Shown here in pieces: positions 1-64,000 of a stretch of DNA of 64,000 nucleotides. The translations under genes and the position numbers were made by a program. The notes under the pieces are model-generated. The model saw nothing but the letters and a program-made list of their open reading frames with translations, did not search any database and was not told the DNA's origin. Where the stretch lies: assembly GCA_020328155.1 (NCBI GenBank), contig JAIXMX010000007.1:1-64000 (forward strand), read 5' to 3'. Within the stretch, counting starts at the first letter, position 1; every line of letters begins with the position of its first letter. The stretch comes from Candidatus Endomicrobiellum agilis (GTDB lineage Bacteria; Elusimicrobiota; Endomicrobiia; Endomicrobiales; Endomicrobiaceae).

Positions 1-1062
1 ACAAAGAAATACGATATCGTTATTTCGCAATCCGAAAATGATTTTTTTACGGCACTAGAAAAAGCCGTAAAAACAAATATGTTTTTTGTCATAACTGATA
101 AAAATGTAGAAAAACTGCATTTAAAATATTTCACAGATTTATTAAAACAGAAAGGCTTCAATGTTAAAACCGCAGTTATAAGCGCTGGCGAAATCGGGAA
201 AAACATAAAAAGTCTGTCATTTTTATACGATAGTGCGCTTGAGGCGGGCATAGACAGAAAAAGCTGCACAGTAGCTCTCGGCGGCGGTATTGTCGGCGAT
301 GTCGCAGGATTTTTCGCGGCAACTTACATGCGCGGAATAAATTATATCCAAGTGCCGACAACTCTTCTTGCAATGACAGATTCTTCAGTCGGCGGGAAAA
401 CTGCAGTAAATATAAAAGGCGGTAAAAATGTTGCAGGCGTGTTTCACCAGCCCGATCTTGTCTGGATTAACTCTACTTTTTTAAGCACTTTGTCCGAAAG
501 ACATATAAAAAACGGACTTGCTGAAGTTATAAAATACGCTTTCACTTTTGACAGAAAATTTTACGAATACTTATCTGACATGTTGGAAGAGGGAACAACC
601 ATATCGCCAAAAGATTTTGACTATACTATATATAAAAGCTGTTCGTATAAAGCTAAAGTTGTTGAAAAAGACGAAAAAGAAATAACGGGTCTAAGAGCTG
701 TTTTAAATTTTGGGCATACTTTTGCTCACGCGCTTGAAACAATTACAAAGTACAAAAAGTTTTTACACGGAGAAGCGGTCGCCATAGGAATGCTTTTTGC
801 GATAAAACTCTCCTTGGAATTAAAAACATGTAACACGGAAACATACAAAGAAGTTGAAAATCTTTTATATAAAGCAGGTTTTATTTTAAATACAAAAAAT
901 GACGCTAAACAAATGCTGTCGCTTATGAAAAAAGATAAAAAATCCATTGACGGAAATATTAAATTTATTCTAATAAAAGATATAGGAAAAGCAATCAGCA
1001 GCTATGTAAAAGATGATGTTGTTTTAAGCGTTTTAAAGAATTTTACCGAAGAAAACAAATGA
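1..1062 (+). CDS. aroB: 3-dehydroquinate synthase, 5' end cut by window
   Basis: Converts DAHP to 3-dehydroquinate in the shikimate pathway, in the cytoplasm. The frame is open from base 1, so the gene begins just outside the window; about 353 residues are visible against a usual 350-360, so very little is missing. The NAD-binding glycine block GGGIVGDVAG, the PTTLLAMTDSSVGGKTAVN stretch, EVIKYAF and the metal-ligand histidines in FGHTFAHALE and HGEAVAIG are all present. An ATG at 79 exists but would cut into the conserved N-terminal fold. The stop overlaps the aroQ start (ATGA), so the two consecutive pathway steps are translationally coupled. Confidence 0.97.
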   Translation, partial: TKKYDIVISQSENDFFTALEKAVKTNMFFVITDKNVEKLHLKYFTDLLKQKGFNVKTAVISAGEIGKNIKSLSFLYDSALEAGIDRKSCTVALGGGIVGDVAGFFAATYMRGINYIQVPTTLLAMTDSSVGGKTAVNIKGGKNVAGVFHQPDLVWINSTFLSTLSERHIKNGLAEVIKYAFTFDRKFYEYLSDMLEEGTTISPKDFDYTIYKSCSYKAKVVEKDEKEITGLRAVLNFGHTFAHALETITKYKKFLHGEAVAIGMLFAIKLSLELKTCNTETYKEVENLLYKAGFILNTKNDAKQMLSLMKKDKKSIDGNIKFILIKDIGKAISSYVKDDVVLSVLKNFTEENK

Positions 1063-1490
1063 AAAAAGTACTTGTTTTAAACGGACCTAACATAAATATG
1101 CTCGGGATAAGAGAACCTGCGATTTACGGCAATATTACTCTTGCAGATATTGAAAAAAGTCTCACTGCCCTTGCAAAAGAACTCAAAGTTGAAGTTGAAT
1201 TTTTTCAATCGAACCATGAAGGCGAAATTGTAGATAAAATTCAAAACAGCTTAAATAAAATTTGCGGAATTATTATCAATCCAGCAGCGTTCACTCACAC
1301 ATCTATAGCCATAAGAGACGCTTTGTCCTCAATTTCCATACCGACAATTGAAGTTCACATTTCAAATATATATACAAGAGAAGAATTCAGGCATAAATCC
1401 TATATTACCGCCGTAACCATAGGACAAATTGCTGGACTTGGTATTGATGGGTACCTTTTTGCATTGAGAAAAATAACATCTTTAACATAG
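1059..1490 (+). CDS. aroQ: 3-dehydroquinate dehydratase, type II
   Basis: Dehydrates 3-dehydroquinate to 3-dehydroshikimate, the step after AroB. The 143-residue length is normal for the dodecameric type II enzyme. Visible signatures are LNGPNINMLG at residues 7-16, catalytic Tyr23 in the flexible loop, Asn74 in INPAA, His80, His100 in EVHISN and Arg107. The start ATG overlaps the aroB stop by four bases. A long hairpin follows 21 bases after the stop. Typical of the family with nothing missing. Confidence 0.97.
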   Translation: MKKVLVLNGPNINMLGIREPAIYGNITLADIEKSLTALAKELKVEVEFFQSNHEGEIVDKIQNSLNKICGIIINPAAFTHTSIAIRDALSSISIPTIEVHISNIYTREEFRHKSYITAVTIGQIAGLGIDGYLFALRKITSLT

Positions 1491-1510
1491 TAACGCCTAC
1501 AAATAATATA

Positions 1511-1555
1511 ACCCTAAAGGACCTCAAAGAAAATTCTTACGAGGTCTTTTAGGGT
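1511..1555. terminator. hairpin between convergent aroQ and csp
   Basis: Arms 1511-1525 and 1541-1555 form a 15-bp stem with one G-U pair around a 15-base loop. It lies between the 3' ends of convergent genes, so it can serve both directions. On the minus side the stem runs into a T-rich tail (TATATTATTT); the + side tail is AT-rich but not a clean T-run. Confidence 0.75.
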
Positions 1556-1566
1556 ATTAAATTAGG

Positions 1567-1770
1567 TTATATTTTTTTTATATTCGCCGCTTTAGGACCT
1601 TTATCTGAATTTACAATTTCAAATTCAACACTATCACCTTCCGCTAACGACTTAAAACCTTCAGACTGAATAGCTGAATAGTGTGCAAACACATCACCTG
1701 ATCCGTCATCATTAGAAATAAATCCATAACCCTTCTGGTCATTAAACCACTTAACTTTGCCTTGTGCCAT
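1567..1770 (-). CDS. csp: cold-shock domain protein
   Basis: A small OB-fold RNA/DNA chaperone that melts mRNA structure. Reading from the ATG at 1770 gives 67 residues, the normal CspA length. It starts [10 protein letters not shown] and carries RNP1 (KGYGFI, 13-18) and RNP2 (DVFAHY, 26-31). A longer in-frame start exists at 1818, but the AAAGGAG ribosome site sits correctly only for 1770. It is monocistronic, with its own strong promoter and a structured leader of about 65 bases, and it converges on aroQ. Confidence 0.95.
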
Positions 1771-1815
1771 TACTACAACTCCTTTTTTTCTATCCAACTG
1801 CGGATAACTAATCTC

Positions 1816-1834
1816 CAACTACTTCTTGTAGTTG
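1816..1834 (-). promoter_or_regulatory. inverted repeat at the 5' end of the csp leader
   Basis: CAACTAC (1816-1822) and GTAGTTG (1828-1834) are a perfect 7-bp inverted repeat with a 5-base spacer. It would form a hairpin at the very 5' end of the csp transcript predicted from the upstream promoter. Leader structure is a known route of cold-shock mRNA control; that role here is inference. Confidence 0.45.
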
Positions 1835-1841
1835 CAATGCT

Positions 1842-1870
1842 ATTGTAGTAAAATGATTGTAAATTGTCAA
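1842..1870 (-). promoter_or_regulatory. sigma70-type promoter of csp
   Basis: On the minus strand TTGACA (1870-1865), 17 bases, then TACAAT (1847-1842). This is an essentially consensus housekeeping promoter. The predicted start is near 1835, giving a leader of about 65 bases before the csp ATG. Confidence 0.8.
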
Positions 1871-1918
1871 CTCTTTTTTTCCAAAACTAATAAAATTAAA
1901 AAAAGAAAATGGAAAAAC

Positions 1919-2968
1919 ATGAAAGAAAAAATATCAAAAATATTTAATAAATATCAATCAGATAGCATTCTTTTTACAAATGTAAAAGAAACCTTTTACC
2001 TTACTGGCGCGGAATTTGACGGATTCTGGCTTTTAGCATTAAAAAACAGAATATACATTATCTGTTCAAAAATGATTAAAAACCAGATAAGAGAATATTT
2101 TGACAAACAGGATATATGCATACACATAGGGGCGCCTTTATATAAAGCTGTCGCAGAAATCTTGAAACAAAATGAAATAAACTCTTTGTTAATTAATCCA
2201 AAATATATGAATGCGGCAGATTTTATTTTAATAAGCGAGAATTTAAGCCACGAAAAAATCTATCTTATAAAAAAATTAGGTATCTTAAACGACATAAGAC
2301 TCGTAAAAAGCACAGTTGAGATTAAAAATCTCAGGAGAGCCTGCCAAATTGCATCTGAGGTATGCAATATAGTTAAAGAAGAGTTGAAACCAGGTTTAAG
2401 CGAGCTGGACATTCATTATAGGGTGATTGAATTGTTTGCTAAAAACCGAGTGACGAAGAGTTTTACTCCTATAATCGCCTCAGGACCGAATTCCGCCAAC
2501 CCTCATCATATGAGTTCAATCCGCAAAATAGCCGAAAATGATACAGTAATGATGGATATAGGATGCATATATAACGGCTATTGTTCAGATTTGACACGAA
2601 CTTACTTTTTAGGTAAAATTAGCAATAATCAACAAAGAATTCGTGACATTGTAAAAAGTTCCCAAAATGCCGTTCTAAAAGAAGTAAAAGCGGGACTGCC
2701 ATTATCGTGGGCAGACAAGACGGCAAGAGGTATTATAGAAGCAGCCGGCTATAAAGACAAATTCATTCACACCACCGGTCACGGAATAGGCATAGAAATT
2801 CATGAAATGCCTTCGTTAGCGTCAGATACCGAAGGTGTTTTTTTAACGCATATGGCAGTTACGGTAGAACCGGGCATATATATTGAACGCGAATTCGGCG
2901 TAAGAATTGAAGATACAATACTAATAGAAGAAAATGGCTGTGAAATGTTGACTTCAGCAGTATATTAA
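1919..2968 (+). CDS. pepQ: Xaa-Pro aminopeptidase/dipeptidase, M24B
   Basis: A metallopeptidase that removes residues N-terminal to proline, in the cytoplasm. From the ATG at 1919 the protein has 349 residues: a creatinase-like N-terminal domain (about 1-120) and a pita-bread catalytic domain. The five metal ligands are visible: Asp213 and Asp224 (MDIGCIYNGYCSDLTRTY), His288 (TGHGIGIEIHE), Glu317 (VEPGIYIE) and Glu331. The frame is open back to 1832, but those 29 extra residues are basic and unlike the family. It is followed 12 bases later by efp, a common pairing; PepP versus PepQ specificity cannot be told. Confidence 0.92.
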   Translation: MKEKISKIFNKYQSDSILFTNVKETFYLTGAEFDGFWLLALKNRIYIICSKMIKNQIREYFDKQDICIHIGAPLYKAVAEILKQNEINSLLINPKYMNAADFILISENLSHEKIYLIKKLGILNDIRLVKSTVEIKNLRRACQIASEVCNIVKEELKPGLSELDIHYRVIELFAKNRVTKSFTPIIASGPNSANPHHMSSIRKIAENDTVMMDIGCIYNGYCSDLTRTYFLGKISNNQQRIRDIVKSSQNAVLKEVKAGLPLSWADKTARGIIEAAGYKDKFIHTTGHGIGIEIHEMPSLASDTEGVFLTHMAVTVEPGIYIEREFGVRIEDTILIEENGCEMLTSAVY

Positions 2969-2980
2969 TCAGGAGAAAAG

Positions 2981-3538
2981 ATGATATCAACATCGGATTT
3001 CAAAAACGGACTTAATATTTTAGTCGACAAAGAGCCTTACCAAATTACATGGTTTCAAAACCATAAGCCCGGCAAAGGCGGCGCTGTAATGCGCGTAAAG
3101 CTCAAACACCTTAAAAAAGGCGGCACTATTGAACGCACTTTTAAGTCTGGCGAGAAATTTGAAATGCTGAGCGTTACAAGGCAGAAAAAACAGTTCCTAT
3201 ACAAAGAGGGCGAAAACTTCAATTTTATGGACATGAACTCTTATGAACAAATAACCGTTCCTCAGTCGCTTTTGGGCAAAATGGTAAATTTCCTCAAAGA
3301 AAATCTTGAAGTTGAGGCAATATATCTTGAAAACGAAATCATCGGCATAGATCTTCCAATAATCATAGAAATAACAATAGCTGAAACAGAGCAAGGAATC
3401 AAAGGCGATTCTGTTTCCAACACAACAAAAACAGCTAAGCTTGAAACCGGCGCAGATATTCACGTGCCTCTCTTCATTAAAAAAGGCGATAAAATAAAAG
3501 TTGACACAAGAACCGGCGAATATGTGGAAAGAGTGTAA
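2981..3538 (+). CDS. efp: translation elongation factor P
   Basis: Binds between the P and E sites and relieves stalling at polyproline stretches. The 185 residues cover the three usual beta-barrel domains. The modifiable lysine is present (PGKGG, Lys32), which in other species carries beta-lysine, rhamnose-Arg or similar groups; no modification gene is in this window. An AGGAG site precedes the ATG. It sits in a pepQ-efp-accB-accC run seen in many bacteria. Confidence 0.97.
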   Translation: MISTSDFKNGLNILVDKEPYQITWFQNHKPGKGGAVMRVKLKHLKKGGTIERTFKSGEKFEMLSVTRQKKQFLYKEGENFNFMDMNSYEQITVPQSLLGKMVNFLKENLEVEAIYLENEIIGIDLPIIIEITIAETEQGIKGDSVSNTTKTAKLETGADIHVPLFIKKGDKIKVDTRTGEYVERV

Positions 3539-3676
3539 AAAAGGATATCGCAGTTTCTAAAATCCCGTAAAAACTTAATAGTCAGCCGTCCGCATTTGAA
3601 CACATTTTTGTCACATATTGAAAACAGTAGAAAGAAATAATTCCCCCCAATCAGACAGGGAGCCAATGAGGTAAAA

Positions 3677-4102
3677 ATGAATCCGCAGGAAATCAAAGAA
3701 TTCTTAAAATCAATAAAAGATACAGACATTGAAGAAATACAGTATCAAAGCGGCGAAGATTCTTTATACTTTAAGAAAACCGATGTAAAGGCTATAGTGC
3801 CTGATGCAAAAGAGGATGCCAAGCTTAAAGCTAAAGAAGAAGAAAATAAGAAATTGGCGCTTATTGCCATCAAATCAACAATGGTGGGTACGTTTGCCAG
3901 CGCCCAAAGCAACGACAAACATCCGCTTGTCAGAGAGGGCGATAATGTAACCGTCGGACAAAAAGTCGGACAAATTGAAGCGATGAAAATTATCAAAGAT
4001 GTCCTTTCTAATATTAAAGGCAAAATATCAAAAGTTTTGGTATCAAACGGACAATCCGTCGAATACGGACAGGAATTGTTTATAGTAGATACAAGCAAAT
4101 AA
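3677..4102 (+). CDS. accB: biotin carboxyl carrier protein (copy 1)
   Basis: Carries the biotin that shuttles CO2 in acetyl-CoA carboxylase, the first step of fatty-acid synthesis. It has 141 residues: a short N-terminal helix region, a charged Lys/Glu/Ala linker (about 35-60) and a C-terminal biotinyl domain with the EAMK site (Lys104). GAGGT precedes the ATG. accC follows after 116 bases, so this copy is paired with the biotin carboxylase. A second, different accB lies at about 34 kb. Confidence 0.95.
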   Translation: MNPQEIKEFLKSIKDTDIEEIQYQSGEDSLYFKKTDVKAIVPDAKEDAKLKAKEEENKKLALIAIKSTMVGTFASAQSNDKHPLVREGDNVTVGQKVGQIEAMKIIKDVLSNIKGKISKVLVSNGQSVEYGQELFIVDTSK

Positions 4103-4218
4103 TACAAAGCAATTTAAAAAGTGAAAATTGACGGCAAAAAGATAATAAAGCCTTTACGAAAATTCCATTCCTCTTAAACAGCTCGAGCTATATGTGCAAG
4201 CACACAACAGGAGACAAG

Positions 4219-5568
4219 ATGTTTAAAAAAGTTTTGATTGCAAACAGAGGTGAAATAGCCTGCAGAGTCATAAGAGCCTGCAGAGAATTAGGCATTAAAA
4301 CTATAGCCATTCATTCGGAAGTCGATAGGGAAAGTATGCATGTAAAACTTGCCGATCAATCTATATGCGTAGGACATGCAAGCGCTTCTGAAAGTTATTT
4401 AAATATACCAAGCATTATAGCAGCCGCGGAAATTTCAGGAGCAGATGCAATTCACCCTGGGTACGGTTTTTTAGCTGAAAACACTTACTTCGCTGAAGTT
4501 TGCGAAGCTTGCGGGTTGAAATTTATTGGACCTTCAAAAGAGTCAATAGAACAGATGGGCGATAAAATTGCAGCTATAAAACTTATGAAAAAAGCAGGCA
4601 TTCCAGTAATTCCTGGTTCAGATGGTCCTGTCAACGTCGATGATCCCAAAATTTTTGCCATAGCCCAAAAAATAGGATACCCCGTCATCATCAAAGCAAC
4701 TGCGGGCGGCGGCGGAAAAGGCATGAGAATAGTTACTTCCGAGGAAGTTCTCAAAAATTCTATTTCTATGGCTCAAACAGAAGCCAAAGCTGCTTTCGGA
4801 AATCCTGAAATATATATGGAAAAATATATCGAAGAATCTCATCATATAGAGTTTCAGATACTCGGCGACAAATATGGGAAAACGGCCTATCTTCCCGAAA
4901 GAGACTGTTCCATACAGAGAAGACACCAGAAACTAATTGAAGAAAGTCCGTCGCCGTTAATAAATGACGCACTGAGAAAGAAAATGGGCAGCACCGCAAA
5001 AAATGCGGCGGCGGCCATAAAATATGTCACCGTAGGCACAATAGAGTTTCTCGTAGATAAAAACGGCAATTTTTATTTTATGGAAATGAATACGAGAATC
5101 CAAGTAGAACATCCCGTTACCGAAATGGTTACGGGCATAGATTTGGTAAAAGAACAGATAAAACTTGCTGCTGGCGAAAAACTCTCAATTGTTTCTGAAA
5201 AAATTAAAATACTAGGTCATGCCATAGAATGCAGAATAAATGCGGAAGATCCCGACAAAGACTTTATTCCGTCACCGGGAACAATCGGTAAATTATTTTT
5301 GCCCGGAGGTCCCGGAATAAGACTAGATTCACACGTTTATGCGGGATATACAATACCGCCTTTCTATGACAGTCTCATTGCAAAAGTTATCGCTTTAGGT
5401 GAGGACAGAGACGAAGCTATTACAAGAATGCGCAGAGCTTTAAGAGAAGTTGAAATAGAGGGTATTAAAAATACTTCATCTCTTCACAATAAAATTATGA
5501 CAAATGAAAAGTTTCGCAAAGGCGGCGTCAGCACGAATTTCCTCACCAAATATATTTTTGGAAGATAG
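4219..5568 (+). CDS. accC: biotin carboxylase subunit of acetyl-CoA carboxylase
   Basis: Uses ATP and bicarbonate to carboxylate the biotin on AccB. It has 449 residues, typical length. The protein starts MFKKVLIANRGEIACRV; the ATG at 4219 has AGGAG eight bases upstream, whereas the in-frame ATG at 4192 adds nine non-family residues. ATP-grasp features are visible: glycine loop AGGGGKGM (about 162-169), ERDCSIQRRHQKLIEE, MEMNTRIQVEHPVTE and IECRINAEDP. No missing residues noticed. Confidence 0.97.
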   Translation: MFKKVLIANRGEIACRVIRACRELGIKTIAIHSEVDRESMHVKLADQSICVGHASASESYLNIPSIIAAAEISGADAIHPGYGFLAENTYFAEVCEACGLKFIGPSKESIEQMGDKIAAIKLMKKAGIPVIPGSDGPVNVDDPKIFAIAQKIGYPVIIKATAGGGGKGMRIVTSEEVLKNSISMAQTEAKAAFGNPEIYMEKYIEESHHIEFQILGDKYGKTAYLPERDCSIQRRHQKLIEESPSPLINDALRKKMGSTAKNAAAAIKYVTVGTIEFLVDKNGNFYFMEMNTRIQVEHPVTEMVTGIDLVKEQIKLAAGEKLSIVSEKIKILGHAIECRINAEDPDKDFIPSPGTIGKLFLPGGPGIRLDSHVYAGYTIPPFYDSLIAKVIALGEDRDEAITRMRRALREVEIEGIKNTSSLHNKIMTNEKFRKGGVSTNFLTKYIFGR

Positions 5569-5597
5569 TTTCGTTCTGACTCTTAAAAAAGAGAATA

Positions 5598-6182
5598 GTG
5601 AAAACTAAAGAACTCATTAAAAATATCATCGATGAAAGCGTTAAAACGAAAAGGAAGATGCTTGAAATCGAGCAAATTGAATATATTTACAATGTTGCAG
5701 ATAAAATTGTCGAAACGTACAGGAATAAGAAAAAAACAATTATTTGCGGCAACGGCGGTTCCGCTTCAGATGCTTTGCATTTTGCCGCCGAGATGGTCAA
5801 CAGATTTGAAAAAAACAGAGGAACTCTCGCTTCCATTGCTCTATCTGAAAACATATCAACAATAACCGCTATCGGAAATGATTTCAGCTATGACTGTATT
5901 TTCAGCCGCCAGCTTGAAGCTTTTGCGCAAAAAGGCGATATTTTTATAGCAATATCAACAAGCGGGAAGTCGCCAAACATTATAAAGGCTCTAGAGGTGG
6001 CAAAAAAGTTAAGCATTTTTACAATAGGATTTACAAATTCCGACGGCGGAAAAATGAAAGACATATGTGATTTATGCTATTGCGCTCCATCAAAAATTAC
6101 TGCAAGAACACAGGAATGCCACATACTTTTAATACACATCATTGCAAAAATTGTCGAAGAAAAAATTTTTAATCAGACATAA
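5598..6182 (+). CDS. gmhA: SIS-domain phosphosugar isomerase, GmhA-like
   Basis: Most like sedoheptulose-7-phosphate isomerase, which starts ADP-heptose synthesis for lipopolysaccharide cores. It has 194 residues. The SIS domain shows GNGGSASDALHFAAE (51-65) and the sugar-phosphate Ser/Thr loop ISTSGKSPN (119-127), with a His/Gln-containing C-terminal helix (ARTQECH) fitting the zinc site. The start is GTG at 5598, 29 bases after accC. DiaA, a related SIS protein that acts with DnaA, is the main alternative. It is the last intact gene before the decayed restriction locus. Confidence 0.85.
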   Translation: MKTKELIKNIIDESVKTKRKMLEIEQIEYIYNVADKIVETYRNKKKTIICGNGGSASDALHFAAEMVNRFEKNRGTLASIALSENISTITAIGNDFSYDCIFSRQLEAFAQKGDIFIAISTSGKSPNIIKALEVAKKLSIFTIGFTNSDGGKMKDICDLCYCAPSKITARTQECHILLIHIIAKIVEEKIFNQT

Positions 6183-6324
6183 AACTGAAGTAACTGATTT
6201 TATTCTCAGTATCTTTGTGCAAACCGCAACAATGCAAAGGTATAATCAATTCCATAAAAGATATCAAGGTGAAAATGGGAGTTACAGAAGTCGCCGAGTT
6301 TCAAAAAATGTCCTATTTTATAAA

Positions 6325-6822
6325 TCACCAACGCCCAAATCGTTTGTCTGCAACACCATAAACAAAAACCTTATCGTTAAACTTTTTAGTTTGCGGGATT
6401 TTTTCGAACAATAACTTCATTGCTCTCGGTTTCAACATATTAAATCTAATCTCTCTATAATGTACAGGACTATCATTCCTCATTTCAATTTCTCCTACAT
6501 TTAAGCCGTTATAACGAAGCAATACTTTTTGTTCAGGGAATTGCTTTTTGGCAATGATTCTAGAATTGACAACCTTAAAAAACTTACTCATAACTTCCAG
6601 CACATCACTACTGGCAAAAATATGAAAAACGCCGTCGTGTTTTATTGTCAATAGTTGACTTCTCCGCCGTTAAAAATTGATTTGTTTAGAAACGCTTTCA
6701 ACCTTATTGGCATTTGCATTTTCTCCGCTAATGCTCTCATAGGTATCCGTACTTCATACTTAGTTTTATCTTTTTCGTAATCATCAAAACTATTAAGGAA
6801 AGCATTTGTACAATCTGATATA
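6325..6822 (-). pseudogene. broken gene fragment, likely C-terminal part of a type II restriction enzyme
   Basis: Two minus-strand frames join into one product. 6822-6655 reads ...NAFLNSFDDYEKDKTKYE... and 6651-6325 continues in another frame (LTIKHDGVFHIFASS..., then LLRYNGLNVGEIEMRNDS and VHYREIRFN). A frameshift separates them near 6652 and no proper start is present. I do not recognise the family firmly. The restriction-enzyme call rests on the adjacent methyltransferase pieces and on how the frames join when the 6.83-7.9 kb segment is flipped. Residues GEIEMRNDSPVHYREIRF could be part of a nuclease core. Non-functional as it stands. Confidence 0.5.
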
Positions 6823-6830
6823 TTGGTATA
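6818..6830. repeat. inverted-repeat partner of the 7901-7928 array (inversion junction)
   Basis: ATATATTGGTATA here is the reverse complement of TATACCAATATA units in the array at 7901-7928. The two sites bound the segment whose coding strand is opposite to its flanks. Confidence 0.6.
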
Positions 6831-6833
6831 ATA

Positions 6834-7612
6834 GTATCGTTATTGCTAGGTGGTATAGAGAAGTTAGTGTCGCCGTTTTTCGGCGGTGGTTCTGTAGAAA
6901 TTGCGTGTGCAAAAGAATTAAATATATCTGTCTTAGGCTATGGTATTTTTGATTTATTAGTTAATTTTTGGAATGTGCAATCAATAACCTAAAAGAACTT
7001 GCGAATCGTTTAAAAAAGTTTGAACGAACAAAAGAAGAAAATATAAGCGAGTAAAAAATATAATCTGGGATAGAAAGAAGATAATAACATATAGGTGTGA
7101 TTTGGCAGCAATATACTATCTTTAACTACAATACGTCATACTGTCCTCATTTTTTAGGTTTGCCGTCAGGTGTTTATCTACAAAAAGAAAGATATGAAAA
7201 AATGGTAGAAAAAGCAGAGGATTTTGATGTAAAAAATATAGAAGTCAAATGTAACTCTTTTGAATATACTACAGAGCAACATAAGAATGATTTTTTATAT
7301 TTAGACCCACTATATTACTTAGAAGATGACAGTAGAACATTTATTGACATGTATCAGCATCGTAATTTCTCTATACATCACAATGGCTTTAAGCATAAGT
7401 TGTCGAGTGAATTACTAAGGCAGCATGAAGGTGGTTTTATTTTATCATACAATGATTGTACTGTGCTGCTAGAGAAATGTACAAAGGATTTAAAATGCTG
7501 ACGCCGCCTTGGAAATATACATTTAGTCAGGGTGATACAAGAATAGGTGAAAATAGATTGAAAGATAATAATGGCAGTTATATAAAAAGTTACACGAGTT
7601 GATAATCTGCAA
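6834..7612 (+). pseudogene. D12-class adenine DNA methyltransferase, core and C-terminus, broken
   Basis: Reads in several + frames as one methyltransferase lacking its N-terminus. 6851-6978 gives LVSPFFGGGSVEIACAKEL (SAM-binding FxGxG, motif I) and GYGIFDLLVNFW. A frameshift near 6975 leads to NNLKELANRLKKFERTKEE, then a stop. 7097-7501 gives HKNDFLYLDPLYYLEDDS, where the catalytic DPPY has become DPLY, and GGFILSYNDC. After another shift, YTFSQGDTRIGENRLKDN completes the C-terminus. The matching N-terminus lies on the opposite strand at 7905-8112. Catalytic motif change, frameshifts and the split all mark it as dead. Confidence 0.8.
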
Positions 7613-7900
7613 TGTTGGGAGATAAGTTGTGTCGGTATCTGTTTGGAAAAAAGAGGACTAGATTCAGAGAGAGCAAGAGCTGTGCGGAAATAATGACACG
7701 ATGAATGCTTTGGAATTTGTGGCAATATGTTTAAATAGTGATTACAGAAATGATTTAAAAGCCCAAAAAAGATGTTATTGACAATTTGTGAGTCTCGCAT
7801 TTGGTAAAAAGTGACAACAAGAAATGGCAAATTTTCTTATATGGACTTACAAGATTTGAAAATGATGAATCTTTTGCTGTTATGAATGGAAGCTTTATTA
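7613..7900 (+). pseudogene. probable N-terminal fragment of the partner restriction enzyme, broken
   Basis: Follows the methyltransferase tail on the same strand and keeps coding-like reading in patches: NNDTMNALEFVAICLNSDYR (about 7684-7745) and, in another frame, KKWQIFLYGLTRFENDES then AVMNGSFITN (about 7812-7900). At least one stop and one frameshift interrupt it. Flipping the 6.83-7.9 kb segment would place it directly before the minus-strand fragment at 6325-6822 in the same direction. The two fragments are therefore probably one former gene. The family is not recognised. Confidence 0.45.
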
Positions 7901-7928
7901 CCAATATACCAATATACCAATATACCAA
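7901..7928. repeat. 8-bp tandem repeat CCAATATA, about 3.5 copies
   Basis: Three full units of CCAATATA plus CCAA. It marks the second junction of the apparent inversion. To its left the coding is on +, and to its right the methyltransferase N-terminus is on minus. Confidence 0.8.
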
Positions 7929-8112
7929 CCGCTAAACTTTTACCACCGGCATACCTCAATGTAGAATTCACACATCTTTTATATTGCGCCTTTCCCGACG
8001 AACTTTTATATTTATCTAAAAACTCTGCCCTTTTACTCTCAAAGCTTCCATTAAAACGGAATTTTGTTTGAGCAGCATTTCCATTTATCACTATATTATT
8101 TAAACAAGTCAT
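7905..8112 (-). pseudogene. D12-class adenine DNA methyltransferase, N-terminal fragment
   Basis: Begins at an ATG (8112) with a good TAGGAGAG ribosome site and reads MTCLNNIVINGNAAQTKFRF..., then STLRYAGGKSLAVG. The AGGK motif is the conserved N-terminal (motif X) element of Dam/D12 methyltransferases. After that the frame enters the tandem repeat and then reads antisense of another fragment down to 7837. Homologues continue from this motif straight to the PFFGGG motif, which is found on the other strand at 6851. The real start and ribosome site show the gene was once expressed from here. Confidence 0.78.
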
Positions 8113-8364
8113 TTTTACTCTCCTATAAGAACACAGATTGCTTTACAAATTATCAAAAATTTCATTTCAAGAACTATTTACTATATACATAATAATAAAT
8201 GGAAAATAATTTTTCTAAATAACGAGTTTTTCAGTTCTTCTCTTAAATTTCAGCTAACGTATTTTGCCTACTGCCGCACCATCCAAGGTTCAATTGCAAA
8301 TTAAAAACAAAAGTAAATTTTAATGAATATTTTTTCCTTTTCCAGAGAACGTTCGTCTAAAGCT

Positions 8365-9732
8365 TCAATTTCTTAAAAATTTGACCGTCGTTCCCAGCGT
8401 TTCCGCTCCAAGCACATCGATTTTACCTCTATATGACAAATTTTTTAAATTACCTTTCGGTATTATTGCTTTCTTAAAACCAAGTTTTTCCGCTTCGTAA
8501 AGCCTTTCCGCAACAAGCGATACAGAACGAACTTCACCGGCGAGACCAACTTCGCCAAAAACTATCATATCTTTAGGACAGATAAAACTAGAGTTTGCAG
8601 ACACTATGGCACAAGCGGCAGCCAAATCTGCAGATGTCTCTTTAATCTTTACACCGCCTGCTATATTTACAAAAACATCCTGCATTCCAAGAGGTAGATT
8701 TAATCTTTTTTCTAAAACCGCTATAAGAATTATAATGCGGTTCGCATCATATCCGGAAACCATTCTGCGCGGCATGCCAAAAGCAGTTCTTGCAGTCAAA
8801 GCTTGTACTTCCAAAAGAAGAGGTCTCGTTCCCTCCATCGCTACGGTTACGACATTTCCCGCAGTATCCGTCGTACGCTCTCCCAAAAAAATAAGCGACG
8901 GATTTGAAACTTCGGAAAGTCCCGAAGAGTTCATCTCAAAAATCCCGATTTCGCTTGTAGGTCCAAATCTGTTTTTATACGCTCTTAAAATTCTATATGT
9001 GTGTTGGCGTTCATTCTCAAAATACAATACCGTGTCAACAATATGCTCTAAAACCCTTGGGCCTGCCAAATCCCCTTCTTTTGTAACGTGTCCTAAAAGA
9101 AACACGGCAATATTTTTTGACTTCGCGATTCTTAAAAGCTCCGCCGCAGTTTCTTTAACCTGCCCCACTGTACCCGGAGCGCCTGAAAGTTCGGGATGAT
9201 AAGTTGTCTGAATTGAATCTATAATCAGAAATTCAGGATTTATTTTATTTACGGCGTCTATAATATTTTGAAGATTTGTTTCAGAAGCTAAAAAGATATT
9301 ATCTTTTTTTACTTTAAGACGCTCGGCGCGCGATTTGACTTGTGAAAGAGATTCCTCGCCTGATATATAAAGGACGGTGGCTTCATTGCTTAAAGAGTCT
9401 GATATATGCAACATCAGCGTAGATTTTCCAATTCCCGGCGCTCCTCCTAAAAGTATTAAAGATCCAGGTACAATCCCTCCGCCTATCATATTGTCAAATT
9501 CTTTTATCGCAGTGCGGTATCTCGAAAAATCTTTAGTTGAAATATCTTTTAATTTTAAAACTTCAGAGGAAAATCCGGTAAGTTGTTTTGAAAGAGAGCT
9601 TGCTTTGACAGATGATGAAAACTTTTCTTCCGTAAAACTGCTCCATGCTCCACAAGAAGGACATCTGCCAAGCCATTGGACAGACTCATAACCGCATTGT
9701 TGACATAAAAACCTCGTTTTTTGTCTTTTCAT
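8365..9732 (-). CDS. radA: DNA repair protein RadA/Sms
   Basis: A RecA-related helicase that helps branch migration and recombination intermediates. It has 455 residues. In order: zinc finger with Cys10, Cys13, Cys24, Cys27; Walker A GGAPGIGKST (96-105); the RadA-specific KNRFG motif (about 255); and a C-terminal Lon-protease-like domain without its catalytic role. It has no close operon partner; the gap to mlaD is 123 bases. Complete and typical. Confidence 0.97.
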   Translation of the reverse strand: MKRQKTRFLCQQCGYESVQWLGRCPSCGAWSSFTEEKFSSSVKASSLSKQLTGFSSEVLKLKDISTKDFSRYRTAIKEFDNMIGGGIVPGSLILLGGAPGIGKSTLMLHISDSLSNEATVLYISGEESLSQVKSRAERLKVKKDNIFLASETNLQNIIDAVNKINPEFLIIDSIQTTYHPELSGAPGTVGQVKETAAELLRIAKSKNIAVFLLGHVTKEGDLAGPRVLEHIVDTVLYFENERQHTYRILRAYKNRFGPTSEIGIFEMNSSGLSEVSNPSLIFLGERTTDTAGNVVTVAMEGTRPLLLEVQALTARTAFGMPRRMVSGYDANRIIILIAVLEKRLNLPLGMQDVFVNIAGGVKIKETSADLAAACAIVSANSSFICPKDMIVFGEVGLAGEVRSVSLVAERLYEAEKLGFKKAIIPKGNLKNLSYRGKIDVLGAETLGTTVKFLRN

Positions 9733-9855
9733 TTAAATCCCAACCACAATAAATTCTTCGGGAACACTTCTTTGAGAAAAAACGGAACAAAATACGTTCG
9801 CTATTACTAAGCGACTGCGACAATGGTCACGATTTCAAAGCAGCATTGCCAACCT

Positions 9856-11130
9856 TTATTGCTTGAATTCAATCTTTATGTAAGGTCTAACCGCAGTTTT
9901 ATTCAAGATATCTTCAATCGCAACCCCGGTATAGAGCCATTTTGTTATTCCAAACCTCATGCCTGCACCAATTTCCGGACCGTATTCATTTCTACGAAAA
10001 TTAGATACGTCCAAGTAAACTTTCAGCATTGTATAATTAGCATATATAGGCTGGAAAAACGAATATCCTAAACCTATTCCCAATTTGTTTTTTATTGCGC
10101 CGCCGTAAATTTCAGCTTTTTTTGACCTAAATCCCAAAAGAGCATTCAGAGTATTTATATTTCCATTTTCATTCTTATCCGCTAAGCAACTGTCAACAAT
10201 GTTTGCAATTCCCAAATAATAAAATTTATCGTCGCTCGACGACATTTTTAAACCAATATCGTTTACGTATTTTCTATTTTTAATATCATATTTTCCAGTA
10301 TAGTCCCAGCTCAACTCCAATCTGCCAACTTTTCTGATTGTATTATTTAGACTTTCAACGGTTTCTTTTGCAGAGGCTACTGTCTCTTTCAAATTTTTAC
10401 TCATCTGTTCATCATTTATAAGAGTCGATATCGGTCCGTTTCCGTCATATACGCGGGCAACCAATACATCTACCTTTGCGGAAATGTCTTTGACTGACGA
10501 TATTGCATCCCTTAAATCTTGCTTATTCTGCGCTGAAATATCTGCAATATCAATTGAAAATTTATTAAAGTTGTTTATTGATGACATAATCTGATTGTTT
10601 TGCGCTGCTAGATTATTTAAAACTTCCTTAAGAGAATACAGAGCATCGGCAAGATTTTCTACTATATCTTTTAGATTTCCCTCTTTCTCACTGTTGTATA
10701 ACGCTTTATTGATTCTATCAGTGATATCAGTTAAAGTGCTTTCAATAGAGGACTTTCGCTCCGATAATATATAATCGCCTTCTTTCAACTCCGGAAAACT
10801 TGAATCGCCCGGAACAATTTCAATGTATTTTGTTCCTACAATCCCTACGGACACCATACGAGCAAAAGCATTCTTGTATAAAACAACGTCTTTTCTTATC
10901 GAAAGCTTTAATTTTGCTTTCGAATCATCTAAAGAAACATTCCTCAAAACACCTATATCAACACCAGCTATTTTAACTTTAGCTTTCCGCGTAAGACCGG
11001 AAATACTGTCAAACTTTACATAGATATTGTAAGTTTTTTTCAATGTAAACGACCCGGTTGAAATAATTGAAACAACTATTGCAAGAAATCCTGCTGCCGT
11101 AAAGAGTCCGAGTTTAAGCTGATTGTTCAT
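9856..11130 (-). CDS. mlaD: MCE-domain lipid transport protein (MlaD-like) with long C-terminal extension
   Basis: Periplasmic substrate-binding part of an Mla-type ABC system that moves phospholipids between the membranes. It has 424 residues: one N-terminal membrane anchor (about 9-27), an MCE domain (about 34-115, VKFDSISGLTRKAKVKIAGV), a predicted helical stretch (about 120-260), then about 160 residues rich in beta-type sequence (IYGGAIKNKLGIGLGYSFF) ending in a lysine/phenylalanine tail. E. coli MlaD is only 183 residues. The extension may be a membrane or barrel-like tail; inference. The start overlaps the mlaF stop by four bases. Confidence 0.85.
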   Translation of the reverse strand: MNNQLKLGLFTAAGFLAIVVSIISTGSFTLKKTYNIYVKFDSISGLTRKAKVKIAGVDIGVLRNVSLDDSKAKLKLSIRKDVVLYKNAFARMVSVGIVGTKYIEIVPGDSSFPELKEGDYILSERKSSIESTLTDITDRINKALYNSEKEGNLKDIVENLADALYSLKEVLNNLAAQNNQIMSSINNFNKFSIDIADISAQNKQDLRDAISSVKDISAKVDVLVARVYDGNGPISTLINDEQMSKNLKETVASAKETVESLNNTIRKVGRLELSWDYTGKYDIKNRKYVNDIGLKMSSSDDKFYYLGIANIVDSCLADKNENGNINTLNALLGFRSKKAEIYGGAIKNKLGIGLGYSFFQPIYANYTMLKVYLDVSNFRRNEYGPEIGAGMRFGITKWLYTGVAIEDILNKTAVRPYIKIEFKQ

Positions 11131-11897
11131 ATTCTTTTCATTTCAAAAGCCCTGTCGTTAATTATGGGACCGCGGCTTGAACCTTCCACAAACTGCCTCA
11201 CATATTCATTTTTAGTATTTCTTGTCTCTTCAGACGTACCGTTAAAAATCATTTTGCCTTTATAAAGCATCATTATTCTGTCCGCAATTTTATACGCTGA
11301 GTTCATATCGTGGGTCACGACAATTGAAGCAATCTGCAAATGTTCCCTCAAATTTATTATTAAATCGCTTATTACATCAGACATTATAGGATCGAGACCT
11401 GTAGTAGGCTCATCATATAAAATATAGCACGGCTGATATGCAACAGCTCTTGCAATTCCGACTCTCTTCCTCATTCCGCACGAAAGTTCCGACGGTTTTA
11501 AATGTTCAATATTTTCCAAACCTACCATTGTAAGGCACTTCACAACTCTTTGTTCTATTTCATTTTTGTTAAGCGAAGTAAGAGTTTTTAAACCGAACGC
11601 AACATTCTCAAAAATATCAAGCGAATCAAAAAGGGCGGCTTCCTGAAATACATAGCCTATTTTTTTCTGCACCTCATGCAAAGTAAATGCAGAACATTTT
11701 ATTATGTCCACATCGTCAATCTTTATTGAACCCGTATCGGGCTTAACAAGTCCGGCGATAGTTTTTAATAAAATGCTTTTTCCAGTACCGGAAGAACCGA
11801 CAATAACCAAAGTCTCGCCGGCGCGGACTTCAAGATTTACTCCGTTAAGCACATGTTTAGCGCCAAACCATTTATGGACATTTTCCACTTTTATCAT
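11127..11897 (-). CDS. mlaF: Mla-type ABC transporter ATPase
   Basis: Cytoplasmic ATPase that drives MlaD-linked phospholipid transport. It has 256 residues. Walker A GSSGTGKS (34-41), signature LSCGMRKRVG (about 138-147, Cys replacing the usual second Gly-side residue seen in Mla ATPases as LSGGM), Walker B ILYDEPTTGLDP and the H-loop THD are visible. It is immediately upstream of mlaD with an ATGA overlap. The usual permease gene mlaE is not adjacent: 215 non-coding bases and then prmC lie upstream. Confidence 0.88.
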   Translation of the reverse strand: MIKVENVHKWFGAKHVLNGVNLEVRAGETLVIVGSSGTGKSILLKTIAGLVKPDTGSIKIDDVDIIKCSAFTLHEVQKKIGYVFQEAALFDSLDIFENVAFGLKTLTSLNKNEIEQRVVKCLTMVGLENIEHLKPSELSCGMRKRVGIARAVAYQPCYILYDEPTTGLDPIMSDVISDLIINLREHLQIASIVVTHDMNSAYKIADRIMMLYKGKMIFNGTSEETRNTKNEYVRQFVEGSSRGPIINDRAFEMKRI

Positions 11898-12112
11898 TTA
11901 TTAATTATTGTATAACTTTAGCCGTATTAAACATAATTTCACGAAATCGCATTACGCAAAAAAAACATCACTTTTTTTCTGCTTTTATTAGCGACTAAAT
12001 TGCTAAATCCTATTTTCCGTACAGGAATTAATATCATAGAATATCGCACATTTCTTAAATGCCCTTTCATTATCTTTTCCCGCGTTATCTTAACCGCCAA
12101 AAACTAAGCCCT

Positions 12113-12967
12113 TCAGCATTCTTTTTCCGCTTTTAATATTCTCGGCAATCCTGCATAATCTTTGGTTATTTCAATATTTTTATAACCGTTATCCGAAAAT
12201 ATTCGTTCTACCTCGTCCGCTTTATACGCATTTAATTCAAGCAAAATAAATCCATCGTTTTTTAAATACTTAACGGCTTGGCAAGCTATTTCCCCATAAA
12301 AAAATAAGCCGCCGTCGCGCGCCGTTAAAGCAATCTTAGGCTCGTATTTAAGTTCAGGCTCTAAAGTATTATATTCTTTATCAGAAATATAAGGCGGATT
12401 TGAAACAATCATATCAAAATTTTTATCGCCTATCTTGTCGAAAATATCACTTTCAATAAAATTTATATCGAGAGCATTGTTGATTTGAGCGTTTTCCTGT
12501 GCAATTTCAAGAGCGCTAAAACTTATATCCGAAGCTGTAACATTTCTAAACTTACCAAGTTTCGCCAAACTAACGGCTATACAGCCTGAACCTGTGCATA
12601 AATCCAGCACCAAATTCTTATTTTCTCTTTCAGAAAGTTTTAATACGGTTTCAACTAAAATTTCAGTTTCAGGTCTAGGTATCAAAACGTTTTTATTTAC
12701 TTTAAATTCAAAACCCATAAAACCGGCAAATCCCGTTATATATGCCACAGGCTCTCTTTTAGAACGTTTTAAAACATACTTTTTATATTGCAATACTTGC
12801 CTGTCTGTAAGTTTTTGACCTCTTATAAGAGGAAGTTTTGAACGTTTAGTTTGTAAAACAAAGCTTAAAAGAACTTCAGCGTCAGATTCTGGTTCAGAAA
12901 GCCCTTTTGATCTTAAAAATGCTCCGGCTGTTTTCAGCGAAGTATAAACACTTTCATCGACAAGCAT
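12113..12967 (-). CDS. prmC: release-factor glutamine methyltransferase
   Basis: Methylates the glutamine of the GGQ motif in RF1/RF2, raising termination efficiency. It has 284 residues: a helical N-terminal domain, VLIPRPETEILVE (94-106), SAM loop LDLCTGSGCIA (121-131) and catalytic SNPPYIS (189-195). Its ATG directly follows the prfA stop with no gap, so it is co-translated with its own substrate, the usual arrangement. Confidence 0.95.
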   Translation of the reverse strand: MLVDESVYTSLKTAGAFLRSKGLSEPESDAEVLLSFVLQTKRSKLPLIRGQKLTDRQVLQYKKYVLKRSKREPVAYITGFAGFMGFEFKVNKNVLIPRPETEILVETVLKLSERENKNLVLDLCTGSGCIAVSLAKLGKFRNVTASDISFSALEIAQENAQINNALDINFIESDIFDKIGDKNFDMIVSNPPYISDKEYNTLEPELKYEPKIALTARDGGLFFYGEIACQAVKYLKNDGFILLELNAYKADEVERIFSDNGYKNIEITKDYAGLPRILKAEKEC

Positions 12968-14038
12968 TTAAACATTACTTTCCTTAAGTTTAGATTCCAC
13001 ATCGACTTCAATGAGCTTATTGACAAGCTCCGATAAATCCCCATCCATAACTTCAGCAATATTATATACGCTATATCCTATTCTATGATCCGTAATTCTA
13101 TTCTGCGGAAAATTATAAGTTCTTATCTTTTCCGATCTGTCTCCGGAACCAATCTGCTGTTTCCTATCATCCGAAAGCTGTTTTTCACTTTCTAAGATTC
13201 TTTGTTCGTAAAGTTTCGCTCTTAAAACTTTAAATGCTTTTGCTCTATTTTTTATCTGACTTCTTTCATCCTGACACGCAATTACAAGCCCTGTGGGCAA
13301 ATGCGTAATTCTCACTGCCGAATCCGTTTTATTGACGTGCTGCCCACCTGCTCCGGAAGCTCTATAAGTGTCAATTCTTAAGTCTTCCTTTTTTATTTCA
13401 ACATCAACTTCTTCCACTTCGGGGAAAACCGCTACGGTTACCGCCGACGTATGAACTCTTCCCGACGCTTCAGTTTCAGGAATCCTCTGTACCCTGTGAG
13501 CGCCCCTTTCAAATTTGAAACAGCGCCACACTTTGCTGCCGTTTATCTCAAACACAATCTCTTTATAACCGCCAAGTCCAGTAGGGTTTGAATCTAAAAC
13601 TTCATATTTCCACCCGTTTCTCTCGGTAAACCGCGTGTACATTCTGTATAAATCGCCTACAAACAGAGCGGCTTCATCGCCGCCAGTACCCGCACGGATT
13701 TCCACAATAATATTTTTGTCCTCGTTCGGATCAGGAGGTATAAGCAAAACTTTCATCTCAGTTTCCATCTTACGCTGTTTCTCAACAAGATCATCATATT
13801 CAACAAAAGCTATTTCTTTTATTTCGGCATCTACCGATTCTTTTAATTTTTCAGTATTTTTTATATCGTCTAATAGCTTTGAATATCGGATATACTTTTC
13901 TGCAATAGGATGAAGGTAAGAATACTGTTTTGTGAGCTTTTTGTATTCTTCCTGATTTGAAACAGCAGATGAATTGCTAAGTTTTTTTTCAACTTCTTCA
14001 AACAGACTGTTTAATGACTTCAATTTTTCTAAAAACAT
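12968..14038 (-). CDS. prfA: peptide chain release factor 1
   Basis: Reads UAA/UAG stops and triggers peptide release. From the ATG at 14038 it has 356 residues, normal for RF1. The recognition tripeptide P-x-T appears as Pro-Glu-Thr (187-189) inside QRIPETEASGR, and the catalytic GGQ is at 231-233 (ASGAGGQHVNKTDSAVRI). The frame extends upstream to 14107, but that part lies in the rpmE terminator and is not family-like. A TATAAT at 14049-14044 sits very close to this start; the ribosome site is weak. Confidence 0.95.
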   Translation of the reverse strand: MFLEKLKSLNSLFEEVEKKLSNSSAVSNQEEYKKLTKQYSYLHPIAEKYIRYSKLLDDIKNTEKLKESVDAEIKEIAFVEYDDLVEKQRKMETEMKVLLIPPDPNEDKNIIVEIRAGTGGDEAALFVGDLYRMYTRFTERNGWKYEVLDSNPTGLGGYKEIVFEINGSKVWRCFKFERGAHRVQRIPETEASGRVHTSAVTVAVFPEVEEVDVEIKKEDLRIDTYRASGAGGQHVNKTDSAVRITHLPTGLVIACQDERSQIKNRAKAFKVLRAKLYEQRILESEKQLSDDRKQQIGSGDRSEKIRTYNFPQNRITDHRIGYSVYNIAEVMDGDLSELVNKLIEVDVESKLKESNV

Positions 14039-14052
14039 AACTTTATTATACG

Positions 14053-14097
14053 CAAAAAATATGACAGAATCTTTAAATACACATAAAAGATTCTGTC
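14053..14097 (-). terminator. intrinsic terminator downstream of rpmE
   Basis: Perfect 12-bp arms GACAGAATCTTT/AAAGATTCTGTC (14063-14074 and 14086-14097), 11-base loop, followed on the minus strand by ATATTTTTTG. It ends the rpmE transcript just before prfA. Confidence 0.85.
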
Positions 14098-14116
14098 GCA
14101 ATATCACTTACGAAAA

Positions 14117-14455
14117 TTATTTATCCTTGTCTTTTTTATTCTTCGTCTTAGAGGCTGTTTTTGTATTTTTAGGAGAAGTAGTGAGTGTTTTTCGCGAAAC
14201 TTTTTTCGGCGAGAGAACTTTCTTCTCAGTCTTATTTCTCACTATAGTTTTCCCTTCAGTTTTTGCAAAACGTTTCTGAAATTTTTCAACTCTTCCAGCC
14301 GTATCTATAAGCTTTTGCTTGCCGGTAAAAAACGGATGACAGTTTGAGCATATTTCCAGTTTTATTAAAGGTTTTGTAGAACGGGTTTTAAAAGTATAAC
14401 CGCACGCGCATGAAACCGCGCTCTCTTCATATTTAGGATGTATTGCTTCTTTCAT
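14117..14455 (-). CDS. rpmE: ribosomal protein bL31 with long basic tail
   Basis: A large-subunit protein near the central protuberance. Zinc-type L31: Cys16, Cys18, Cys36 and Cys39 are all present. The family core ends near residue 65; another 47 residues rich in Lys, Thr and Ser ([19 protein letters not shown]) follow, giving 112 residues against the usual 66-75. AAAGGAG precedes the ATG. It is followed by its own terminator. The tail probably binds rRNA or is disordered (inference). Confidence 0.93.
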
Positions 14456-14765
14456 TTTCTGACTTCTCCTTTTATTTTATCGCCACGCTATATTATTCAG
14501 ATTATGCAAAATTTTTACTCCCCAGTCAAACAGCAGCTCGTAAGACCGTATCCTATTCCAAAAGCACCAGCGAAAATAAAATTTGAAGAGAAATGAAAAT
14601 AAAAAATACCGCAAAAGAGCTTCCATCATCAAACCATTACGCAACGTTTTGCGCTCGCCATTTTTATTTCAAGCGATTCAATATAACACAATAATGAAAA
14701 GAAAGATGAGAATATCACTGAAGTAATACGCGATAAATGGCGAAAAGGAAACCTTGACACTAACT
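14456..14765. other. 310-base gap, no gene seen
   Basis: Between murD (ending at 14766) and rpmE (starting at 14455). It contains the rpmE ribosome site at its left edge. I see no further coding or clear promoter. In many bacteria ftsW and murG would follow murD here; no trace of them was recognised. Confidence 0.5.
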
Positions 14766-16085
14766 TTAGACGCTACTTTTTAAACTTAAAACCATTTTTT
14801 TAAACACTTTTCCCCGTTCTTCAAAATTTTCAAATTGATCGAAAGAAGCACATGCAGGAGAAAGCAAAACTATATCGCCTCTGACGGCAGTTTTAAATAT
14901 TCGTTTTACAGCATTTTCCATATCGCCGCAATCAATAAAGGGCGCATTTTTTAAATCCTTCTTGATTTTATCAGCAGCTTCGCCGATAAGAAAAATTGAT
15001 TTAACCCTCCGTCTTACAAGTTCTTTCAGAGAAGTATACGGAATGCCTTTATCGCGCCCGCCCATGATAATTAAAATATTTTTATCAAAAGACTCGAGTG
15101 CAACTCTTGTGGAATCAACATTTGTAGATTTTGAATCGTTGTAATAATCAACACCGTTTAAAGTTTTTATAAACTCTATTCTGTGTTCTACGCCTTTATA
15201 TTTTGAAACAACTTCCTCTACAACCGAAAGTTTTACTCCTGCCGCATAAGACGCCGCCGCCGCCGCCAAAATGTTTTCTATATTGTGCATACCGACAATA
15301 TTAATTTTAGGTTTCATAACAGCATGTTTTTTCCCAATATTTACAGTTATGTTTCCATCACTGAAAAACACTCCGTCTTTTAAAGGCTTTTTGCTAAAAA
15401 AAATCACTTTCGCTCTAGTTTTTTCAGATATTTTCCTGCAGATTTTGTCGTCATAATTTATTACCGCAAAATCCCCGTCTTGCTGGTTGACAAATATATT
15501 TTCTTTCGCTTTCACGTATGCTCTCATCGTTTTGTGATATTCGAGATGATCGGGAGTAATATTCAAAAATACCGATATATCCGGACTAAAACCCGGAGTA
15601 TCTCCAAGCTGATAACTTGAAAGTTCCATTGTAATAAATGTATTTTTCGTAGTCTTTAAAGCTTTATCTGCCAAAGGAAACCCTATATTCCCCGATACTA
15701 TCGAATCTCTATGCACCGCCTTTATTATTTTTGAAATTAAATCAGTAGTAGTAGTTTTACCGTTTGTTCCCGTAACAGCTATAATTTTTTTATATTTGGA
15801 ATTTTCAAGAGAAAAAGCGAGTTCGCTCAAAATTTTAATTTCTTGCTTACGGGCTTTTTCTAAAATAGGGATATCGGAATGAACTCCCGGACTTTTTATA
15901 ATAATATCCGAATTTAAAATTTTATCTGAATGCCCGCCAAATTCTTTTACGACTCTTTTGTTCAGATTTTTTATTTCTATTTCTTTGCTGTCGCTTGCGA
16001 AAACATTATATCCCAATTTTACGGCAAGATTTGCAGCCGCGACACCGCTTCTGCCAAGACCCAAAACTCCTATACTCTTTTTCAT
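14766..16085 (-). CDS. murD: UDP-MurNAc-L-alanine:D-glutamate ligase
   Basis: Adds D-glutamate to the peptidoglycan precursor. It has 439 residues: N-terminal UDP-binding GLGRSG (9-14), ATP site TGTNGKTTT (105-113), the central NITPDHLEYH and the C-terminal YNDSKSTN and GGRDKG blocks. GAGGTAGAAG precedes the ATG. It lies six bases downstream of mraY and is the last gene of this dcw run. Confidence 0.97.
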   Translation of the reverse strand: MKKSIGVLGLGRSGVAAANLAVKLGYNVFASDSKEIEIKNLNKRVVKEFGGHSDKILNSDIIIKSPGVHSDIPILEKARKQEIKILSELAFSLENSKYKKIIAVTGTNGKTTTTDLISKIIKAVHRDSIVSGNIGFPLADKALKTTKNTFITMELSSYQLGDTPGFSPDISVFLNITPDHLEYHKTMRAYVKAKENIFVNQQDGDFAVINYDDKICRKISEKTRAKVIFFSKKPLKDGVFFSDGNITVNIGKKHAVMKPKINIVGMHNIENILAAAAASYAAGVKLSVVEEVVSKYKGVEHRIEFIKTLNGVDYYNDSKSTNVDSTRVALESFDKNILIIMGGRDKGIPYTSLKELVRRRVKSIFLIGEAADKIKKDLKNAPFIDCGDMENAVKRIFKTAVRGDIVLLSPACASFDQFENFEERGKVFKKMVLSLKSSV

Positions 16086-16091
16086 TTACTT

Positions 16092-17177
16092 CTACCTCAG
16101 CTTAAGCGATGCAAAAGAAATTATTGCAAGAATCACTCCTACTATCCAAAATCTTATCGTAACTTTTGTTTCAAACTGTCCGAGCATTTCAAAATGATGA
16201 TGCAACGGAGCCATCTTAAATATTTTTTTACCTGTTCTTCTATAGCAATATATCTGCACAAAAACGGAAAGCGTTTCAACAACAAAAACGCCGCACAAAA
16301 TAACCAAAATAAGTTCTTGTTTTATAAATACCGCCGACATGCCCAGAACTCCGCCTAAAAACAAACTGCCGGTATCGCCCATAAAAATCTCCGCCGGATG
16401 CGAATTATACCATAAAAACCCTAGACACGACCCCGCTACAGCAAACAGAAAAATTGATATCTCCCCAGCGCCGGATACGTTAATAATCTTCAAATAATTC
16501 GCTATCTGCAAATGTCCGGCAAAATATGCAAGCAAAGCAAGCGAAAAAGCTACGATAGCTATGCTGCCTACGGCAAGTCCGTCAAGTCCGTCCGTTAAAT
16601 TCACAGCGTTTGAACTGCCCACTATTATGATAATCACAAACAGAATATATAAAAAAGAACAATCTATAAAAAAACCTTTGAGAAAAGGAACGTTTACAAG
16701 TGTTGCAAATTTTAAGTTTGACGGAAAAAAATTTAAATATGCAGCTAGGAACGCGGCAAAAACCGTCTGACCGAAAAGCTTTCCTTTTGCCGAAAGCCCT
16801 TTTGAATCTTTTTTCTTAAGTTTTAAATAGTCGTCGCAAAAACCTAAAAAACCAAGCCACAGAGTCCCCACTAAAAGCCAGAGAACAAACCTATTGTCAA
16901 ACTTCGCCCACAAAAGAGTCGACACGACTACAGATAACATTATGAGCAGCCCGCCCATAGTCGGAGTACCGTTTTTGCCTAAATGCGTTACTGGTCCGTC
17001 GGTTCTTACAATTTGTTTTATTTTAAAAGTTTCAAGTTTTCTTATAATGTAATGACCGGCGACAAAACAAATTAAAAGACTCGTTAAGATAGCACCGCCT
17101 GCCCTAAAAGTTATATATTGAAAAACATTAAAAGGACTAAATACGCTGCTTAAATGGTAAAAGATATGATATAGCAC
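16092..17177 (-). CDS. mraY: phospho-MurNAc-pentapeptide translocase
   Basis: Integral membrane enzyme that makes lipid I from UDP-MurNAc-pentapeptide and undecaprenyl phosphate. It has 361 residues with about ten hydrophobic segments. Catalytic Asp115/Asp116 (FCDDYLKLKKKDSKGL), NLTDGLDGLA (about 193-202) and the HHHFE loop (about 326-330) are intact. The start is GTG at 17177, overlapping the murF stop by one base (TAGTG), so the pair is coupled. Confidence 0.97.
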   Translation of the reverse strand: MLYHIFYHLSSVFSPFNVFQYITFRAGGAILTSLLICFVAGHYIIRKLETFKIKQIVRTDGPVTHLGKNGTPTMGGLLIMLSVVVSTLLWAKFDNRFVLWLLVGTLWLGFLGFCDDYLKLKKKDSKGLSAKGKLFGQTVFAAFLAAYLNFFPSNLKFATLVNVPFLKGFFIDCSFLYILFVIIIIVGSSNAVNLTDGLDGLAVGSIAIVAFSLALLAYFAGHLQIANYLKIINVSGAGEISIFLFAVAGSCLGFLWYNSHPAEIFMGDTGSLFLGGVLGMSAVFIKQELILVILCGVFVVETLSVFVQIYCYRRTGKKIFKMAPLHHHFEMLGQFETKVTIRFWIVGVILAIISFASLKLR

Positions 17178-18577
17178 TATTTGTTTCTCTGTTCTAAAAT
17201 ATTATAAAACTCTGCATAAATTTCTTCCAATTTCATAGCCCTTGAAGCTTTAAATAAAAATACGGAATCACTGTCAACGGGAGTCTGCTCAAGCTCATTC
17301 AAAAGAGCATCCGCGTCTCTCGAATGAAAAACACTTCTATTCTTTAAAGCTTCTTTTGTATAAAGAGTCATTTCGCCTAAAAGACAAACGGAATTTATGT
17401 TTTGGGAATCAATAAATTTCCCAAGCTCAAAGTGATAATAGGCTGATTTATCGCCGAGTTCGAGCATATCGCCCAGCACAAGATTAATTTTTTTTCCAAT
17501 GTAGGACTGCAATACTGCTTGTATCGCTTTTTTTACCGAAGACGGATTTGCATTGTAAGCGTCATTTATTAGAACAACGTTTGCATTAGTTACGAGAGTT
17601 TCCATCCGCATTTTAGGCGGCATAAAATTTTCTACGCCGTATTTTATTTCATCAAGAGAAAATCCAAATCCGATGGCGCAGGAAGCGGCAGCCAAAACGT
17701 TTGCCACATTAAACCTGCCTCTTGCAGACATTGTAATTTTTACCGTAGATTCTCTATAAAAAAGCTCAAAATCCGTCTTATCGGAACACAATACTATATT
17801 TCTAGCGCGCACATCCGCCGACACGTCTAAAGCGAATGTAATAATTCTACGTCCGCCGGACTGAGATATCGTTCTCAAAAGCTCGTCATCATTATTTATA
17901 ACGATGAAACCGTTTTCTTTTACACTATCAAACAAAACTTTTTTCTCTTCAAATACGCCTTTTGGAGAAATAAAAGTTTCCAAATGCGAAAACCCGACGT
18001 TCGTAATAATTCCGACATCCGGTTTTAAAATATCAGACAATATCTTAATTTCGCCGCGTAAAGACGTTCCCATCTCAAAAACGGCGTACTCAATATCCGA
18101 AGTTAAATTAAACACCGAAAGAGGAAGTCCTATTCTGTTATTAAAATTGCCTTTATTTGAAAGCGTTCGCCCTTTTTTATTAAAAATTGAAACCAGTATC
18201 TCTTTTGTAGTGGTCTTGCCGTTCGATCCAGTAATGCCGACTGTTTTTACATCTTTAAATTTTATTCTGTACGCTTTTGCAAGTTCTCCAAGGGCAATAA
18301 GCGTATCGTCAGTTTTAACTATTGAAGTAGAACCCGGGAGAGATTTCAAGAAATCATTTCTATCCTTTGAATACACCACGGCGACAGCGCCTTTGTCAAC
18401 AGCTTCTTTTATAAAATCATGTCCATCGTAGCAATCACCCTGTATGGCAAAATACACTTCGTCTTTTCTTATTGTTCTCGAATCTATTGAAACACCTTTT
18501 ATCTGGAAATCGGGATCCCCCGTTATAAATTTTCCGCCAACAGCTCTTATTAAATCTCTTAGATGAAATGTTTCCAT
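17177..18577 (-). CDS. murF: UDP-MurNAc-tripeptide:D-Ala-D-Ala ligase
   Basis: Adds D-Ala-D-Ala to complete the pentapeptide precursor. It has 466 residues: an N-terminal substrate domain, the ATP loop TGSNGKTTTKE (116-126), the central EMGTSLRGEI block and the C-terminal NDAYNANPSSV and LGDMLELG motifs. The start overlaps the murE stop (TAATG) and its stop overlaps mraY. Complete. Confidence 0.97.
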   Translation of the reverse strand: METFHLRDLIRAVGGKFITGDPDFQIKGVSIDSRTIRKDEVYFAIQGDCYDGHDFIKEAVDKGAVAVVYSKDRNDFLKSLPGSTSIVKTDDTLIALGELAKAYRIKFKDVKTVGITGSNGKTTTKEILVSIFNKKGRTLSNKGNFNNRIGLPLSVFNLTSDIEYAVFEMGTSLRGEIKILSDILKPDVGIITNVGFSHLETFISPKGVFEEKKVLFDSVKENGFIVINNDDELLRTISQSGGRRIITFALDVSADVRARNIVLCSDKTDFELFYRESTVKITMSARGRFNVANVLAAASCAIGFGFSLDEIKYGVENFMPPKMRMETLVTNANVVLINDAYNANPSSVKKAIQAVLQSYIGKKINLVLGDMLELGDKSAYYHFELGKFIDSQNINSVCLLGEMTLYTKEALKNRSVFHSRDADALLNELEQTPVDSDSVFLFKASRAMKLEEIYAEFYNILEQRNK

Positions 18578-20100
18578 TAAAAGATAAACTCTCCTTGCCC
18601 CATTTGTTTTTCTGCAATTTTTTGTTTCTCTTTTAAATCGATGTATTTTTCGGCAATTTCTATATCGTTAAAATGAACTTTTTCACTGTCTATAACCTGA
18701 TAAGTCTCATGTCCTTTTCCAGCGAGCAAAACAATATCGTCTTTATCCGCCATCATAACAGCCTCTTTTATTGCTGTTTCTCTGTCAACCACAACTTTAT
18801 AATTTTTTTGGGCAGCTCTCTTTATTCCGACTTCTATATCCAAAATTATCTCTTGGGGATTCTCCGTTCTCGGATTGTCGGACGTTACAAAAACAAAATC
18901 GCTCATTCCGACGGCAGTTTTCCCCATCAACGGTCTTTTTGTTCTATCTCTGTCGCCACCACAACCAAAAACAGTTATAATTCTTTTGTGGGCTATTTCT
19001 TTTAAAGCTTGTAAAACATTTTTTAAAGCGTCGGCAGTATGCGCATAATCAACAACCACTTCAAATCCCAGTCCTTTAGTATTAACTCTTTCAAGTCTGC
19101 CGGGCACCCGTTCAGAGTTATTTAATCCTTCGACAGCTTTCTCAAAAGAGATTCCGCTGCAAACGGCAGCGGCAAAAGCCGCTAAAGCATTGTAAACATT
19201 ATAAAGTCCTATATGTTTTATCCCGATTTTTGCTCTTTCATTGCAAAAAACCAAGTCAAATATGCCGCCATTATTTGCGATTTTAATATTCTCGGCTTTA
19301 AAATCCGCCCCTCCCTCAAACACGGAATAAGGTTTTATTCCGGCGTTGATTCCCATTTTTAAAAGTCTTTTTCCGTATTCGTCATCGGCGTTAATTATAG
19401 CATACTTCCCGCTGCTTTTCTTGCCTGCTCCAAGCCCCTTAAACAGCATGGATTTAGCCTCAAAATAGCTGTTCATATCTTTATGGAAATCTAAATGATC
19501 TCGCGTTAAATTTGTAAAAATGGCAACATCAAATTCTATTCCGTAAACCCTGCCCAAATTTAAAGCATGCGAAGACACTTCTATTACAAGGTATTTAATG
19601 CCGATATCTACCATTTCTCTCATAATTCTGTAAATATCTAAAGACTGCGGCGTTGTATTGTCCGCTTCAATAATTTTACCTTTATATCTATAATTAACCG
19701 TGCCAATAACACCGCAGTCAACGCCCGAATTTGCAAATATGCTTTCAATCATATAAGTAATCGTCGTCTTGCCGTTTGTACCAGTTACGCCTATAATGTT
19801 TAATTCTCTGTCGGGATAATTATAAAATCTAGCGCTAAAAAGCGCCATAAAACGAAAAATATCTTTAACAATAACCTGGGTTGCATTAGTATCGTGCTTC
19901 GAATCAACAATAACCACGGAAGCTCCTTTTGCCACCGCTTCGTCAATATATTTTCTGCCATCGGTATTATGACCGGGGAGCGCAAAAAAAGCGTAATCCT
20001 TTCTAATTTTTCTTGAATCAAACGACAGTCCCAATACCTCGGTATTTTCATTTCCTGTAACAACCACATTCTCATAAGATAAAAGTTCTTTTAATTTCAT
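18577..20100 (-). CDS. murE: UDP-MurNAc-dipeptide:meso-DAP ligase
   Basis: Adds the third residue of the stem peptide. It has 507 residues. TGTNGKTT (106-113) is the ATP loop. SDNPRTENP near residue 420 holds the DNPR motif that selects meso-diaminopimelate rather than lysine, which identifies the wall type. AAGGATAA precedes the ATG. A 151-base gap separates it from ftsI, the only real gap in the cluster. Confidence 0.97.
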   Translation of the reverse strand: MKLKELLSYENVVVTGNENTEVLGLSFDSRKIRKDYAFFALPGHNTDGRKYIDEAVAKGASVVIVDSKHDTNATQVIVKDIFRFMALFSARFYNYPDRELNIIGVTGTNGKTTITYMIESIFANSGVDCGVIGTVNYRYKGKIIEADNTTPQSLDIYRIMREMVDIGIKYLVIEVSSHALNLGRVYGIEFDVAIFTNLTRDHLDFHKDMNSYFEAKSMLFKGLGAGKKSSGKYAIINADDEYGKRLLKMGINAGIKPYSVFEGGADFKAENIKIANNGGIFDLVFCNERAKIGIKHIGLYNVYNALAAFAAAVCSGISFEKAVEGLNNSERVPGRLERVNTKGLGFEVVVDYAHTADALKNVLQALKEIAHKRIITVFGCGGDRDRTKRPLMGKTAVGMSDFVFVTSDNPRTENPQEIILDIEVGIKRAAQKNYKVVVDRETAIKEAVMMADKDDIVLLAGKGHETYQVIDSEKVHFNDIEIAEKYIDLKEKQKIAEKQMGQGEFIF

Positions 20101-20251
20101 TATTTATCCTTCTGCTTAAATAAGTTGCCGGTTAAAGATATCGTCCGACGACTCATCCACCTACCCAAGAAAGGAGGGATATAGGAGAAAAAAAACGTTG
20201 CAAGACTGTTCCGCAGTAAAAGAAAAGGACGCTGCAATAGTAAACTGTTGG

Positions 20252-22036
20252 TTACTTCTGAAGTGGCAATTTATCGACATCATCTTTTTCAATACCTAAG
20301 TACTCTGCAATTCTTTTTGCAATCTTTGCAAAAACGGGAGACGCGACCGAAGTCGCATAATAACTGCTGCCTTTAGGTTCGTCAATAACAACAAGTATGA
20401 CAACTTTTGGATTCATAGCAGGCAACATACCGCAAAATGAAGCGGTATAATATTTTGCGGAATAAGTTTTTATCGTAGGATCAACTTTCTGCGCTGTCCC
20501 GGTTTTTCCGCCCGTGGTATATCCCGGAACTTTCGCACTTCTGCCGGTGCCGAAATCCACGACATTCTTTAAAAGTTTTTTCACCATTTGCGCAGTTTCA
20601 ACGGAAACAACTCTTCTTATTTCTTTTAAGTCAAAAACACTAGCAGTCATTTCATCATCAGTCTCCCCCACATTCCGCCTCTCTTGCGAAGTCGCAGCAT
20701 CTTTAGCTGACGCCGTTTCACTATCGGCTCTCCTTATATCCTGTATTAGAGACGGTTTCATTAACACCCCGTCGTTTGCAATAGCAGAAAAAGCGTTTAT
20801 GAGCTGAAGCGCCGTAACTCCTATGCCCTGTCCGAAAGAAATTGTAGGCAGAGATAAAGCATTCCATTTTTTTACGTCCATTAAAAGACCTTTTGCCTCG
20901 CCCGGTAAATCAATGCCCGTCAAGGAGTAAAAACCGAATTTCTTTATATATTCGTAAAAGTTTTCGCGGTCAAGTTTTTGCGCAATTTTTATCATGCCTA
21001 TATTTGACGACTGCTCCATAATCTTGCATAAAGATGCGCTGCCGCTGATTTTATGGTCGTCCTTTATGGTATGTCCCGCAATTTTATATTTGCCGTTTTC
21101 CAAATAAAAACTATCTGTAAATTTTATCTTTCCCAACTCTAAAGCCGCCGCAATAGCGACAATTTTAAAAGTCGACCCCGGCTCGTAAATATCGCTTATG
21201 GCTGAATTCCTCAAAACCCTTATATCTCTAATTTTTTCTGAAGAATCAAAGTCAGGCAGAGAAACCATCGCAAGAATATTTCCAGTTTTAGGATCCTGAA
21301 CGATGCATATCGCTTTTTTCGCTTTATGCTTGTCAAAAGCTTCCCGCAGTTCTTGTTCCGCTATAAATTGTACGGTTCTGTCTATACTTAGTATAACATC
21401 TTGCCCACATATTTTCGGCGCATCGGCAAATCCACTTTGTATTATGCGACCTCGTCCATCTCTTATCGTTTTAGTCATAACAGTATTTCCGGATAAAGAT
21501 TCGTTGTAGGTTTTCTCAATACCTTCAAGTCCGTTCCCGTCATATCCTATTATTCCAAGAATATGAGCGAGAAGTCTGCCTTCCGGATACTGTCTTATAT
21601 ATTTGCTCTCAAACCCGACGCCTTTCAATTTCTCATTTTTAATTCTATCAACAACATCAGCATCAATATTAAAAGCTACGGGGACATAAGACGTTTCCCC
21701 TAATTCGACTAAACTTTTTTCTTTGATTTTTATTCCGTTTTCAGCTAAAACGTTTTTCACTCTGTCAAAATCTTTTATTATCTTAGGATCAAGGAAAACG
21801 CTATATTTTTTCACGCTTGAGGCAAGAACTTTCTCTTTCGAATCCAAAATATCGCCGCGTCTTGACACTTCAATATTTTCACGATTAACCATTTTTCTGA
21901 CCGCACGGCTTATCTTGCCGTGCAAAAAAATCTGCACATATACGAGTTTCGCAAATAAAATAAAAAAGACTGTCAGTATTATAAGTACCAGCACAGTCTT
22001 TCTATCAATTCGTTTTTTACTTCTTTTTTTCACCAT
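20252..22036 (-). CDS. ftsI: septal class B penicillin-binding protein
   Basis: Transpeptidase that cross-links septal peptidoglycan. From the ATG at 22036 it has 594 residues; a TTG at 22057 is the alternative. Layout: basic N-terminus, one membrane span (about 15-37), dimerisation domain, transpeptidase domain with EPGSTFK (SxxK), SSNIG (SxN) and GGKTGTAQ (KTG). No C-terminal PASTA repeats. An inserted Ala/Glu/Arg-rich stretch lies before the KTG region. It lies within or just after the ftsL end. Confidence 0.95.
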   Translation of the reverse strand: MVKKRSKKRIDRKTVLVLIILTVFFILFAKLVYVQIFLHGKISRAVRKMVNRENIEVSRRGDILDSKEKVLASSVKKYSVFLDPKIIKDFDRVKNVLAENGIKIKEKSLVELGETSYVPVAFNIDADVVDRIKNEKLKGVGFESKYIRQYPEGRLLAHILGIIGYDGNGLEGIEKTYNESLSGNTVMTKTIRDGRGRIIQSGFADAPKICGQDVILSIDRTVQFIAEQELREAFDKHKAKKAICIVQDPKTGNILAMVSLPDFDSSEKIRDIRVLRNSAISDIYEPGSTFKIVAIAAALELGKIKFTDSFYLENGKYKIAGHTIKDDHKISGSASLCKIMEQSSNIGMIKIAQKLDRENFYEYIKKFGFYSLTGIDLPGEAKGLLMDVKKWNALSLPTISFGQGIGVTALQLINAFSAIANDGVLMKPSLIQDIRRADSETASAKDAATSQERRNVGETDDEMTASVFDLKEIRRVVSVETAQMVKKLLKNVVDFGTGRSAKVPGYTTGGKTGTAQKVDPTIKTYSAKYYTASFCGMLPAMNPKVVILVVIDEPKGSSYYATSVASPVFAKIAKRIAEYLGIEKDDVDKLPLQK

Positions 22037-22049
22037 CTCAAGGAGAACC

Positions 22050-22301
22050 CTAATCAATGTAAACTATGGAATTTTCATCTGGCTTGAAAAGATTTCTTTC
22101 TTCTGCAATTTTGTGCATCTTATCAAGAGCAAGTATTGAATTAATTTTCATCTGCAAAGATTTATTTTCTGAATTGATTTTATCATACTCCGCCCGCAAG
22201 CTGCTAATTTTATAAGCAAATCTCGTGGAAGTATTCTGCTGCCAAAGGTAAATAAAGACGCTTAAAATTATCAATACAACCGCTAAAAACGATTTATACA
22301 C
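22050..22301 (-). CDS. ftsL: cell-division protein FtsL-like
   Basis: Small bitopic divisome protein. It has 83 residues: a membrane span at about 4-21, then a heptad-like coiled coil (KISSLRAEYDKINSENKSLQMKI) outside the membrane. Sequence conservation in the family is weak; the call rests on size, topology and position between rsmH and ftsI. The start is GTG at 22301, overlapping the rsmH end by eight bases. Confidence 0.85.
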   Translation of the reverse strand: MYKSFLAVVLIILSVFIYLWQQNTSTRFAYKISSLRAEYDKINSENKSLQMKINSILALDKMHKIAEERNLFKPDENSIVYID

Positions 22302-23169
22302 TTATTTTCTCTGCCGCTCTTATTTTTGCGCTTCTGCTTCTGGGATTGATCTTTACCTCTTCTTTCAAAGCCGTAACAACTTTTTTCGTAAGTATTTTGT
22401 ATATTCCACATTCGGAATTTTGCTTAAAGTTCAGTTTTACAATTCTGTCTTCAAGAGAATGGAAACTTATTATCACCGTTCTGCCGCCGGCGTTTAACAA
22501 TTCTGGAGCGACACGCAGCAAAGTCTCCAAATTTTTAAGCTCGTCGTTTATAAAAATTCTTAAAGCCTGAAAAACTTTAGTCGCAGGACTTACTTTACCT
22601 TCACGCCTTTTCACAGAGCATATCACAGTTTGCAGTTCAGATGCCGTATTTATTATCCCCCTTTTTCTTCGCAAAAGAATCGCGGAGGCAATCTGCCTTG
22701 ATTTGTATTCTTCGCCGTATTTATAAAAAATATCAGCTAGATCTTCATACGAATACGAATTAACAACCTCTTTCGCCGTCAAATTATTTCTTCTATCCAT
22801 TCTCATATCAAGAATATTAGAATTGAATGAAAATCCCCTGTCTAAATCGTCAAACTGTTTTGAAGAAACGCCGATATCGGCTAAGATGCCATCAACACTA
22901 TTTACGTTTACGTTTGATAGAGCTTCTTTTATATTTTTAAAATTATTCCTTACAAATATTACTCTTTCGCCAAATTCTTTTTCTTTTTCAACAAATCTTT
23001 TTAAAGAGTCTTCATCCCAGTCAAAAGCAACTATTTTGACGTCTTTGAACTTATCAAGCAAATATGAAGTATGCCCGCCATCACCGAAAGTGCAATCGAC
23101 ATATAAACCGTCAGGTTTATTGATTAAATACTGCAATGTTTCTAAAGGCATTACGGGAATATGGCGCAT
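22294..23169 (-). CDS. rsmH: 16S rRNA m4C1402 methyltransferase
   Basis: N4-methylates C1402 in the 30S decoding site (formerly MraW). It has 291 residues: HIPVMPLE at the start, SAM loop VDCTFGDGGHT (24-34), LADIGVSSKQFD and ISFHSLEDRIVK. It heads the dcw run. No mraZ precedes it; hisG lies upstream instead after 144 bases. The ribosome site is not obvious. Confidence 0.95.
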   Translation of the reverse strand: MRHIPVMPLETLQYLINKPDGLYVDCTFGDGGHTSYLLDKFKDVKIVAFDWDEDSLKRFVEKEKEFGERVIFVRNNFKNIKEALSNVNVNSVDGILADIGVSSKQFDDLDRGFSFNSNILDMRMDRRNNLTAKEVVNSYSYEDLADIFYKYGEEYKSRQIASAILLRRKRGIINTASELQTVICSVKRREGKVSPATKVFQALRIFINDELKNLETLLRVAPELLNAGGRTVIISFHSLEDRIVKLNFKQNSECGIYKILTKKVVTALKEEVKINPRSRSAKIRAAEKISV

Positions 23170-23313
23170 TTCAGGTAGCGTCCGCTATACTTAAAAATCA
23201 ATACTTTCAAGACTGCAATTATTGCAAAAAACATAAAACACCTTAAGTCTGGAAATAACGACGAAAGACAAGCGCTGCGATCAGAGACTGGCGCGAAGCG
23301 AATTATATGTTTT

Positions 23314-24189
23314 TTAATAGATTATTTTATTTAACGGATACTCAATAATGTCTGTCGCTCCGGATTTTTTCAGTGCAGGGATTATTTTTTTAACAGTCCG
23401 TTCTTCTATAATAATTTCCAGGGCAACCCAGTTTTTATCGCTCAATTGCGATATTGTAGGTTTTCTAAGCGCGGGAAGAACGGCTGAAACTTTTTCCAAA
23501 AACTGAAGAGGAACATTCATCTTCAATCCCACCATTCCTTCCGTCGCAAGCGCCCCCCTTAGAAGCAATGACATACTTTCAATTTTTTCTTTTTTCCATG
23601 CGTCTTCCAACGCGGCGGTATTTGCAATAAATCTTGTGGTCGAAGAAAGCATCTCGTCGATTACTCTCAATTTATTCGCCCTCAGAGACGACCCTGTTTC
23701 AGTAAGTTCAACTATTGCGTCAACAAGTTTGCCTGCTTTTGCTTCCGTCGCTCCCCATGAAAACTCAATATCTGCTTTAACCTTGTTTTTTGCAAAATAT
23801 TTTTTTGTATAATTTAAAAGTTCAGTCGCAACCCGTTTTCCTTGCAAATCTTTTATAGATTTGATTTTCGAATCCTCAGGCACTGCCAAAACCCATCTCA
23901 CAGGTCTAAATCCCGATTTCGCATAATTCAATTCACATATCTCTTTAACTTTCGCGCCGCTTTCACAAATCCAATCATAACCAGTAAGTCCGGCATCAAA
24001 AAAACCGTCCTGAACATATCTCGCCATTTCTTGGGAACGCACAAGCATTATTTCTAACTCTTCATCATCAGATATCGGGTAATATGATCTCGATGACACG
24101 CTTATTCTCGTACCTGCTTTTCTAAACAATTCAACCGTTGAATCCTGAAGACTCCCTTTTGGAAAACCCAATTTTAATTTTTTCATCAT
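23314..24189 (-). CDS. hisG: ATP phosphoribosyltransferase, long form
   Basis: First step of histidine synthesis, joining ATP and PRPP. At 291 residues it is the long form with a C-terminal ACT-like regulatory domain (about 215-291) that usually senses histidine and needs no His[11 protein letters not shown] near the N-terminus and [18 protein letters not shown] are family blocks. AGGAGATATT precedes two adjacent ATGs (24189 and 24186). No other his gene is in the window. Confidence 0.95.
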
Positions 24190-24204
24190 AATATCTCCTA
24201 AATC

Positions 24205-24660
24205 TTATTTTCGGCGTTCCATTATTTTTCTTTCAAGCAATTGCGGAACATAATCTTTAAATACCGGAATCTTAGACTGCATTATGTTGGAAATAGTTTT
24301 ATATATATGAGAAGTCCTGTCAGAGACATGATTTCCGCAAATTACCGTAGGAACTATTATATTGACAGACACTATAAGCCAAATGCAGGCGCTTAACACA
24401 GCCCCGCCGATTTTATCCAAGATATTCAGGTAGAAAAAGCTAATTAGCCTCAACGTAAAGCCGCCAGCCATAATAGCAAGTAGGGCAGTTATTGCAAAGA
24501 CTAAATAGAAATTTATTCCTTCTTGATAAGGATACTTACTTGCGGCAAAAATCGCCAAAAAGCCTGCAAGACCCGCAAAAAAAGTTCTTGTAAAACCCGC
24601 GCGCCAGCCAAGCCACGCTGTCAGAAATACGCTTAGCGTCAAAAAAATATCTATTGCCAA
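24205..24660 (-). CDS. CvpA-type membrane protein
   Basis: It has 151 residues with four hydrophobic segments (about 3-20, 26-44, 51-72, 82-105) and a charged C-terminal tail. The GWRAGFTRTFF pattern after the first span is typical of CvpA (colicin V production) proteins. The family is linked to envelope homeostasis but its biochemical role is unsettled. The start appears to be TTG at 24660. It lies 15 bases upstream of hisG and is probably co-transcribed with it. Confidence 0.75.
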   Translation of the reverse strand: MAIDIFLTLSVFLTAWLGWRAGFTRTFFAGLAGFLAIFAASKYPYQEGINFYLVFAITALLAIMAGGFTLRLISFFYLNILDKIGGAVLSACIWLIVSVNIIVPTVICGNHVSDRTSHIYKTISNIMQSKIPVFKDYVPQLLERKIMERRK

Positions 24661-24687
24661 ATCTGCGCCTATCCTTTATCCTTATAT

Positions 24688-25920
24688 CTATACTAAGCCG
24701 ACTGTAACTATCCCACTTGCAAGCTTCGGATAGAAATACGTCGATTTCTGTGGCATCATCTCATTATTTAAACTGACAGTTTTTAAAGATTCAATAGTCG
24801 TCGCTGGAATTATAATTGCAATTCTTCCGGTTTTCTGTGCAAGTAACACCGCTTCCTTATCGTTTTCTACATAAGTGAATTCCGAAGCATTGATGTCCGG
24901 CATAAGAACATAATGCAAAGCGCTTACCGCCAGATTTCTATAGGCTTTGCTTTTGACGAGCATAGCTTTTTTGAGAAACGCTTCTTTTTTTGTCGTTAAA
25001 ATTCTGTATTTACCATCTTTAAAAACCATTATTATAGGTTGAATTTCCTTTTTGGAAAGTTTTTGAAAATCTTTTGACGGATGCACATTAAAGTATTTTT
25101 CAATGTTTAACTCCAAATTCATAGGCGACTTAATAACCATATGAACAGGACAGATTGAAATCCCCGGATATTCCATAGGACATAGATATGTCAAAACACA
25201 ATTATATTCTTCTTCCGAAGAATAATTTTCATCTTTTCCTTTTCTTTCCTGACTGTAATCCTCACGCAGTTTCATATCTATGGCAACTATCCGCTGTAAA
25301 TACTTTTTTATACGACAAATATTTTTCAATCGTTTTAATTATACATCTATTGCTGACAACCCATAACTTATGGAACGTCCCTTCTCTATCTCTAGCCGCC
25401 GGCGAAGGCGCTCTTCTCGCCATTTTTCTGCAAATATCCGCAACTACAAGGTTTCTGTCTTCAAATAAACCGAAAACGGAATTGGTATTTGTTTTTATCA
25501 ACCAAAAGTTTCAGTTTGTCAGTTTTATATTTTGCAAGCGTTTTTTCATGCAATTTATAAAACCTTTCCCAGAATATGGATTGTCGAGTTTTAAAGCCGC
25601 AAAAAAACCTTTTCTTGTCATTTTAGTTCTACGAATCTCAAAAACCTGCTCATAAAAATACAAAGCCGGTTCCTTATCGCATATAAGTACGCCGCCACTC
25701 TGCTATTCTTTAAACAAATCGACGGCATTTTTGTATTTATTATTTCTGTCTCCAGAATCTGACAATTCAATGTTTGCCATATTAAAAGGCGAAAGTTTTC
25801 GAAGCCACTCTTTGTCTCTGGGGTTTATAACGTCATAAGGAGGGCATATAAAACTTGTAGTAACAGTAGTAATTATCTTTTGAATATCTTATTGCCTGAA
25901 ACAGCTTTTATCTCAGCCAT
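24688..25920 (-). pseudogene. DUF1015-family protein, broken
   Basis: A full-length homologue is readable only by switching frames. The start ATG at 25920 has a strong AAGGAG site and gives MAEIKAVSGN. A shift leads to CPPYDVINPRDKEWLRKLSP, then an in-frame TAG at 25705-25703 where the reading ...LFKE*QSGG suggests a lost tryptophan. ALYFYEQVFEIRRTKMTRKG follows. Another shift gives VFTADSCHRYETA, where the family has a GHHRYETAL-type motif, and a last shift gives the C-terminal 200 residues (24688-25329). DUF1015 proteins are common and of unknown activity. Clearly inactivated. Confidence 0.85.
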
Positions 25921-26003
25921 GTACTTCCCTCCCTCTCCTTCCCAGAAAATCCAGACATTTTACACCAGATTGAAACGCTAATTTTATCATAAGTACCTAT
26001 CAA

Positions 26004-26032
26004 TTGTCAAAAAACTTAAAATCTAGTACAAT
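26004..26032 (+). promoter_or_regulatory. sigma70-type promoter of the M23 peptidase gene
   Basis: TTGTCA (26004-26009), 17 bases, TACAAT (26027-26032). The ATG begins at 26042, only nine bases after the -10 box, so the transcript would carry a leader of about two to four bases. Confidence 0.6.
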
Positions 26033-26041
26033 AAGTTTATT

Positions 26042-27268
26042 ATGAACTTTTTTTCAAAGAAAACTTTCATATATTTCGTTATAATATTCATTTTTTGCTC
26101 TGTCGTTGTTGCTTTAATCGTTACAAAAAAGGTCTCGACTAAAGAATATACAGCTCCGACGAGAAATGATAAGCCCAATGCCGAAAAAGTAACGATTAAA
26201 CGCGGCGATACTTTCGCTCTGGCGATAAGAAATACAAGACTTTCCGAACAAGATTCAAGTGACATCATCGGAGAACTCAAAAAAGTCACAAACATTAATT
26301 ATTGCACACCGGGAGATTTTTTTGAAATATTTTATGATCCAAAAACTGGAAAATGGACGAACTTTTTGTATTATCCGTCAGGCATTTCATATTACTCAAT
26401 AACCAAATCCTCAGACAACATCATAAAAACAGAAAAAAAAGAATTTGAAATAGACACAAAAACATATAAAGCACAAGGAACTATCACTCATTCCCTATGG
26501 GCAGCGATGGAATCTCAAAATATACCAAGCGACATAATACTTTCTTTCACAAACATATTTGCAGGACATATAGACTTTTTCACAGGGGCTAAAAAAGGCA
26601 ACGTTTTTAAAATTGTCTACGAAATAAAACAGATAAACAAAAAAAATAAAAAGTTGTCATCAATGATTATTGCGGCGCGGTACGAGACAACTTCAAAAAC
26701 CAATACCGCCTTTTACTTTGAAACAAAAAATACAAAAACAGGCTGTTATTTCGACGAAAATGGCAAATCGTTAGAAAACGCATTCCTAAAAGCTCCTTTG
26801 TGTTTTAACAGAATAAGTTCGTCCTTTTCATACAGAAGATACCACCCTATACTAAAAGTTGTAAAAGCTCATGAGGGTATAGATTATGCCGCTCCTATTG
26901 GAACAGCAGTGGTGTCCATCGGAGACGGAACGGTTATAAAAGCACATTATGAGAAAGGAGGTTTCGGCAATTTAGTTGCCATAAAACATCCAAACGGCTA
27001 TGAAACGCAGTACGCACATCTCTTAAAGTACGGAAAAGGGATAAAGAAAGGTAAGAAAGTAACTCGAGGGCAGATAGTGGGATACGTGGGTATGACAGGT
27101 CTTACTACTGGACCGCATTTAGATTTTAGAATAAAACATAAAGGCAAATTCTTCGATTACCAGAAAATGAGACAAGCGCCAGTCACAAAATTAACTGGCG
27201 AAGAAAAAAAAGAATTTAAAGAGAAAATTAAAAATCTTCTCGATACCGACACATCAGTAAAGCAATAG
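26042..27268 (+). CDS. membrane-anchored M23 peptidoglycan endopeptidase
   Basis: Likely a LytM-type hydrolase that trims peptidoglycan cross-links in the periplasm. It has 408 residues: an N-terminal membrane anchor (about 8-28), an OapA/Csd3-like regulatory domain (about 45-240, KRGDTFALAIRNTRLSE) and a C-terminal M23 domain. Zinc ligands HEGID and GPHLDF are present; the second motif has Asp where many relatives have His (HLHF), a variant I recall in other M23 proteins. No ribosome site precedes the ATG, fitting a near-leaderless mRNA. It stands alone, divergent from the DUF1015 pseudogene. Confidence 0.9.
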   Translation: MNFFSKKTFIYFVIIFIFCSVVVALIVTKKVSTKEYTAPTRNDKPNAEKVTIKRGDTFALAIRNTRLSEQDSSDIIGELKKVTNINYCTPGDFFEIFYDPKTGKWTNFLYYPSGISYYSITKSSDNIIKTEKKEFEIDTKTYKAQGTITHSLWAAMESQNIPSDIILSFTNIFAGHIDFFTGAKKGNVFKIVYEIKQINKKNKKLSSMIIAARYETTSKTNTAFYFETKNTKTGCYFDENGKSLENAFLKAPLCFNRISSSFSYRRYHPILKVVKAHEGIDYAAPIGTAVVSIGDGTVIKAHYEKGGFGNLVAIKHPNGYETQYAHLLKYGKGIKKGKKVTRGQIVGYVGMTGLTTGPHLDFRIKHKGKFFDYQKMRQAPVTKLTGEEKKEFKEKIKNLLDTDTSVKQ

Positions 27269-27647
27269 TTTGGGTTCAAATTTTAGTGATAATCAATGAT
27301 CGGCCATCCAATTTCTCCGATAAATTGAAGTTTTTTAACCGCAATTAACTATATTTTTTCTAAATATTTCTTTTCTCTCGCAAGAGAAAAACCTATCAAA
27401 AAAAGAAAAGAGGAAATATTGCTTTATGTGTTATCCCCAAACCTCAATATTTCCATCAAATAAGAAAAAGTAAAAAGAAAGTTTACTCAATCCTCAAAAA
27501 GAGTTTCTCGCTCGAATATGAGAGCACGAAATCGGTAGGTAAGTCCGCTTAATATGTGAGGTTCTGAAATTAAGGATGCAACAGTTGCAGTCGCAAAGTT
27601 TAACTATTACGAAAAAGAGGAGGTTGTTTGAGGAAATAAAACATGGT
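27269..27647. other. 379-base gap with two hairpins, no gene
   Basis: Lies between the convergent M23 and pgpA genes. TTTTCTCT/AGAGAAAA (27371-27378, 27383-27390) is a small stem; GGAAATATTG/CAATATTTCC (27412-27421, 27445-27454) is a perfect 10-bp inverted repeat with a 23-base loop. Either could act in termination, but neither has a clean T-run. No coding recognised. Confidence 0.5.
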
Positions 27648-28097
27648 TCAATATATCACAAATCTCGCAATCTGCAATATTACATTCGCAAGTATTCCTG
27701 CTACAACATCATCTATGGTAATTCCAAAACCGCCTCTTATTTTCTGAATTTTTTTTATAAACAGCGGTTTTTTAATATCAAATATCCTAAACAATAAAAA
27801 GCCTGCAAACAAAAACATAAAGGTTTTAGGTAAAAACGCAACTGAACACCACATTCCAGCAACTTCGTCTACAACTATTTTTCGATCATCTTTTTTATTA
27901 TAAATATTTTCGGCAAGCGAAGAAAATAAAACTGAAATAATAAATATCGCAGCAAGCACAAAAACTTGAAATATATAAGTATCTGGAACAAATAGCACCC
28001 AAAGCAAAATACCGACTAAACTGCCGAATGTCCCTGAAGCGTATTTTATATAACCCGTACCAAAAACTGAAGAAAAAAATATTACTATTTTATCCAT
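27648..28097 (-). CDS. pgpA: phosphatidylglycerophosphatase A
   Basis: Removes the phosphate from phosphatidylglycerophosphate to give phosphatidylglycerol. It has 149 residues with three or four membrane segments. Family blocks GTGYIKYASGTFGSL, VVDEVAGMW, LFRIFDIKKP and GGFGITIDDVVAG are present; the acidic residues in these blocks are the catalytic candidates. It overlaps the end of pgsA by eight bases, so the enzyme that makes its substrate is translated just upstream. Confidence 0.94.
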   Translation of the reverse strand: MDKIVIFFSSVFGTGYIKYASGTFGSLVGILLWVLFVPDTYIFQVFVLAAIFIISVLFSSLAENIYNKKDDRKIVVDEVAGMWCSVAFLPKTFMFLFAGFLLFRIFDIKKPLFIKKIQKIRGGFGITIDDVVAGILANVILQIARFVIY

Positions 28098-28713
28098 TTT
28101 TACTGAGCAATTTTCTGTATTTCAACATATAGTTTACGCCTGAATAAACCGTAAACACAACAGTAATAAAAGTTGCCCAAAAAGGTATCCTTTTCATTAT
28201 AAGCACCAATGTGGCATAAGAACCGCAATCATAAAGCTTAAGAGTATCCGGCGTTAGCCTCACAAACTTAAAAAGCGTTTCATTTATTATTAAAATCAAT
28301 AATGTTAGTATAATTGCGACTATCTGCGATACGGTTTTGAATTTTCCGGATTTATCTGCAGGTATAATTATGTTTTTGGCAGCAGCGATAGAACGAAGTC
28401 CTGTGATTACAAACTCCCTTCCAATTATGATAATGACCATCCACGCGGAAATGCCGAGCATCGGAATGCCAACAAAACATATAAAAGCAGCGGATATCAA
28501 CAGCTTATCGGCAAGAGGATCTAAAAATATTCCCAAAAGCGTTATAATTTTATTTTTTCTCGCTATTTGTCCGTCAAAAAAATCTGTAATCGACGCAGCG
28601 CAGAAAACAACCAGCGCTAAAATACTATTACAGACGCCGCCTAATTCCATAAACAAAATAAAAAACGGAACCATAAATATTCTTGCTATAGTAAGTTTAT
28701 TTGCTAAATTCAT
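28090..28713 (-). CDS. pgsA: CDP-diacylglycerol-glycerol-3-phosphate 3-phosphatidyltransferase
   Basis: Makes phosphatidylglycerophosphate in the inner membrane. It has 207 residues with several membrane spans. The complete CDP-alcohol phosphotransferase motif is visible: Asp44, Asp47-Gly48, Ala51-Arg52, Gly61, Asp65, Asp69. GGAGAG precedes the ATG. It precedes pgpA, an enzymatic pair. A related CDP-alcohol enzyme is possible, but the position next to pgpA supports pgsA. Confidence 0.94.
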   Translation of the reverse strand: MNLANKLTIARIFMVPFFILFMELGGVCNSILALVVFCAASITDFFDGQIARKNKIITLLGIFLDPLADKLLISAAFICFVGIPMLGISAWMVIIIIGREFVITGLRSIAAAKNIIIPADKSGKFKTVSQIVAIILTLLILIINETLFKFVRLTPDTLKLYDCGSYATLVLIMKRIPFWATFITVVFTVYSGVNYMLKYRKLLSKNG

Positions 28714-28769
28714 TTAATCTCTCCGCTTTTAGTATCACCTTAAATAAATTCCGTTTAAAAATAAAAGCG

Positions 28770-30074
28770 TCAAATATATACTCTTATATTATAACCGTTA
28801 ACGTTTCTTATTTTTGCTTTACAAAATTCTCCCACGGCAAGAGGTTTATCGTCTGCCAACATCATATTTCCATCAATTTCAGGAGATTGAAAACTGCTTC
28901 TTCCTTTTATATGATATCTGTTTCCTTCTTTTAAGCAGCTCTCGACGAGAAATTCAACAATATTGTTTTTCATTCCATCAATTTTCGATTTAAAAATACT
29001 ATATTGTATGTTTTCTAGCAATATTCTTCTCTCTTTTGCGACGGTAGGTTTAATATGTTTTTTAAATTTTGACGAAACAGCTTCCTTTATATTAGAATAC
29101 TCAAAAACTCCGACATATTGAAAGTACCCGAGATCTAAAAAATTTACAAGCTCGCTCACATCCTTTTTCGTCTCGCCGGGAAAACCAGTCATCACTGACG
29201 TCCTTAAAACAATATCGGGCAATTTACTCTTTATTTTCTCAATAATACCAGCGGTATTCAACGGACGTTTCATTGCAGACAAAACATTTCTGCTTATATG
29301 TTGTATGGGAATATCCATGTAACTGCAAATATTTTTATGCTCTTTAAACACTTCAATTAACCCATCGGTAACACTCGACGGATAAGCGTAAAGCAGTCTT
29401 ACCCATTTTAATCCGTTTATTTTTGAAAGCTTCGCAAGCAGTTTATCCAAAACAAAAGCGCCGTAAACGTCAAGCCCATAACTCGTTGTGTCTTGGGCTA
29501 TTAATATAAGCTCCTTTATACCACTTCCCGCCAACGCTTTGGCTTCGTCGACTAAAGATTCTATTGTACGACTTTCGTATTTTCCGCGTAGCGCAGGAAT
29601 TACGCAAAAACTGCATCTATGGTCGCACCCTTCGGCAATTTTTAAATACGCTGAAGGCATGTTTGAAGAAAGCATTCTATAATTCGAATTATTTAAACCG
29701 CCGGGAGGTAAAAGAAGCTTATCAAAATTTTTATTGAAGATTAAATCCGGCAGATGCCGCAACGTACCAGTACCCGCAAACCCATCGATGTCTGGGAAAA
29801 GCGAAGACATTTTTTCTTTCAACAACTGCGGGAGACAACCTGAAACATACACGCGCAAATCTCTCTTTTTTTTAATGCTTAAAACAGCGCGTATAAATTT
29901 TTCGGATTCCGCTCTTGCAGTTTCTATAAAAGAACAAGTGTGTATCACGGCAATATCGGCTTCATCAAGATTATTACTTATCGTAAGACCCTTACTTTGA
30001 AAAATTCCAAGCAAATACTCAGCTTCAACAGTATTTTTGGGACATCCTAAAGCTATTACAACTACTTTTTGCAT
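28770..30074 (-). CDS. rimO: ribosomal protein uS12 methylthiotransferase
   Basis: Radical-SAM enzyme that adds a methylthio group to an Asp of S12. It has 434 residues: an N-terminal Fe-S domain with Cys11 (LGCPKN), Cys47 and Cys80; radical-SAM cluster Cys150-x3-Cys154-x2-Cys157 (EGCDHRCSFC); and a C-terminal TRAM domain. The GCPKN opening separates RimO from MiaB. It lies eight bases after the rodZ-like gene. Confidence 0.95.
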   Translation of the reverse strand: MQKVVVIALGCPKNTVEAEYLLGIFQSKGLTISNNLDEADIAVIHTCSFIETARAESEKFIRAVLSIKKKRDLRVYVSGCLPQLLKEKMSSLFPDIDGFAGTGTLRHLPDLIFNKNFDKLLLPPGGLNNSNYRMLSSNMPSAYLKIAEGCDHRCSFCVIPALRGKYESRTIESLVDEAKALAGSGIKELILIAQDTTSYGLDVYGAFVLDKLLAKLSKINGLKWVRLLYAYPSSVTDGLIEVFKEHKNICSYMDIPIQHISRNVLSAMKRPLNTAGIIEKIKSKLPDIVLRTSVMTGFPGETKKDVSELVNFLDLGYFQYVGVFEYSNIKEAVSSKFKKHIKPTVAKERRILLENIQYSIFKSKIDGMKNNIVEFLVESCLKEGNRYHIKGRSSFQSPEIDGNMMLADDKPLAVGEFCKAKIRNVNGYNIRVYI

Positions 30075-30082
30075 AATATAAT

Positions 30083-30835
30083 TTATTGACGTCTCTTTTC
30101 TAAAATAACCGTATTGACATCTTGCACAGATCCTGAAACCACATCAACCTGCTCTCCGTTAAAAAACACTTTAACACCGGGCGCATAACCTACTTTTAGC
30201 GTAAAAGATTTATCAGCTTCCCATGAATTTTTACCGCCTTCAGCAATAGTTCCTTCAAAAACCATCTTATCGTCAGAATTTATTTTAATCCAAACAGTCC
30301 TAATAGCCTCAATAAGAAGTTTCTGTCTAGCACTGGACGAAATTTCTTTATTTTCTCCAACGGCGGGAGCAATTACACCAGTCTGCTCACGATTATTTGA
30401 AGTTTCGATTCGCAGCGGCGTTTCAACAGACGGACGAACACTTGAAACATTCTTGCTAAGATATAAAAAAAGCACAAAAAACGCCGTTACTATTGCAAAC
30501 ACTATCATCAGCAGTTTTTTAGCACTAATTTTACTTTTTAGAGAAGTTTCCTTGTTTAATTTCCCGTCCGCATTTGTGGAGTGTTCTTTTTCAACGGACA
30601 TTTGGCGCTTTCTTATATCAAGTTTCTTAAGTAGTTCTTCCGGGTCAAAACCAAGGTATTCGGCGTACGATCTAACAAAACTTTTATAATACACCTCCGC
30701 AAAAAAAACGCTCATATCGCCATCTTCAATTGCAGAAATATATTTTTCCTGAATTTTAGTGACCTCTTGGACGTCAGTAAGAGATATGTTCATTTTTCTA
30801 CGTTTTTCTTTAAGCAATTTTCCTATTTCTTTCAT
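30083..30835 (-). CDS. rodZ: RodZ-like membrane protein with N-terminal HTH
   Basis: Likely links MreB to the membrane for rod-shape control. It has 250 residues: an Xre-type HTH (about 1-70, KEIGKLLKEKRRKMNISLTD), a basic linker, one membrane span (about 107-127) and a periplasmic DUF4115-type beta domain (about 170-250). Other HTH-TM proteins share this plan. It sits in a lolA-rodZ-rimO run. Confidence 0.85.
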   Translation of the reverse strand: MKEIGKLLKEKRRKMNISLTDVQEVTKIQEKYISAIEDGDMSVFFAEVYYKSFVRSYAEYLGFDPEELLKKLDIRKRQMSVEKEHSTNADGKLNKETSLKSKISAKKLLMIVFAIVTAFFVLFLYLSKNVSSVRPSVETPLRIETSNNREQTGVIAPAVGENKEISSSARQKLLIEAIRTVWIKINSDDKMVFEGTIAEGGKNSWEADKSFTLKVGYAPGVKVFFNGEQVDVVSGSVQDVNTVILEKRRQ

Positions 30836-30843
30836 TGTATCTT

Positions 30844-31563
30844 CTAATTTAGTTTTATTATTTCAACACCGGCTAAAGCGTTGAATTTAAAAATATTTTT
30901 ATCCAACATGGGATTAAGAATATAACTCTTAAATATGATTTCAGCTTTGACTCCGTCAGATTCTATAACGGCTTTACCTGGACACATAGTCGTTTTCGAG
31001 ACATATATTTTAATATTCCAATCTTCATTTTTCATCGGATTAATTTTAATTACGACATATTTTTCATTTTCGCCGCTAAAGCTTATTACATTTGTCCTTT
31101 TTATTTTTCTCCAGTTGCTTCCAAAACTTATAATGGTTGCCGGAGTAAAATCTTTGTCTATGACATTTTTCCAATCATCAATTACAGCCTGTTCGTTTTC
31201 CGGGACATAAATCGTTATATTCCCGCCGTCAATATATATTTGCTGTTCCTGCGGCGTTCTTTGATTTATGTAAATGCTATCCGGCTTCTTTAAAAACAGC
31301 GTTCCTGCGAATTCCTGTTTTTCTTTTGTGGATTCAAAAAATATACTCCGGGTATAATCTGCTTTAAGCGTGTTTATTTTTTTTTCAGCCTCTTCCATCT
31401 TCTTAAGAATATCGCTGAGACTATTATTTTCTATTTGCGCTAAAACACCGATTGGCAAAACAAGCGCAATAGCAACGCAAACCGTTGCCGCAATGACACT
31501 GCTGTTTAGCAGCGACAAAAATATATTTCGCTTTTTGTTGCCGCCGTCGGCGCCGATTTTCAC
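30844..31563 (-). CDS. lolA: outer-membrane lipoprotein carrier LolA-like
   Basis: Periplasmic chaperone that ferries lipoproteins to the outer membrane. It has 239 residues: a signal peptide with hydrophobic core at about 23-41 ending near LAQ, then a single domain with KADYTRSIFFESTKEKQEFAG and LFLKKPDSIY, typical of LolA. The start is GTG at 31563, overlapping the ftsK stop by one base. A LolA protein fits the many lipoproteins encoded elsewhere in the window. Confidence 0.87.
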   Translation of the reverse strand: MKIGADGGNKKRNIFLSLLNSSVIAATVCVAIALVLPIGVLAQIENNSLSDILKKMEEAEKKINTLKADYTRSIFFESTKEKQEFAGTLFLKKPDSIYINQRTPQEQQIYIDGGNITIYVPENEQAVIDDWKNVIDKDFTPATIISFGSNWRKIKRTNVISFSGENEKYVVIKINPMKNEDWNIKIYVSKTTMCPGKAVIESDGVKAEIIFKSYILNPMLDKNIFKFNALAGVEIIKLN

Positions 31564-33728
31564 TATCCGTTCTCCACTTTCTCTTCTAAGTAGCGCCTGA
31601 TTTTATCATAGTCTATCTGCCATTTATTAGTGCCTTCCGGTTTCGTTATAAAACCTTCCGTTTCAAGAATGCTCAATATATTTGTAGCTTTTGCGGAACT
31701 GCCAAAATTCGCTTTAAGCAAATCCTGAGATATGCGCTTGCGCTCATTTATAAGCTTAAGCGCAGGAATTAAATTTTTCATTTTTTTTTCTTCGTCCGCA
31801 TTGAAACCACCGTTTCTCTCAACTTCGACGATTATCGGCTCGTACAGCCTCGGGAAATTCTGATTGTTTATAAAAGAAATAACTTTCCCTGCTTCTTTCA
31901 ACGAAACATAAGCTCCCTGAAGGCGAACCGGCCTCGCTTCTCCGGACGGCAAAAACAGCATATCTCCTTTGCCCATTAAGCATTCCGCTCCAAGCATATC
32001 TAAAACGACTCTCGAATCTATTTTAGACGTCGTCTGAAACGAGAGTCTTGCAGGAAAATTGGCTTTAATAATACCGGTTATAACATTAACTGAAGGTCTT
32101 TGCGTCGCAAGAATCAAATGTATCCCCACAGCCCTTGCCATCTGAGCTAAACGCTGTATGGAATCTTCTATTTCCTTCTGCACTACAATCATTAAATCAG
32201 CAAGTTCGTCAATTATAACTATAATATAAAACTCTTTCTCTCCTCCAGTTTCAGCCATTTTATTGTTGTAATCTTCAATATTTCTCGCCGTCTCCTTCGC
32301 AAATTTCCTATATCTTTCGTCCATAACGGTTACAAGTTTTTTTAAAGCCGCCGCTGCTTCTCTGGGACCGGTTATAATACCCGCATCAGCCGCACAAACG
32401 CACGGATTATATATGTGCGGAATATCTTTATAAACAGTCATTTCAACGCGTTTAGGATCAATTAACATAAATTTCACTTCGTCGGGACGCGCTTTATACA
32501 AAATAGAGAGTATTATAGTATGAATGCCGACACTTTTTCCCGAACCCGTAGCACCCGCAATTAAAAGATGCGGCATTGAAGCCAGATCAGTTACATAACC
32601 TGATCCGTCAGTTGTCTTTCCCAAAGCCAGAGTAAGCAGAGACTTTGAATTCTCAAAAGCGCCGCTTTCTAAAATTCCTCTCAAACCGACGATAACGCCT
32701 GAAAGGTTAGGCACTTCTATTCCCACAACCGCTTTCTCAGGTATAGGAACAACTCTTATAGATGCAGTACGCATGGCAAGAGAAATATTATCTACAATAT
32801 TTGATACAGTCTGTATTCTTATTCCTGGAGCTAAAACCAAATCATAACGCGTTACTACAGGACCAGGAATAATATCTTTAACTTCTGCGCCGATATCAAA
32901 ATCTGCAAGAGTAGCTCTCAAAAGCTCCGCTCTTTTTAAAAGTTCGTTTTTGTCCGTCTCAAAATTTGCGGCAGAATCATTCTTAAGCAAATCGGCAGGA
33001 GGAAGCTTATAATCAAAAATCTTGCTATTAACTTTTGTCTGTTCAACGACGGCATAATTATCAAGATTTTTCGCTTTTTTCCTTTCTTCTTTTTCCTGTT
33101 TGTTTACAATATTAGGTTTAGAAATTCCGCCCCCGAATTTCTGCTGTGCTACAGATTCCCGTTTTTTTTCCGATACGGCGCTCTGAATTTTTTCTTCTTC
33201 AGGTTTTATCATGCTCTCTTTCATACTATTCAGGCAATTATACGCGCAAGCTCTCAGCGGAATCTTCAAAAGCCTCGCAACCGATAATAAAAAAATTGCC
33301 GCAATAACGGCAAAACCAAGCCGCATGCCAAAAAGTTCTTTAAAAAACGGATGCAGATTATCTCCTATCCAGCCGCCGTAAATTTTTGGCTTAGGCGCAA
33401 ACATAAAACGTATTGACTCGGACAACATCGAAGAGGAAATAATACAGATAACAGACCATATAAAATCAAGTCTCTCTCTCAGCTTCACGGAATGCCTAAC
33501 GTGTATCACAAAATACCGCAAAAATATCAAAGGCAAAATATACGACGCCGTTCCGAATACGCCAAACATCACAGCATAGAATGCCTGCCCGAGTATCCCC
33601 GATCTAGCTGGAATAATAAAAACATAAGCGCTTAGAAAAGACGACAAAGCAAAAAACAGGGACGCGGCTTCCCTGTTTCTTTTTGAACTGTTCTGTTTCT
33701 TATTTTTAACTTTTTTATTTTTCCTCAC
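31563..33728 (-). CDS. ftsK: DNA translocase FtsK/SpoIIIE
   Basis: Pumps chromosome DNA through the septum and activates dimer resolution. The GTG at 33728 has AGAGGA about nine bases upstream and gives 721 residues; the frame is open to a TTG at 33845, which lacks a ribosome site. A basic N-terminus is followed by about four membrane spans, a charged linker, the alpha/beta motor with GATGSGKS (near residue 395) and a C-terminal winged helix (gamma) that reads orienting sequences. The linker is short compared with E. coli FtsK. Confidence 0.93.
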   Translation of the reverse strand: MRKNKKVKNKKQNSSKRNREAASLFFALSSFLSAYVFIIPARSGILGQAFYAVMFGVFGTASYILPLIFLRYFVIHVRHSVKLRERLDFIWSVICIISSSMLSESIRFMFAPKPKIYGGWIGDNLHPFFKELFGMRLGFAVIAAIFLLSVARLLKIPLRACAYNCLNSMKESMIKPEEEKIQSAVSEKKRESVAQQKFGGGISKPNIVNKQEKEERKKAKNLDNYAVVEQTKVNSKIFDYKLPPADLLKNDSAANFETDKNELLKRAELLRATLADFDIGAEVKDIIPGPVVTRYDLVLAPGIRIQTVSNIVDNISLAMRTASIRVVPIPEKAVVGIEVPNLSGVIVGLRGILESGAFENSKSLLTLALGKTTDGSGYVTDLASMPHLLIAGATGSGKSVGIHTIILSILYKARPDEVKFMLIDPKRVEMTVYKDIPHIYNPCVCAADAGIITGPREAAAALKKLVTVMDERYRKFAKETARNIEDYNNKMAETGGEKEFYIIVIIDELADLMIVVQKEIEDSIQRLAQMARAVGIHLILATQRPSVNVITGIIKANFPARLSFQTTSKIDSRVVLDMLGAECLMGKGDMLFLPSGEARPVRLQGAYVSLKEAGKVISFINNQNFPRLYEPIIVEVERNGGFNADEEKKMKNLIPALKLINERKRISQDLLKANFGSSAKATNILSILETEGFITKPEGTNKWQIDYDKIRRYLEEKVENG

Positions 33729-33967
33729 AAAAACAATCCTCTTTAACAGAAAAACTTTGGGGAATTCATTTTGGAGAAATTCTGCGACTGTATTCAAGAT
33801 GTCTGATAATCGTCCTCTCTTCTTTTGAGGGTCAATCCAACGCAAGATAAAACATTGAATTGAACAGGCTGAGACTTGCCTTTATTTTTTTCGACGGTTT
33901 CCTGCAAATAAAACCACGCTTTATCCGCTAGAGTCTATTTTTCTATTCTACGACATTCCGTTTATCG

Positions 33968-34411
33968 TCATACTTTTTCCACTTTAAACAAATCCTGTCC
34001 CGAATTTACCGGTTTTCCATTTTCCGCTAATACTTTCAATATTTTCGCTTTAAAAGTGGCTTTTATTTCATTCATAACTTTCATCGCTTCGATTATGCAT
34101 ACGGTTTTTCCGATATCCACAACATCTCCCTCATTTACAAATACAGGGGACGATGGAGACGGAGATTTATAAAACACACCCGCTATAGGCGTCTTTATAG
34201 TTTCGCCTAAAACCACCGGGACTTTAATATCCTCTTGTACAACGGTCTGCTTTTTCTGAACTACTGTCTGATCATTTTTATTTCCGTCGTGATCTTTACG
34301 TTTTATGCAAACACTGTAATCTTTTGAGTTTATCTCAAGTTCCTGAATTTTTTCTTCTTTCATTATTTCATAAAGAGATTTTACTTTGCTCTTAATGTCT
34401 TCATTAACCAT
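33968..34411 (-). CDS. accB: biotin carboxyl carrier protein (copy 2)
   Basis: A second biotinyl carrier, distinct from the one at 3.7 kb. The ATG at 34411 (147 residues) has AAAAGG nine bases upstream; a TTG at 34420 is the alternative. N-terminal helix, short charged linker, then PSPSSPVFVNEGDVVDIGK and biotin site EAMK (Lys111). Compared with copy 1 it has the more classic AccB linker and the SPSP segment. It is not next to a carboxylase. It could serve acetyl-CoA carboxylase or another biotin enzyme. Confidence 0.93.
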   Translation of the reverse strand: MVNEDIKSKVKSLYEIMKEEKIQELEINSKDYSVCIKRKDHDGNKNDQTVVQKKQTVVQEDIKVPVVLGETIKTPIAGVFYKSPSPSSPVFVNEGDVVDIGKTVCIIEAMKVMNEIKATFKAKILKVLAENGKPVNSGQDLFKVEKV

Positions 34412-34534
34412 ATCCGTCAACCTTTTTATAAAAAATACGGAGTCTTGAGCGCAAAGAGTTGAATTAACGCTAACTGTAAAAAATATTTAATGTATTCTTT
34501 AACCCAAAGTCTTCTCTTTCCAAACCCCGCACCG

Positions 34535-36607
34535 TCATTCTAAAGCCGCTTTAACGCTCAAATTTATTCTTCCTTGATTATCAATTTCAATCACTTTGAC
34601 TTTAACTTCGTCGCCTTCTTTTAAGAAATCCTCAACTTTTTTTACGTGCTGAGTTGAAAGCTGCGAAATGTGTATTAATCCCTCTTTGCCGGGCAAAATC
34701 TCGGCAAAAGCACCGAATGCCATTATTTTTGTAACTTTGCCTTTGTAAATTTTCCCGACTTCGGCTTCGGCAACCAGACACTCAACATATTCTTTTGCAG
34801 ACTCAACGCCGTCAGGCTCTGTTCCCGAAATAAAAACTCTACCGGTTTCTTCAATATCTATTTTAACGTTATTATCTTCCTGTATCTTTCTTATGTTTTT
34901 CCCGCCGGGACCTATAAGCCCGCCTATTTTATTTTGAGGTATCGTCAAACTTATTATGCGAGGCGCATAATCCGAAAGCTTATTTTTAGGAACTGAAACT
35001 GCCATATCCATCATATCCAATATAAAAAATCTAGCGTGTCTTGCCTGTTCCAGAGCCTGAGCTATGATTTCAGTCGTGAGTCCAAAAATTTTTATATCCA
35101 TCTGAAGAGCGGTAATGCCTTTTCTTGTACCCGCAACTTTAAAATCCATATCTCCAAGATGATCTTCCATTCCCGCAATATCTGTTAAGATAACATAATT
35201 GTCGCCTTCTTTCATAAGTCCCATGGCAACGCCGGCGCAGCTTGATTTCACAGGCACTCCTGCATTAAATAAAGCAAGAGAACCTCCGCAAACCGAAGCC
35301 ATTGACGAAGAACCGTTTGACTCCAATATATCCGACACCAGTCTTATGGTATAACTAAAATCCTCTTCGCTTGGCAAAAGCGGACTTAAAGCTCTTTTAG
35401 CTAAATTTCCGTGTCCTATCTCTCTTCTGCTCGTGCTTCTTTCACTTTTAGGCTCGCCCGTCGCAAAACCAGGGAAATTATAGTGAAGCATAAAGCGATC
35501 TTTATACTCGCCCGTAATATCATCCACAATCTGCATATCGCCCGGAGTCCCAAGCGTCACGGCTACTAAAGCCTGCGTCTGACCTCTCGTAAATAAACTC
35601 GAACCGTGAACTCTAGGAAGCACGTCGGTTTCGCAAGTTATCGGTCTTATCTCTTTAAAATCGCGTCCGTCGGTGCGAACTTTTTTATTTAAAACAAGCT
35701 CTCTTGCCTTTTTATAGAAAATATCTTCTAATATCGCATCTATATCCGACGATAATTCTTCTGGATACTTTTCGATAAGTCTTGTCGATATGTCTTTTTT
35801 AAACGAATCCCAGAAAAATTCTCTCTCTCCCTTTTCTTTAATCATAACGCTCGCTTCAGCTTTTGAAACCGCTTCAGCTTCAATGTCAGCTTTAAGTAAC
35901 GGATTATACTGTGGCTGCTCAACTACAATTCTTGTTTTTACAGGAAGCGTTTTCTGAACTAAACATATTCCTCTTATTGTCTCTCTTGCGAGATTTAAAG
36001 CTTCAAGCATTTCAGCTTCCAAAAGTTCACGCGCGCCTGCCTCAACCATTGTCAAGGCTTCCTCAGTTCCGCTGACAATTAAATCCAAATCGCTCGATTC
36101 CTGTTCATTAATTAGCGGATATACAATAAGCTGTCCGTTTATTCTGCCCACTCTCACAGAAGCTATAGGCGTCGTAAAAGGTAAATCGGAAGTATATAAC
36201 GCAACAGAAGCACCCAAAATAGCCGCTATTTCAGAATCATTTTCTCCGTCGTGCGAAAGGACAATGGCGGATATCTGCGTATCGTTTCTCCAATACTCGG
36301 GGAAAAGAGGTCTGATACTCCTATCTATAAGCCTGCTTACCAATATTTCTTTTTCTCTCGGTCTGGCTTCTCTTTTAAAGAAACCGCCCGGTATTTTGCC
36401 GACTGCATAAGTTCTTTCTCTGTAATCTACCGTTAAAGGCATAAAATCTATGTCGCGTTTAGGTTCTTTTAGAGCAACCGCCGTAACCAAAACCACTGTA
36501 TCTCCGACCCGCACAGTGCATGAACCGCTTGCCTGTTTTGCAACTTTACCAGACTCAATAATAAATTTCTTTTCGCCAACATCTATCTCTTTTCTAAAAT
36601 ACTCCAC
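34535..36607 (-). CDS. pnp: polynucleotide phosphorylase
   Basis: 3'-5' phosphorolytic exoribonuclease of the RNA degradosome. It has 690 residues: RNase PH-like domain 1, helical linker, RNase PH-like domain 2, KH domain (about 550-610, GGLIGPGGKNIRKIQE) and S1 domain (about 618-690). The RREIGHGNLAKRAL and MDFKVAGTRKGITALQMDIK blocks are present. It follows rpsO after 114 bases, the classical rpsO-pnp operon. Confidence 0.97.
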   Translation of the reverse strand: MEYFRKEIDVGEKKFIIESGKVAKQASGSCTVRVGDTVVLVTAVALKEPKRDIDFMPLTVDYRERTYAVGKIPGGFFKREARPREKEILVSRLIDRSIRPLFPEYWRNDTQISAIVLSHDGENDSEIAAILGASVALYTSDLPFTTPIASVRVGRINGQLIVYPLINEQESSDLDLIVSGTEEALTMVEAGARELLEAEMLEALNLARETIRGICLVQKTLPVKTRIVVEQPQYNPLLKADIEAEAVSKAEASVMIKEKGEREFFWDSFKKDISTRLIEKYPEELSSDIDAILEDIFYKKARELVLNKKVRTDGRDFKEIRPITCETDVLPRVHGSSLFTRGQTQALVAVTLGTPGDMQIVDDITGEYKDRFMLHYNFPGFATGEPKSERSTSRREIGHGNLAKRALSPLLPSEEDFSYTIRLVSDILESNGSSSMASVCGGSLALFNAGVPVKSSCAGVAMGLMKEGDNYVILTDIAGMEDHLGDMDFKVAGTRKGITALQMDIKIFGLTTEIIAQALEQARHARFFILDMMDMAVSVPKNKLSDYAPRIISLTIPQNKIGGLIGPGGKNIRKIQEDNNVKIDIEETGRVFISGTEPDGVESAKEYVECLVAEAEVGKIYKGKVTKIMAFGAFAEILPGKEGLIHISQLSTQHVKKVEDFLKEGDEVKVKVIEIDNQGRINLSVKAALE

Positions 36608-36721
36608 TTTTAACTCCGCATCACCCGCATATTCTCTACAAAAGATTCAAACAAACGCTTTGCTCGAAATATCTATAAAAGCGTTTCCTTGCATCCTTTG
36701 TAGTTTTGTCGGATCCTATTT

Positions 36722-36982
36722 TTACTTCCTAAGGTATAACCTTTTAATCAATGAAGAATAACTGTCTTTGTTATGTTTCTTAATATAATCCAATAATTTT
36801 CTTCTCTGCCCTATCATTTTAAGAAACCCTACTCTAGAAGCAAAATCTTTTGGAAATTTCTGAAAATGATCCGAAAGATCTTTAATCCTCGTAGTAAGAA
36901 GAGCGATCTGAACTTCGGAAGAACCTGTATCGGTTGCATGTATTCCAAACTGTTTAACCACCGTTTTTTTTTCAAATGCCAT
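36722..36982 (-). CDS. rpsO: ribosomal protein uS15
   Basis: Binds 16S rRNA early in 30S assembly. It has 86 residues, slightly short of the usual 88-89. DTGSSEVQIALLTTRI and the C-terminal GQRRKLLDYI block are typical. GAGGGG precedes the ATG. It has its own promoter about 30 bases upstream and leads into pnp. Confidence 0.97.
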   Translation of the reverse strand: MAFEKKTVVKQFGIHATDTGSSEVQIALLTTRIKDLSDHFQKFPKDFASRVGFLKMIGQRRKLLDYIKKHNKDSYSSLIKRLYLRK

Positions 36983-37016
36983 TTTATGACCCCTCGCTTT
37001 TACGCATTTTCTAGGA

Positions 37017-37045
37017 ATTATACCAAATATTTTATCTTCCGTCCA
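37017..37045 (-). promoter_or_regulatory. promoter of rpsO-pnp
   Basis: TGGACG (37045-37040), 17 bases, TATAAT (37022-37017) on the minus strand. The predicted start near 37010 gives a leader of about 28 bases. The -10 box overlaps the stop of an upstream decayed reading frame. Confidence 0.6.
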
Positions 37046-37230
37046 GCTTCATTACGAGGTTTCTTATATAAATCAGTGGCGTTTTTTTCCATTACTTCAA
37101 TGCATTCTTTGTTCACCGCCGCGATGCTGGCTTTCAAAAGTGCGGATAGTTCCTCGTTTTTTGCACTATCAAGTCCTCTTCTTGGTTGCCCTCTCCAAAT
37201 TTCTTATCATCAGTCCGTCTTTCTCTCCCT
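37018..37230 (-). pseudogene. decayed coding remnant upstream of rpsO
   Basis: A clean reading from about 37176 to the TAA at 37018 gives GLDSAKNEELSALLKASIAA and VNKECIEVMEKNATDLYKK, amphipathic and coding-like, but it has no start. The preceding 50 bases read only in other frames. Unrecognised; it lies in the same direction as the small ORF and lipoprotein remnant just upstream, so it may belong with them. Confidence 0.4.
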
Positions 37231-37233
37231 TTT

Positions 37234-37431
37234 TTAATATCCGAGTCTGCCTAGTATCCAATTTTTCGGTCTTTCCAAATACTCTTCTAGTTTCCACTTT
37301 TTATTTAACTGGCATAATATCGCGAGCATCATCGCCGCTCCACTTAGTTTAGCACGGTGCTTTTCTTCGCTCGCGCAGCAACTCCGCGCGAATAAAGACA
37401 TCCCCGCGGACTCAAGCCACGAGAATCTCAT
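37234..37431 (-). CDS. small unknown protein, ATGA-coupled to a lipoprotein gene
   Basis: It has 65 residues: MRFSWLESAGMSLFARSCC..., a short hydrophobic patch around GAAMMLAILC and a basic Trp-containing C-terminus (RPKNWILGRLGY). Its ATG overlaps the TGA of the lipoprotein frame upstream (ATGA), so it would be translationally coupled. I do not recognise it. The frame is open further upstream to 37491, but that part lies over the lipoprotein. It may no longer be translated, because the upstream gene is frameshifted. Confidence 0.4.
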   Translation of the reverse strand: MRFSWLESAGMSLFARSCCASEEKHRAKLSGAAMMLAILCQLNKKWKLEEYLERPKNWILGRLGY

Positions 37432-37702
37432 GTGTTTCTCTTCTTTGTTTTTTTGGTGCATCTCCCTAATTTCGGTTTCGTTTTTTTGCACATCTCTCTC
37501 AGCTCGGCGAGCAGACCTGCCGACTGGGCGTCGCTCAACTGCAAATTTTGCGCGATAAGCGGCTGTATGGGTCCTTCATGCTGAAACTCTAGACTCTCCT
37601 CGTATTTCAGCTGAGCAACTCCCCCGAATAATTGTGAGTTACGGGCTGTTTTTGGCAATCCAGCAAACTTAATACCAATAATCCCGCAATAATCTTTTTC
37701 AT
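37428..37702 (-). pseudogene. small lipoprotein, frameshifted in a G-run
   Basis: From the ATG at 37702 it reads MKKIIAGLLVLSLLDCQKQP with lipobox LLDC, then stops at a TGA. One base after a GGGGG run restores a 75-residue frame (GGVAQLKYEESLEF, LSDAQSAGLLAELREMCKKT) ending in a Lys/Thr-rich basic tail with TGA at 37428. A single extra G would rebuild a lipoprotein of about 90 residues. This could be simple decay, a phase-variable G-tract or ribosomal slippage. Unknown function. Confidence 0.6.
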
Positions 37703-37883
37703 TCGTCTTTTATCTCATTTATTTTTATTATCATCTTGTCGATTAGGTCTAGTATCCGCGAGTTCTCAGATTTCTCTCTATACTTCTCATACTCCGTTAT
37801 TTTACACCTTTAAAATCTACAGATATTCAGAGCAGCAGTTTTTACCCTCTCCTTGCACTAATTACGCTGTCCGTCTTATATAT

Positions 37884-40800
37884 TTACAGACTAATACATT
37901 TTTCAATATTCTGAAGTTCATTGTATGAATCGTACGCCCTCAAATAAGCCATTGCTTTTTCGAGATTCGTCAAAATGGAGCATCCACACTTGACGGCTAT
38001 TTTTCTTATCTCTGAATTATTATGAAGTTCGTCAACGCTTAAATTTTTATTTATATTTATTACGAAATCAACTTTCCCGTCAATTATAATATCCACCGCA
38101 CGCGGACTGCGATTCCAGTGAACGGTATTTACGCTATAACCTCTGTCCTCAAGATATTTCGCAGATCCTTTTGTCGCATAAACCGGAACGCCGAGTTTAT
38201 AGAGGTTATCCATAACTTCCATAAATTTAACTTTATCTTTTTCTCTACCTGTGCTCAAAAGGATTCCTTTTTTTGGTTTTCTTATCTGAGTGGCTTCCAT
38301 AGAAAGATACATTGCATGATTAAATTTTTCGCCTAAACAGCCCACTTCGCCGGTAGATGCCATTTCTACACCGACAACCGGATCCGCCCCGTCCAATCTC
38401 TGAAAACTAAACATCGAAGCTTTAACTCCGACATACGGGATCTCGCTTTCATCGATTAAAATCTTCTTCACTTTCTCGTCGTTCATTACTTTACACGCAA
38501 GCTCGGCAAAATTTACACCCGAAACTTTAGAAATGAACGGGAACGACCTTGAAGCTCTCGCGTTGCATTCAATAACTTTAACATCGTTGTCTTTAGCTAT
38601 AAACTGTATATTAAAAGGACCGTTTAAATCAAGTCCCTTGACTATTTTTCTCACTATGTCTTTTATAACGTTTACCGTGCGGGCGTATATTTTCTGCGCA
38701 GGAAATACCATTGTAGCATCTCCGCTATGCACACCGGCGTTTTCAATATGTTCGCTTACGAGAGAAAGAATGACTTCTCCGCCTTTCGCGACTCCGTCGC
38801 ATTCTATCTCTTTTGCATCAAGAATGAACTTTGAAATAACAACTGGAAAATCAACGGAAATATCTTTCGTAAGAGATAAATAATAATCTAAACTCTGCTT
38901 GTCGCTTGCAACGTTCATAAGAGTTCCGGAAAGAACAAAACTCGGACGAATTAAAACAGGAAATCCGACTTTCTTTATAAACTCCTCAATATCGTCAAGA
39001 GAAACGGCAGAGGTCCATTCCGGCTGATCTATGCCGAGTTTATCAAGCATAGCGGAAAACTTCTCTCTGTCTTCGGCAGCGTCGACACTCTTTTGACTGT
39101 GTCCTAAAATATTTACCTTCGCTTCGCTTAGAGGCTGGATCAAATTGTTAGGATTCTGTCCGCCCATGCAGGCGATAACACCTTTGGGTGTTTCAATATC
39201 TATAATATCCAACACTCTTTCGAATGACAGCTCTTCAAAATAAAGCCTGTCTGAAGCGCTGTAGTCCGTCGACACTGTTTCTGGATTGCAGTTAATTATA
39301 ACGCTGTCATTTTTCTTATTTTTAAAATAACTGCTGGTCATGACGGAACACCAGTCAAACTCCAGACTGCTCCCTATGCGGTAGCTTCCGCTTCCCAGAG
39401 TTATAATGCTCTTTTCATTTTTCTTCGAAGACATATCGCTGTGTATTCCGTCATAGGTCAGATATAAATAATTAGATTTTGTGGGATATTCGGACGATGT
39501 TGTATCTATCTGTTTTACGACAGGCAAAATTCCGAGTTTTTTTCTCAACTTTCTTACGGCAAAAGACAAGCTTCTTATCTCTTTTATACTGAGTTTTATT
39601 TTACTGTTAAGACATGCCGAGAGATATATTTTTGTAAGCTGAAAATCGGAAAAGCCCATCGATTTCAAACGCTGCATACGGTCTTTCGGAATCTGTTTAT
39701 AGGCGTCATATAATTCCTGAGCCGCAACGATATCCTTTTTTACCTTCGTTTCAAAGAAACTAAGCAGTTCCGTCTCGATATTTGCGAGATAAAGAATATG
39801 CGACAAGAACCAGTAATCTATTTTTGTCTTTTCATACGCATACTCAAGAGTTTTTCCTCTTTTGAACGTCTCATAAATCGCAAAAACCCTCAAATTTGTC
39901 GGCGACAGAAGTTCTTTCTCAATATCCTCGTCGGAGGCATCTTTGAAAACGTTTACTGTTATGCCGTCTTCATTCTCGTTTACCATTCTCAAAGCTTTCT
40001 GCATAACTTCGCAGAAATTTCTTCCTATAGCCATAACTTCGCCGACAGATTTCATCTGCGTTCCAAGATTTTTTGAAACTCCGCTGAATTTGTTTAAATC
40101 CCAGCGCGGAACTTTTAAAGTAACATAATCAAGCGACGGTTCGTAAAACGCCGAAGTAGTTCCCGTAACGGGATTTTTAAGATCAAGCAAATCAAACCCT
40201 ATCACTATCTTTGCGGCTATATATGCAATAGGATATCCGGTAGCTTTGCTTGCCAAAGCGCTTGAACGCGATAACCTCGCATTGATTTCAATGACATAAA
40301 AACCGTAATCGTTTGGATTTAAAGCATACTGCACATTACATTCGCCGACAATACCTACGCTATGGGCAATCTTAATCGCCATATCTCTCAACATATTGTT
40401 TTCAATATTGTTTATAGTCTGGCAAGGAGCGATAACTATGGAATCACCCGTGTGTATTCCCATAGGATCAAAATTCTCCATATTGCATATCGTTATGGTA
40501 TTTCCTGTTTTATCGCGCATAACTTCATACTCTATTTCTTTCCAGCCGTGCAGAGATTTTTCAATTAAAACCTGCGGAGAACTCATAAGCGCTGCCTGCG
40601 TAAGTTTCTTCAATTCGGCGGCGGTTTTCGCAAAACCGCTGCCAAGTCCGCCGAGAGCAAACGCAGACCTTGTTATAACGGGATAGCCGATTTGTTCCGC
40701 AGTTTCCAAAGCTTCCTTTACAGTAGAAACAGCATGACTTTTTGCTATAGGCGCATCTATAGACTTCATTTTTTGGGCAAAAAGCTCTCTGTCTTCGGAC

Positions 40801-41195
40801 ATCTCAAGAGCGCTAACTTGAGTCCCTAAAACTTTCACGCCGTATTTTTTTAAAACTCCGCTTTTTTCCAACGCTATAACGCAGTTCAAAGACGTCTGTC
40901 CGCCGAAACTCGAGATGATTGCGGCAGGCTTTTCAATTTTAATAATTTTTTCCACCCAAAAAGGAGTGATGGGATACAAATAAACTTTTTTGTTTACACC
41001 CCTGTTAGTCTGAACGGAAGCAATATTGGGATTAATGATAATAACGTCAAGTCCTTCTTCTTCCAAAGCTTTTACAGCCTGCGAACCCGAATAATCAAAT
41101 TCCCCAGCCTGTCCTATAGACAAAGCGCCAGAACCCAAAAGAATTACTTTTTGTTTTTTTTCGCCTTTAGGCAGTAAAAAATCTAAAATTGGCAT
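37884..41195 (-). CDS. carB: carbamoyl-phosphate synthase large subunit
   Basis: Makes carbamoyl phosphate for pyrimidines and arginine, using ammonia from CarA. It has 1103 residues: two homologous ATP-grasp halves (carboxyphosphate and carbamate sites), an oligomerisation region and a C-terminal MGS-like allosteric domain (about 960-1080). The LGSGALSIGQAGEFDYSGSQ start of half one and LGSGSYRIGSSLEFDWCSV of half two are clear. An ATPase gene separates it from carA, unlike the usual carAB pairing. Confidence 0.97.
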   Translation of the reverse strand: MPILDFLLPKGEKKQKVILLGSGALSIGQAGEFDYSGSQAVKALEEEGLDVIIINPNIASVQTNRGVNKKVYLYPITPFWVEKIIKIEKPAAIISSFGGQTSLNCVIALEKSGVLKKYGVKVLGTQVSALEMSEDRELFAQKMKSIDAPIAKSHAVSTVKEALETAEQIGYPVITRSAFALGGLGSGFAKTAAELKKLTQAALMSSPQVLIEKSLHGWKEIEYEVMRDKTGNTITICNMENFDPMGIHTGDSIVIAPCQTINNIENNMLRDMAIKIAHSVGIVGECNVQYALNPNDYGFYVIEINARLSRSSALASKATGYPIAYIAAKIVIGFDLLDLKNPVTGTTSAFYEPSLDYVTLKVPRWDLNKFSGVSKNLGTQMKSVGEVMAIGRNFCEVMQKALRMVNENEDGITVNVFKDASDEDIEKELLSPTNLRVFAIYETFKRGKTLEYAYEKTKIDYWFLSHILYLANIETELLSFFETKVKKDIVAAQELYDAYKQIPKDRMQRLKSMGFSDFQLTKIYLSACLNSKIKLSIKEIRSLSFAVRKLRKKLGILPVVKQIDTTSSEYPTKSNYLYLTYDGIHSDMSSKKNEKSIITLGSGSYRIGSSLEFDWCSVMTSSYFKNKKNDSVIINCNPETVSTDYSASDRLYFEELSFERVLDIIDIETPKGVIACMGGQNPNNLIQPLSEAKVNILGHSQKSVDAAEDREKFSAMLDKLGIDQPEWTSAVSLDDIEEFIKKVGFPVLIRPSFVLSGTLMNVASDKQSLDYYLSLTKDISVDFPVVISKFILDAKEIECDGVAKGGEVILSLVSEHIENAGVHSGDATMVFPAQKIYARTVNVIKDIVRKIVKGLDLNGPFNIQFIAKDNDVKVIECNARASRSFPFISKVSGVNFAELACKVMNDEKVKKILIDESEIPYVGVKASMFSFQRLDGADPVVGVEMASTGEVGCLGEKFNHAMYLSMEATQIRKPKKGILLSTGREKDKVKFMEVMDNLYKLGVPVYATKGSAKYLEDRGYSVNTVHWNRSPRAVDIIIDGKVDFVININKNLSVDELHNNSEIRKIAVKCGCSILTNLEKAMAYLRAYDSYNELQNIEKCISL

Positions 41196-41219
41196 ATTTT
41201 TCCTCTTCGTATCAATTAT

Positions 41220-43214
41220 TCAGTCTTTCCTAATTATCTGTATTATCCGTTTTATTTTGTCAAAGATTAAATTGAAATTTGAAAAATCAAAGTCTTCTAT
41301 AAATTCGGCATTATTTGTCACAAGACTGGCAAATTCTCCTTTTGATAATGCAATCGAATCAGCATGCTTTAAATCCTTGTTTTTGTAAACCTTTTCATCC
41401 ATTACCCCATTTTTTTCAATTTTATTTTTCAACGAGGCGGTATTTGTCTGAAATTTCCCGTTTTTACTATTCCCTGACTCATAAAATTCATCTCCAAGAA
41501 ATAATCTTCTGCCGTTTTCATCTTCTTTGCATAGATCTTCTTTGCGAAAGTAGTGTTCTATGCTGATTGAATCTCCATAACACTGATCTGCAAACGGAAT
41601 ACAAAAAGCATACACCTCATCTGAATATTTTTTGTATTCATTATCATCTTTTTCAATATCTTTGACAATTTCATCATTATCTCTGTCAAAAATTCCTATT
41701 ATTTTTCTCCCTGGTTTAATTTTTGAAACATACTTCAACAACTTTCTTAATTCAACATCTCCGCCACTGTCTTTGCTGTCTTTGCTGTCTTTGCGTTCAG
41801 AAAAATCAATATCACAATCTTCAATCCCCAATACTTCCTTCGCTTTCTTTAGATACATCACATCAGTTTTACCTTCAGTGAGTATAAGAGGCTTGTTGGC
41901 AGAATTTATTTCATTTTTCAAAGAATCATATTCTTCTTTAAATCTCTCATTTTCACTGATCATCATTTTATACACTTCGTTATAAAGTTCGCTAGCTGAC
42001 GGATTGTTGGAAATCCCAAAATTATCAAGATCAACTATTTTAGTTCGTTCTTTAACTACTTCCGCCAAACCCATATTTAAAAATGGAGAATGAGAACTCA
42101 AAATAAACTGCACATTGGGAAAAAGCTTAAACAATTCAGGCAAGACTTCTTTTTGAAGTTTAATATGCAAATGTTTATCAACTTCGTCGATCAATACAAT
42201 TCCCGTAATATCGCTTAACGGCATATTATTTTTGTTATTATCCGCTTGTCTAAGAATTTCTCCGAACAAACAAAACATTGCGGCTTCGCCGGAAGAAAGA
42301 TCGAAAATTGTCGGATAAACAACATTATTTATTTTTTTATTTGGGTCTTCATTTAGTTTTTTAATACCAATACGAGCGCCTTTTAAATTTCTTTGACCTA
42401 CGTTAAATTCAACTTTTCCAAACCCTTTAGAGACAAGTGCCCGCGTAATTATTTTATTTATTTCGCCGAGTAAATTGTTTTCGCTAGGATTTTTATCATT
42501 TTTACCATAACCCTGCTGACGACTATCTAAGACAACATCCATAATCCAATTAGCAAGCTGCGGCAAACCCGTTATAACTTCAATCGGATTATTTAAATCC
42601 GAAGAAAATACCCTCTCTTTTTCAAAACTCAAGTTGATTTTATAAGTATCGTTGAGATAGCCCGGAGTTTCATATCTATAAGAAGGAAAATAAGTAACAA
42701 TATTATTTCTGAATATTTTTTCAGCTTTATTTTCATCAAAATTAGGCCAAATATATTTTGTACAGCTATATTGCTTTAATTGTCTTTTAATTGCGTCAAG
42801 AGGTATTTTATCTTTTAACTGTATAGCTTCATCATATTGACCCTGATTATAGTTTTTCACCATACCCCGAATGTCGACAATATCAATATAATCAATGCAG
42901 CCTTCAGGAGTTTGAAATCTTATATACACAAAAGACGGTTGATTTGCGCTCATGTTATAAACATTTGAAGCTACTCGATAATATTTTTTATCTTTAACTT
43001 CGCTCCCAAAATGCTTTTTTGCCATTTCATACCAAGCGTCAACAATATATGACAGCAGCGTTGTTTTACCTCTTCCGTTTGCAGCAGATAAAACAATAAT
43101 TTCATTTTCATTGAAATCTAAGTTCAAGGTATCAGTTTCATTTTCATTGAAAGGATTCGAGCTACCGAAAGGCGCTCTATTTTTAATAATGATTTTTTCC
43201 ACGTACATTTTCAT
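41220..43214 (-). CDS. OLD-family ATPase/TOPRIM protein, candidate phage defence
   Basis: It has 664 residues: an N-terminal ABC-type ATPase with Walker A SAANGRGKTT (43-52), signature-like LSSGEAAMFC (near 305) and Walker B GIVLIDEVDKHLHI (near 350) with SSHSPF after it, then a TOPRIM domain from about 440 with EGKTD (near 447) and FDRDNDE (near 509), the acidic metal ligands of OLD nucleases. OLD proteins cut DNA and several act against phages. A 9-base repeat encodes KDSKDSKDS before the TOPRIM acidic motif. No UvrD-like GajB partner is beside it. It sits between carA and carB in the same direction. Confidence 0.85.
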   Translation of the reverse strand: MKMYVEKIIIKNRAPFGSSNPFNENETDTLNLDFNENEIIVLSAANGRGKTTLLSYIVDAWYEMAKKHFGSEVKDKKYYRVASNVYNMSANQPSFVYIRFQTPEGCIDYIDIVDIRGMVKNYNQGQYDEAIQLKDKIPLDAIKRQLKQYSCTKYIWPNFDENKAEKIFRNNIVTYFPSYRYETPGYLNDTYKINLSFEKERVFSSDLNNPIEVITGLPQLANWIMDVVLDSRQQGYGKNDKNPSENNLLGEINKIITRALVSKGFGKVEFNVGQRNLKGARIGIKKLNEDPNKKINNVVYPTIFDLSSGEAAMFCLFGEILRQADNNKNNMPLSDITGIVLIDEVDKHLHIKLQKEVLPELFKLFPNVQFILSSHSPFLNMGLAEVVKERTKIVDLDNFGISNNPSASELYNEVYKMMISENERFKEEYDSLKNEINSANKPLILTEGKTDVMYLKKAKEVLGIEDCDIDFSERKDSKDSKDSGGDVELRKLLKYVSKIKPGRKIIGIFDRDNDEIVKDIEKDDNEYKKYSDEVYAFCIPFADQCYGDSISIEHYFRKEDLCKEDENGRRLFLGDEFYESGNSKNGKFQTNTASLKNKIEKNGVMDEKVYKNKDLKHADSIALSKGEFASLVTNNAEFIEDFDFSNFNLIFDKIKRIIQIIRKD

Positions 43215-43858
43215 TTTATCTTAAATCCATGCCTTAACACCGTTTAAATTTCCATTAATTATATATTTCAACTAAACAATAGCAGAATTCCGATTGTCTG
43301 TAGAATAGACACTGCGCTCTCCTTTTAAATATTGTGAAGAGCGGCATGCCGAACCATATTCTGGCGGCATGAAAACCATATCGTACCAGTGTCCGAGTTC
43401 GCGTGCTTCGTATCCTTTAAATCTGGAGCGGGTAATCGCGTAGAAGAAGAAATACGTTGCCCGCGCGTAAGGTAGGCACTGTTAAAAAGAAAGTGCAAAC
43501 AAGCGGAAACTTTACCCCGCCGCTTTACAACAGAAACAAACGCTGTTTATACTTAAATATTATAAAATTTTTTCGTTAAGGAACTAATATCAACAAAAAA
43601 TGAAATATTTTTGTTCCCTTTTCATCTATCGATTAATCTCCTATAAATGGAGAAACATTTTTTGTTTATTGCCGTCTTCGGATATTATCTCTAAAACTCT
43701 ATCCAAATTTCCAGCTACAGCGCTCGCGGAGACAACAGCTTCAGTATTTGCTAAACTTTCCGCATTAAGCACTCTATACTTATTGCCGCTCTTTCCAAAA
43801 TAAACCGTTTACAACAGTAAAACTATTTCGAAAAATGACAGTCAAAATAATTATAACA
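43215..43858 (-). other. 644-base gap with a coding-like remnant at 43641-43811
   Basis: Between the ATPase gene and carA. One minus-strand stretch (about 43811-43641) reads VYFGKSGNKYRVLNAESLAN, TEAVVSASAVAGNLDRVLEI and ISEDGNKQKMFLHL before a TAG, but lacks a start. It looks like the tail of a lost gene that I cannot identify. The rest shows nothing recognisable. It may mark the insertion that separated carA from carB. Confidence 0.4.
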
Positions 43859-45001
43859 CTACAATAAGTTAACAAATTCATCCATTATCCAGCTTGTATC
43901 GTTTGGACCGCTCGATGCTTCCGGATGAAACTGTACCGACATAAACGGTTTGGTTTTATGTCTCAATCCCTCTACAGAATTGTCATTTGCATTTTCAAAC
44001 CACAACTCCCAACCCGACTGTATCGAGCTTTTTTCGACGGCATATCTGTGGTTTTGACTTGACATATATGCTTTTTTTTCAGGAAGCGAAAAAACTGGCT
44101 GATTATGACTTCTGTGTCCGTGATTAAGTCTTTTTGTTTTTGCCCCCGACGCGAGCGATAAAAGCTGATGTCCCAAACATATTCCCAAAATAGGCTTATC
44201 CAAACTTAAAACATCCTTCTTTATTCTCTCAACTAGATCGCCCGTATTTTTTGGATCTCCCGGACCGTTGCTTATAACCCAGCCGTCGCATTTCACTTCA
44301 GAAAAGTCACTGTCCCACGGCAAAAGCTCAACCTCGCAGTCTCTTTCAGCAAGCATTCTCATAATGTTCCACTTTGCGCCACAGTCAATAACGGCAACCT
44401 TCTTTAAACCCTTCCACAATATCACTCTTTCTTTTGTCGAAACAGACGGCATCAAATTATACTTAGCTGGATCTATATATTCATTATTTTTGAAATTTTT
44501 TAAAAATTCAAACTTATTTTTGTCCTGCGGTTTTGCGCCTTCGGGAACAATCCTGCCGGAAAGATTCCTATTTTCTCTTATCATCTGCACTAAATATCTC
44601 GTATCGATACCCGAAATTCCCGGCACATCCTGTTTTTTCATCCAGTCTTCGAGAGAACTTCCTCCGTCGTGGTGGTAGCAACCGTCATAAATGTCTGAAA
44701 CTATAATTCCCTGTGTTTTTATCGAGGAACTTTCATGTCCTTTAGACATAAAAAGATTCCCGTCTTTAAGAGCGGGAATTCCATAATTTCCGATGAGACA
44801 AAAACTAAAAACAAGTATCTGTCCCAAATATGACGGATCCGTCATAGCTTCGCTGTAGCCAAGCATCCCCGTATTAAAAACCATTTCGCCGCTGACACTT
44901 ACATCGGCACCAACAGCGTTCCCTTCAAGCTTCACTCCGTTTGAAAGTTTAAGATAGGCTTTTTTATATTTCTCGTTTAAAATCTTTTTTGCTCGTTCCA
45001 T
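43859..45001 (-). CDS. carA: carbamoyl-phosphate synthase small subunit
   Basis: Glutaminase that feeds ammonia to CarB. It has 380 residues: an N-terminal CarA domain (about 1-160, FNTGMLGYSEAMTDPSY) and a class I amidotransferase domain with nucleophile Cys in GICLGHQ (near 273) and QFHPEAS (near 355). AAGGGATGG precedes the ATG. It has its own promoter and heads the carA-ATPase-carB run. Confidence 0.97.
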   Translation of the reverse strand: MERAKKILNEKYKKAYLKLSNGVKLEGNAVGADVSVSGEMVFNTGMLGYSEAMTDPSYLGQILVFSFCLIGNYGIPALKDGNLFMSKGHESSSIKTQGIIVSDIYDGCYHHDGGSSLEDWMKKQDVPGISGIDTRYLVQMIRENRNLSGRIVPEGAKPQDKNKFEFLKNFKNNEYIDPAKYNLMPSVSTKERVILWKGLKKVAVIDCGAKWNIMRMLAERDCEVELLPWDSDFSEVKCDGWVISNGPGDPKNTGDLVERIKKDVLSLDKPILGICLGHQLLSLASGAKTKRLNHGHRSHNQPVFSLPEKKAYMSSQNHRYAVEKSSIQSGWELWFENANDNSVEGLRHKTKPFMSVQFHPEASSGPNDTSWIMDEFVNLL

Positions 45002-45051
45002 TTTCCATCCCTTTATGGCGTACTAAGAAAACCGACTCAATCTCTCGTATA

Positions 45052-45080
45052 ATTTTACAAAATAACAAAACTATTGACAA
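45052..45080 (-). promoter_or_regulatory. promoter of carA
   Basis: TTGTCA (45080-45075), 17 bases, TAAAAT (45057-45052) on the minus strand. The predicted start near 45045 leaves a leader of about 44 bases before the carA ATG. Confidence 0.6.
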
Positions 45081-45688
45081 TTTTAAATTTAATATACTCT
45101 CCAAAAATCGGCGGCGGATTTTAACCGCGCTCTTTTTGACTTCTTTAACACTTTTACAATGTCACTACAATCAACCGATTTCTTCTATCCATCTGTGAAT
45201 CAGCGCAAAAACACTCTCGTTAATTTATGAATTCCAAACAAAATTTTTAACAGTTTAAAAAACAAAATATAACTTTTTTATTCATATAAATCCGCTAGAA
45301 CAAAAATTTCAAAAAAAATCACCTGTAATAATCATCTTTACCATGAATACTTCATAAATCGATAAAAAATCATAGCGGGACAAAAAAGCTTCTCTTCCGT
45401 TAAAATCCCCTACATTACTTCCTTTCTATTCCTCATTTTGCCAAAATGTTTTCAACGTTCTTTGACGTTTAGGGTAATCGGCATCTAAAAATCGGAAGCA
45501 GCCTTTTTCAACGTTTAAATTTTTTAAAAAGCTCACTCCCTTTGTTCTTCATTCTCGTATTATACATTCGCGCTATACACTTGCAAAGCAACCACTACGG
45601 ACACAAGCACGTAGTGGTTGATATAAAAAATATCGCTATAAAAACAGCAGGCTTAGTTTCTAAAATAACTCAAATTCCGCTCCGTCCG
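45081..45688. other. 608-base gap with one long hairpin
   Basis: CAACCACTACG/CGTAGTGGTTG (45589-45599, 45610-45620) is a perfect 11-bp inverted repeat with a 10-base loop, about 70 bases downstream of the glutamate synthase GXGXG gene. It may end that operon, though no T-run follows. No coding was recognised in the remainder. Confidence 0.5.
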
Positions 45689-46426
45689 TCAATAAGTACA
45701 GTACATATTTGAATAAGGATTTTTATTAACTGCGGCATATTTTGAAAACGATTCCAACTTTAAATGATTCAAATCCTTTTGAAAAGTTTTTTCATAGAAA
45801 CCAATATGTTTTTTAAGAAATAAAATATCCTCATTGGTAATATCAACTTTTACAGCCTCTTTTCCGAATTTATATTTATCTTCATTCCCGTTTAAGTAAA
45901 TAACACCGCCGTGCATACCTGTTCCGCAAAATCTTCCCGTTATATTTTCACCTTTTGAAAGATTTAAACCAAGCAGAATAATCGCGCCTCCCGCCATATA
46001 TTCGCCCAAAAACTCGCCCGCTTTACCGCCTGCGACAATAATCGGTTTCATTTCTTTGTACTCTTTCATATGGATGCCAACTCGATAGCCGACATCTCCC
46101 TCAACGTAAATCTCACCGCCCCTCATAGCATAACCCAAAGTATCGCCACAACTTCCGTGAACTATCACTCTTCCGCAATTCATAGTATTTCCTACGGCGT
46201 CTTGTCCGTTCCCGAATATCTCAAGTTCAGCTCCGTCCATATATGCAGCCATATCATTCCCGGGCGTGCCGTAAATTTTTAATTTAACATTTTCAGGCAA
46301 TCCCCTGCCTATATATCTCTGACCAAAAACATTTTTTAAATTAATAGTTTTATCAGTTTTAACAACCTCGTCTATTGAACTGTTCAAATCGCGGTAGTAA
46401 ACATTTAAAGCATCTATAGTCTTCAT
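45689..46426 (-). CDS. glutamate synthase, GXGXG (gltB domain 3) subunit
   Basis: It has 245 residues forming a right-handed beta-helix of repeated glycine motifs (GNDMAAYMDGAELEIFGNGQ, GNTMNCGRVIVHG, GDTLGYAMRGGEIYVEGDVG). In standard glutamate synthase this is the C-terminal structural domain of the large subunit; here it is a separate gene, as in archaeal-type enzymes. It is the last gene of the five-gene operon and lies 52 bases after the FAD oxidoreductase. Confidence 0.9.
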   Translation of the reverse strand: MKTIDALNVYYRDLNSSIDEVVKTDKTINLKNVFGQRYIGRGLPENVKLKIYGTPGNDMAAYMDGAELEIFGNGQDAVGNTMNCGRVIVHGSCGDTLGYAMRGGEIYVEGDVGYRVGIHMKEYKEMKPIIVAGGKAGEFLGEYMAGGAIILLGLNLSKGENITGRFCGTGMHGGVIYLNGNEDKYKFGKEAVKVDITNEDILFLKKHIGFYEKTFQKDLNHLKLESFSKYAAVNKNPYSNMYCTY

Positions 46427-46478
46427 AGCTCTATGTTATCTGACATAATCTACTTGCGGCGCAATATGCCCAATCAGA

Positions 46479-47747
46479 TTAACATCCTCCTTTATGATTC
46501 CATATTTTTTTTGTTCTCTCCTCTTTCGGATACACATCGAGGCCGATATCTTTCAATGTTATGTCGTATTCAAGAGTTGAAAGCTTTGTTCTGTCGTTTA
46601 TAAGAGCCGTATAAATTCCAGCTCTCTGTTTATAATTAATAAGAATAAATCCTATTAAGCTATCGTTTGAGATATTCAATCTACGGAGTTTATTTTCCGC
46701 TGAATCCGTGACAATATCATCCTGTTTTGAACTGCTTATAATACCTGCCGAAATAAGCTGAAGTCCAAAAAACGAGATGGCATTCATTGGGAAAGCAGCA
46801 GGAGCTTTCTTTTTCATTCCGGTCATATTAAAACCCGCAGTTTCTCCCTGATTTGAAGCATTCGTCCACAAAGCAAGCACCTTACTCTCATTTAAAAGCA
46901 AATCCAAAGATTCGACACAGTCACCCGCCGCGTAAACGTCTTTCGCCGAAGTTTCCATATATTCATCAACAATTATTCCTTTCGCCGTCTTTATGCCCGC
47001 TTCTTTCGCAAGATTCACATTAGGGCGAACGCCTACAGCCACTATCAAAATATCGCAATCAAGAGTCTCCCCGTTTGAAAGAACAACGCTGTTTACATTT
47101 CGTTCTCCGCAAACCTCGCAAATACTCGTCTGAAGCTTGAAATCAATATCATTTTGCTCTATATGGCTTTGTATAATATCAGCAGCAGCCTTATCCAAAA
47201 CCGATGCCATAACTCTGTCCGCTAAATCTATAACGGTTATGCTTTCAACTTGTCCGAACAAACCTTCGGCTGCTTTTAAACCTATAAGACCTGCACCGGC
47301 AATAACCACTTTTGATTTTTTCGTTATCTTCCCTTTGAGTTTTACGCCGTCTTTATAAGTTAAAAAAGTGAACACATTTTCCTGTTTATTTAAATCCAAA
47401 TTTTTAATCGGCGGAATGAATGGACTGCTGCCGGTCGCAATAAGGAGCTTATCATAACTGAGTTTCTTACCTCCGCTTATAAAAACTTCCTTATTTTTCA
47501 CATCTATTTTTTCCGCTTCGCTATTTAGCAGCACTTCTATATTCCTAAATTTATAAAAATCCTCGTTGCGGTAATACATATTCTCAGGTTTTACTTTTCC
47601 GCTCAAATAATAAGAGATCAGAGGTCTTCCGTAAGCGTTAAATTCTTCATTCGAAACTATCGTTACATTGCCTTTTTCGTCATTTGCTCTTATGGCATCT
47701 GCCGCATTTACTCCTGCAGCGCTGTTTCCTATTATTAAGTATTTCAT
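46479..47747 (-). CDS. FAD-dependent NAD(P)H oxidoreductase, glutamate synthase-linked
   Basis: It has 422 residues: FAD-binding IIGNSAAGVNAADAI at the N-terminus, ATGSSPFIPP, an NAD(P)H-binding VVIAGAGLIGLKAAEGL fold near 150 and the second FAD motif VYAAGDCVE near 270. It resembles nitrite-reductase/NADH-oxidase type flavoproteins without a redox disulfide. By operon position it probably passes electrons from NAD(P)H through the Fe-S subunit to the FMN subunit. The start overlaps the ferredoxin stop (ATGA). Confidence 0.85.
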   Translation of the reverse strand: MKYLIIGNSAAGVNAADAIRANDEKGNVTIVSNEEFNAYGRPLISYYLSGKVKPENMYYRNEDFYKFRNIEVLLNSEAEKIDVKNKEVFISGGKKLSYDKLLIATGSSPFIPPIKNLDLNKQENVFTFLTYKDGVKLKGKITKKSKVVIAGAGLIGLKAAEGLFGQVESITVIDLADRVMASVLDKAAADIIQSHIEQNDIDFKLQTSICEVCGERNVNSVVLSNGETLDCDILIVAVGVRPNVNLAKEAGIKTAKGIIVDEYMETSAKDVYAAGDCVESLDLLLNESKVLALWTNASNQGETAGFNMTGMKKKAPAAFPMNAISFFGLQLISAGIISSSKQDDIVTDSAENKLRRLNISNDSLIGFILINYKQRAGIYTALINDRTKLSTLEYDITLKDIGLDVYPKEERTKKIWNHKGGC

Positions 47748-48208
47748 TTCAATGCCTCCGCTTCATCTTCATTGAGAAGCTTTATCGCGTTATTAGGACA
47801 GTTTTCAATACAGAGAGGTTGACCGTAATCCACACATAAATCGCACTTTGAAACGGCCTTCTTGTCACCGCTCTTCTTAACCGCGCCAAAAGGACAAACC
47901 AAAACGCACGAAAGACACCCCACACATCTTTCTTTGTCATTACGCACAATTCCTTTTTCGTCTTTATACATTGCTCCGGATATGCAGGCTTTCACACATT
48001 TCGGACTCGCACAGTGCCGACATTGCAACGCAAAATATGAAACAGCTTCCGGCGGTTGTAAGATTTCTTCAATAACTATTGCAGAAGTTATATCTTCCTG
48101 TTTGTGGGCTTTTATTATATTTTTAGATTTCGAGTGAGCCGTTTTACAGTAAACTTCGCATAACCCGCATCCCAAACATTTGCTTTCAAACGCATAAATT
48201 TTTTTCAT
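47744..48208 (-). CDS. 4Fe-4S ferredoxin subunit, glutamate synthase-linked
   Basis: It has 154 residues with four cysteine clusters: KCLGCGLCEVYC near 13, CRHCASPKCVKAC near 65, CVGCLSCVLVCPFGAV near 95 and CDLCVDYGQPLCIENCP near 123. It is arranged like HycB/DmsB electron-transfer subunits with up to four Fe-S centres. AAGAGGAAG precedes the ATG. It sits between the FMN and FAD subunits, so an electron bridge is the natural role. Confidence 0.87.
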   Translation of the reverse strand: MKKIYAFESKCLGCGLCEVYCKTAHSKSKNIIKAHKQEDITSAIVIEEILQPPEAVSYFALQCRHCASPKCVKACISGAMYKDEKGIVRNDKERCVGCLSCVLVCPFGAVKKSGDKKAVSKCDLCVDYGQPLCIENCPNNAIKLLNEDEAEALK

Positions 48209-48340
48209 ATCTTCCTCTTACCTTAACTTTTCAAACGCAAAATTTTTTGTATTTATACGACACGATGAGGGATGAGAGTCTGCTAACGAGCGTACTAACC
48301 CGACGCACAAGAAAGCTCAAATACAAAAGACTAAGACGCT

Positions 48341-49846
48341 TTACTCGCCTGCATATTTTATGCCGAGTATCTCAAGTTCTTTCTCATTTAAATCTATGCC
48401 TCTAAGCATAAGTCTGTTACCCCTTAAGCTGTCAATAGCATTGATTCCCATTCCACCAAGCAGCTCTTGAATCTCGTGGTTCCACGCAGATATCAAATTT
48501 ACAAGTCTCTTATACATAATATCTGGATTAAGCCTCTTTACAAGTTCAGGTTCTTGCGTCGCTATTCCCCAATTGCATTTTCCGGTAGAACAGGAGCGGC
48601 ATAAATGGCAGCCCAAAGCCGCAACAGCAGCCGAACCTATATAAACGGCGTCCGCGCCCAAAGCAACAGCTTTAACTACATCGGCACTATTTCTGATACT
48701 ACCAGCAATGATAAGAGAAACTTCATTTCTTATTTCCTCTTCTCTTAGTCTCTGGTCTATTGCTGCCAAAGCAAGTTCGATAGGAATACCCACATTATCT
48801 CTTACTCTCGTAGGAGCCGCGCCGGTTCCGCCGCGAAAACCATCGATCACAATGGCATCTGCTCCGGCTCTCACTATGCCTGAGGCTATAGCAGCCGAAT
48901 TATGAACCGCGGCAATTTTTACAAAAACAGGTTTCCCATAATTCGTAGCTTCTTTCAGTGAAAATATAAGTTGTCTCAAATCTTCTATTGAATAAATATC
49001 ATGGTGCGGCGCTGGAGAAATTGCATCGGAACCTACGGGTATCATCCTTGTGGCGGAAACGTCTTCGCCGACTTTTCTGCCCGGCAAATGTCCCCCAATA
49101 CCCGGTTTTGCTCCCTGCCCTATTTTAATTTCAATGGCAGCTCCGGCGTTTAAATATTCCTTATGGACGCCGAATCTTCCTGAAGCAACTTGAACAATCG
49201 TATTTTTGCCGTACTTATAAAAATCTCTGTTCAAACCGCCTTCGCCGGTGTTATAACAAATTCCCAGTTCTGTCGCGGCTTTGGCAAGAGATTCGTGGGC
49301 GTTTCTAGAAATCGAACCATAACTCATTGCAGAAAACATAATGGGAACGCTCAACTCAACTTGCGGAGGCATCTTTGTCAAAAGTTTGCCTTTGGCGTCA
49401 AATTCAAGCTTCTCAGGCTTTCTACCTATCATAACTTTTGTTTCCATAGGCTCGCGCAATGGGTCTATAGACGGATTTGTAACCTGACTCGCGTTAAGCA
49501 GCATCTTATCCCAGTAAATAGGAAAAGATTTAGGATTGCCCATGCTTGAAAGCAAAACGCCGCCTGTCTGTGATTGTTTATAAATTTCGTCTAACACAGC
49601 GCCCGTCCAGTTTGCGTTTTCCCTGAACTCAAGAGGATATTTCTTTATCACTAAAGCTCTCGTGGGACAAAGAACAACGCATCTGTGGCAGTTTACGCAC
49701 TTTATATCATCAGAGTAGATAACGTTATCTTCGTCGTCGTAAGAATGCACTTTATTGGAGCATTGACGCACGCACACCTTACATTGAATACATTTCTTCT
49801 CGTTTCTTATTACTTCAAATGCGGGACTATTAAAATCCAAACTCAT
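48341..49846 (-). CDS. gltB: glutamate synthase FMN subunit with N-terminal ferredoxin domain
   Basis: Converts 2-oxoglutarate and ammonia to glutamate. From the ATG at 49846 it has 501 residues: two 4Fe-4S motifs (CIQCKVCVRQC near 20 and CVNCHRCVVLCP near 51), then the FMN/2-oxoglutarate barrel (SAMSYGSIS, NTGEGG, IDGFRGGTGAAPTRVRDN) and the 3Fe-4S cysteines CHLCRSCSTGKCNWGI. Its start overlaps the glutaminase stop by four bases; the frame's upstream extension to 49900 is therefore not used. Archaeal-type split enzyme. Confidence 0.93.
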   Translation of the reverse strand: MSLDFNSPAFEVIRNEKKCIQCKVCVRQCSNKVHSYDDEDNVIYSDDIKCVNCHRCVVLCPTRALVIKKYPLEFRENANWTGAVLDEIYKQSQTGGVLLSSMGNPKSFPIYWDKMLLNASQVTNPSIDPLREPMETKVMIGRKPEKLEFDAKGKLLTKMPPQVELSVPIMFSAMSYGSISRNAHESLAKAATELGICYNTGEGGLNRDFYKYGKNTIVQVASGRFGVHKEYLNAGAAIEIKIGQGAKPGIGGHLPGRKVGEDVSATRMIPVGSDAISPAPHHDIYSIEDLRQLIFSLKEATNYGKPVFVKIAAVHNSAAIASGIVRAGADAIVIDGFRGGTGAAPTRVRDNVGIPIELALAAIDQRLREEEIRNEVSLIIAGSIRNSADVVKAVALGADAVYIGSAAVAALGCHLCRSCSTGKCNWGIATQEPELVKRLNPDIMYKRLVNLISAWNHEIQELLGGMGINAIDSLRGNRLMLRGIDLNEKELEILGIKYAGE

Positions 49847-50934
49847 TTTTGCTCCCCTTCCAATAAAGCAATAACCGGCTCTCCGCCCTTCGGAGACCAA
49901 ACTCTGTCCGGACTATCGCATATTATTCTTATTGCGCTCTCTTCGCTGGCAACATAAGTTCGGTTGCCTTTCTCTGCGGCAACTAAAGAACGAAGCTTAA
50001 TCCTGTCATTTAAAGCTATCATTCCCTTTTCATATCCTAAAATTATTGAAAACGGTCCATTAATCAACGCACTCGCATAAACTGATCTAATACTTTTTAA
50101 CTCGTTTTGAAGTTCCTTACTTTCCCTCTCAATATCGTCCCAGAAAGGAGCCGCAACCACTTTTATTGCCTTTTCTATTGGAATATTATGCTTTCTTACA
50201 AGCAGGTCAAATAAATATGTTATTACTTCGGTGTCAGTCTGAAGAGTGCATTTATATCCGTACATTTCTACAAACCTTCTGTTAGCGTCGTAAGAGGATA
50301 TTTCGCCGTTGTGTATTACCGACCAGTTAAGCATTGTAAAAGGATGCGCTCCGCCCCACCAGCCGGGCGTGTTTGTCGGGAATCTTCCATGCGCCGTCCA
50401 CATATAAGCTTCATAAGTGTCAAGCATAAAAAACTCGCCGATATCTTCGGGATACCCGACGCCTTTAAACGTTCCCATATTTTTACCGCTCGAAAAAATG
50501 TACACGCCTTTAAATTCTTTATTTATCTTTATCACGTATCTTGAGGTAAATTCGTCGTCGTCAATAATATCCCCTTTTACAGTATAGTTTTTCGGATGGA
50601 CAAAATAACGCCATATCAGCGGTTTGTTCTTAACGCTCGGCACAGATCTTGTAGGGATGGTTCCCGCACTTTCAATTTCGAAGTATTTCGAAATAAAATC
50701 TTCTGTCTGCATTTTAACGCTTAAATTATCATAAAATATATGAAGCGCATAAAGATCTTTATACTGCGGATAAATACCGTAAGCCGCAAAACCGCCGCCT
50801 AATCCGTTTGAACGATCATGCATTAAAGCGATAGATTTAATGATTTCTTCGCCGCAGAATCTCTTGCTTTCTTTATCTATGATGCCACTTATGGCGCATC
50901 CAGACGGGATTCTCAATTCGCCTTCTTTTAACAT
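49843..50934 (-). CDS. glutamate synthase glutaminase (class II amidotransferase) subunit
   Basis: Releases ammonia from glutamine for the FMN subunit. It has 363 residues. Class II enzymes use an N-terminal Cys; here the candidate is Cys13 in SGCAISGII, so a 12-residue leader would have to be removed. HGRFPTNTPGWWGGAHPF and NWSVIHNGEISSYDAN are standard GATase II blocks. GGAGG precedes the ATG. It is the first gene of the operon. Confidence 0.9.
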   Translation of the reverse strand: MLKEGELRIPSGCAISGIIDKESKRFCGEEIIKSIALMHDRSNGLGGGFAAYGIYPQYKDLYALHIFYDNLSVKMQTEDFISKYFEIESAGTIPTRSVPSVKNKPLIWRYFVHPKNYTVKGDIIDDDEFTSRYVIKINKEFKGVYIFSSGKNMGTFKGVGYPEDIGEFFMLDTYEAYMWTAHGRFPTNTPGWWGGAHPFTMLNWSVIHNGEISSYDANRRFVEMYGYKCTLQTDTEVITYLFDLLVRKHNIPIEKAIKVVAAPFWDDIERESKELQNELKSIRSVYASALINGPFSIILGYEKGMIALNDRIKLRSLVAAEKGNRTYVASEESAIRIICDSPDRVWSPKGGEPVIALLEGEQK

Positions 50935-52668
50935 TTATTCCTCCACACATCCAAACACCATATTATGTAAAAATAACTTTACAAACTTTAAAAACAACTT
51001 TTTCAAAAAATCTTTGAGGGCTTCTATAGTTTCTACGCTATGCAAAAAATCCACATAAAACGTCCATAAATATTAAATATCAAGAGCAATGTGTTTCTTC
51101 TTTGAGGTTTCCGCATAATTTTTCTCTAAAAGACTTCTGCAAAAATATGGATTTTTAATTCTTATTTTCTCACCTTAAAATACTTATGCAAACGCCACAT
51201 TTTTTTTAATCTGATACCAGTTTGCCAAATAAGCATTAAAATCCATTCCCAAACAATCCATCATTCATAAAAATACACAGCTCTTTTTTTTCGCTCTTTT
51301 TTCTTGCGAGCAAAGCTGCTTTTTATTCGCTACAATTATAATTTTTTGACGAACTTTTTAATCTCTTTATTTTTGTCAAACTTTTACTTAAAATCTCTTC
51401 AAAATATCTATAAAACCATCTTTGAAATAACTCGCTTTATTAACTTAAAACCACTTTTCATATTTTACCTTATATAACAAAAAATGTAAAGACACTAAAT
51501 CTCATATCTCAGGTGCAACTTACAATTAATCCAATCATTTCCGCATACATTTTATTTTTTCCTCATTTTCACAATACACATCACGCTATTGCTAGCGCTA
51601 TCCCTGACATTAACCGCGCATGATTAATATCTTGCAATACGCAATTAATTTTGTCTAATGTCGGATATCTTTTCACAAGCTTGACATAATATCCGGGAAG
51701 TTTTTCAGATAGCAAATCAAGTCCAAAAGTTGCAAATCCTTCCCTCGCTCGACGGCAACCACGTAGTACATCGTGCCAAACAATATGTTTGCCCACGTCC
51801 ATCCTAGCTGCGCGTCGACATAGACACTAAGACTCCGTGTTATAAATATAACGCTAAACATAGCGGATATAATAAAGACCATTTTGCTTAAACATAACCG
51901 CTGCATATGCTATTCCCACCGCCATTTTAAACGGCACGATTGTAACACAGCAATTTAATGCTGTAGGTATCTTCTCCCCTATCGCTCAAAGCTGAATAAC
52001 TCGTCTTGACAGCTTAAGACGTTTAGTCCCGCAATGCCGTTCCCAAATGCCAGCAGGACTAAAGCAAGGGAATGAAGTTCCTAAATAAGGGCAAAAAACG
52101 CTGAAAATCATAAAAAAAAGATATATTCTTGACCGCTTTTGTAAAATCCGCAACTTTTCGAGGAAATCAAAATACTAAAAGCTCAAGGTTAAGTCCTGCC
52201 TGCCAAACCAAACTGCCCCACTTGCTTTTACTTGCAAAGCTCAAACAAAACTCTGTCCTTTACACCAAATAACACTTTTTTCTTTTCTTGTCCTTCCCGC
52301 TATTTTAGCATCATTCCAGCTCGGCTCAATCACATTATCCTTCCGCCTTCTATGTCTAAATCTAATTTTAAACTTTTAAAACTTTATTAATTTCTGTTGT
52401 CTCTTTGCCACGATATTTTTATTCTTTATTCTTCTTATTTTCTCTATCTCATCTAAAGGGTGGACAAAACGGCGAAACGCTACGGCAAGAATAGAACACA
52501 ACTCCTAATATCAACTTTCTTATTTTCTATTTCTAATCTTTTGCATTCAAATTCACTCTATTTTCTGTCTCTTGCGCATAAATAAAGCCAATAAATAACC
52601 GCTTACAGACCGCATAAAAAGCGACTTCATTTTTTTAGGAACAACGTTTACAAACTAGCATATAAATA
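50935..52668. other. 1.7-kb gene-poor stretch with decayed coding
   Basis: No intact gene seen. The only coding-like material is the broken membrane-protein frame at 51581-52000 on minus. Hydrophobic AT-rich bases, scattered stops and no repeats of note. It separates the glutamate synthase operon from the tRNA/merR/HU group. Confidence 0.55.
51581..51970 (-). pseudogene. broken membrane-protein gene, unknown family
   Basis: Patches join in the same direction: TIVPFKMAVGIAYAAVMFKQ (about 51950-51890), then in other frames MVFIISAMFSVIFITRSLSV followed by YVDAQLGWTWANILFGTMYY (51882-51770), then FGLDLLSEKLPGYYVKLVKR and INCVLQDINHARLMSG to a stop at 51581. Two hydrophobic segments are evident. 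At least two frameshifts. I do not recognise the family; size and style resemble the other decayed accessory genes in the window. Confidence 0.45.
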
Positions 52669-52710
52669 CAAAAAGACTCTGCAACCAAAACTGCAAAGTC
52701 CTTTTTCTTT
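52669..52710 (-). terminator. intrinsic terminator after tRNA-Pro
   Basis: On the minus strand GGACTTTGCA, loop, TGCAGAGTC then TTTTTG; the stem has one mismatch and a one-base bulge. It lies about 115 bases downstream of the tRNA and faces the right way to end the merR/tRNA transcript. Confidence 0.7.
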
Positions 52711-52825
52711 TAATTTTTGCGACAAATTTAAGATAAACCATACATCATTACTTTATTACTTTAAAATGATTTCAAATATTTTACATTCTGCGCCAAAATT
52801 TCAAACTCGACGCTATTTTAAAACA

Positions 52826-52899
52826 TCGGGGCGACTGGATTTGAACCAGCGGCCTCTCCCACCCCAAGGGAGTGCGCTAGCCAACTGCGCCACGCCCCG
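52826..52899 (-). tRNA. tRNA-Pro (anticodon GGG)
   Basis: 74 bases fold as a full cloverleaf: acceptor CGGGGCG/CGCCCCG, D-stem GCGC/GCGC, anticodon stem CTCCC/GGGAG with loop TTGGGGT (anticodon GGG), T-stem GCTGG/CCAGT with loop TTCAAAT, discriminator A. CCA is not encoded. GGG reads CCC and CCU codons. Confidence 0.95.
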
Positions 52900-52956
52900 A
52901 CTTATTGCTAAACTACCGACAGCAGAAAGCATCAATATAAATTGCAGCAACACGTG

Positions 52957-53331
52957 TTATTTTTTTAAAAGTTTTAAAATATGTTTAAGTTCTTCTTTAA
53001 TATCTTTTAAAAATTTAGAATCCGGCAGATGTTCTAAATCTAAATTTAAATCAATCTGTAAATCCGTAAGCTTTTTTCGCTTATCGCCGATTAAATATTT
53101 TCTAACGCCCGCGATCGCATAGCGCTTATTATATAATAAATCCTTAATTTTAAAAACCAGCTCCACTTCTTCTTTGCGATATCTTCTCTGTCCAGAACTT
53201 TTCCTAACGGGACGCAAAAGCTTAAATTCGCTTTCCCAGTATCTCAGCGTATATTTTGGGACAAGCGTTATCCGCGATACCTCACCTATTGTAAAATATT
53301 CTTTATCAGGTATCGGCGGAATTTGAAACAC
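52957..53331 (-). CDS. MerR-family regulator
   Basis: It has 124 residues. The N-terminal winged HTH is clear (YFTIGEVSRITLVPKYTLRY, then WESEFKLLRPVRKSSGQRRY), followed by a helical region and a short Lys/Leu coiled-coil tail for dimerisation; no cysteine-rich effector domain. The start is GTG at 53331 with GGGAG seven bases upstream. It follows the HU gene by 15 bases, an arrangement also known for ihfA-merR pairs. The target is unknown. Confidence 0.9.
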   Translation of the reverse strand: MFQIPPIPDKEYFTIGEVSRITLVPKYTLRYWESEFKLLRPVRKSSGQRRYRKEEVELVFKIKDLLYNKRYAIAGVRKYLIGDKRKKLTDLQIDLNLDLEHLPDSKFLKDIKEELKHILKLLKK

Positions 53332-53346
53332 CTTATGTCTCCCGGA

Positions 53347-53607
53347 CTATTCAAAAAAATTTTTCGACTGTTTAAACCTTATTTTTTTCATCGGAGCGAT
53401 AAGAACTTTTTCGCCCGTCTTAGGATTTCTTCCCTTTTTTGTTTTTGTCTCAAACATATTAAAACTTCCAAAACCCGTTATAACAACTTTATCGCCGTTT
53501 TGTAAAGAATTCAACATCTCTTCAAAAACTTTATTTACCGCAGCGGCGGCTTCTCTTTTTGAACTTAAAATTTTTGATAAAGCTTCCGCTATATCATTTT
53601 TTGTCAT
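53347..53607 (-). CDS. HU/IHF-family DNA-bending protein
   Basis: Histone-like protein that bends and compacts DNA. From the ATG at 53607 it has 86 residues (MTKNDIAEALSKIL...). The beta-arm GFGSFNMFETKTKKGRNPKTG with its proline and the C-terminal helix are typical. AAGGAG lies about 13 bases from this ATG and 4 from an in-frame GTG at 53616, so the exact start is uncertain. Co-directional with merR and tRNA-Pro. HU and IHF subunits cannot be separated from sequence alone here. Confidence 0.93.
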   Translation of the reverse strand: MTKNDIAEALSKILSSKREAAAAVNKVFEEMLNSLQNGDKVVITGFGSFNMFETKTKKGRNPKTGEKVLIAPMKKIRFKQSKNFFE

Positions 53608-53680
53608 TTCTATCACCACGCTCCTTTTTCCGGACAAACTATAGAAGGACACTCCGACTGCCCGAGAAAAGAAACGACAG

Positions 53681-54673
53681 TTATTCGCGAACAGGACATC
53701 TTGTCATTAAACTGTTTACAGCTTCAAGCGGATCTTTTCCTTCAAATAAAACTGCATACGTTTCATTTATTATAGGAAGCTCAATATTGAGTTTTTTTCC
53801 TATCTCATAAGCGCTTACCGTATTTTTCACACCCTCAGCAACCATACCGAGACTTTTTTCAGCTTCATCTAAGCTCTTTCCCTCTCCGACAGCCTGCCCA
53901 ACAGCGCGATTCCTTGAATGTTTTGAAAAACACGTAACCATTAAATCACCCACTCCGGACAGTCCGTAAAAAGTCTGTTCTCTGCCGCCTAAAGCGACTC
54001 CGACTTTTGAAAGTTCTTTAAGACCTCTTGAAACAATTGCAGCTTTCGTATTATCGCCGTATTTTAATCCGTCGACTATTCCGGAAGCTATCGCAAAAAC
54101 ATTTTTCAACGCAGCGCCGGTTTCAACACCCACAACATCGGTTTGATTGTAAACTCTGAAATATCCATTCATAAAAAGCATTCTGCATTTTTCAGCAGTT
54201 TCAAGATTTATTGCCGCCGACGTAACTGCAGTAGGTATTTTTCTGCACACTTCTTCAGCATGGCTAGGACCAGAAAGAACCACTATATTTTTATAAACTC
54301 CATCAAAAACTTCGTCTATTACTTCAGACATTCTCAAAAGAGTTTTATTTTCTATGCCTTTTGTCGCGCTGATTATAAGTTTTCCGTCAAACGATATTCC
54401 GTTATTTTTTAACAGCGTACACACTGATCTCATATGCTGCGAAGGAACTACAAACAAAATGGCTTCGCTGTTTTTAAAGCTTTTCATATCGTTTGCCACA
54501 ACCAGTCCCGAAGGCAAATCGGCACCCGCCTCAAACGGTTTTATCTTTCTATCCTGTAAATCTTTTGCTTTTCTTGAGTCAAATTCCCAAAGAGTAACAT
54601 CATGCCCATTCTCAAATAAAAGAACAGCTAAAGTCGCTCCCCACGAACCTGCGCCCAAAACGGTAATTTTCAT
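53681..54673 (-). CDS. gpsA: glycerol-3-phosphate dehydrogenase [NAD(P)+]
   Basis: Reduces dihydroxyacetone phosphate to sn-glycerol-3-phosphate, the backbone for phospholipids. From the ATG at 54673 it has 330 residues: GAGSWGATLA (7-16), SATKGIE, LSGPSHAEE, catalytic-Lys region GAALKNVFAIASGIVDGL and GDLMVTC. A GTG at 54685 is also in frame. The plsY gene lies upstream in the same direction, so substrate maker and acyltransferase are neighbours. Confidence 0.96.
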   Translation of the reverse strand: MKITVLGAGSWGATLAVLLFENGHDVTLWEFDSRKAKDLQDRKIKPFEAGADLPSGLVVANDMKSFKNSEAILFVVPSQHMRSVCTLLKNNGISFDGKLIISATKGIENKTLLRMSEVIDEVFDGVYKNIVVLSGPSHAEEVCRKIPTAVTSAAINLETAEKCRMLFMNGYFRVYNQTDVVGVETGAALKNVFAIASGIVDGLKYGDNTKAAIVSRGLKELSKVGVALGGREQTFYGLSGVGDLMVTCFSKHSRNRAVGQAVGEGKSLDEAEKSLGMVAEGVKNTVSAYEIGKKLNIELPIINETYAVLFEGKDPLEAVNSLMTRCPVRE

Positions 54674-54814
54674 ATCATTTCCCACAAATATTAATAAAAA
54701 TATCCCCTCTCTTATATCCGTTTTCTCCTTCTTTTAGGAGAGTAGAAACCGAGAGTAAAACTATTTTGTCATAACTAAAGCCACAGCGCGCCGAAGAGAT
54801 AGAAAAGAGCGAAA

Positions 54815-55414
54815 TTATTTTTTCTTAAATATCTTAGACCTGCGTTCAGAGCCTTCCATCAGTCTTTTTATATTTGCCTTGTGCTTATAAACAATAAAAA
54901 CCGCCGCGGCAAAAGCAAACGCTACAGTCGCAATGGAATACCCCGAAAAATAGGAAGCCAGAGGAAGACATATAACAGCGCATATTGATCCTAAAGAGAC
55001 ATATCCGGAAAATACAAAAACCAAACCAAAAACTGCAAACGCTATCAGCGCAGGCAAAGGCATAAGCGCCAAAAATACGCCAAGCCCCGTCGCAACGCCT
55101 TTACCGCCTTTAAACTTTAAAAATATCGTAAACATATGTCCTGTTATTGCGGCTGCAGCAACAGCGACAAAATAAAAGAAAGTATTATCTATAAAAATCG
55201 CAAAATATACGGGAATAAATCCTTTTAAAGTATCCGCAATAAACGTTGCGATCCCCGCTCTTTTGCCTACCGACCTGAAAACGTTCGCGGATCCGCAGTT
55301 GCCTGATCCCACAGCGCGTATGTCAACCCTACCGACTGCTTTTGCAATAATATATGCAAAAGGAATCGAACCGCATAAATATGCAAGAACGATATACAAA
55401 ATTTTTATTAACAT
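54815..55414 (-). CDS. plsY: acyl-phosphate:glycerol-3-phosphate acyltransferase
   Basis: First acyl transfer in phospholipid synthesis, using acyl-phosphate and the product of GpsA. It has 199 residues with about five membrane spans. Family motifs: GSIPFAYIIAK, GSGNCGSANVFR (the usual GSGNxGxTN with Ser-Ala) and KGGKGVATGLGVFLAL. It lies ten bases after der and upstream of gpsA. Confidence 0.95.
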   Translation of the reverse strand: MLIKILYIVLAYLCGSIPFAYIIAKAVGRVDIRAVGSGNCGSANVFRSVGKRAGIATFIADTLKGFIPVYFAIFIDNTFFYFVAVAAAAITGHMFTIFLKFKGGKGVATGLGVFLALMPLPALIAFAVFGLVFVFSGYVSLGSICAVICLPLASYFSGYSIATVAFAFAAAVFIVYKHKANIKRLMEGSERRSKIFKKK

Positions 55415-55423
55415 TCTTATTTT

Positions 55424-56746
55424 TTATTGTTCCGCCGCTTTCTTGTAATATTTTCTGAATTTTAAAATTATCGGAGTGCCGTAAAAACCAAATCTTGCCC
55501 TTAAACGGTTTTCAAGAAACCTTTTGTAAGAAAAATGCACAAGCTCTATATCGTTAACCGAAAAAATGAATACCGGCGGCTTTGAAGCCACCTGCGCATA
55601 TTCTTTAAGCTTTAAAACTTTTCCTTTACTCGCATAAGGTTTTTCCGCAAGAGCGTCTCTTATAACTCCGCTAAGTTCCTCTTTCGTCAACTCTTTTGAA
55701 TACTGTTTAAAGACAAGCTCCGCTTCCTGAAATATTCTGTCTAATCTCTGCCCTGTTTTGGCAGATATAAAAATAATATCCGCCCAGTTCATAAATTTCA
55801 TTCTCTCTCTTAACTGTTCGGTAAAATATTTTGCGGCTTCTTCTTTTTCTTCTATCAAATCCCATTTATTTACGGCTACAATAACCGGTTTCCTTTTTTC
55901 AAGCAGAAGCCTTGCAATTTTAACTTCAGTTTCACCTATACCTTGCGAAGCGTCTGCAATCAAAACGGCGACATCGGCATCTTCAACGGCATAATCCGCG
56001 CTTAAAGTTGAAAGATATTCCATATCATCTTTCGTCTTGCTGCCTCTGTGAAGTCCGGCGGTATCTGTTAAAACGTACTCTTTGCCGTTACTTTGAACGC
56101 GTACGGTAAAAGAATCTCTTGTGGTTCCTGGAACATCGCAGACAATACTTCTTTCTTCTTTAGCGACGGCGTTAACAAAAGAAGACTTCCCCACATTAGG
56201 CTTCCCCACAAGAATAATTTTTAATATTTCTCGCGGTTCCCTTACTTTTCTGTCATATTTGATATTTTCCCAGATTTTATCCAGCAAATCGTGCGTGCTT
56301 CTTCCGTGGCTTGCAGATACAAAAACAACATCGCCAAAACCTAGTTTATAAAATTCATATCCCCTGACTTCCTCCGCCTGCGTGTCTATTTTGTTTGCAA
56401 CGAGAATTGGTTTTTTACGACTAAGCCTTATCTGATGCGCAATTTCGCCGTCCATTGGATGAACACCCGTCTTTCCATCGACAACAAACAACACTATATC
56501 AGATTCTTTAATAGCAACATCAAGCTGACGCGACATATCTCTTGAGAATACTGAAATATCCGCGCTCCAGCCTGCGGTATCCGTAACGATAAATTTTTTA
56601 TCTTTCCAGAGAATCTCGCAATCATTTCTGTCTCTTGTCGTGCCGGGCGCTTTATGAACTATAGCCTTTTTTCTGCCTATAAGTCTGTTAAAAAGAGCGG
56701 ACTTGCCTACATTTGGTCTGCCCACTATAGCAACTTTTGTCAACAT
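55424..56746 (-). CDS. der: ribosome-biogenesis GTPase Der (EngA)
   Basis: Two tandem GTPase domains and a KH-like domain; needed for 50S maturation. From the ATG at 56746 (AAAGGA seven bases upstream) it has 440 residues. The first G1 motif is GRPNVGKSA (9-17), the second GKPNVGKSS (near 181); DTAGW/DTAGL and NKID/NKWD motifs are in place. Starts the der-plsY-gpsA run. Complete. Confidence 0.97.
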   Translation of the reverse strand: MLTKVAIVGRPNVGKSALFNRLIGRKKAIVHKAPGTTRDRNDCEILWKDKKFIVTDTAGWSADISVFSRDMSRQLDVAIKESDIVLFVVDGKTGVHPMDGEIAHQIRLSRKKPILVANKIDTQAEEVRGYEFYKLGFGDVVFVSASHGRSTHDLLDKIWENIKYDRKVREPREILKIILVGKPNVGKSSFVNAVAKEERSIVCDVPGTTRDSFTVRVQSNGKEYVLTDTAGLHRGSKTKDDMEYLSTLSADYAVEDADVAVLIADASQGIGETEVKIARLLLEKRKPVIVAVNKWDLIEEKEEAAKYFTEQLRERMKFMNWADIIFISAKTGQRLDRIFQEAELVFKQYSKELTKEELSGVIRDALAEKPYASKGKVLKLKEYAQVASKPPVFIFSVNDIELVHFSYKRFLENRLRARFGFYGTPIILKFRKYYKKAAEQ

Positions 56747-57005
56747 CAAATAGTCCTTTACACACGTGAAATTTTACAATATTATTAACATATTGACAAT
56801 AAAAAAAGACAATCTTTAAGACCAATTTTTCAATTTAAAATCAAATTTGCAAACAAAAATAATCTTCAATTTCCCGCACAGCCATAACGAATCTGAATTC
56901 CAATAATCGCCAGCGATTAAAATATATTTTCGCGGCGGCAATACCAAACTTTTAAAAACGCTTACACAGCCATGTTTTTGACGCCAGAGGCTCCGCTGAC
57001 TTCCA

Positions 57006-57719
57006 TCAATAGTCCTGTTTATTTACGACAGTTTTTATATCCTCAAGAAATAACGCACTTATTTCTACCGCTGGCCGTTTTGAACTGTTCTCGTTGATTC
57101 TCTTTTCAAGCCCGATTAAAGCGGAGTTAAAGGATTCGCAGACTGGGACGTCAAACGAACAAGTTTTAGACCTAAGCTTATCGTAATTCCTCACAATCAA
57201 ACAGCCGTCTCCAATAACTCTGCCCGTTGCGCTACTTGCTATCGTATCTATAAGGTCTAAGACGGCGGAATAAAACTGTAAGATTTTTCGCTGAGTTTAT
57301 AAAAAGTTTTGACAAGTTGTTGCATAAGATTGCCTGCAGCGCCATAAAGCGCCCTATTGTTTATAAAAAGATATGTTAATTTGTCTTCTAACCGCGCAAA
57401 CTGCGGATATTGCTTCTTTAATTCCGCTTCGGTTTTTTGTTTCGTACGTTATTTTACGAAGAGCAGCCGCTCTCATGAGTCCTTTTTTGTGTCGTCCGAC
57501 ATTTCTTGAGAGAATTCAGCCGCAGCTCCTACCGCTTTGTTTGCCAGCAGCTTTGATACGTTTATTTCGTTCGCTTTGATATCCGCTATGCTGTATTTCG
57601 CGCGCGAGTATGAGTTATTAGCCTTACAACTATCTATTTTAGCAGCGCATAAGACTAACAGCACAGCCAGCTAAGTAACCGGCGACAGCATTTATTTTGT
57701 ATATTTTCTTTTTTATCAT
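57006..57719 (-). pseudogene. broken gene for a membrane-anchored unknown protein
   Basis: The start ATG at 57719 gives MIKKKIYKINAVAGYL, then frames must be switched: LLVLCAAKIDSCKANNSYSR and IADIKANEINVSKLLANKAV (57658-57473), KQYPQFARLEDKLTYLFINN and ALYGAAGNLMQQLVKTFYKL (about 57410-57280), DLIDTIASSATGRVIGDGCL and onward to a TAA at 57006. Rebuilt length is roughly 230 residues with one N-terminal membrane span. At least three frameshifts. Family not recognised; in style it belongs with the accessory cluster to its right. Confidence 0.55.
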
Positions 57720-57905
57720 ACAATAAAAATGCATACAAAGAGTGTTAAGCAATACTTTCCATGTGGTTGCTTAAGATTCTACGCTGTAACTTTATATTTA
57801 CTGCATATCTGCGGTCGCTTCGTTTTCACTTTTTAACGTATTTAATCACGTTTCTATCGGTATAACAATAATCAAACATGAGAACACAATCATAGTCCCG
57901 GCTAT

Positions 57906-59350
57906 TTATTCCTGCTTATTTGATGATTCAACATAAACAAGCTCCAGCGATTTAAAGCGCGAGCGTGGGTGCGGATTAGGATTAAGTTTTTCTAAAAACT
58001 CGCGGGACACTTGGAAACCTCTAGACGGAATATCTGTGTCCAGCTTAAGATTGAACGGAAAATTAAAAAAAGGAATTTTACCAGAAGAAGTATTTATATT
58101 CGACTTAAAACTGGGACTCCGCGAATTCGGGAGCGCAAAAGACCTTGATTAAACGGCTGGGTCACAGCCTTTGGCTAACATTCTAATATCGTCTATAAAA
58201 CTTTCTGCGAATGACTTAACCTTCTCATATGTCATCTGCTGAATGCCATCTATCTCTGCTATCTCACCCAACTCCACAGTCAGAACACCAAAATCTAAAT
58301 AAGTCCATAAGCTGCAGTTCGTCGACCTCATTAGAAATCTTCCGATACTCGTCTGCCGCTTTTCGCAGATTTTCTAGAAATTTATCCGCTGTAAGACAAT
58401 ATTCTCCGGCAGCAATATCTGCTCCCGTTCATTTCCAATAATTCAATCAATTATCTGTTTAGAATAGAAAACTGTCGTTTGGCTTACGGTCAAATAACGT
58501 AATGAGAGATATCGCAGTCTGTTGTTTCATGAGTATCTCTTTATAAGACCTTCTCTATTGCGCAAATGTTCTTATGCGAACTTCGCGAGCGTTGATTTCA
58601 AGTTTACTTTGAAGGCTGTTATATCGAGTCTGGAGAAGCTTAAATTCTCATATTCTCGCTCTAGGTTCTGTAATTCAACAATTTTTTCGTTTAAAAGATG
58701 TTTTTAGTCGCTCTCCACTTTGAATATTATCATTCTGCTCCGATTTCTCCTCATCCAAACAGGCAGGGAACTTTGCAATAGTCTTGTTGAAGCTTGGCAT
58801 TCTACTGAGTAACTTGGTTGAGACTGATTTGGAGCTGGTTATTTGCTTTATTGGCTTTGTGAAGTTCGCTTTGAAGAATGTTTATTCCGCCGATTCAAAT
58901 CGTGAGATTGATTCTCTGCAACAGCTTTAATTTGATTAAGCTGGTTTAAAAGGCTGGCAACTTGCTAATTCAGAGTCTGGATTTCAGCCACAGGCTTATC
59001 GTCCTGCGGCGATTTGGAGTTCTGCAATGTAATAATCTCTCTCTTGAGTGACTTTTGGTTAAAGTTAGTTTGAAGATTAGTATTCTCCTAAGTCAAACTC
59101 TAAACTTGAGCCTCTGCGTCCTTTTTCCCTCGGCTGGCTGTGGAAAGCGGGGTTTGAAGATTGCTATTCTGTGATGACTCAAGTTCTAAGCTTGAATCTC
59201 TGCGGTAGTTTTCTCTTGACTTACTGTATCAAGTTTGCCTTAAAGAATTCTATTTTCATTCACCGCTTGGTTTCTTTCTCCTAAAAAACGCTTATATTGG
59301 GCGATAACTTGGTTAATAAGGTCATTTTTGAGCTTGGCACTTTGTTTCAT
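57906..59350 (-). pseudogene. long coiled-coil protein gene, heavily disrupted
   Basis: From the ATG at 59350 (MKQSAKLKNDLINQVIAQYK) a Gln/Asn/Leu-rich coiled coil can be followed for about 480 codons through at least four frameshifts and about ten stops. Patches include SLKREIITLQNSKSPQDD, HKANKANNQLQISLNQV, HLLNEKIVELQNLEREYENL, KFLENLRKAADEYRKIS, GEIAEIDGIQQMTYEKVKSF and, past a TAA at 58149, IPFFNFPFNLKLDTDIPSRG to a final TAA at 57906. Most stops (TAG more than TAA) fall where Gln would fit. No known family. It starts inside the 3' end of the lipoprotein gene upstream. Confidence 0.55.
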
Positions 59351-59852
59351 CACACCATACTTTCATATAACACCAATGATACACAGTAAGCAAAAGCGCA
59401 ATCGCTGAAGCTGGAACAGTTGAAATAGCTGAAGTAACTAGTCCACTAAAACCACCATTAACAAAGAGTGAAACCAAGAAAACAGGGTAGGCAAAGGTGT
59501 CAGCAAGGCCATTAAGATCACCATCAGCAAAGAATGCCAAGAAAACAGGGGGAGAGGGAAATTTGTCAACAAGGCCACTAAAACCACTGGTTGAAATCGA
59601 GTTTATGATAGTTAAAACTAAGGTTCCTACACTGGTACTACCGATACTACTTTCAAAAGAAGTCCAAAATACATGGTCACAGCTAGGCAGTCCGCAACGA
59701 AATTTAACAGGGGCAGATCCTATGTATTCAGCGCCATTATTATCAGAAGCAGGTTCTCTGTATTCGGCGCCATTATTATGAACATGCGACTGGCAAGAAA
59801 TGAACAGAAAACTTATTAAACAAACCAGAATTATCCTACTCAACAAACGCAT
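59322..59852 (-). CDS. small lipoprotein with internal repeats
   Basis: It has 176 residues. Signal peptide with lipobox FISC (Cys20), then an imperfect repeat of NNGAEY, then hydrophobic stretches including three similar units around SGLVDKFPSPPVFLAFF, LNGLADTFAYPVFLVSLF and FSGLVTSAIS, reflecting a repeat of about 66 bases in the DNA. Ends in a Cys-containing tail. Probably anchored by lipid at the N-terminus and by membrane segments further on. Unknown function. Follows a decayed lipoprotein gene by three bases. Confidence 0.65.
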   Translation of the reverse strand: MRLLSRIILVCLISFLFISCQSHVHNNGAEYREPASDNNGAEYIGSAPVKFRCGLPSCDHVFWTSFESSIGSTSVGTLVLTIINSISTSGFSGLVDKFPSPPVFLAFFADGDLNGLADTFAYPVFLVSLFVNGGFSGLVTSAISTVPASAIALLLTVYHWCYMKVWCDETKCQAQK

Positions 59853-59855
59853 TAT

Positions 59856-60199
59856 CTATATCCTTAAATTAAGACTGTTATACTTTTTATAATTTAACGT
59901 ATATAACAATTTTTCGCCTGCTATACTCTTAGTCATTGAAAGCTTGAGCGTCTTTTCAGTTTCCGTCTAGACGCTCTCAAGTACTATTAGTCCTTCTAGC
60001 TTTTTCCATCTCTCTGTAGTACTCTCAAGCTTATTTGTATTGTCACTTTCTTGCGCACCTGTAATGGTCTTCGCGACGCGTCTCTCACATTTGTTTTTCA
60101 TTTCTTGCGGCATCTTTAGCAATTTAGTCCTTCCCTATCACAGGCTTATTACAATCTGCAATTAAAAACAGTAAGAATAATGCAGATAATCTTTTTCAT
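59856..60199 (-). pseudogene. small lipoprotein gene, broken
   Basis: The ATG at 60199 reads MKKIICIILTVF; a frame change then gives IADC, a likely lipobox, NKPVIGKD and a stop, and a further frame reads MPQEMKNKCERRVAKTITGA, ESDNTNKLESTTERWKKLEG and on to a TAG at 59856. About 110 residues if rebuilt. Its ATG overlaps the TGA of a short upstream frame (60279-60196, 27 residues from a GTG, ending SPPKNKWYVI), an ATGA junction. Decayed. Confidence 0.45.
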
Positions 60200-60507
60200 A
60201 TAACATACCACTTATTTTTTGGAGGCGAATCTGAGTATACTGCAAGTTTTTCTATAGTTTCGCCTGCGGCGTTGCTCACGTTAAACCTTTGTTTACAAAT
60301 TTATCGTAACGTCTGCCCTTAGAAAAAATAGAGCGTCTTCTTCCTCGCGTTTTCCTCTTCTTTCGGCTCCTCGTTATCTCGAGAAGAGAGATTGCCTAGT
60401 TCTATAGATTCATCTTCCTCTGTATTCGGAGAAAGTACAACATTGAGATTTCCCTCTTTCCGCTACCATTATTAAAACAGCTTTCTTTTACTTTTTTATT
60501 TTTTTCT

Positions 60508-60762
60508 CTAACTCTTTCCAACATTTACAAAAGAACAAGCCAATGCGACTTGGCAATATTGTACAAAAAAAGCGATGGTTGCGCCAAAAAAGGCTATCGG
60601 AGTTAATACTATGTGGTCTAAAAAGGCATCGCCGAAATACAGTTTGAAAATATCCTGCGCTATATATATTCCTTCTTCATAGATTCGCGGACTACCGTTA
60701 TCTTCTTTTCACAGCCTGCAAACAGACATATTGCTAATAGCAACGCGAAGATCTTTTTCATT
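60508..60762 (-). pseudogene. small lipoprotein with C-terminal membrane segment, frameshifted
   Basis: The ATG at 60762 gives MKKIFALLLAICLFAGCEKK with lipobox LFAGC, then a stop at about 60660. One frame over, GIYIAQDIFKLYFGDAFLDH then IVLTPIAFFGATIAFFVQYC continues to a TAG at 60508. Rebuilt it is a lipoprotein of about 85 residues with a C-terminal hydrophobic span. Same architecture as the intact lipoproteins nearby. One frameshift. Further left, 60500-60330 holds an acidic coding-like stretch (NTEEDESIELGNLSS) without a start. Confidence 0.55.
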
Positions 60763-60870
60763 TCCCATTCTTACTCTTTCTTAATTTTTGTGTATTGTAA
60801 AACATATTGAAATACATTAAATATATTAGAGCATTTTTCTCGAGGGAGCAACCTGCGTTTTACCACTGAT

Positions 60871-61659
60871 TTATCTGCGAGGGCATTGAGTTGGTGACTT
60901 CATCACTTTCTCATAACTTGGCAAATTGGTAGCTTTCAGCAGGTTTTTCGTGCCAATGAGAAACTCGTTTGGATTTTGCTTATTTTCTTTGTGATATTTT
61001 TTTGTGTTTTGTATGTTTTGAATATAATATATAAGCTGGGACTCAACAATGGATTTTGTAGTGTAATAATACGGAGGTACGTGCATGCGGCACTCTGTTA
61101 GGTATTTGGCTACATCAGGAGTAAACCACAAGGATAATTTCCCGTTGTTGAACCTTGTATCTTTCGCGGCTATCAAACGTATATCCCTGCTTTCTTTAGT
61201 TCCGCTTCTTTTTTTGTTGTTTTCAGCATTAATATCAACCTGCACTGTAACCCAAGCATTCAAAAGAAGGGATACTTGTTTAAGTATTTGTTTTTTTGTT
61301 TCTTTACGAGATTTTAGACCACGCAGCTTTTGGTATTCTCCGACATCGATATCTATTTGCACGTTTTTTTCAGCGTTCTCATCTTTTTGTAGCTTACTTA
61401 TGGCATAGATAAAAGGTCGCATGTCGTCCGTTAATGCGGAGAATTCTATTTGTTTAATTTCATTTTTATTTTTGTCCGAAGTTGTGGTGGTTATCCCTGT
61501 TTTTGTGATTTTATATTCGCTTTTTTCCTCGTTAAAGTTGAACCATAATTGATGATTATTATCGTCAGACTTGTAGAGTATTTTTTGGTTTGTCGCACTC
61601 AGTCCGTTGTCTTCTATTTGCTGTTTCCCGTGAAGACATGAAAGGATTCCCCAAACCAC
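60871..61659 (-). CDS. Rep_3-type replication initiator, main part
   Basis: It has 262 residues including the tandem winged-helix core of plasmid initiators (RepB/pi/RepE type): IKQIEFSALTDDMRPFIYAI with SKLQK as the first domain and SLWFTPDVAKYLTECRMHV, SQLIYYIQNIQN, then LLKATNLPSYEKVMK as the second. The family normally has a further C-terminal stretch; here a stop follows soon after, so the tail looks truncated. The first 60 residues read in a frame that overlaps the upstream ORF by 46 bases. It suggests plasmid or phage origin for this segment. Confidence 0.7.
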   Translation of the reverse strand: MVWGILSCLHGKQQIEDNGLSATNQKILYKSDDNNHQLWFNFNEEKSEYKITKTGITTTTSDKNKNEIKQIEFSALTDDMRPFIYAISKLQKDENAEKNVQIDIDVGEYQKLRGLKSRKETKKQILKQVSLLLNAWVTVQVDINAENNKKRSGTKESRDIRLIAAKDTRFNNGKLSLWFTPDVAKYLTECRMHVPPYYYTTKSIVESQLIYYIQNIQNTKKYHKENKQNPNEFLIGTKNLLKATNLPSYEKVMKSPTQCPRR

Positions 61660-61985
61660 GCTTGAATTGCATTCTCAAGTACCTCAGAAGACTTTGCTAG
61701 TAATTTTTTAAAGTATTCTTTATCTTCTGGATTAGTCTCGCTGGATTTAATTTCTTTGGTGATTAATATCCCAGCTGTCATTTTAGTTATAATTGTCTTT
61801 GCCTCATATGGTATTAAGTCAGTGTTCTTTTCCTCAACCGATTCCATTGCGTTTATTGCGTCTCTCAACCTAACTACAGTCGTTTGCGGTGGGACAAGCT
61901 GCCTTTCCCAAAACCTTGCGTGTATATCTTTCAAAAGATTCTTCGCCTTGTCTGTAATATGTTTTTCTTCATCTTCTGAATTCAT
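61614..61985 (-). CDS. N-terminal ORF overlapping the Rep frame
   Basis: It has 123 residues, helical and charged, starting MNSEDEEKHITDKAKNLLKD with AAGGAAAAG upstream of the ATG, and ending FGESFHVFTGNSK at a TAG. Its last 46 bases overlap the Rep frame. Either it is a separate small gene coupled to rep, or the two were one gene now split by a single-base change near the GGGAAAC at about 61625. No family recognised for this part alone. Confidence 0.5.
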   Translation of the reverse strand: MNSEDEEKHITDKAKNLLKDIHARFWERQLVPPQTTVVRLRDAINAMESVEEKNTDLIPYEAKTIITKMTAGILITKEIKSSETNPEDKEYFKKLLAKSSEVLENAIQAWFGESFHVFTGNSK

Positions 61986-62080
61986 GCTTAATCTTTTCCT
62001 TTTTTGCTATAATAAAGCACACGCAGGTCTCGTGATATTATTATCCGAGCTTGTAACATTGGTATATTTTTTAACGCATA

Positions 62081-62118
62081 GCGGAGCAAGACCACACATC
62101 TTACTCCGCTCTCTTTTT
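62081..62118 (+). terminator. hairpin with T-run on the + strand, upstream of rep
   Basis: GCGGAGCAAGA (62081-62091) and TCTTACTCCGC (62099-62109), 11 bp with one mismatch, 7-base loop, then TCTCTTTTT. The T-run lies on the + side, opposite to every gene around it, so it may end an antisense transcript rather than an mRNA. Confidence 0.6.
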
Positions 62119-62173
62119 GTACCTGCAACAAAACATCTCTCTGTGTACGCTCGTATCTGTTCTACTCACTGAC

Positions 62174-62302
62174 TTATATCATTACATTTTTTATCAGCGT
62201 AGCCAAGTCGTCAGGTGGCTTGTTGTTTGTTTCGTGCAACAATTCAACCAGCGTTTCCATGTGTGCGGTAATTTCATCGGTCTTATCCGACACCTTTTTC
62301 AT
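62174..62302 (-). CDS. 42-residue small protein, ATGA-coupled to a lipoprotein
   Basis: Reads MKKVSDKTDEITAHMETLVE, then LLHETNNKPPDDLATLIKNV to a TAA at 62174. Its ATG overlaps the TGA of the lipoprotein upstream. Helical, acidic/amphipathic, with a PPDDL segment that recalls PPREL in the 58-residue ORF next door (62846-63022). No family recognised. Too short for most gene callers. Confidence 0.5.
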   Translation of the reverse strand: MKKVSDKTDEITAHMETLVELLHETNNKPPDDLATLIKNVMI

Positions 62303-62841
62303 CTGCTCAAGGAATTGTGAATGCTTGTACCCAAAATACCCAAAGCACAACTAGCTACAAACCCGATACTAGTACCCAAACAACCAAGTATATAACCACC
62401 TACAATACTAAGCAAACCGCCAATTATACCGTTACCGCCAAGACTATACCAAATACCAACGCCACAGCCAAAACAACCGCCTATAGAAATAATACCCTCT
62501 ATCGCCCTCTCAGGAGCGTTAGTAGCAAGCGTACACATACCAAGAACAAATCCAACGACACCGCTATATAATAATACCTGTTGTCTCGGTGGTGTCGGTG
62601 TAGGCTCTGTCTTTGGTATTGGTGACGGCGATGGAACAGGTGTTAACGACGGAGGACTAGGTCTAGAAGTAGGTCTTGGCGTAGTCGTAGGCTCTGGCGT
62701 TAACGACGGCGATGGTGTTAGATTTTTGTGTTTAGCATTTTGAATATCAGTCTTCGCAGTTTCAGATTTAGATTTATTTAGCAGCTTATCACAACCAGAC
62801 ATCAGGCATATACATAAGCATACATATATAATTTTTTTCAT
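62299..62841 (-). CDS. lipoprotein with proline-rich stalk and hydrophobic C-terminal half
   Basis: From the ATG at 62841 it has 180 residues (a TTG at 62859 is the alternative). Lipobox LMSGC, then DKLLNKSKSE, a Pro/Thr/Ser stalk (about 42-86, PTTTPRPTSRPSPPS), then about 90 residues of Gly-rich hydrophobic segments (GGLLSIVGGYILGCLG). A lipid anchor, a stalk and C-terminal membrane spans in one small protein is the layout of single-gene phage spanins, but no homology is claimed. A close relative by plan lies at 63032-63658. Confidence 0.7.
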   Translation of the reverse strand: MKKIIYVCLCICLMSGCDKLLNKSKSETAKTDIQNAKHKNLTPSPSLTPEPTTTPRPTSRPSPPSLTPVPSPSPIPKTEPTPTPPRQQVLLYSGVVGFVLGMCTLATNAPERAIEGIISIGGCFGCGVGIWYSLGGNGIIGGLLSIVGGYILGCLGTSIGFVASCALGILGTSIHNSLSR

Positions 62842-62845
62842 TTTC

Positions 62846-63022
62846 TTAGTTGTCCTCAATCCTGTAAACTAAACTTTTTATGTCTTCACACATATCAATC
62901 AACTCTCTCGGAGGCTCGTCAAACCTATCGCATAACCGCCTTATTAACGACTGTGCGGAAATGTAGATGTTGCGTGTTTCCTTTAAAATGTCTTCTGTAA
63001 CGCTCTCAACGTTTTCGGGCAT
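62846..63022 (-). CDS. 58-residue small protein between two lipoprotein genes
   Basis: Reads MPENVESVTEDILKETRNIY, ISAQSLIRRLCDRFDEPPRE, LIDMCEDIKSLVYRIEDN, TAA at 62846. Starts 9 bases after the upstream lipoprotein stop and ends 4 bases before the next lipoprotein ATG, so it fits an operon tightly. Amphipathic helical, acidic. Similar in size, character and PP-x-x-L segment to the 42-residue ORF at 62174. No family recognised. Confidence 0.55.
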   Translation of the reverse strand: MPENVESVTEDILKETRNIYISAQSLIRRLCDRFDEPPRELIDMCEDIKSLVYRIEDN

Positions 63023-63031
63023 TCCATTATC

Positions 63032-63658
<627 letters not shown>

Positions 63659-63872
63659 ATTACACTTTTTATATCATGATAAAATTCAGAGATATAAGGC
63701 GAGATATTAGAATACGCCAGATATTAGGACTGTGATTAACAACAGCGACATTACTTTTTTCATTTTGTTTTTGTATGATATATCTGAAATAGAACACAAC
63801 TTTCAAAAAGGAAAAAGGTTGTTTATTCTTTCTCTTTTTTGTGGATTGATTTTATTTCGTGTTTACCCAATT

Positions 63873-63920
63873 AACGGAGTTAGTCAGGCTGGGCGCCTGA
63901 TTGCTCCGTTTTCTTTTCTT
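63873..63920 (+). terminator. two-part hairpin with T-rich tail on the + strand
   Basis: Outer arms AACGGAG/CTCCGTT (63873-63879, 63904-63910), inner arms TCAGGC/GCCTGA (63884-63889, 63895-63900), then TTCTTTTCTTTG. It faces + while the genes around face minus. What it terminates is not clear; a small RNA or a short gene at 63.7-63.9 kb is possible. Confidence 0.6.
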
Positions 63921-64000
63921 TGACTTATAATTATTCTCTTTGTATTATCTATTCTGGAATAGTATGCATTTAATCATTTGTCATCTTTAGGTTTATTGCT

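Follow-up and report, generated by a model that had tools for sequence, protein, structure and literature searches.

How does a restriction-modification (R-M) operon come to lie in four pieces on both strands? The 64,000-nucleotide stretch of the Candidatus Endomicrobiellum agilis genome analysed here (hereafter the window) raises this question, as reading its open reading frames on both strands reveals four pieces of a D12 adenine methyltransferase gene (M) and its partner gene (R), presumed to encode an endonuclease. The initial annotation had proposed that a single inversion scrambled one operon, and its positions for all four pieces held once both strands were read and the segment was flipped in silico (Table 1).

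Table 1. Features of the R-M locus and its neighbours, in window coordinates.
Feature	Position	Strand	Remarks
gmhA-like SIS-domain isomerase, upstream neighbour	5598..6182	+	Intact; named by reading its sequence
R C-terminal part (fragment 2)	6328..6822	-	GEIEMRND...HYREIRFNM; outside inverted segment; matches L016 and intact R relatives
R C-terminal part, lesion	near 6650	-	Frameshift (frameshift-aware alignment)
Left breakpoint	6816..6830	+	R sequence joined to the remaining octamer unit of M (ATATTGGTATA)
Inverted segment	6823..7900	+	blastn against the uninverted orthologous locus L058 3804-2793
M remainder (core and C-terminus)	6831..7603	+	PF02086 matches 7154-7462 and 6852-7076; motif I PFFGGG; DPLY at 7304-7315 (DPPY in relatives)
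M remainder, frameshifts	near 6830-6848, 6981-6987, 7037, 7117-7120, 7463-7466, 7591	+	Frameshift-aware alignment
M remainder, deletion	near 7060	+	9 bases lost (frameshift-aware alignment)
R N-terminal part (fragment 1)	7640..7900	+	Matches L016 and intact R relatives
R N-terminal part, lesions	7691, 7694, 7789; near 7703, 7755	+	Stops at the first three positions; frameshifts near the last two
Octamer array TTGGTATA	7899..7928	-	3.75 units; right breakpoint
M N-terminal piece	7929..8112	-	ORF, ATG at 8112; LRYAGGKSLAVG motif, LRYAGGK; outside inverted segment; matches L016 1432-1539, direct match to L058
radA, downstream neighbour	8365..9732	-	Intact; named by reading its sequence

One operon, rearranged by one inversion

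The relatives with which the locus was compared are draft or metagenome assemblies. At two loci from the same genus, L016 and L036 (the latter from G031, Endomicrobium sp. Md513_bin60), all four pieces match a single strand, running from the M N-terminus through the M core to fragment 1 and then fragment 2, and in L016 the match to the M N-terminal piece runs straight into the core. This is the order that the initial annotation had predicted for one underlying R-M operon. Both methyltransferase parts match one family, so that a single D12 gene spans the junction, and the two fragments of then unassigned function join into one partner gene. Neither of the two observations that would have spoken against the proposal was made: the methyltransferase parts do not belong to different families, and in intact relatives the two genes share a strand, M before R, unlike in the window.

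Another same-genus relative, L058 (G020, Endomicrobium sp. Hs463_bin80), has an unflipped copy of the operon at this chromosomal site, with the same neighbours as in the window (accC-gmhA-(R-M operon)-radA) and with both genes encoded on one strand, M before R. By blastn, the window matches L058 directly at 4021-6816, 7921-8182 and 8345-10000 and in inverted orientation at 6823-6917 and 6991-7900, with 84-88% identity throughout and about 87% for the inverted 6823-7900. Flipping 6823-7900 back restores a colinear M then R, with 88% identity to L058 over 1969 columns that run across both junctions. The inversion of the M end and the R start in this genome is thus real, and the identity of the operon is established. 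Moreover, the flipped state is the derived one, because 72 of 78 loci across many phyla have M immediately upstream of R in the same orientation, with a median overlap of 4 bases between the two genes.

The methyltransferase

The M core of the window scores 35.5-39.4 bits against PF02086, above the curated cut-off of 22 for a D12 N6-adenine methyltransferase, and an intact relative reaches 117.6 bits. PADLOC also recognises an intact relative as a type II methyltransferase (PDLC03281, E 1e-110), and the closest solved relatives of M are of the DpnM/Dam types. Intact motifs I (FxGxG) and IV (DPPY) in one frame are no longer present in the window, where motif I reads PFFGGG, motif IV reads DPLY and the frame is broken about six times in addition to the inversion. 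The window M is a D12 family pseudogene.

Type II R-M operons with a D12 (Dam/DpnM-like, alpha-order) N6-adenine methyltransferase share with this locus the PF02086 domain, the order of FxGxG before DPPY, and M followed directly by one partner gene on the same strand; this side-by-side arrangement is seen in the window once the order is restored. The window locus differs from them in that R falls outside the families and folds searched and in that neither gene is alive or in its original arrangement. A PF02086 scan of this genome gave partial matches only and thus detected no intact D12 methyltransferase. Another D12 methyltransferase fragment, consisting of the C-terminal half only, lies elsewhere in the genome (contig C6:30259-30525).

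The breakpoints and the octamer array

The two ends of the inverted segment share a 22-nt inverted repeat (6816-6837 and 7906-7927, 86% identity), which by itself barely exceeds chance pairs in the same repeat list and is meaningful because it is located exactly on the breakpoints. The octamer array at the right breakpoint has no other copy in this genome in a 14-mer search. Rejoined in phase with the unit at 6823-6830, it forms (TTGGTATA)5 in M, cut in the fourth unit. In L058, M has one TTGGTATA unit at the breakpoint and R has none, and the octamer is absent from the L036 sequences, including the R-side site. One unit keeps the M frame (21 nt, AVGIIVSLLL versus AVGYIAELLP of relatives), while five units shift it. 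Because of the octamer, the ends of the inverted segment are uncertain by about 8 bases on the left and 20 on the right.

The inverted repeats at the breakpoints therefore look like a product of the break, namely the two halves of a split M array, and the array had probably already expanded in M before the break. It could alternatively have grown after the inversion, or have been copied to both ends by fill-in of a staggered break with later growth at one end. The locus calls for caution, as inverted repeats at breakpoints can be the scar of a break and not its cause. Two other arrays, both perfect, were seen in the window, a hexamer array (ATATAC, 6.8 units) at 63601-63641 and a 9-base array (CTGTCTTTG, 3.1 units) at 41767-41794, inside the ORF at 41220-43214.

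Decay of both genes

Both M and R are dead in the window. Frameshift-aware alignment counts about 6-7 lesions in M and 7 in R, junction included, and in L058 it finds one frameshift each in M and R plus a 75-base in-frame deletion in M; no lesion is common to the two loci. Between the window and L058, the main blocks of M and R give a dN/dS of about 0.16-0.18 (dS 0.37-0.40) and a short M block gives 0.26; dS is 0.32-0.40 across the M/R blocks, R block 1 being left out of the dS figures. The flanking genes give dN/dS of 0.07-0.14 and dS of 0.48-0.57. The dN/dS ratio averages over the whole branch and so cannot date the decay exactly; its low value in M and R nevertheless indicates that selection acted on both genes during most of the period since the two genomes split, and therefore that both lineages lost them separately and recently. 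Thus, our data indicate that the decay of M and R is recent.

The same site in a further genome, G041, retains only the C-terminus of R. The gmhA gene beside this remnant (L059 2930-3460) looks degraded, with 55.8% identity over a shorter span, and the decay in that genome may be spreading to gmhA.

Across the 78 loci surveyed, R is broken while M is whole in six (L088, L093, L120, L129, L133 and L135), with R lesions confirmed in L088, L093, L120 and L129, and also in L101; away from contig ends, none has a broken M with a whole R. Loss of R first is thus the commoner route of decay, and the operon may have been inactivated by something other than the inversion.

Alternative explanations

The initial annotation had gone further: in its version, M and R had carried the inverted repeats beforehand, recombination between these repeats made the flip, and both genes were inactivated in this single event, so that no orphan endonuclease was left to cleave the cell's own DNA. 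The breakpoints do lie inside M and R, with inverted octamer copies at both ends. However, L058 and L036 lack the octamer at the R-side site, and the M of L058 has a single unit, which argues against the repeats as the substrate of the flip. In addition, each window gene carries several independent lesions, the sister L058 has lost M and R with no inversion involved, and elsewhere R generally goes first (six loci versus none), so that avoidance of self-cleavage is unnecessary as an explanation. We consider this scenario unlikely. It could also be speculated that the segment is a programmed switch which flips between its repeats and so activates or silences the system, in the manner of phase-variable R-M loci, since inverted repeats flank the segment and 8-base repeats within the gene for a methyltransferase are reminiscent of contingency tracts. 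A phase-variable locus should have at least one functional orientation, however, whereas here the flip breaks both genes and, given the further stops and frameshifts, neither orientation is functional now; moreover, the array is found only in the window locus, and R in relatives is without the repeat. Such a switch is hardly credible.

An assembly misjoin at a short tandem repeat would likewise create an apparent inversion, and one junction indeed falls within a 30-base repeat while the relatives are unflipped. Yet the repeat is shared over only about 11 bases at one end, which is not enough to force a misjoin, both junctions are clean and reciprocal, and the genome (1.29 Mb in 23 contigs) is reported to be 99.9% complete with no contamination, which makes an artefact very unlikely.

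We are instead confident that this is a horizontally acquired type II R-M operon that was under selection and then decayed separately in each lineage, with an inversion in this genome. In this scenario, an ancestor of this Endomicrobium lineage acquired the two-gene operon, M then R, between gmhA and radA, and purifying selection kept it for most of the time since the split from Hs463_bin80, until it decayed in each lineage. In the present genome, the octamer TTGGTATA, about 55-60 codons into M, would have grown from one unit to several. An inversion of about 1.08 kb, probably sealed through 2-3 bases of microhomology (TA/ATA), then connected the broken array with R near its codon 88 and flipped the M end and the R start. 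With further frameshifts and stops present, both genes are dead; the order of these lesions relative to the inversion is our reconstruction. The inversion is one step in ordinary gene decay and not a new mechanism.

Insertion site and origin

In L176 and L179, which lack the operon, gmhA and radA are 16 and 43 bases apart. Because the two genes adjoin in genomes without the operon, this comparison places its insertion site between the convergent gmhA and radA. No direct or inverted repeats of at least 9 bases were found at the outer edges of the operon, and a radA tree did not resolve which genome is the closest sister of the present one. In L036 (5779-7522), a related R-M operon occupies another chromosomal site, flanked by pgk-side and engA-like genes; its M is intact, and its R carries a frameshift and a stop that break it.

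E. trichonymphae harbours abundant R-M systems, which have been implicated in genome rearrangement; in the family overall such systems are rare and randomly distributed (PMC11257099). Insertion of the operon at one site fits this published view of abundant R-M systems and rearrangement (PMC11257099). Decay of R-M systems in Endomicrobium is itself already published, for 'Ca. Endomicrobium trichonymphae' (Izawa et al. 2016; Zheng et al. 2016, as cited in PMC8809381 and PMC11257099). As those systems are described in the citing papers, the window locus resembles them in belonging to the same genus and in being inserted, rearranged and decayed, and it adds an inversion within the operon documented at base level.

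The locus therefore offers a base-resolved, polarised case of the death of an R-M operon in a reduced-genome symbiont. It suggests a sequence of acquisition at one intergenic site, a period of selection and then separate decay in three related lineages, by inversion with point lesions, by point lesions only, and by deletion to a remnant. The fate itself is ordinary for an R-M operon; what is unusual is how well it is documented, and the unnamed R family emerged as an interesting by-product.

The partner gene

This uncharacterised family is the freshest part of our results. In intact relatives R is about 255 aa long, with the conserved motifs DV(I)D...HSxKSG...WQxFLY and ExExR. Sequence searches gave no credible match to R in Pfam, NCBIfam, PADLOC, PHROGs or PDB, and no recognised nuclease motif, family or fold appeared in the databases searched. 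The predicted structure is confident (pLDDT 91.7); it has no fold neighbour in PDB (best E 0.35), and in BFVD it matches uncharacterised phage proteins only (best E 1e-6). Phage and plasmid records contained no R. A RecB/Cas4-like reading of HSxK...QxxxY was abandoned, as the model puts Q and Y on a strand and not on a helix.

We call R an endonuclease because it is regularly paired with M, and from this operon context it is presumably the endonuclease partner of M. It is tempting to speculate, although we think it rather unlikely, that R represents a new restriction-enzyme family with a fold absent from solved structures, one that accompanies D12 methyltransferases across many bacterial phyla and in some archaea and damages unmethylated DNA through a site outside the known nuclease classes. 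If so, R would cut or otherwise damage unmethylated DNA. Being widespread and as yet unnamed, this companion of D12 methyltransferases makes a good candidate for a new family of restriction enzymes.

Several variants of the pair were noted in other genomes. Two intact tandem R genes follow a single M in L081 (2095-3660) and also in L054, a duplication of R within the operon, and in a Nomurabacteria genome M and R appear as one open frame of 452 aa, a possible M-R fusion (L130 4122-5480). The fold of R resembles uncharacterised cyanophage proteins (BFVD). Distant R relatives with about 27% identity and lengths of 292-295 aa occur without this M nearby at L131, L132, L134 and L136, in Pelagibacter-type and Verrucomicrobia genomes.
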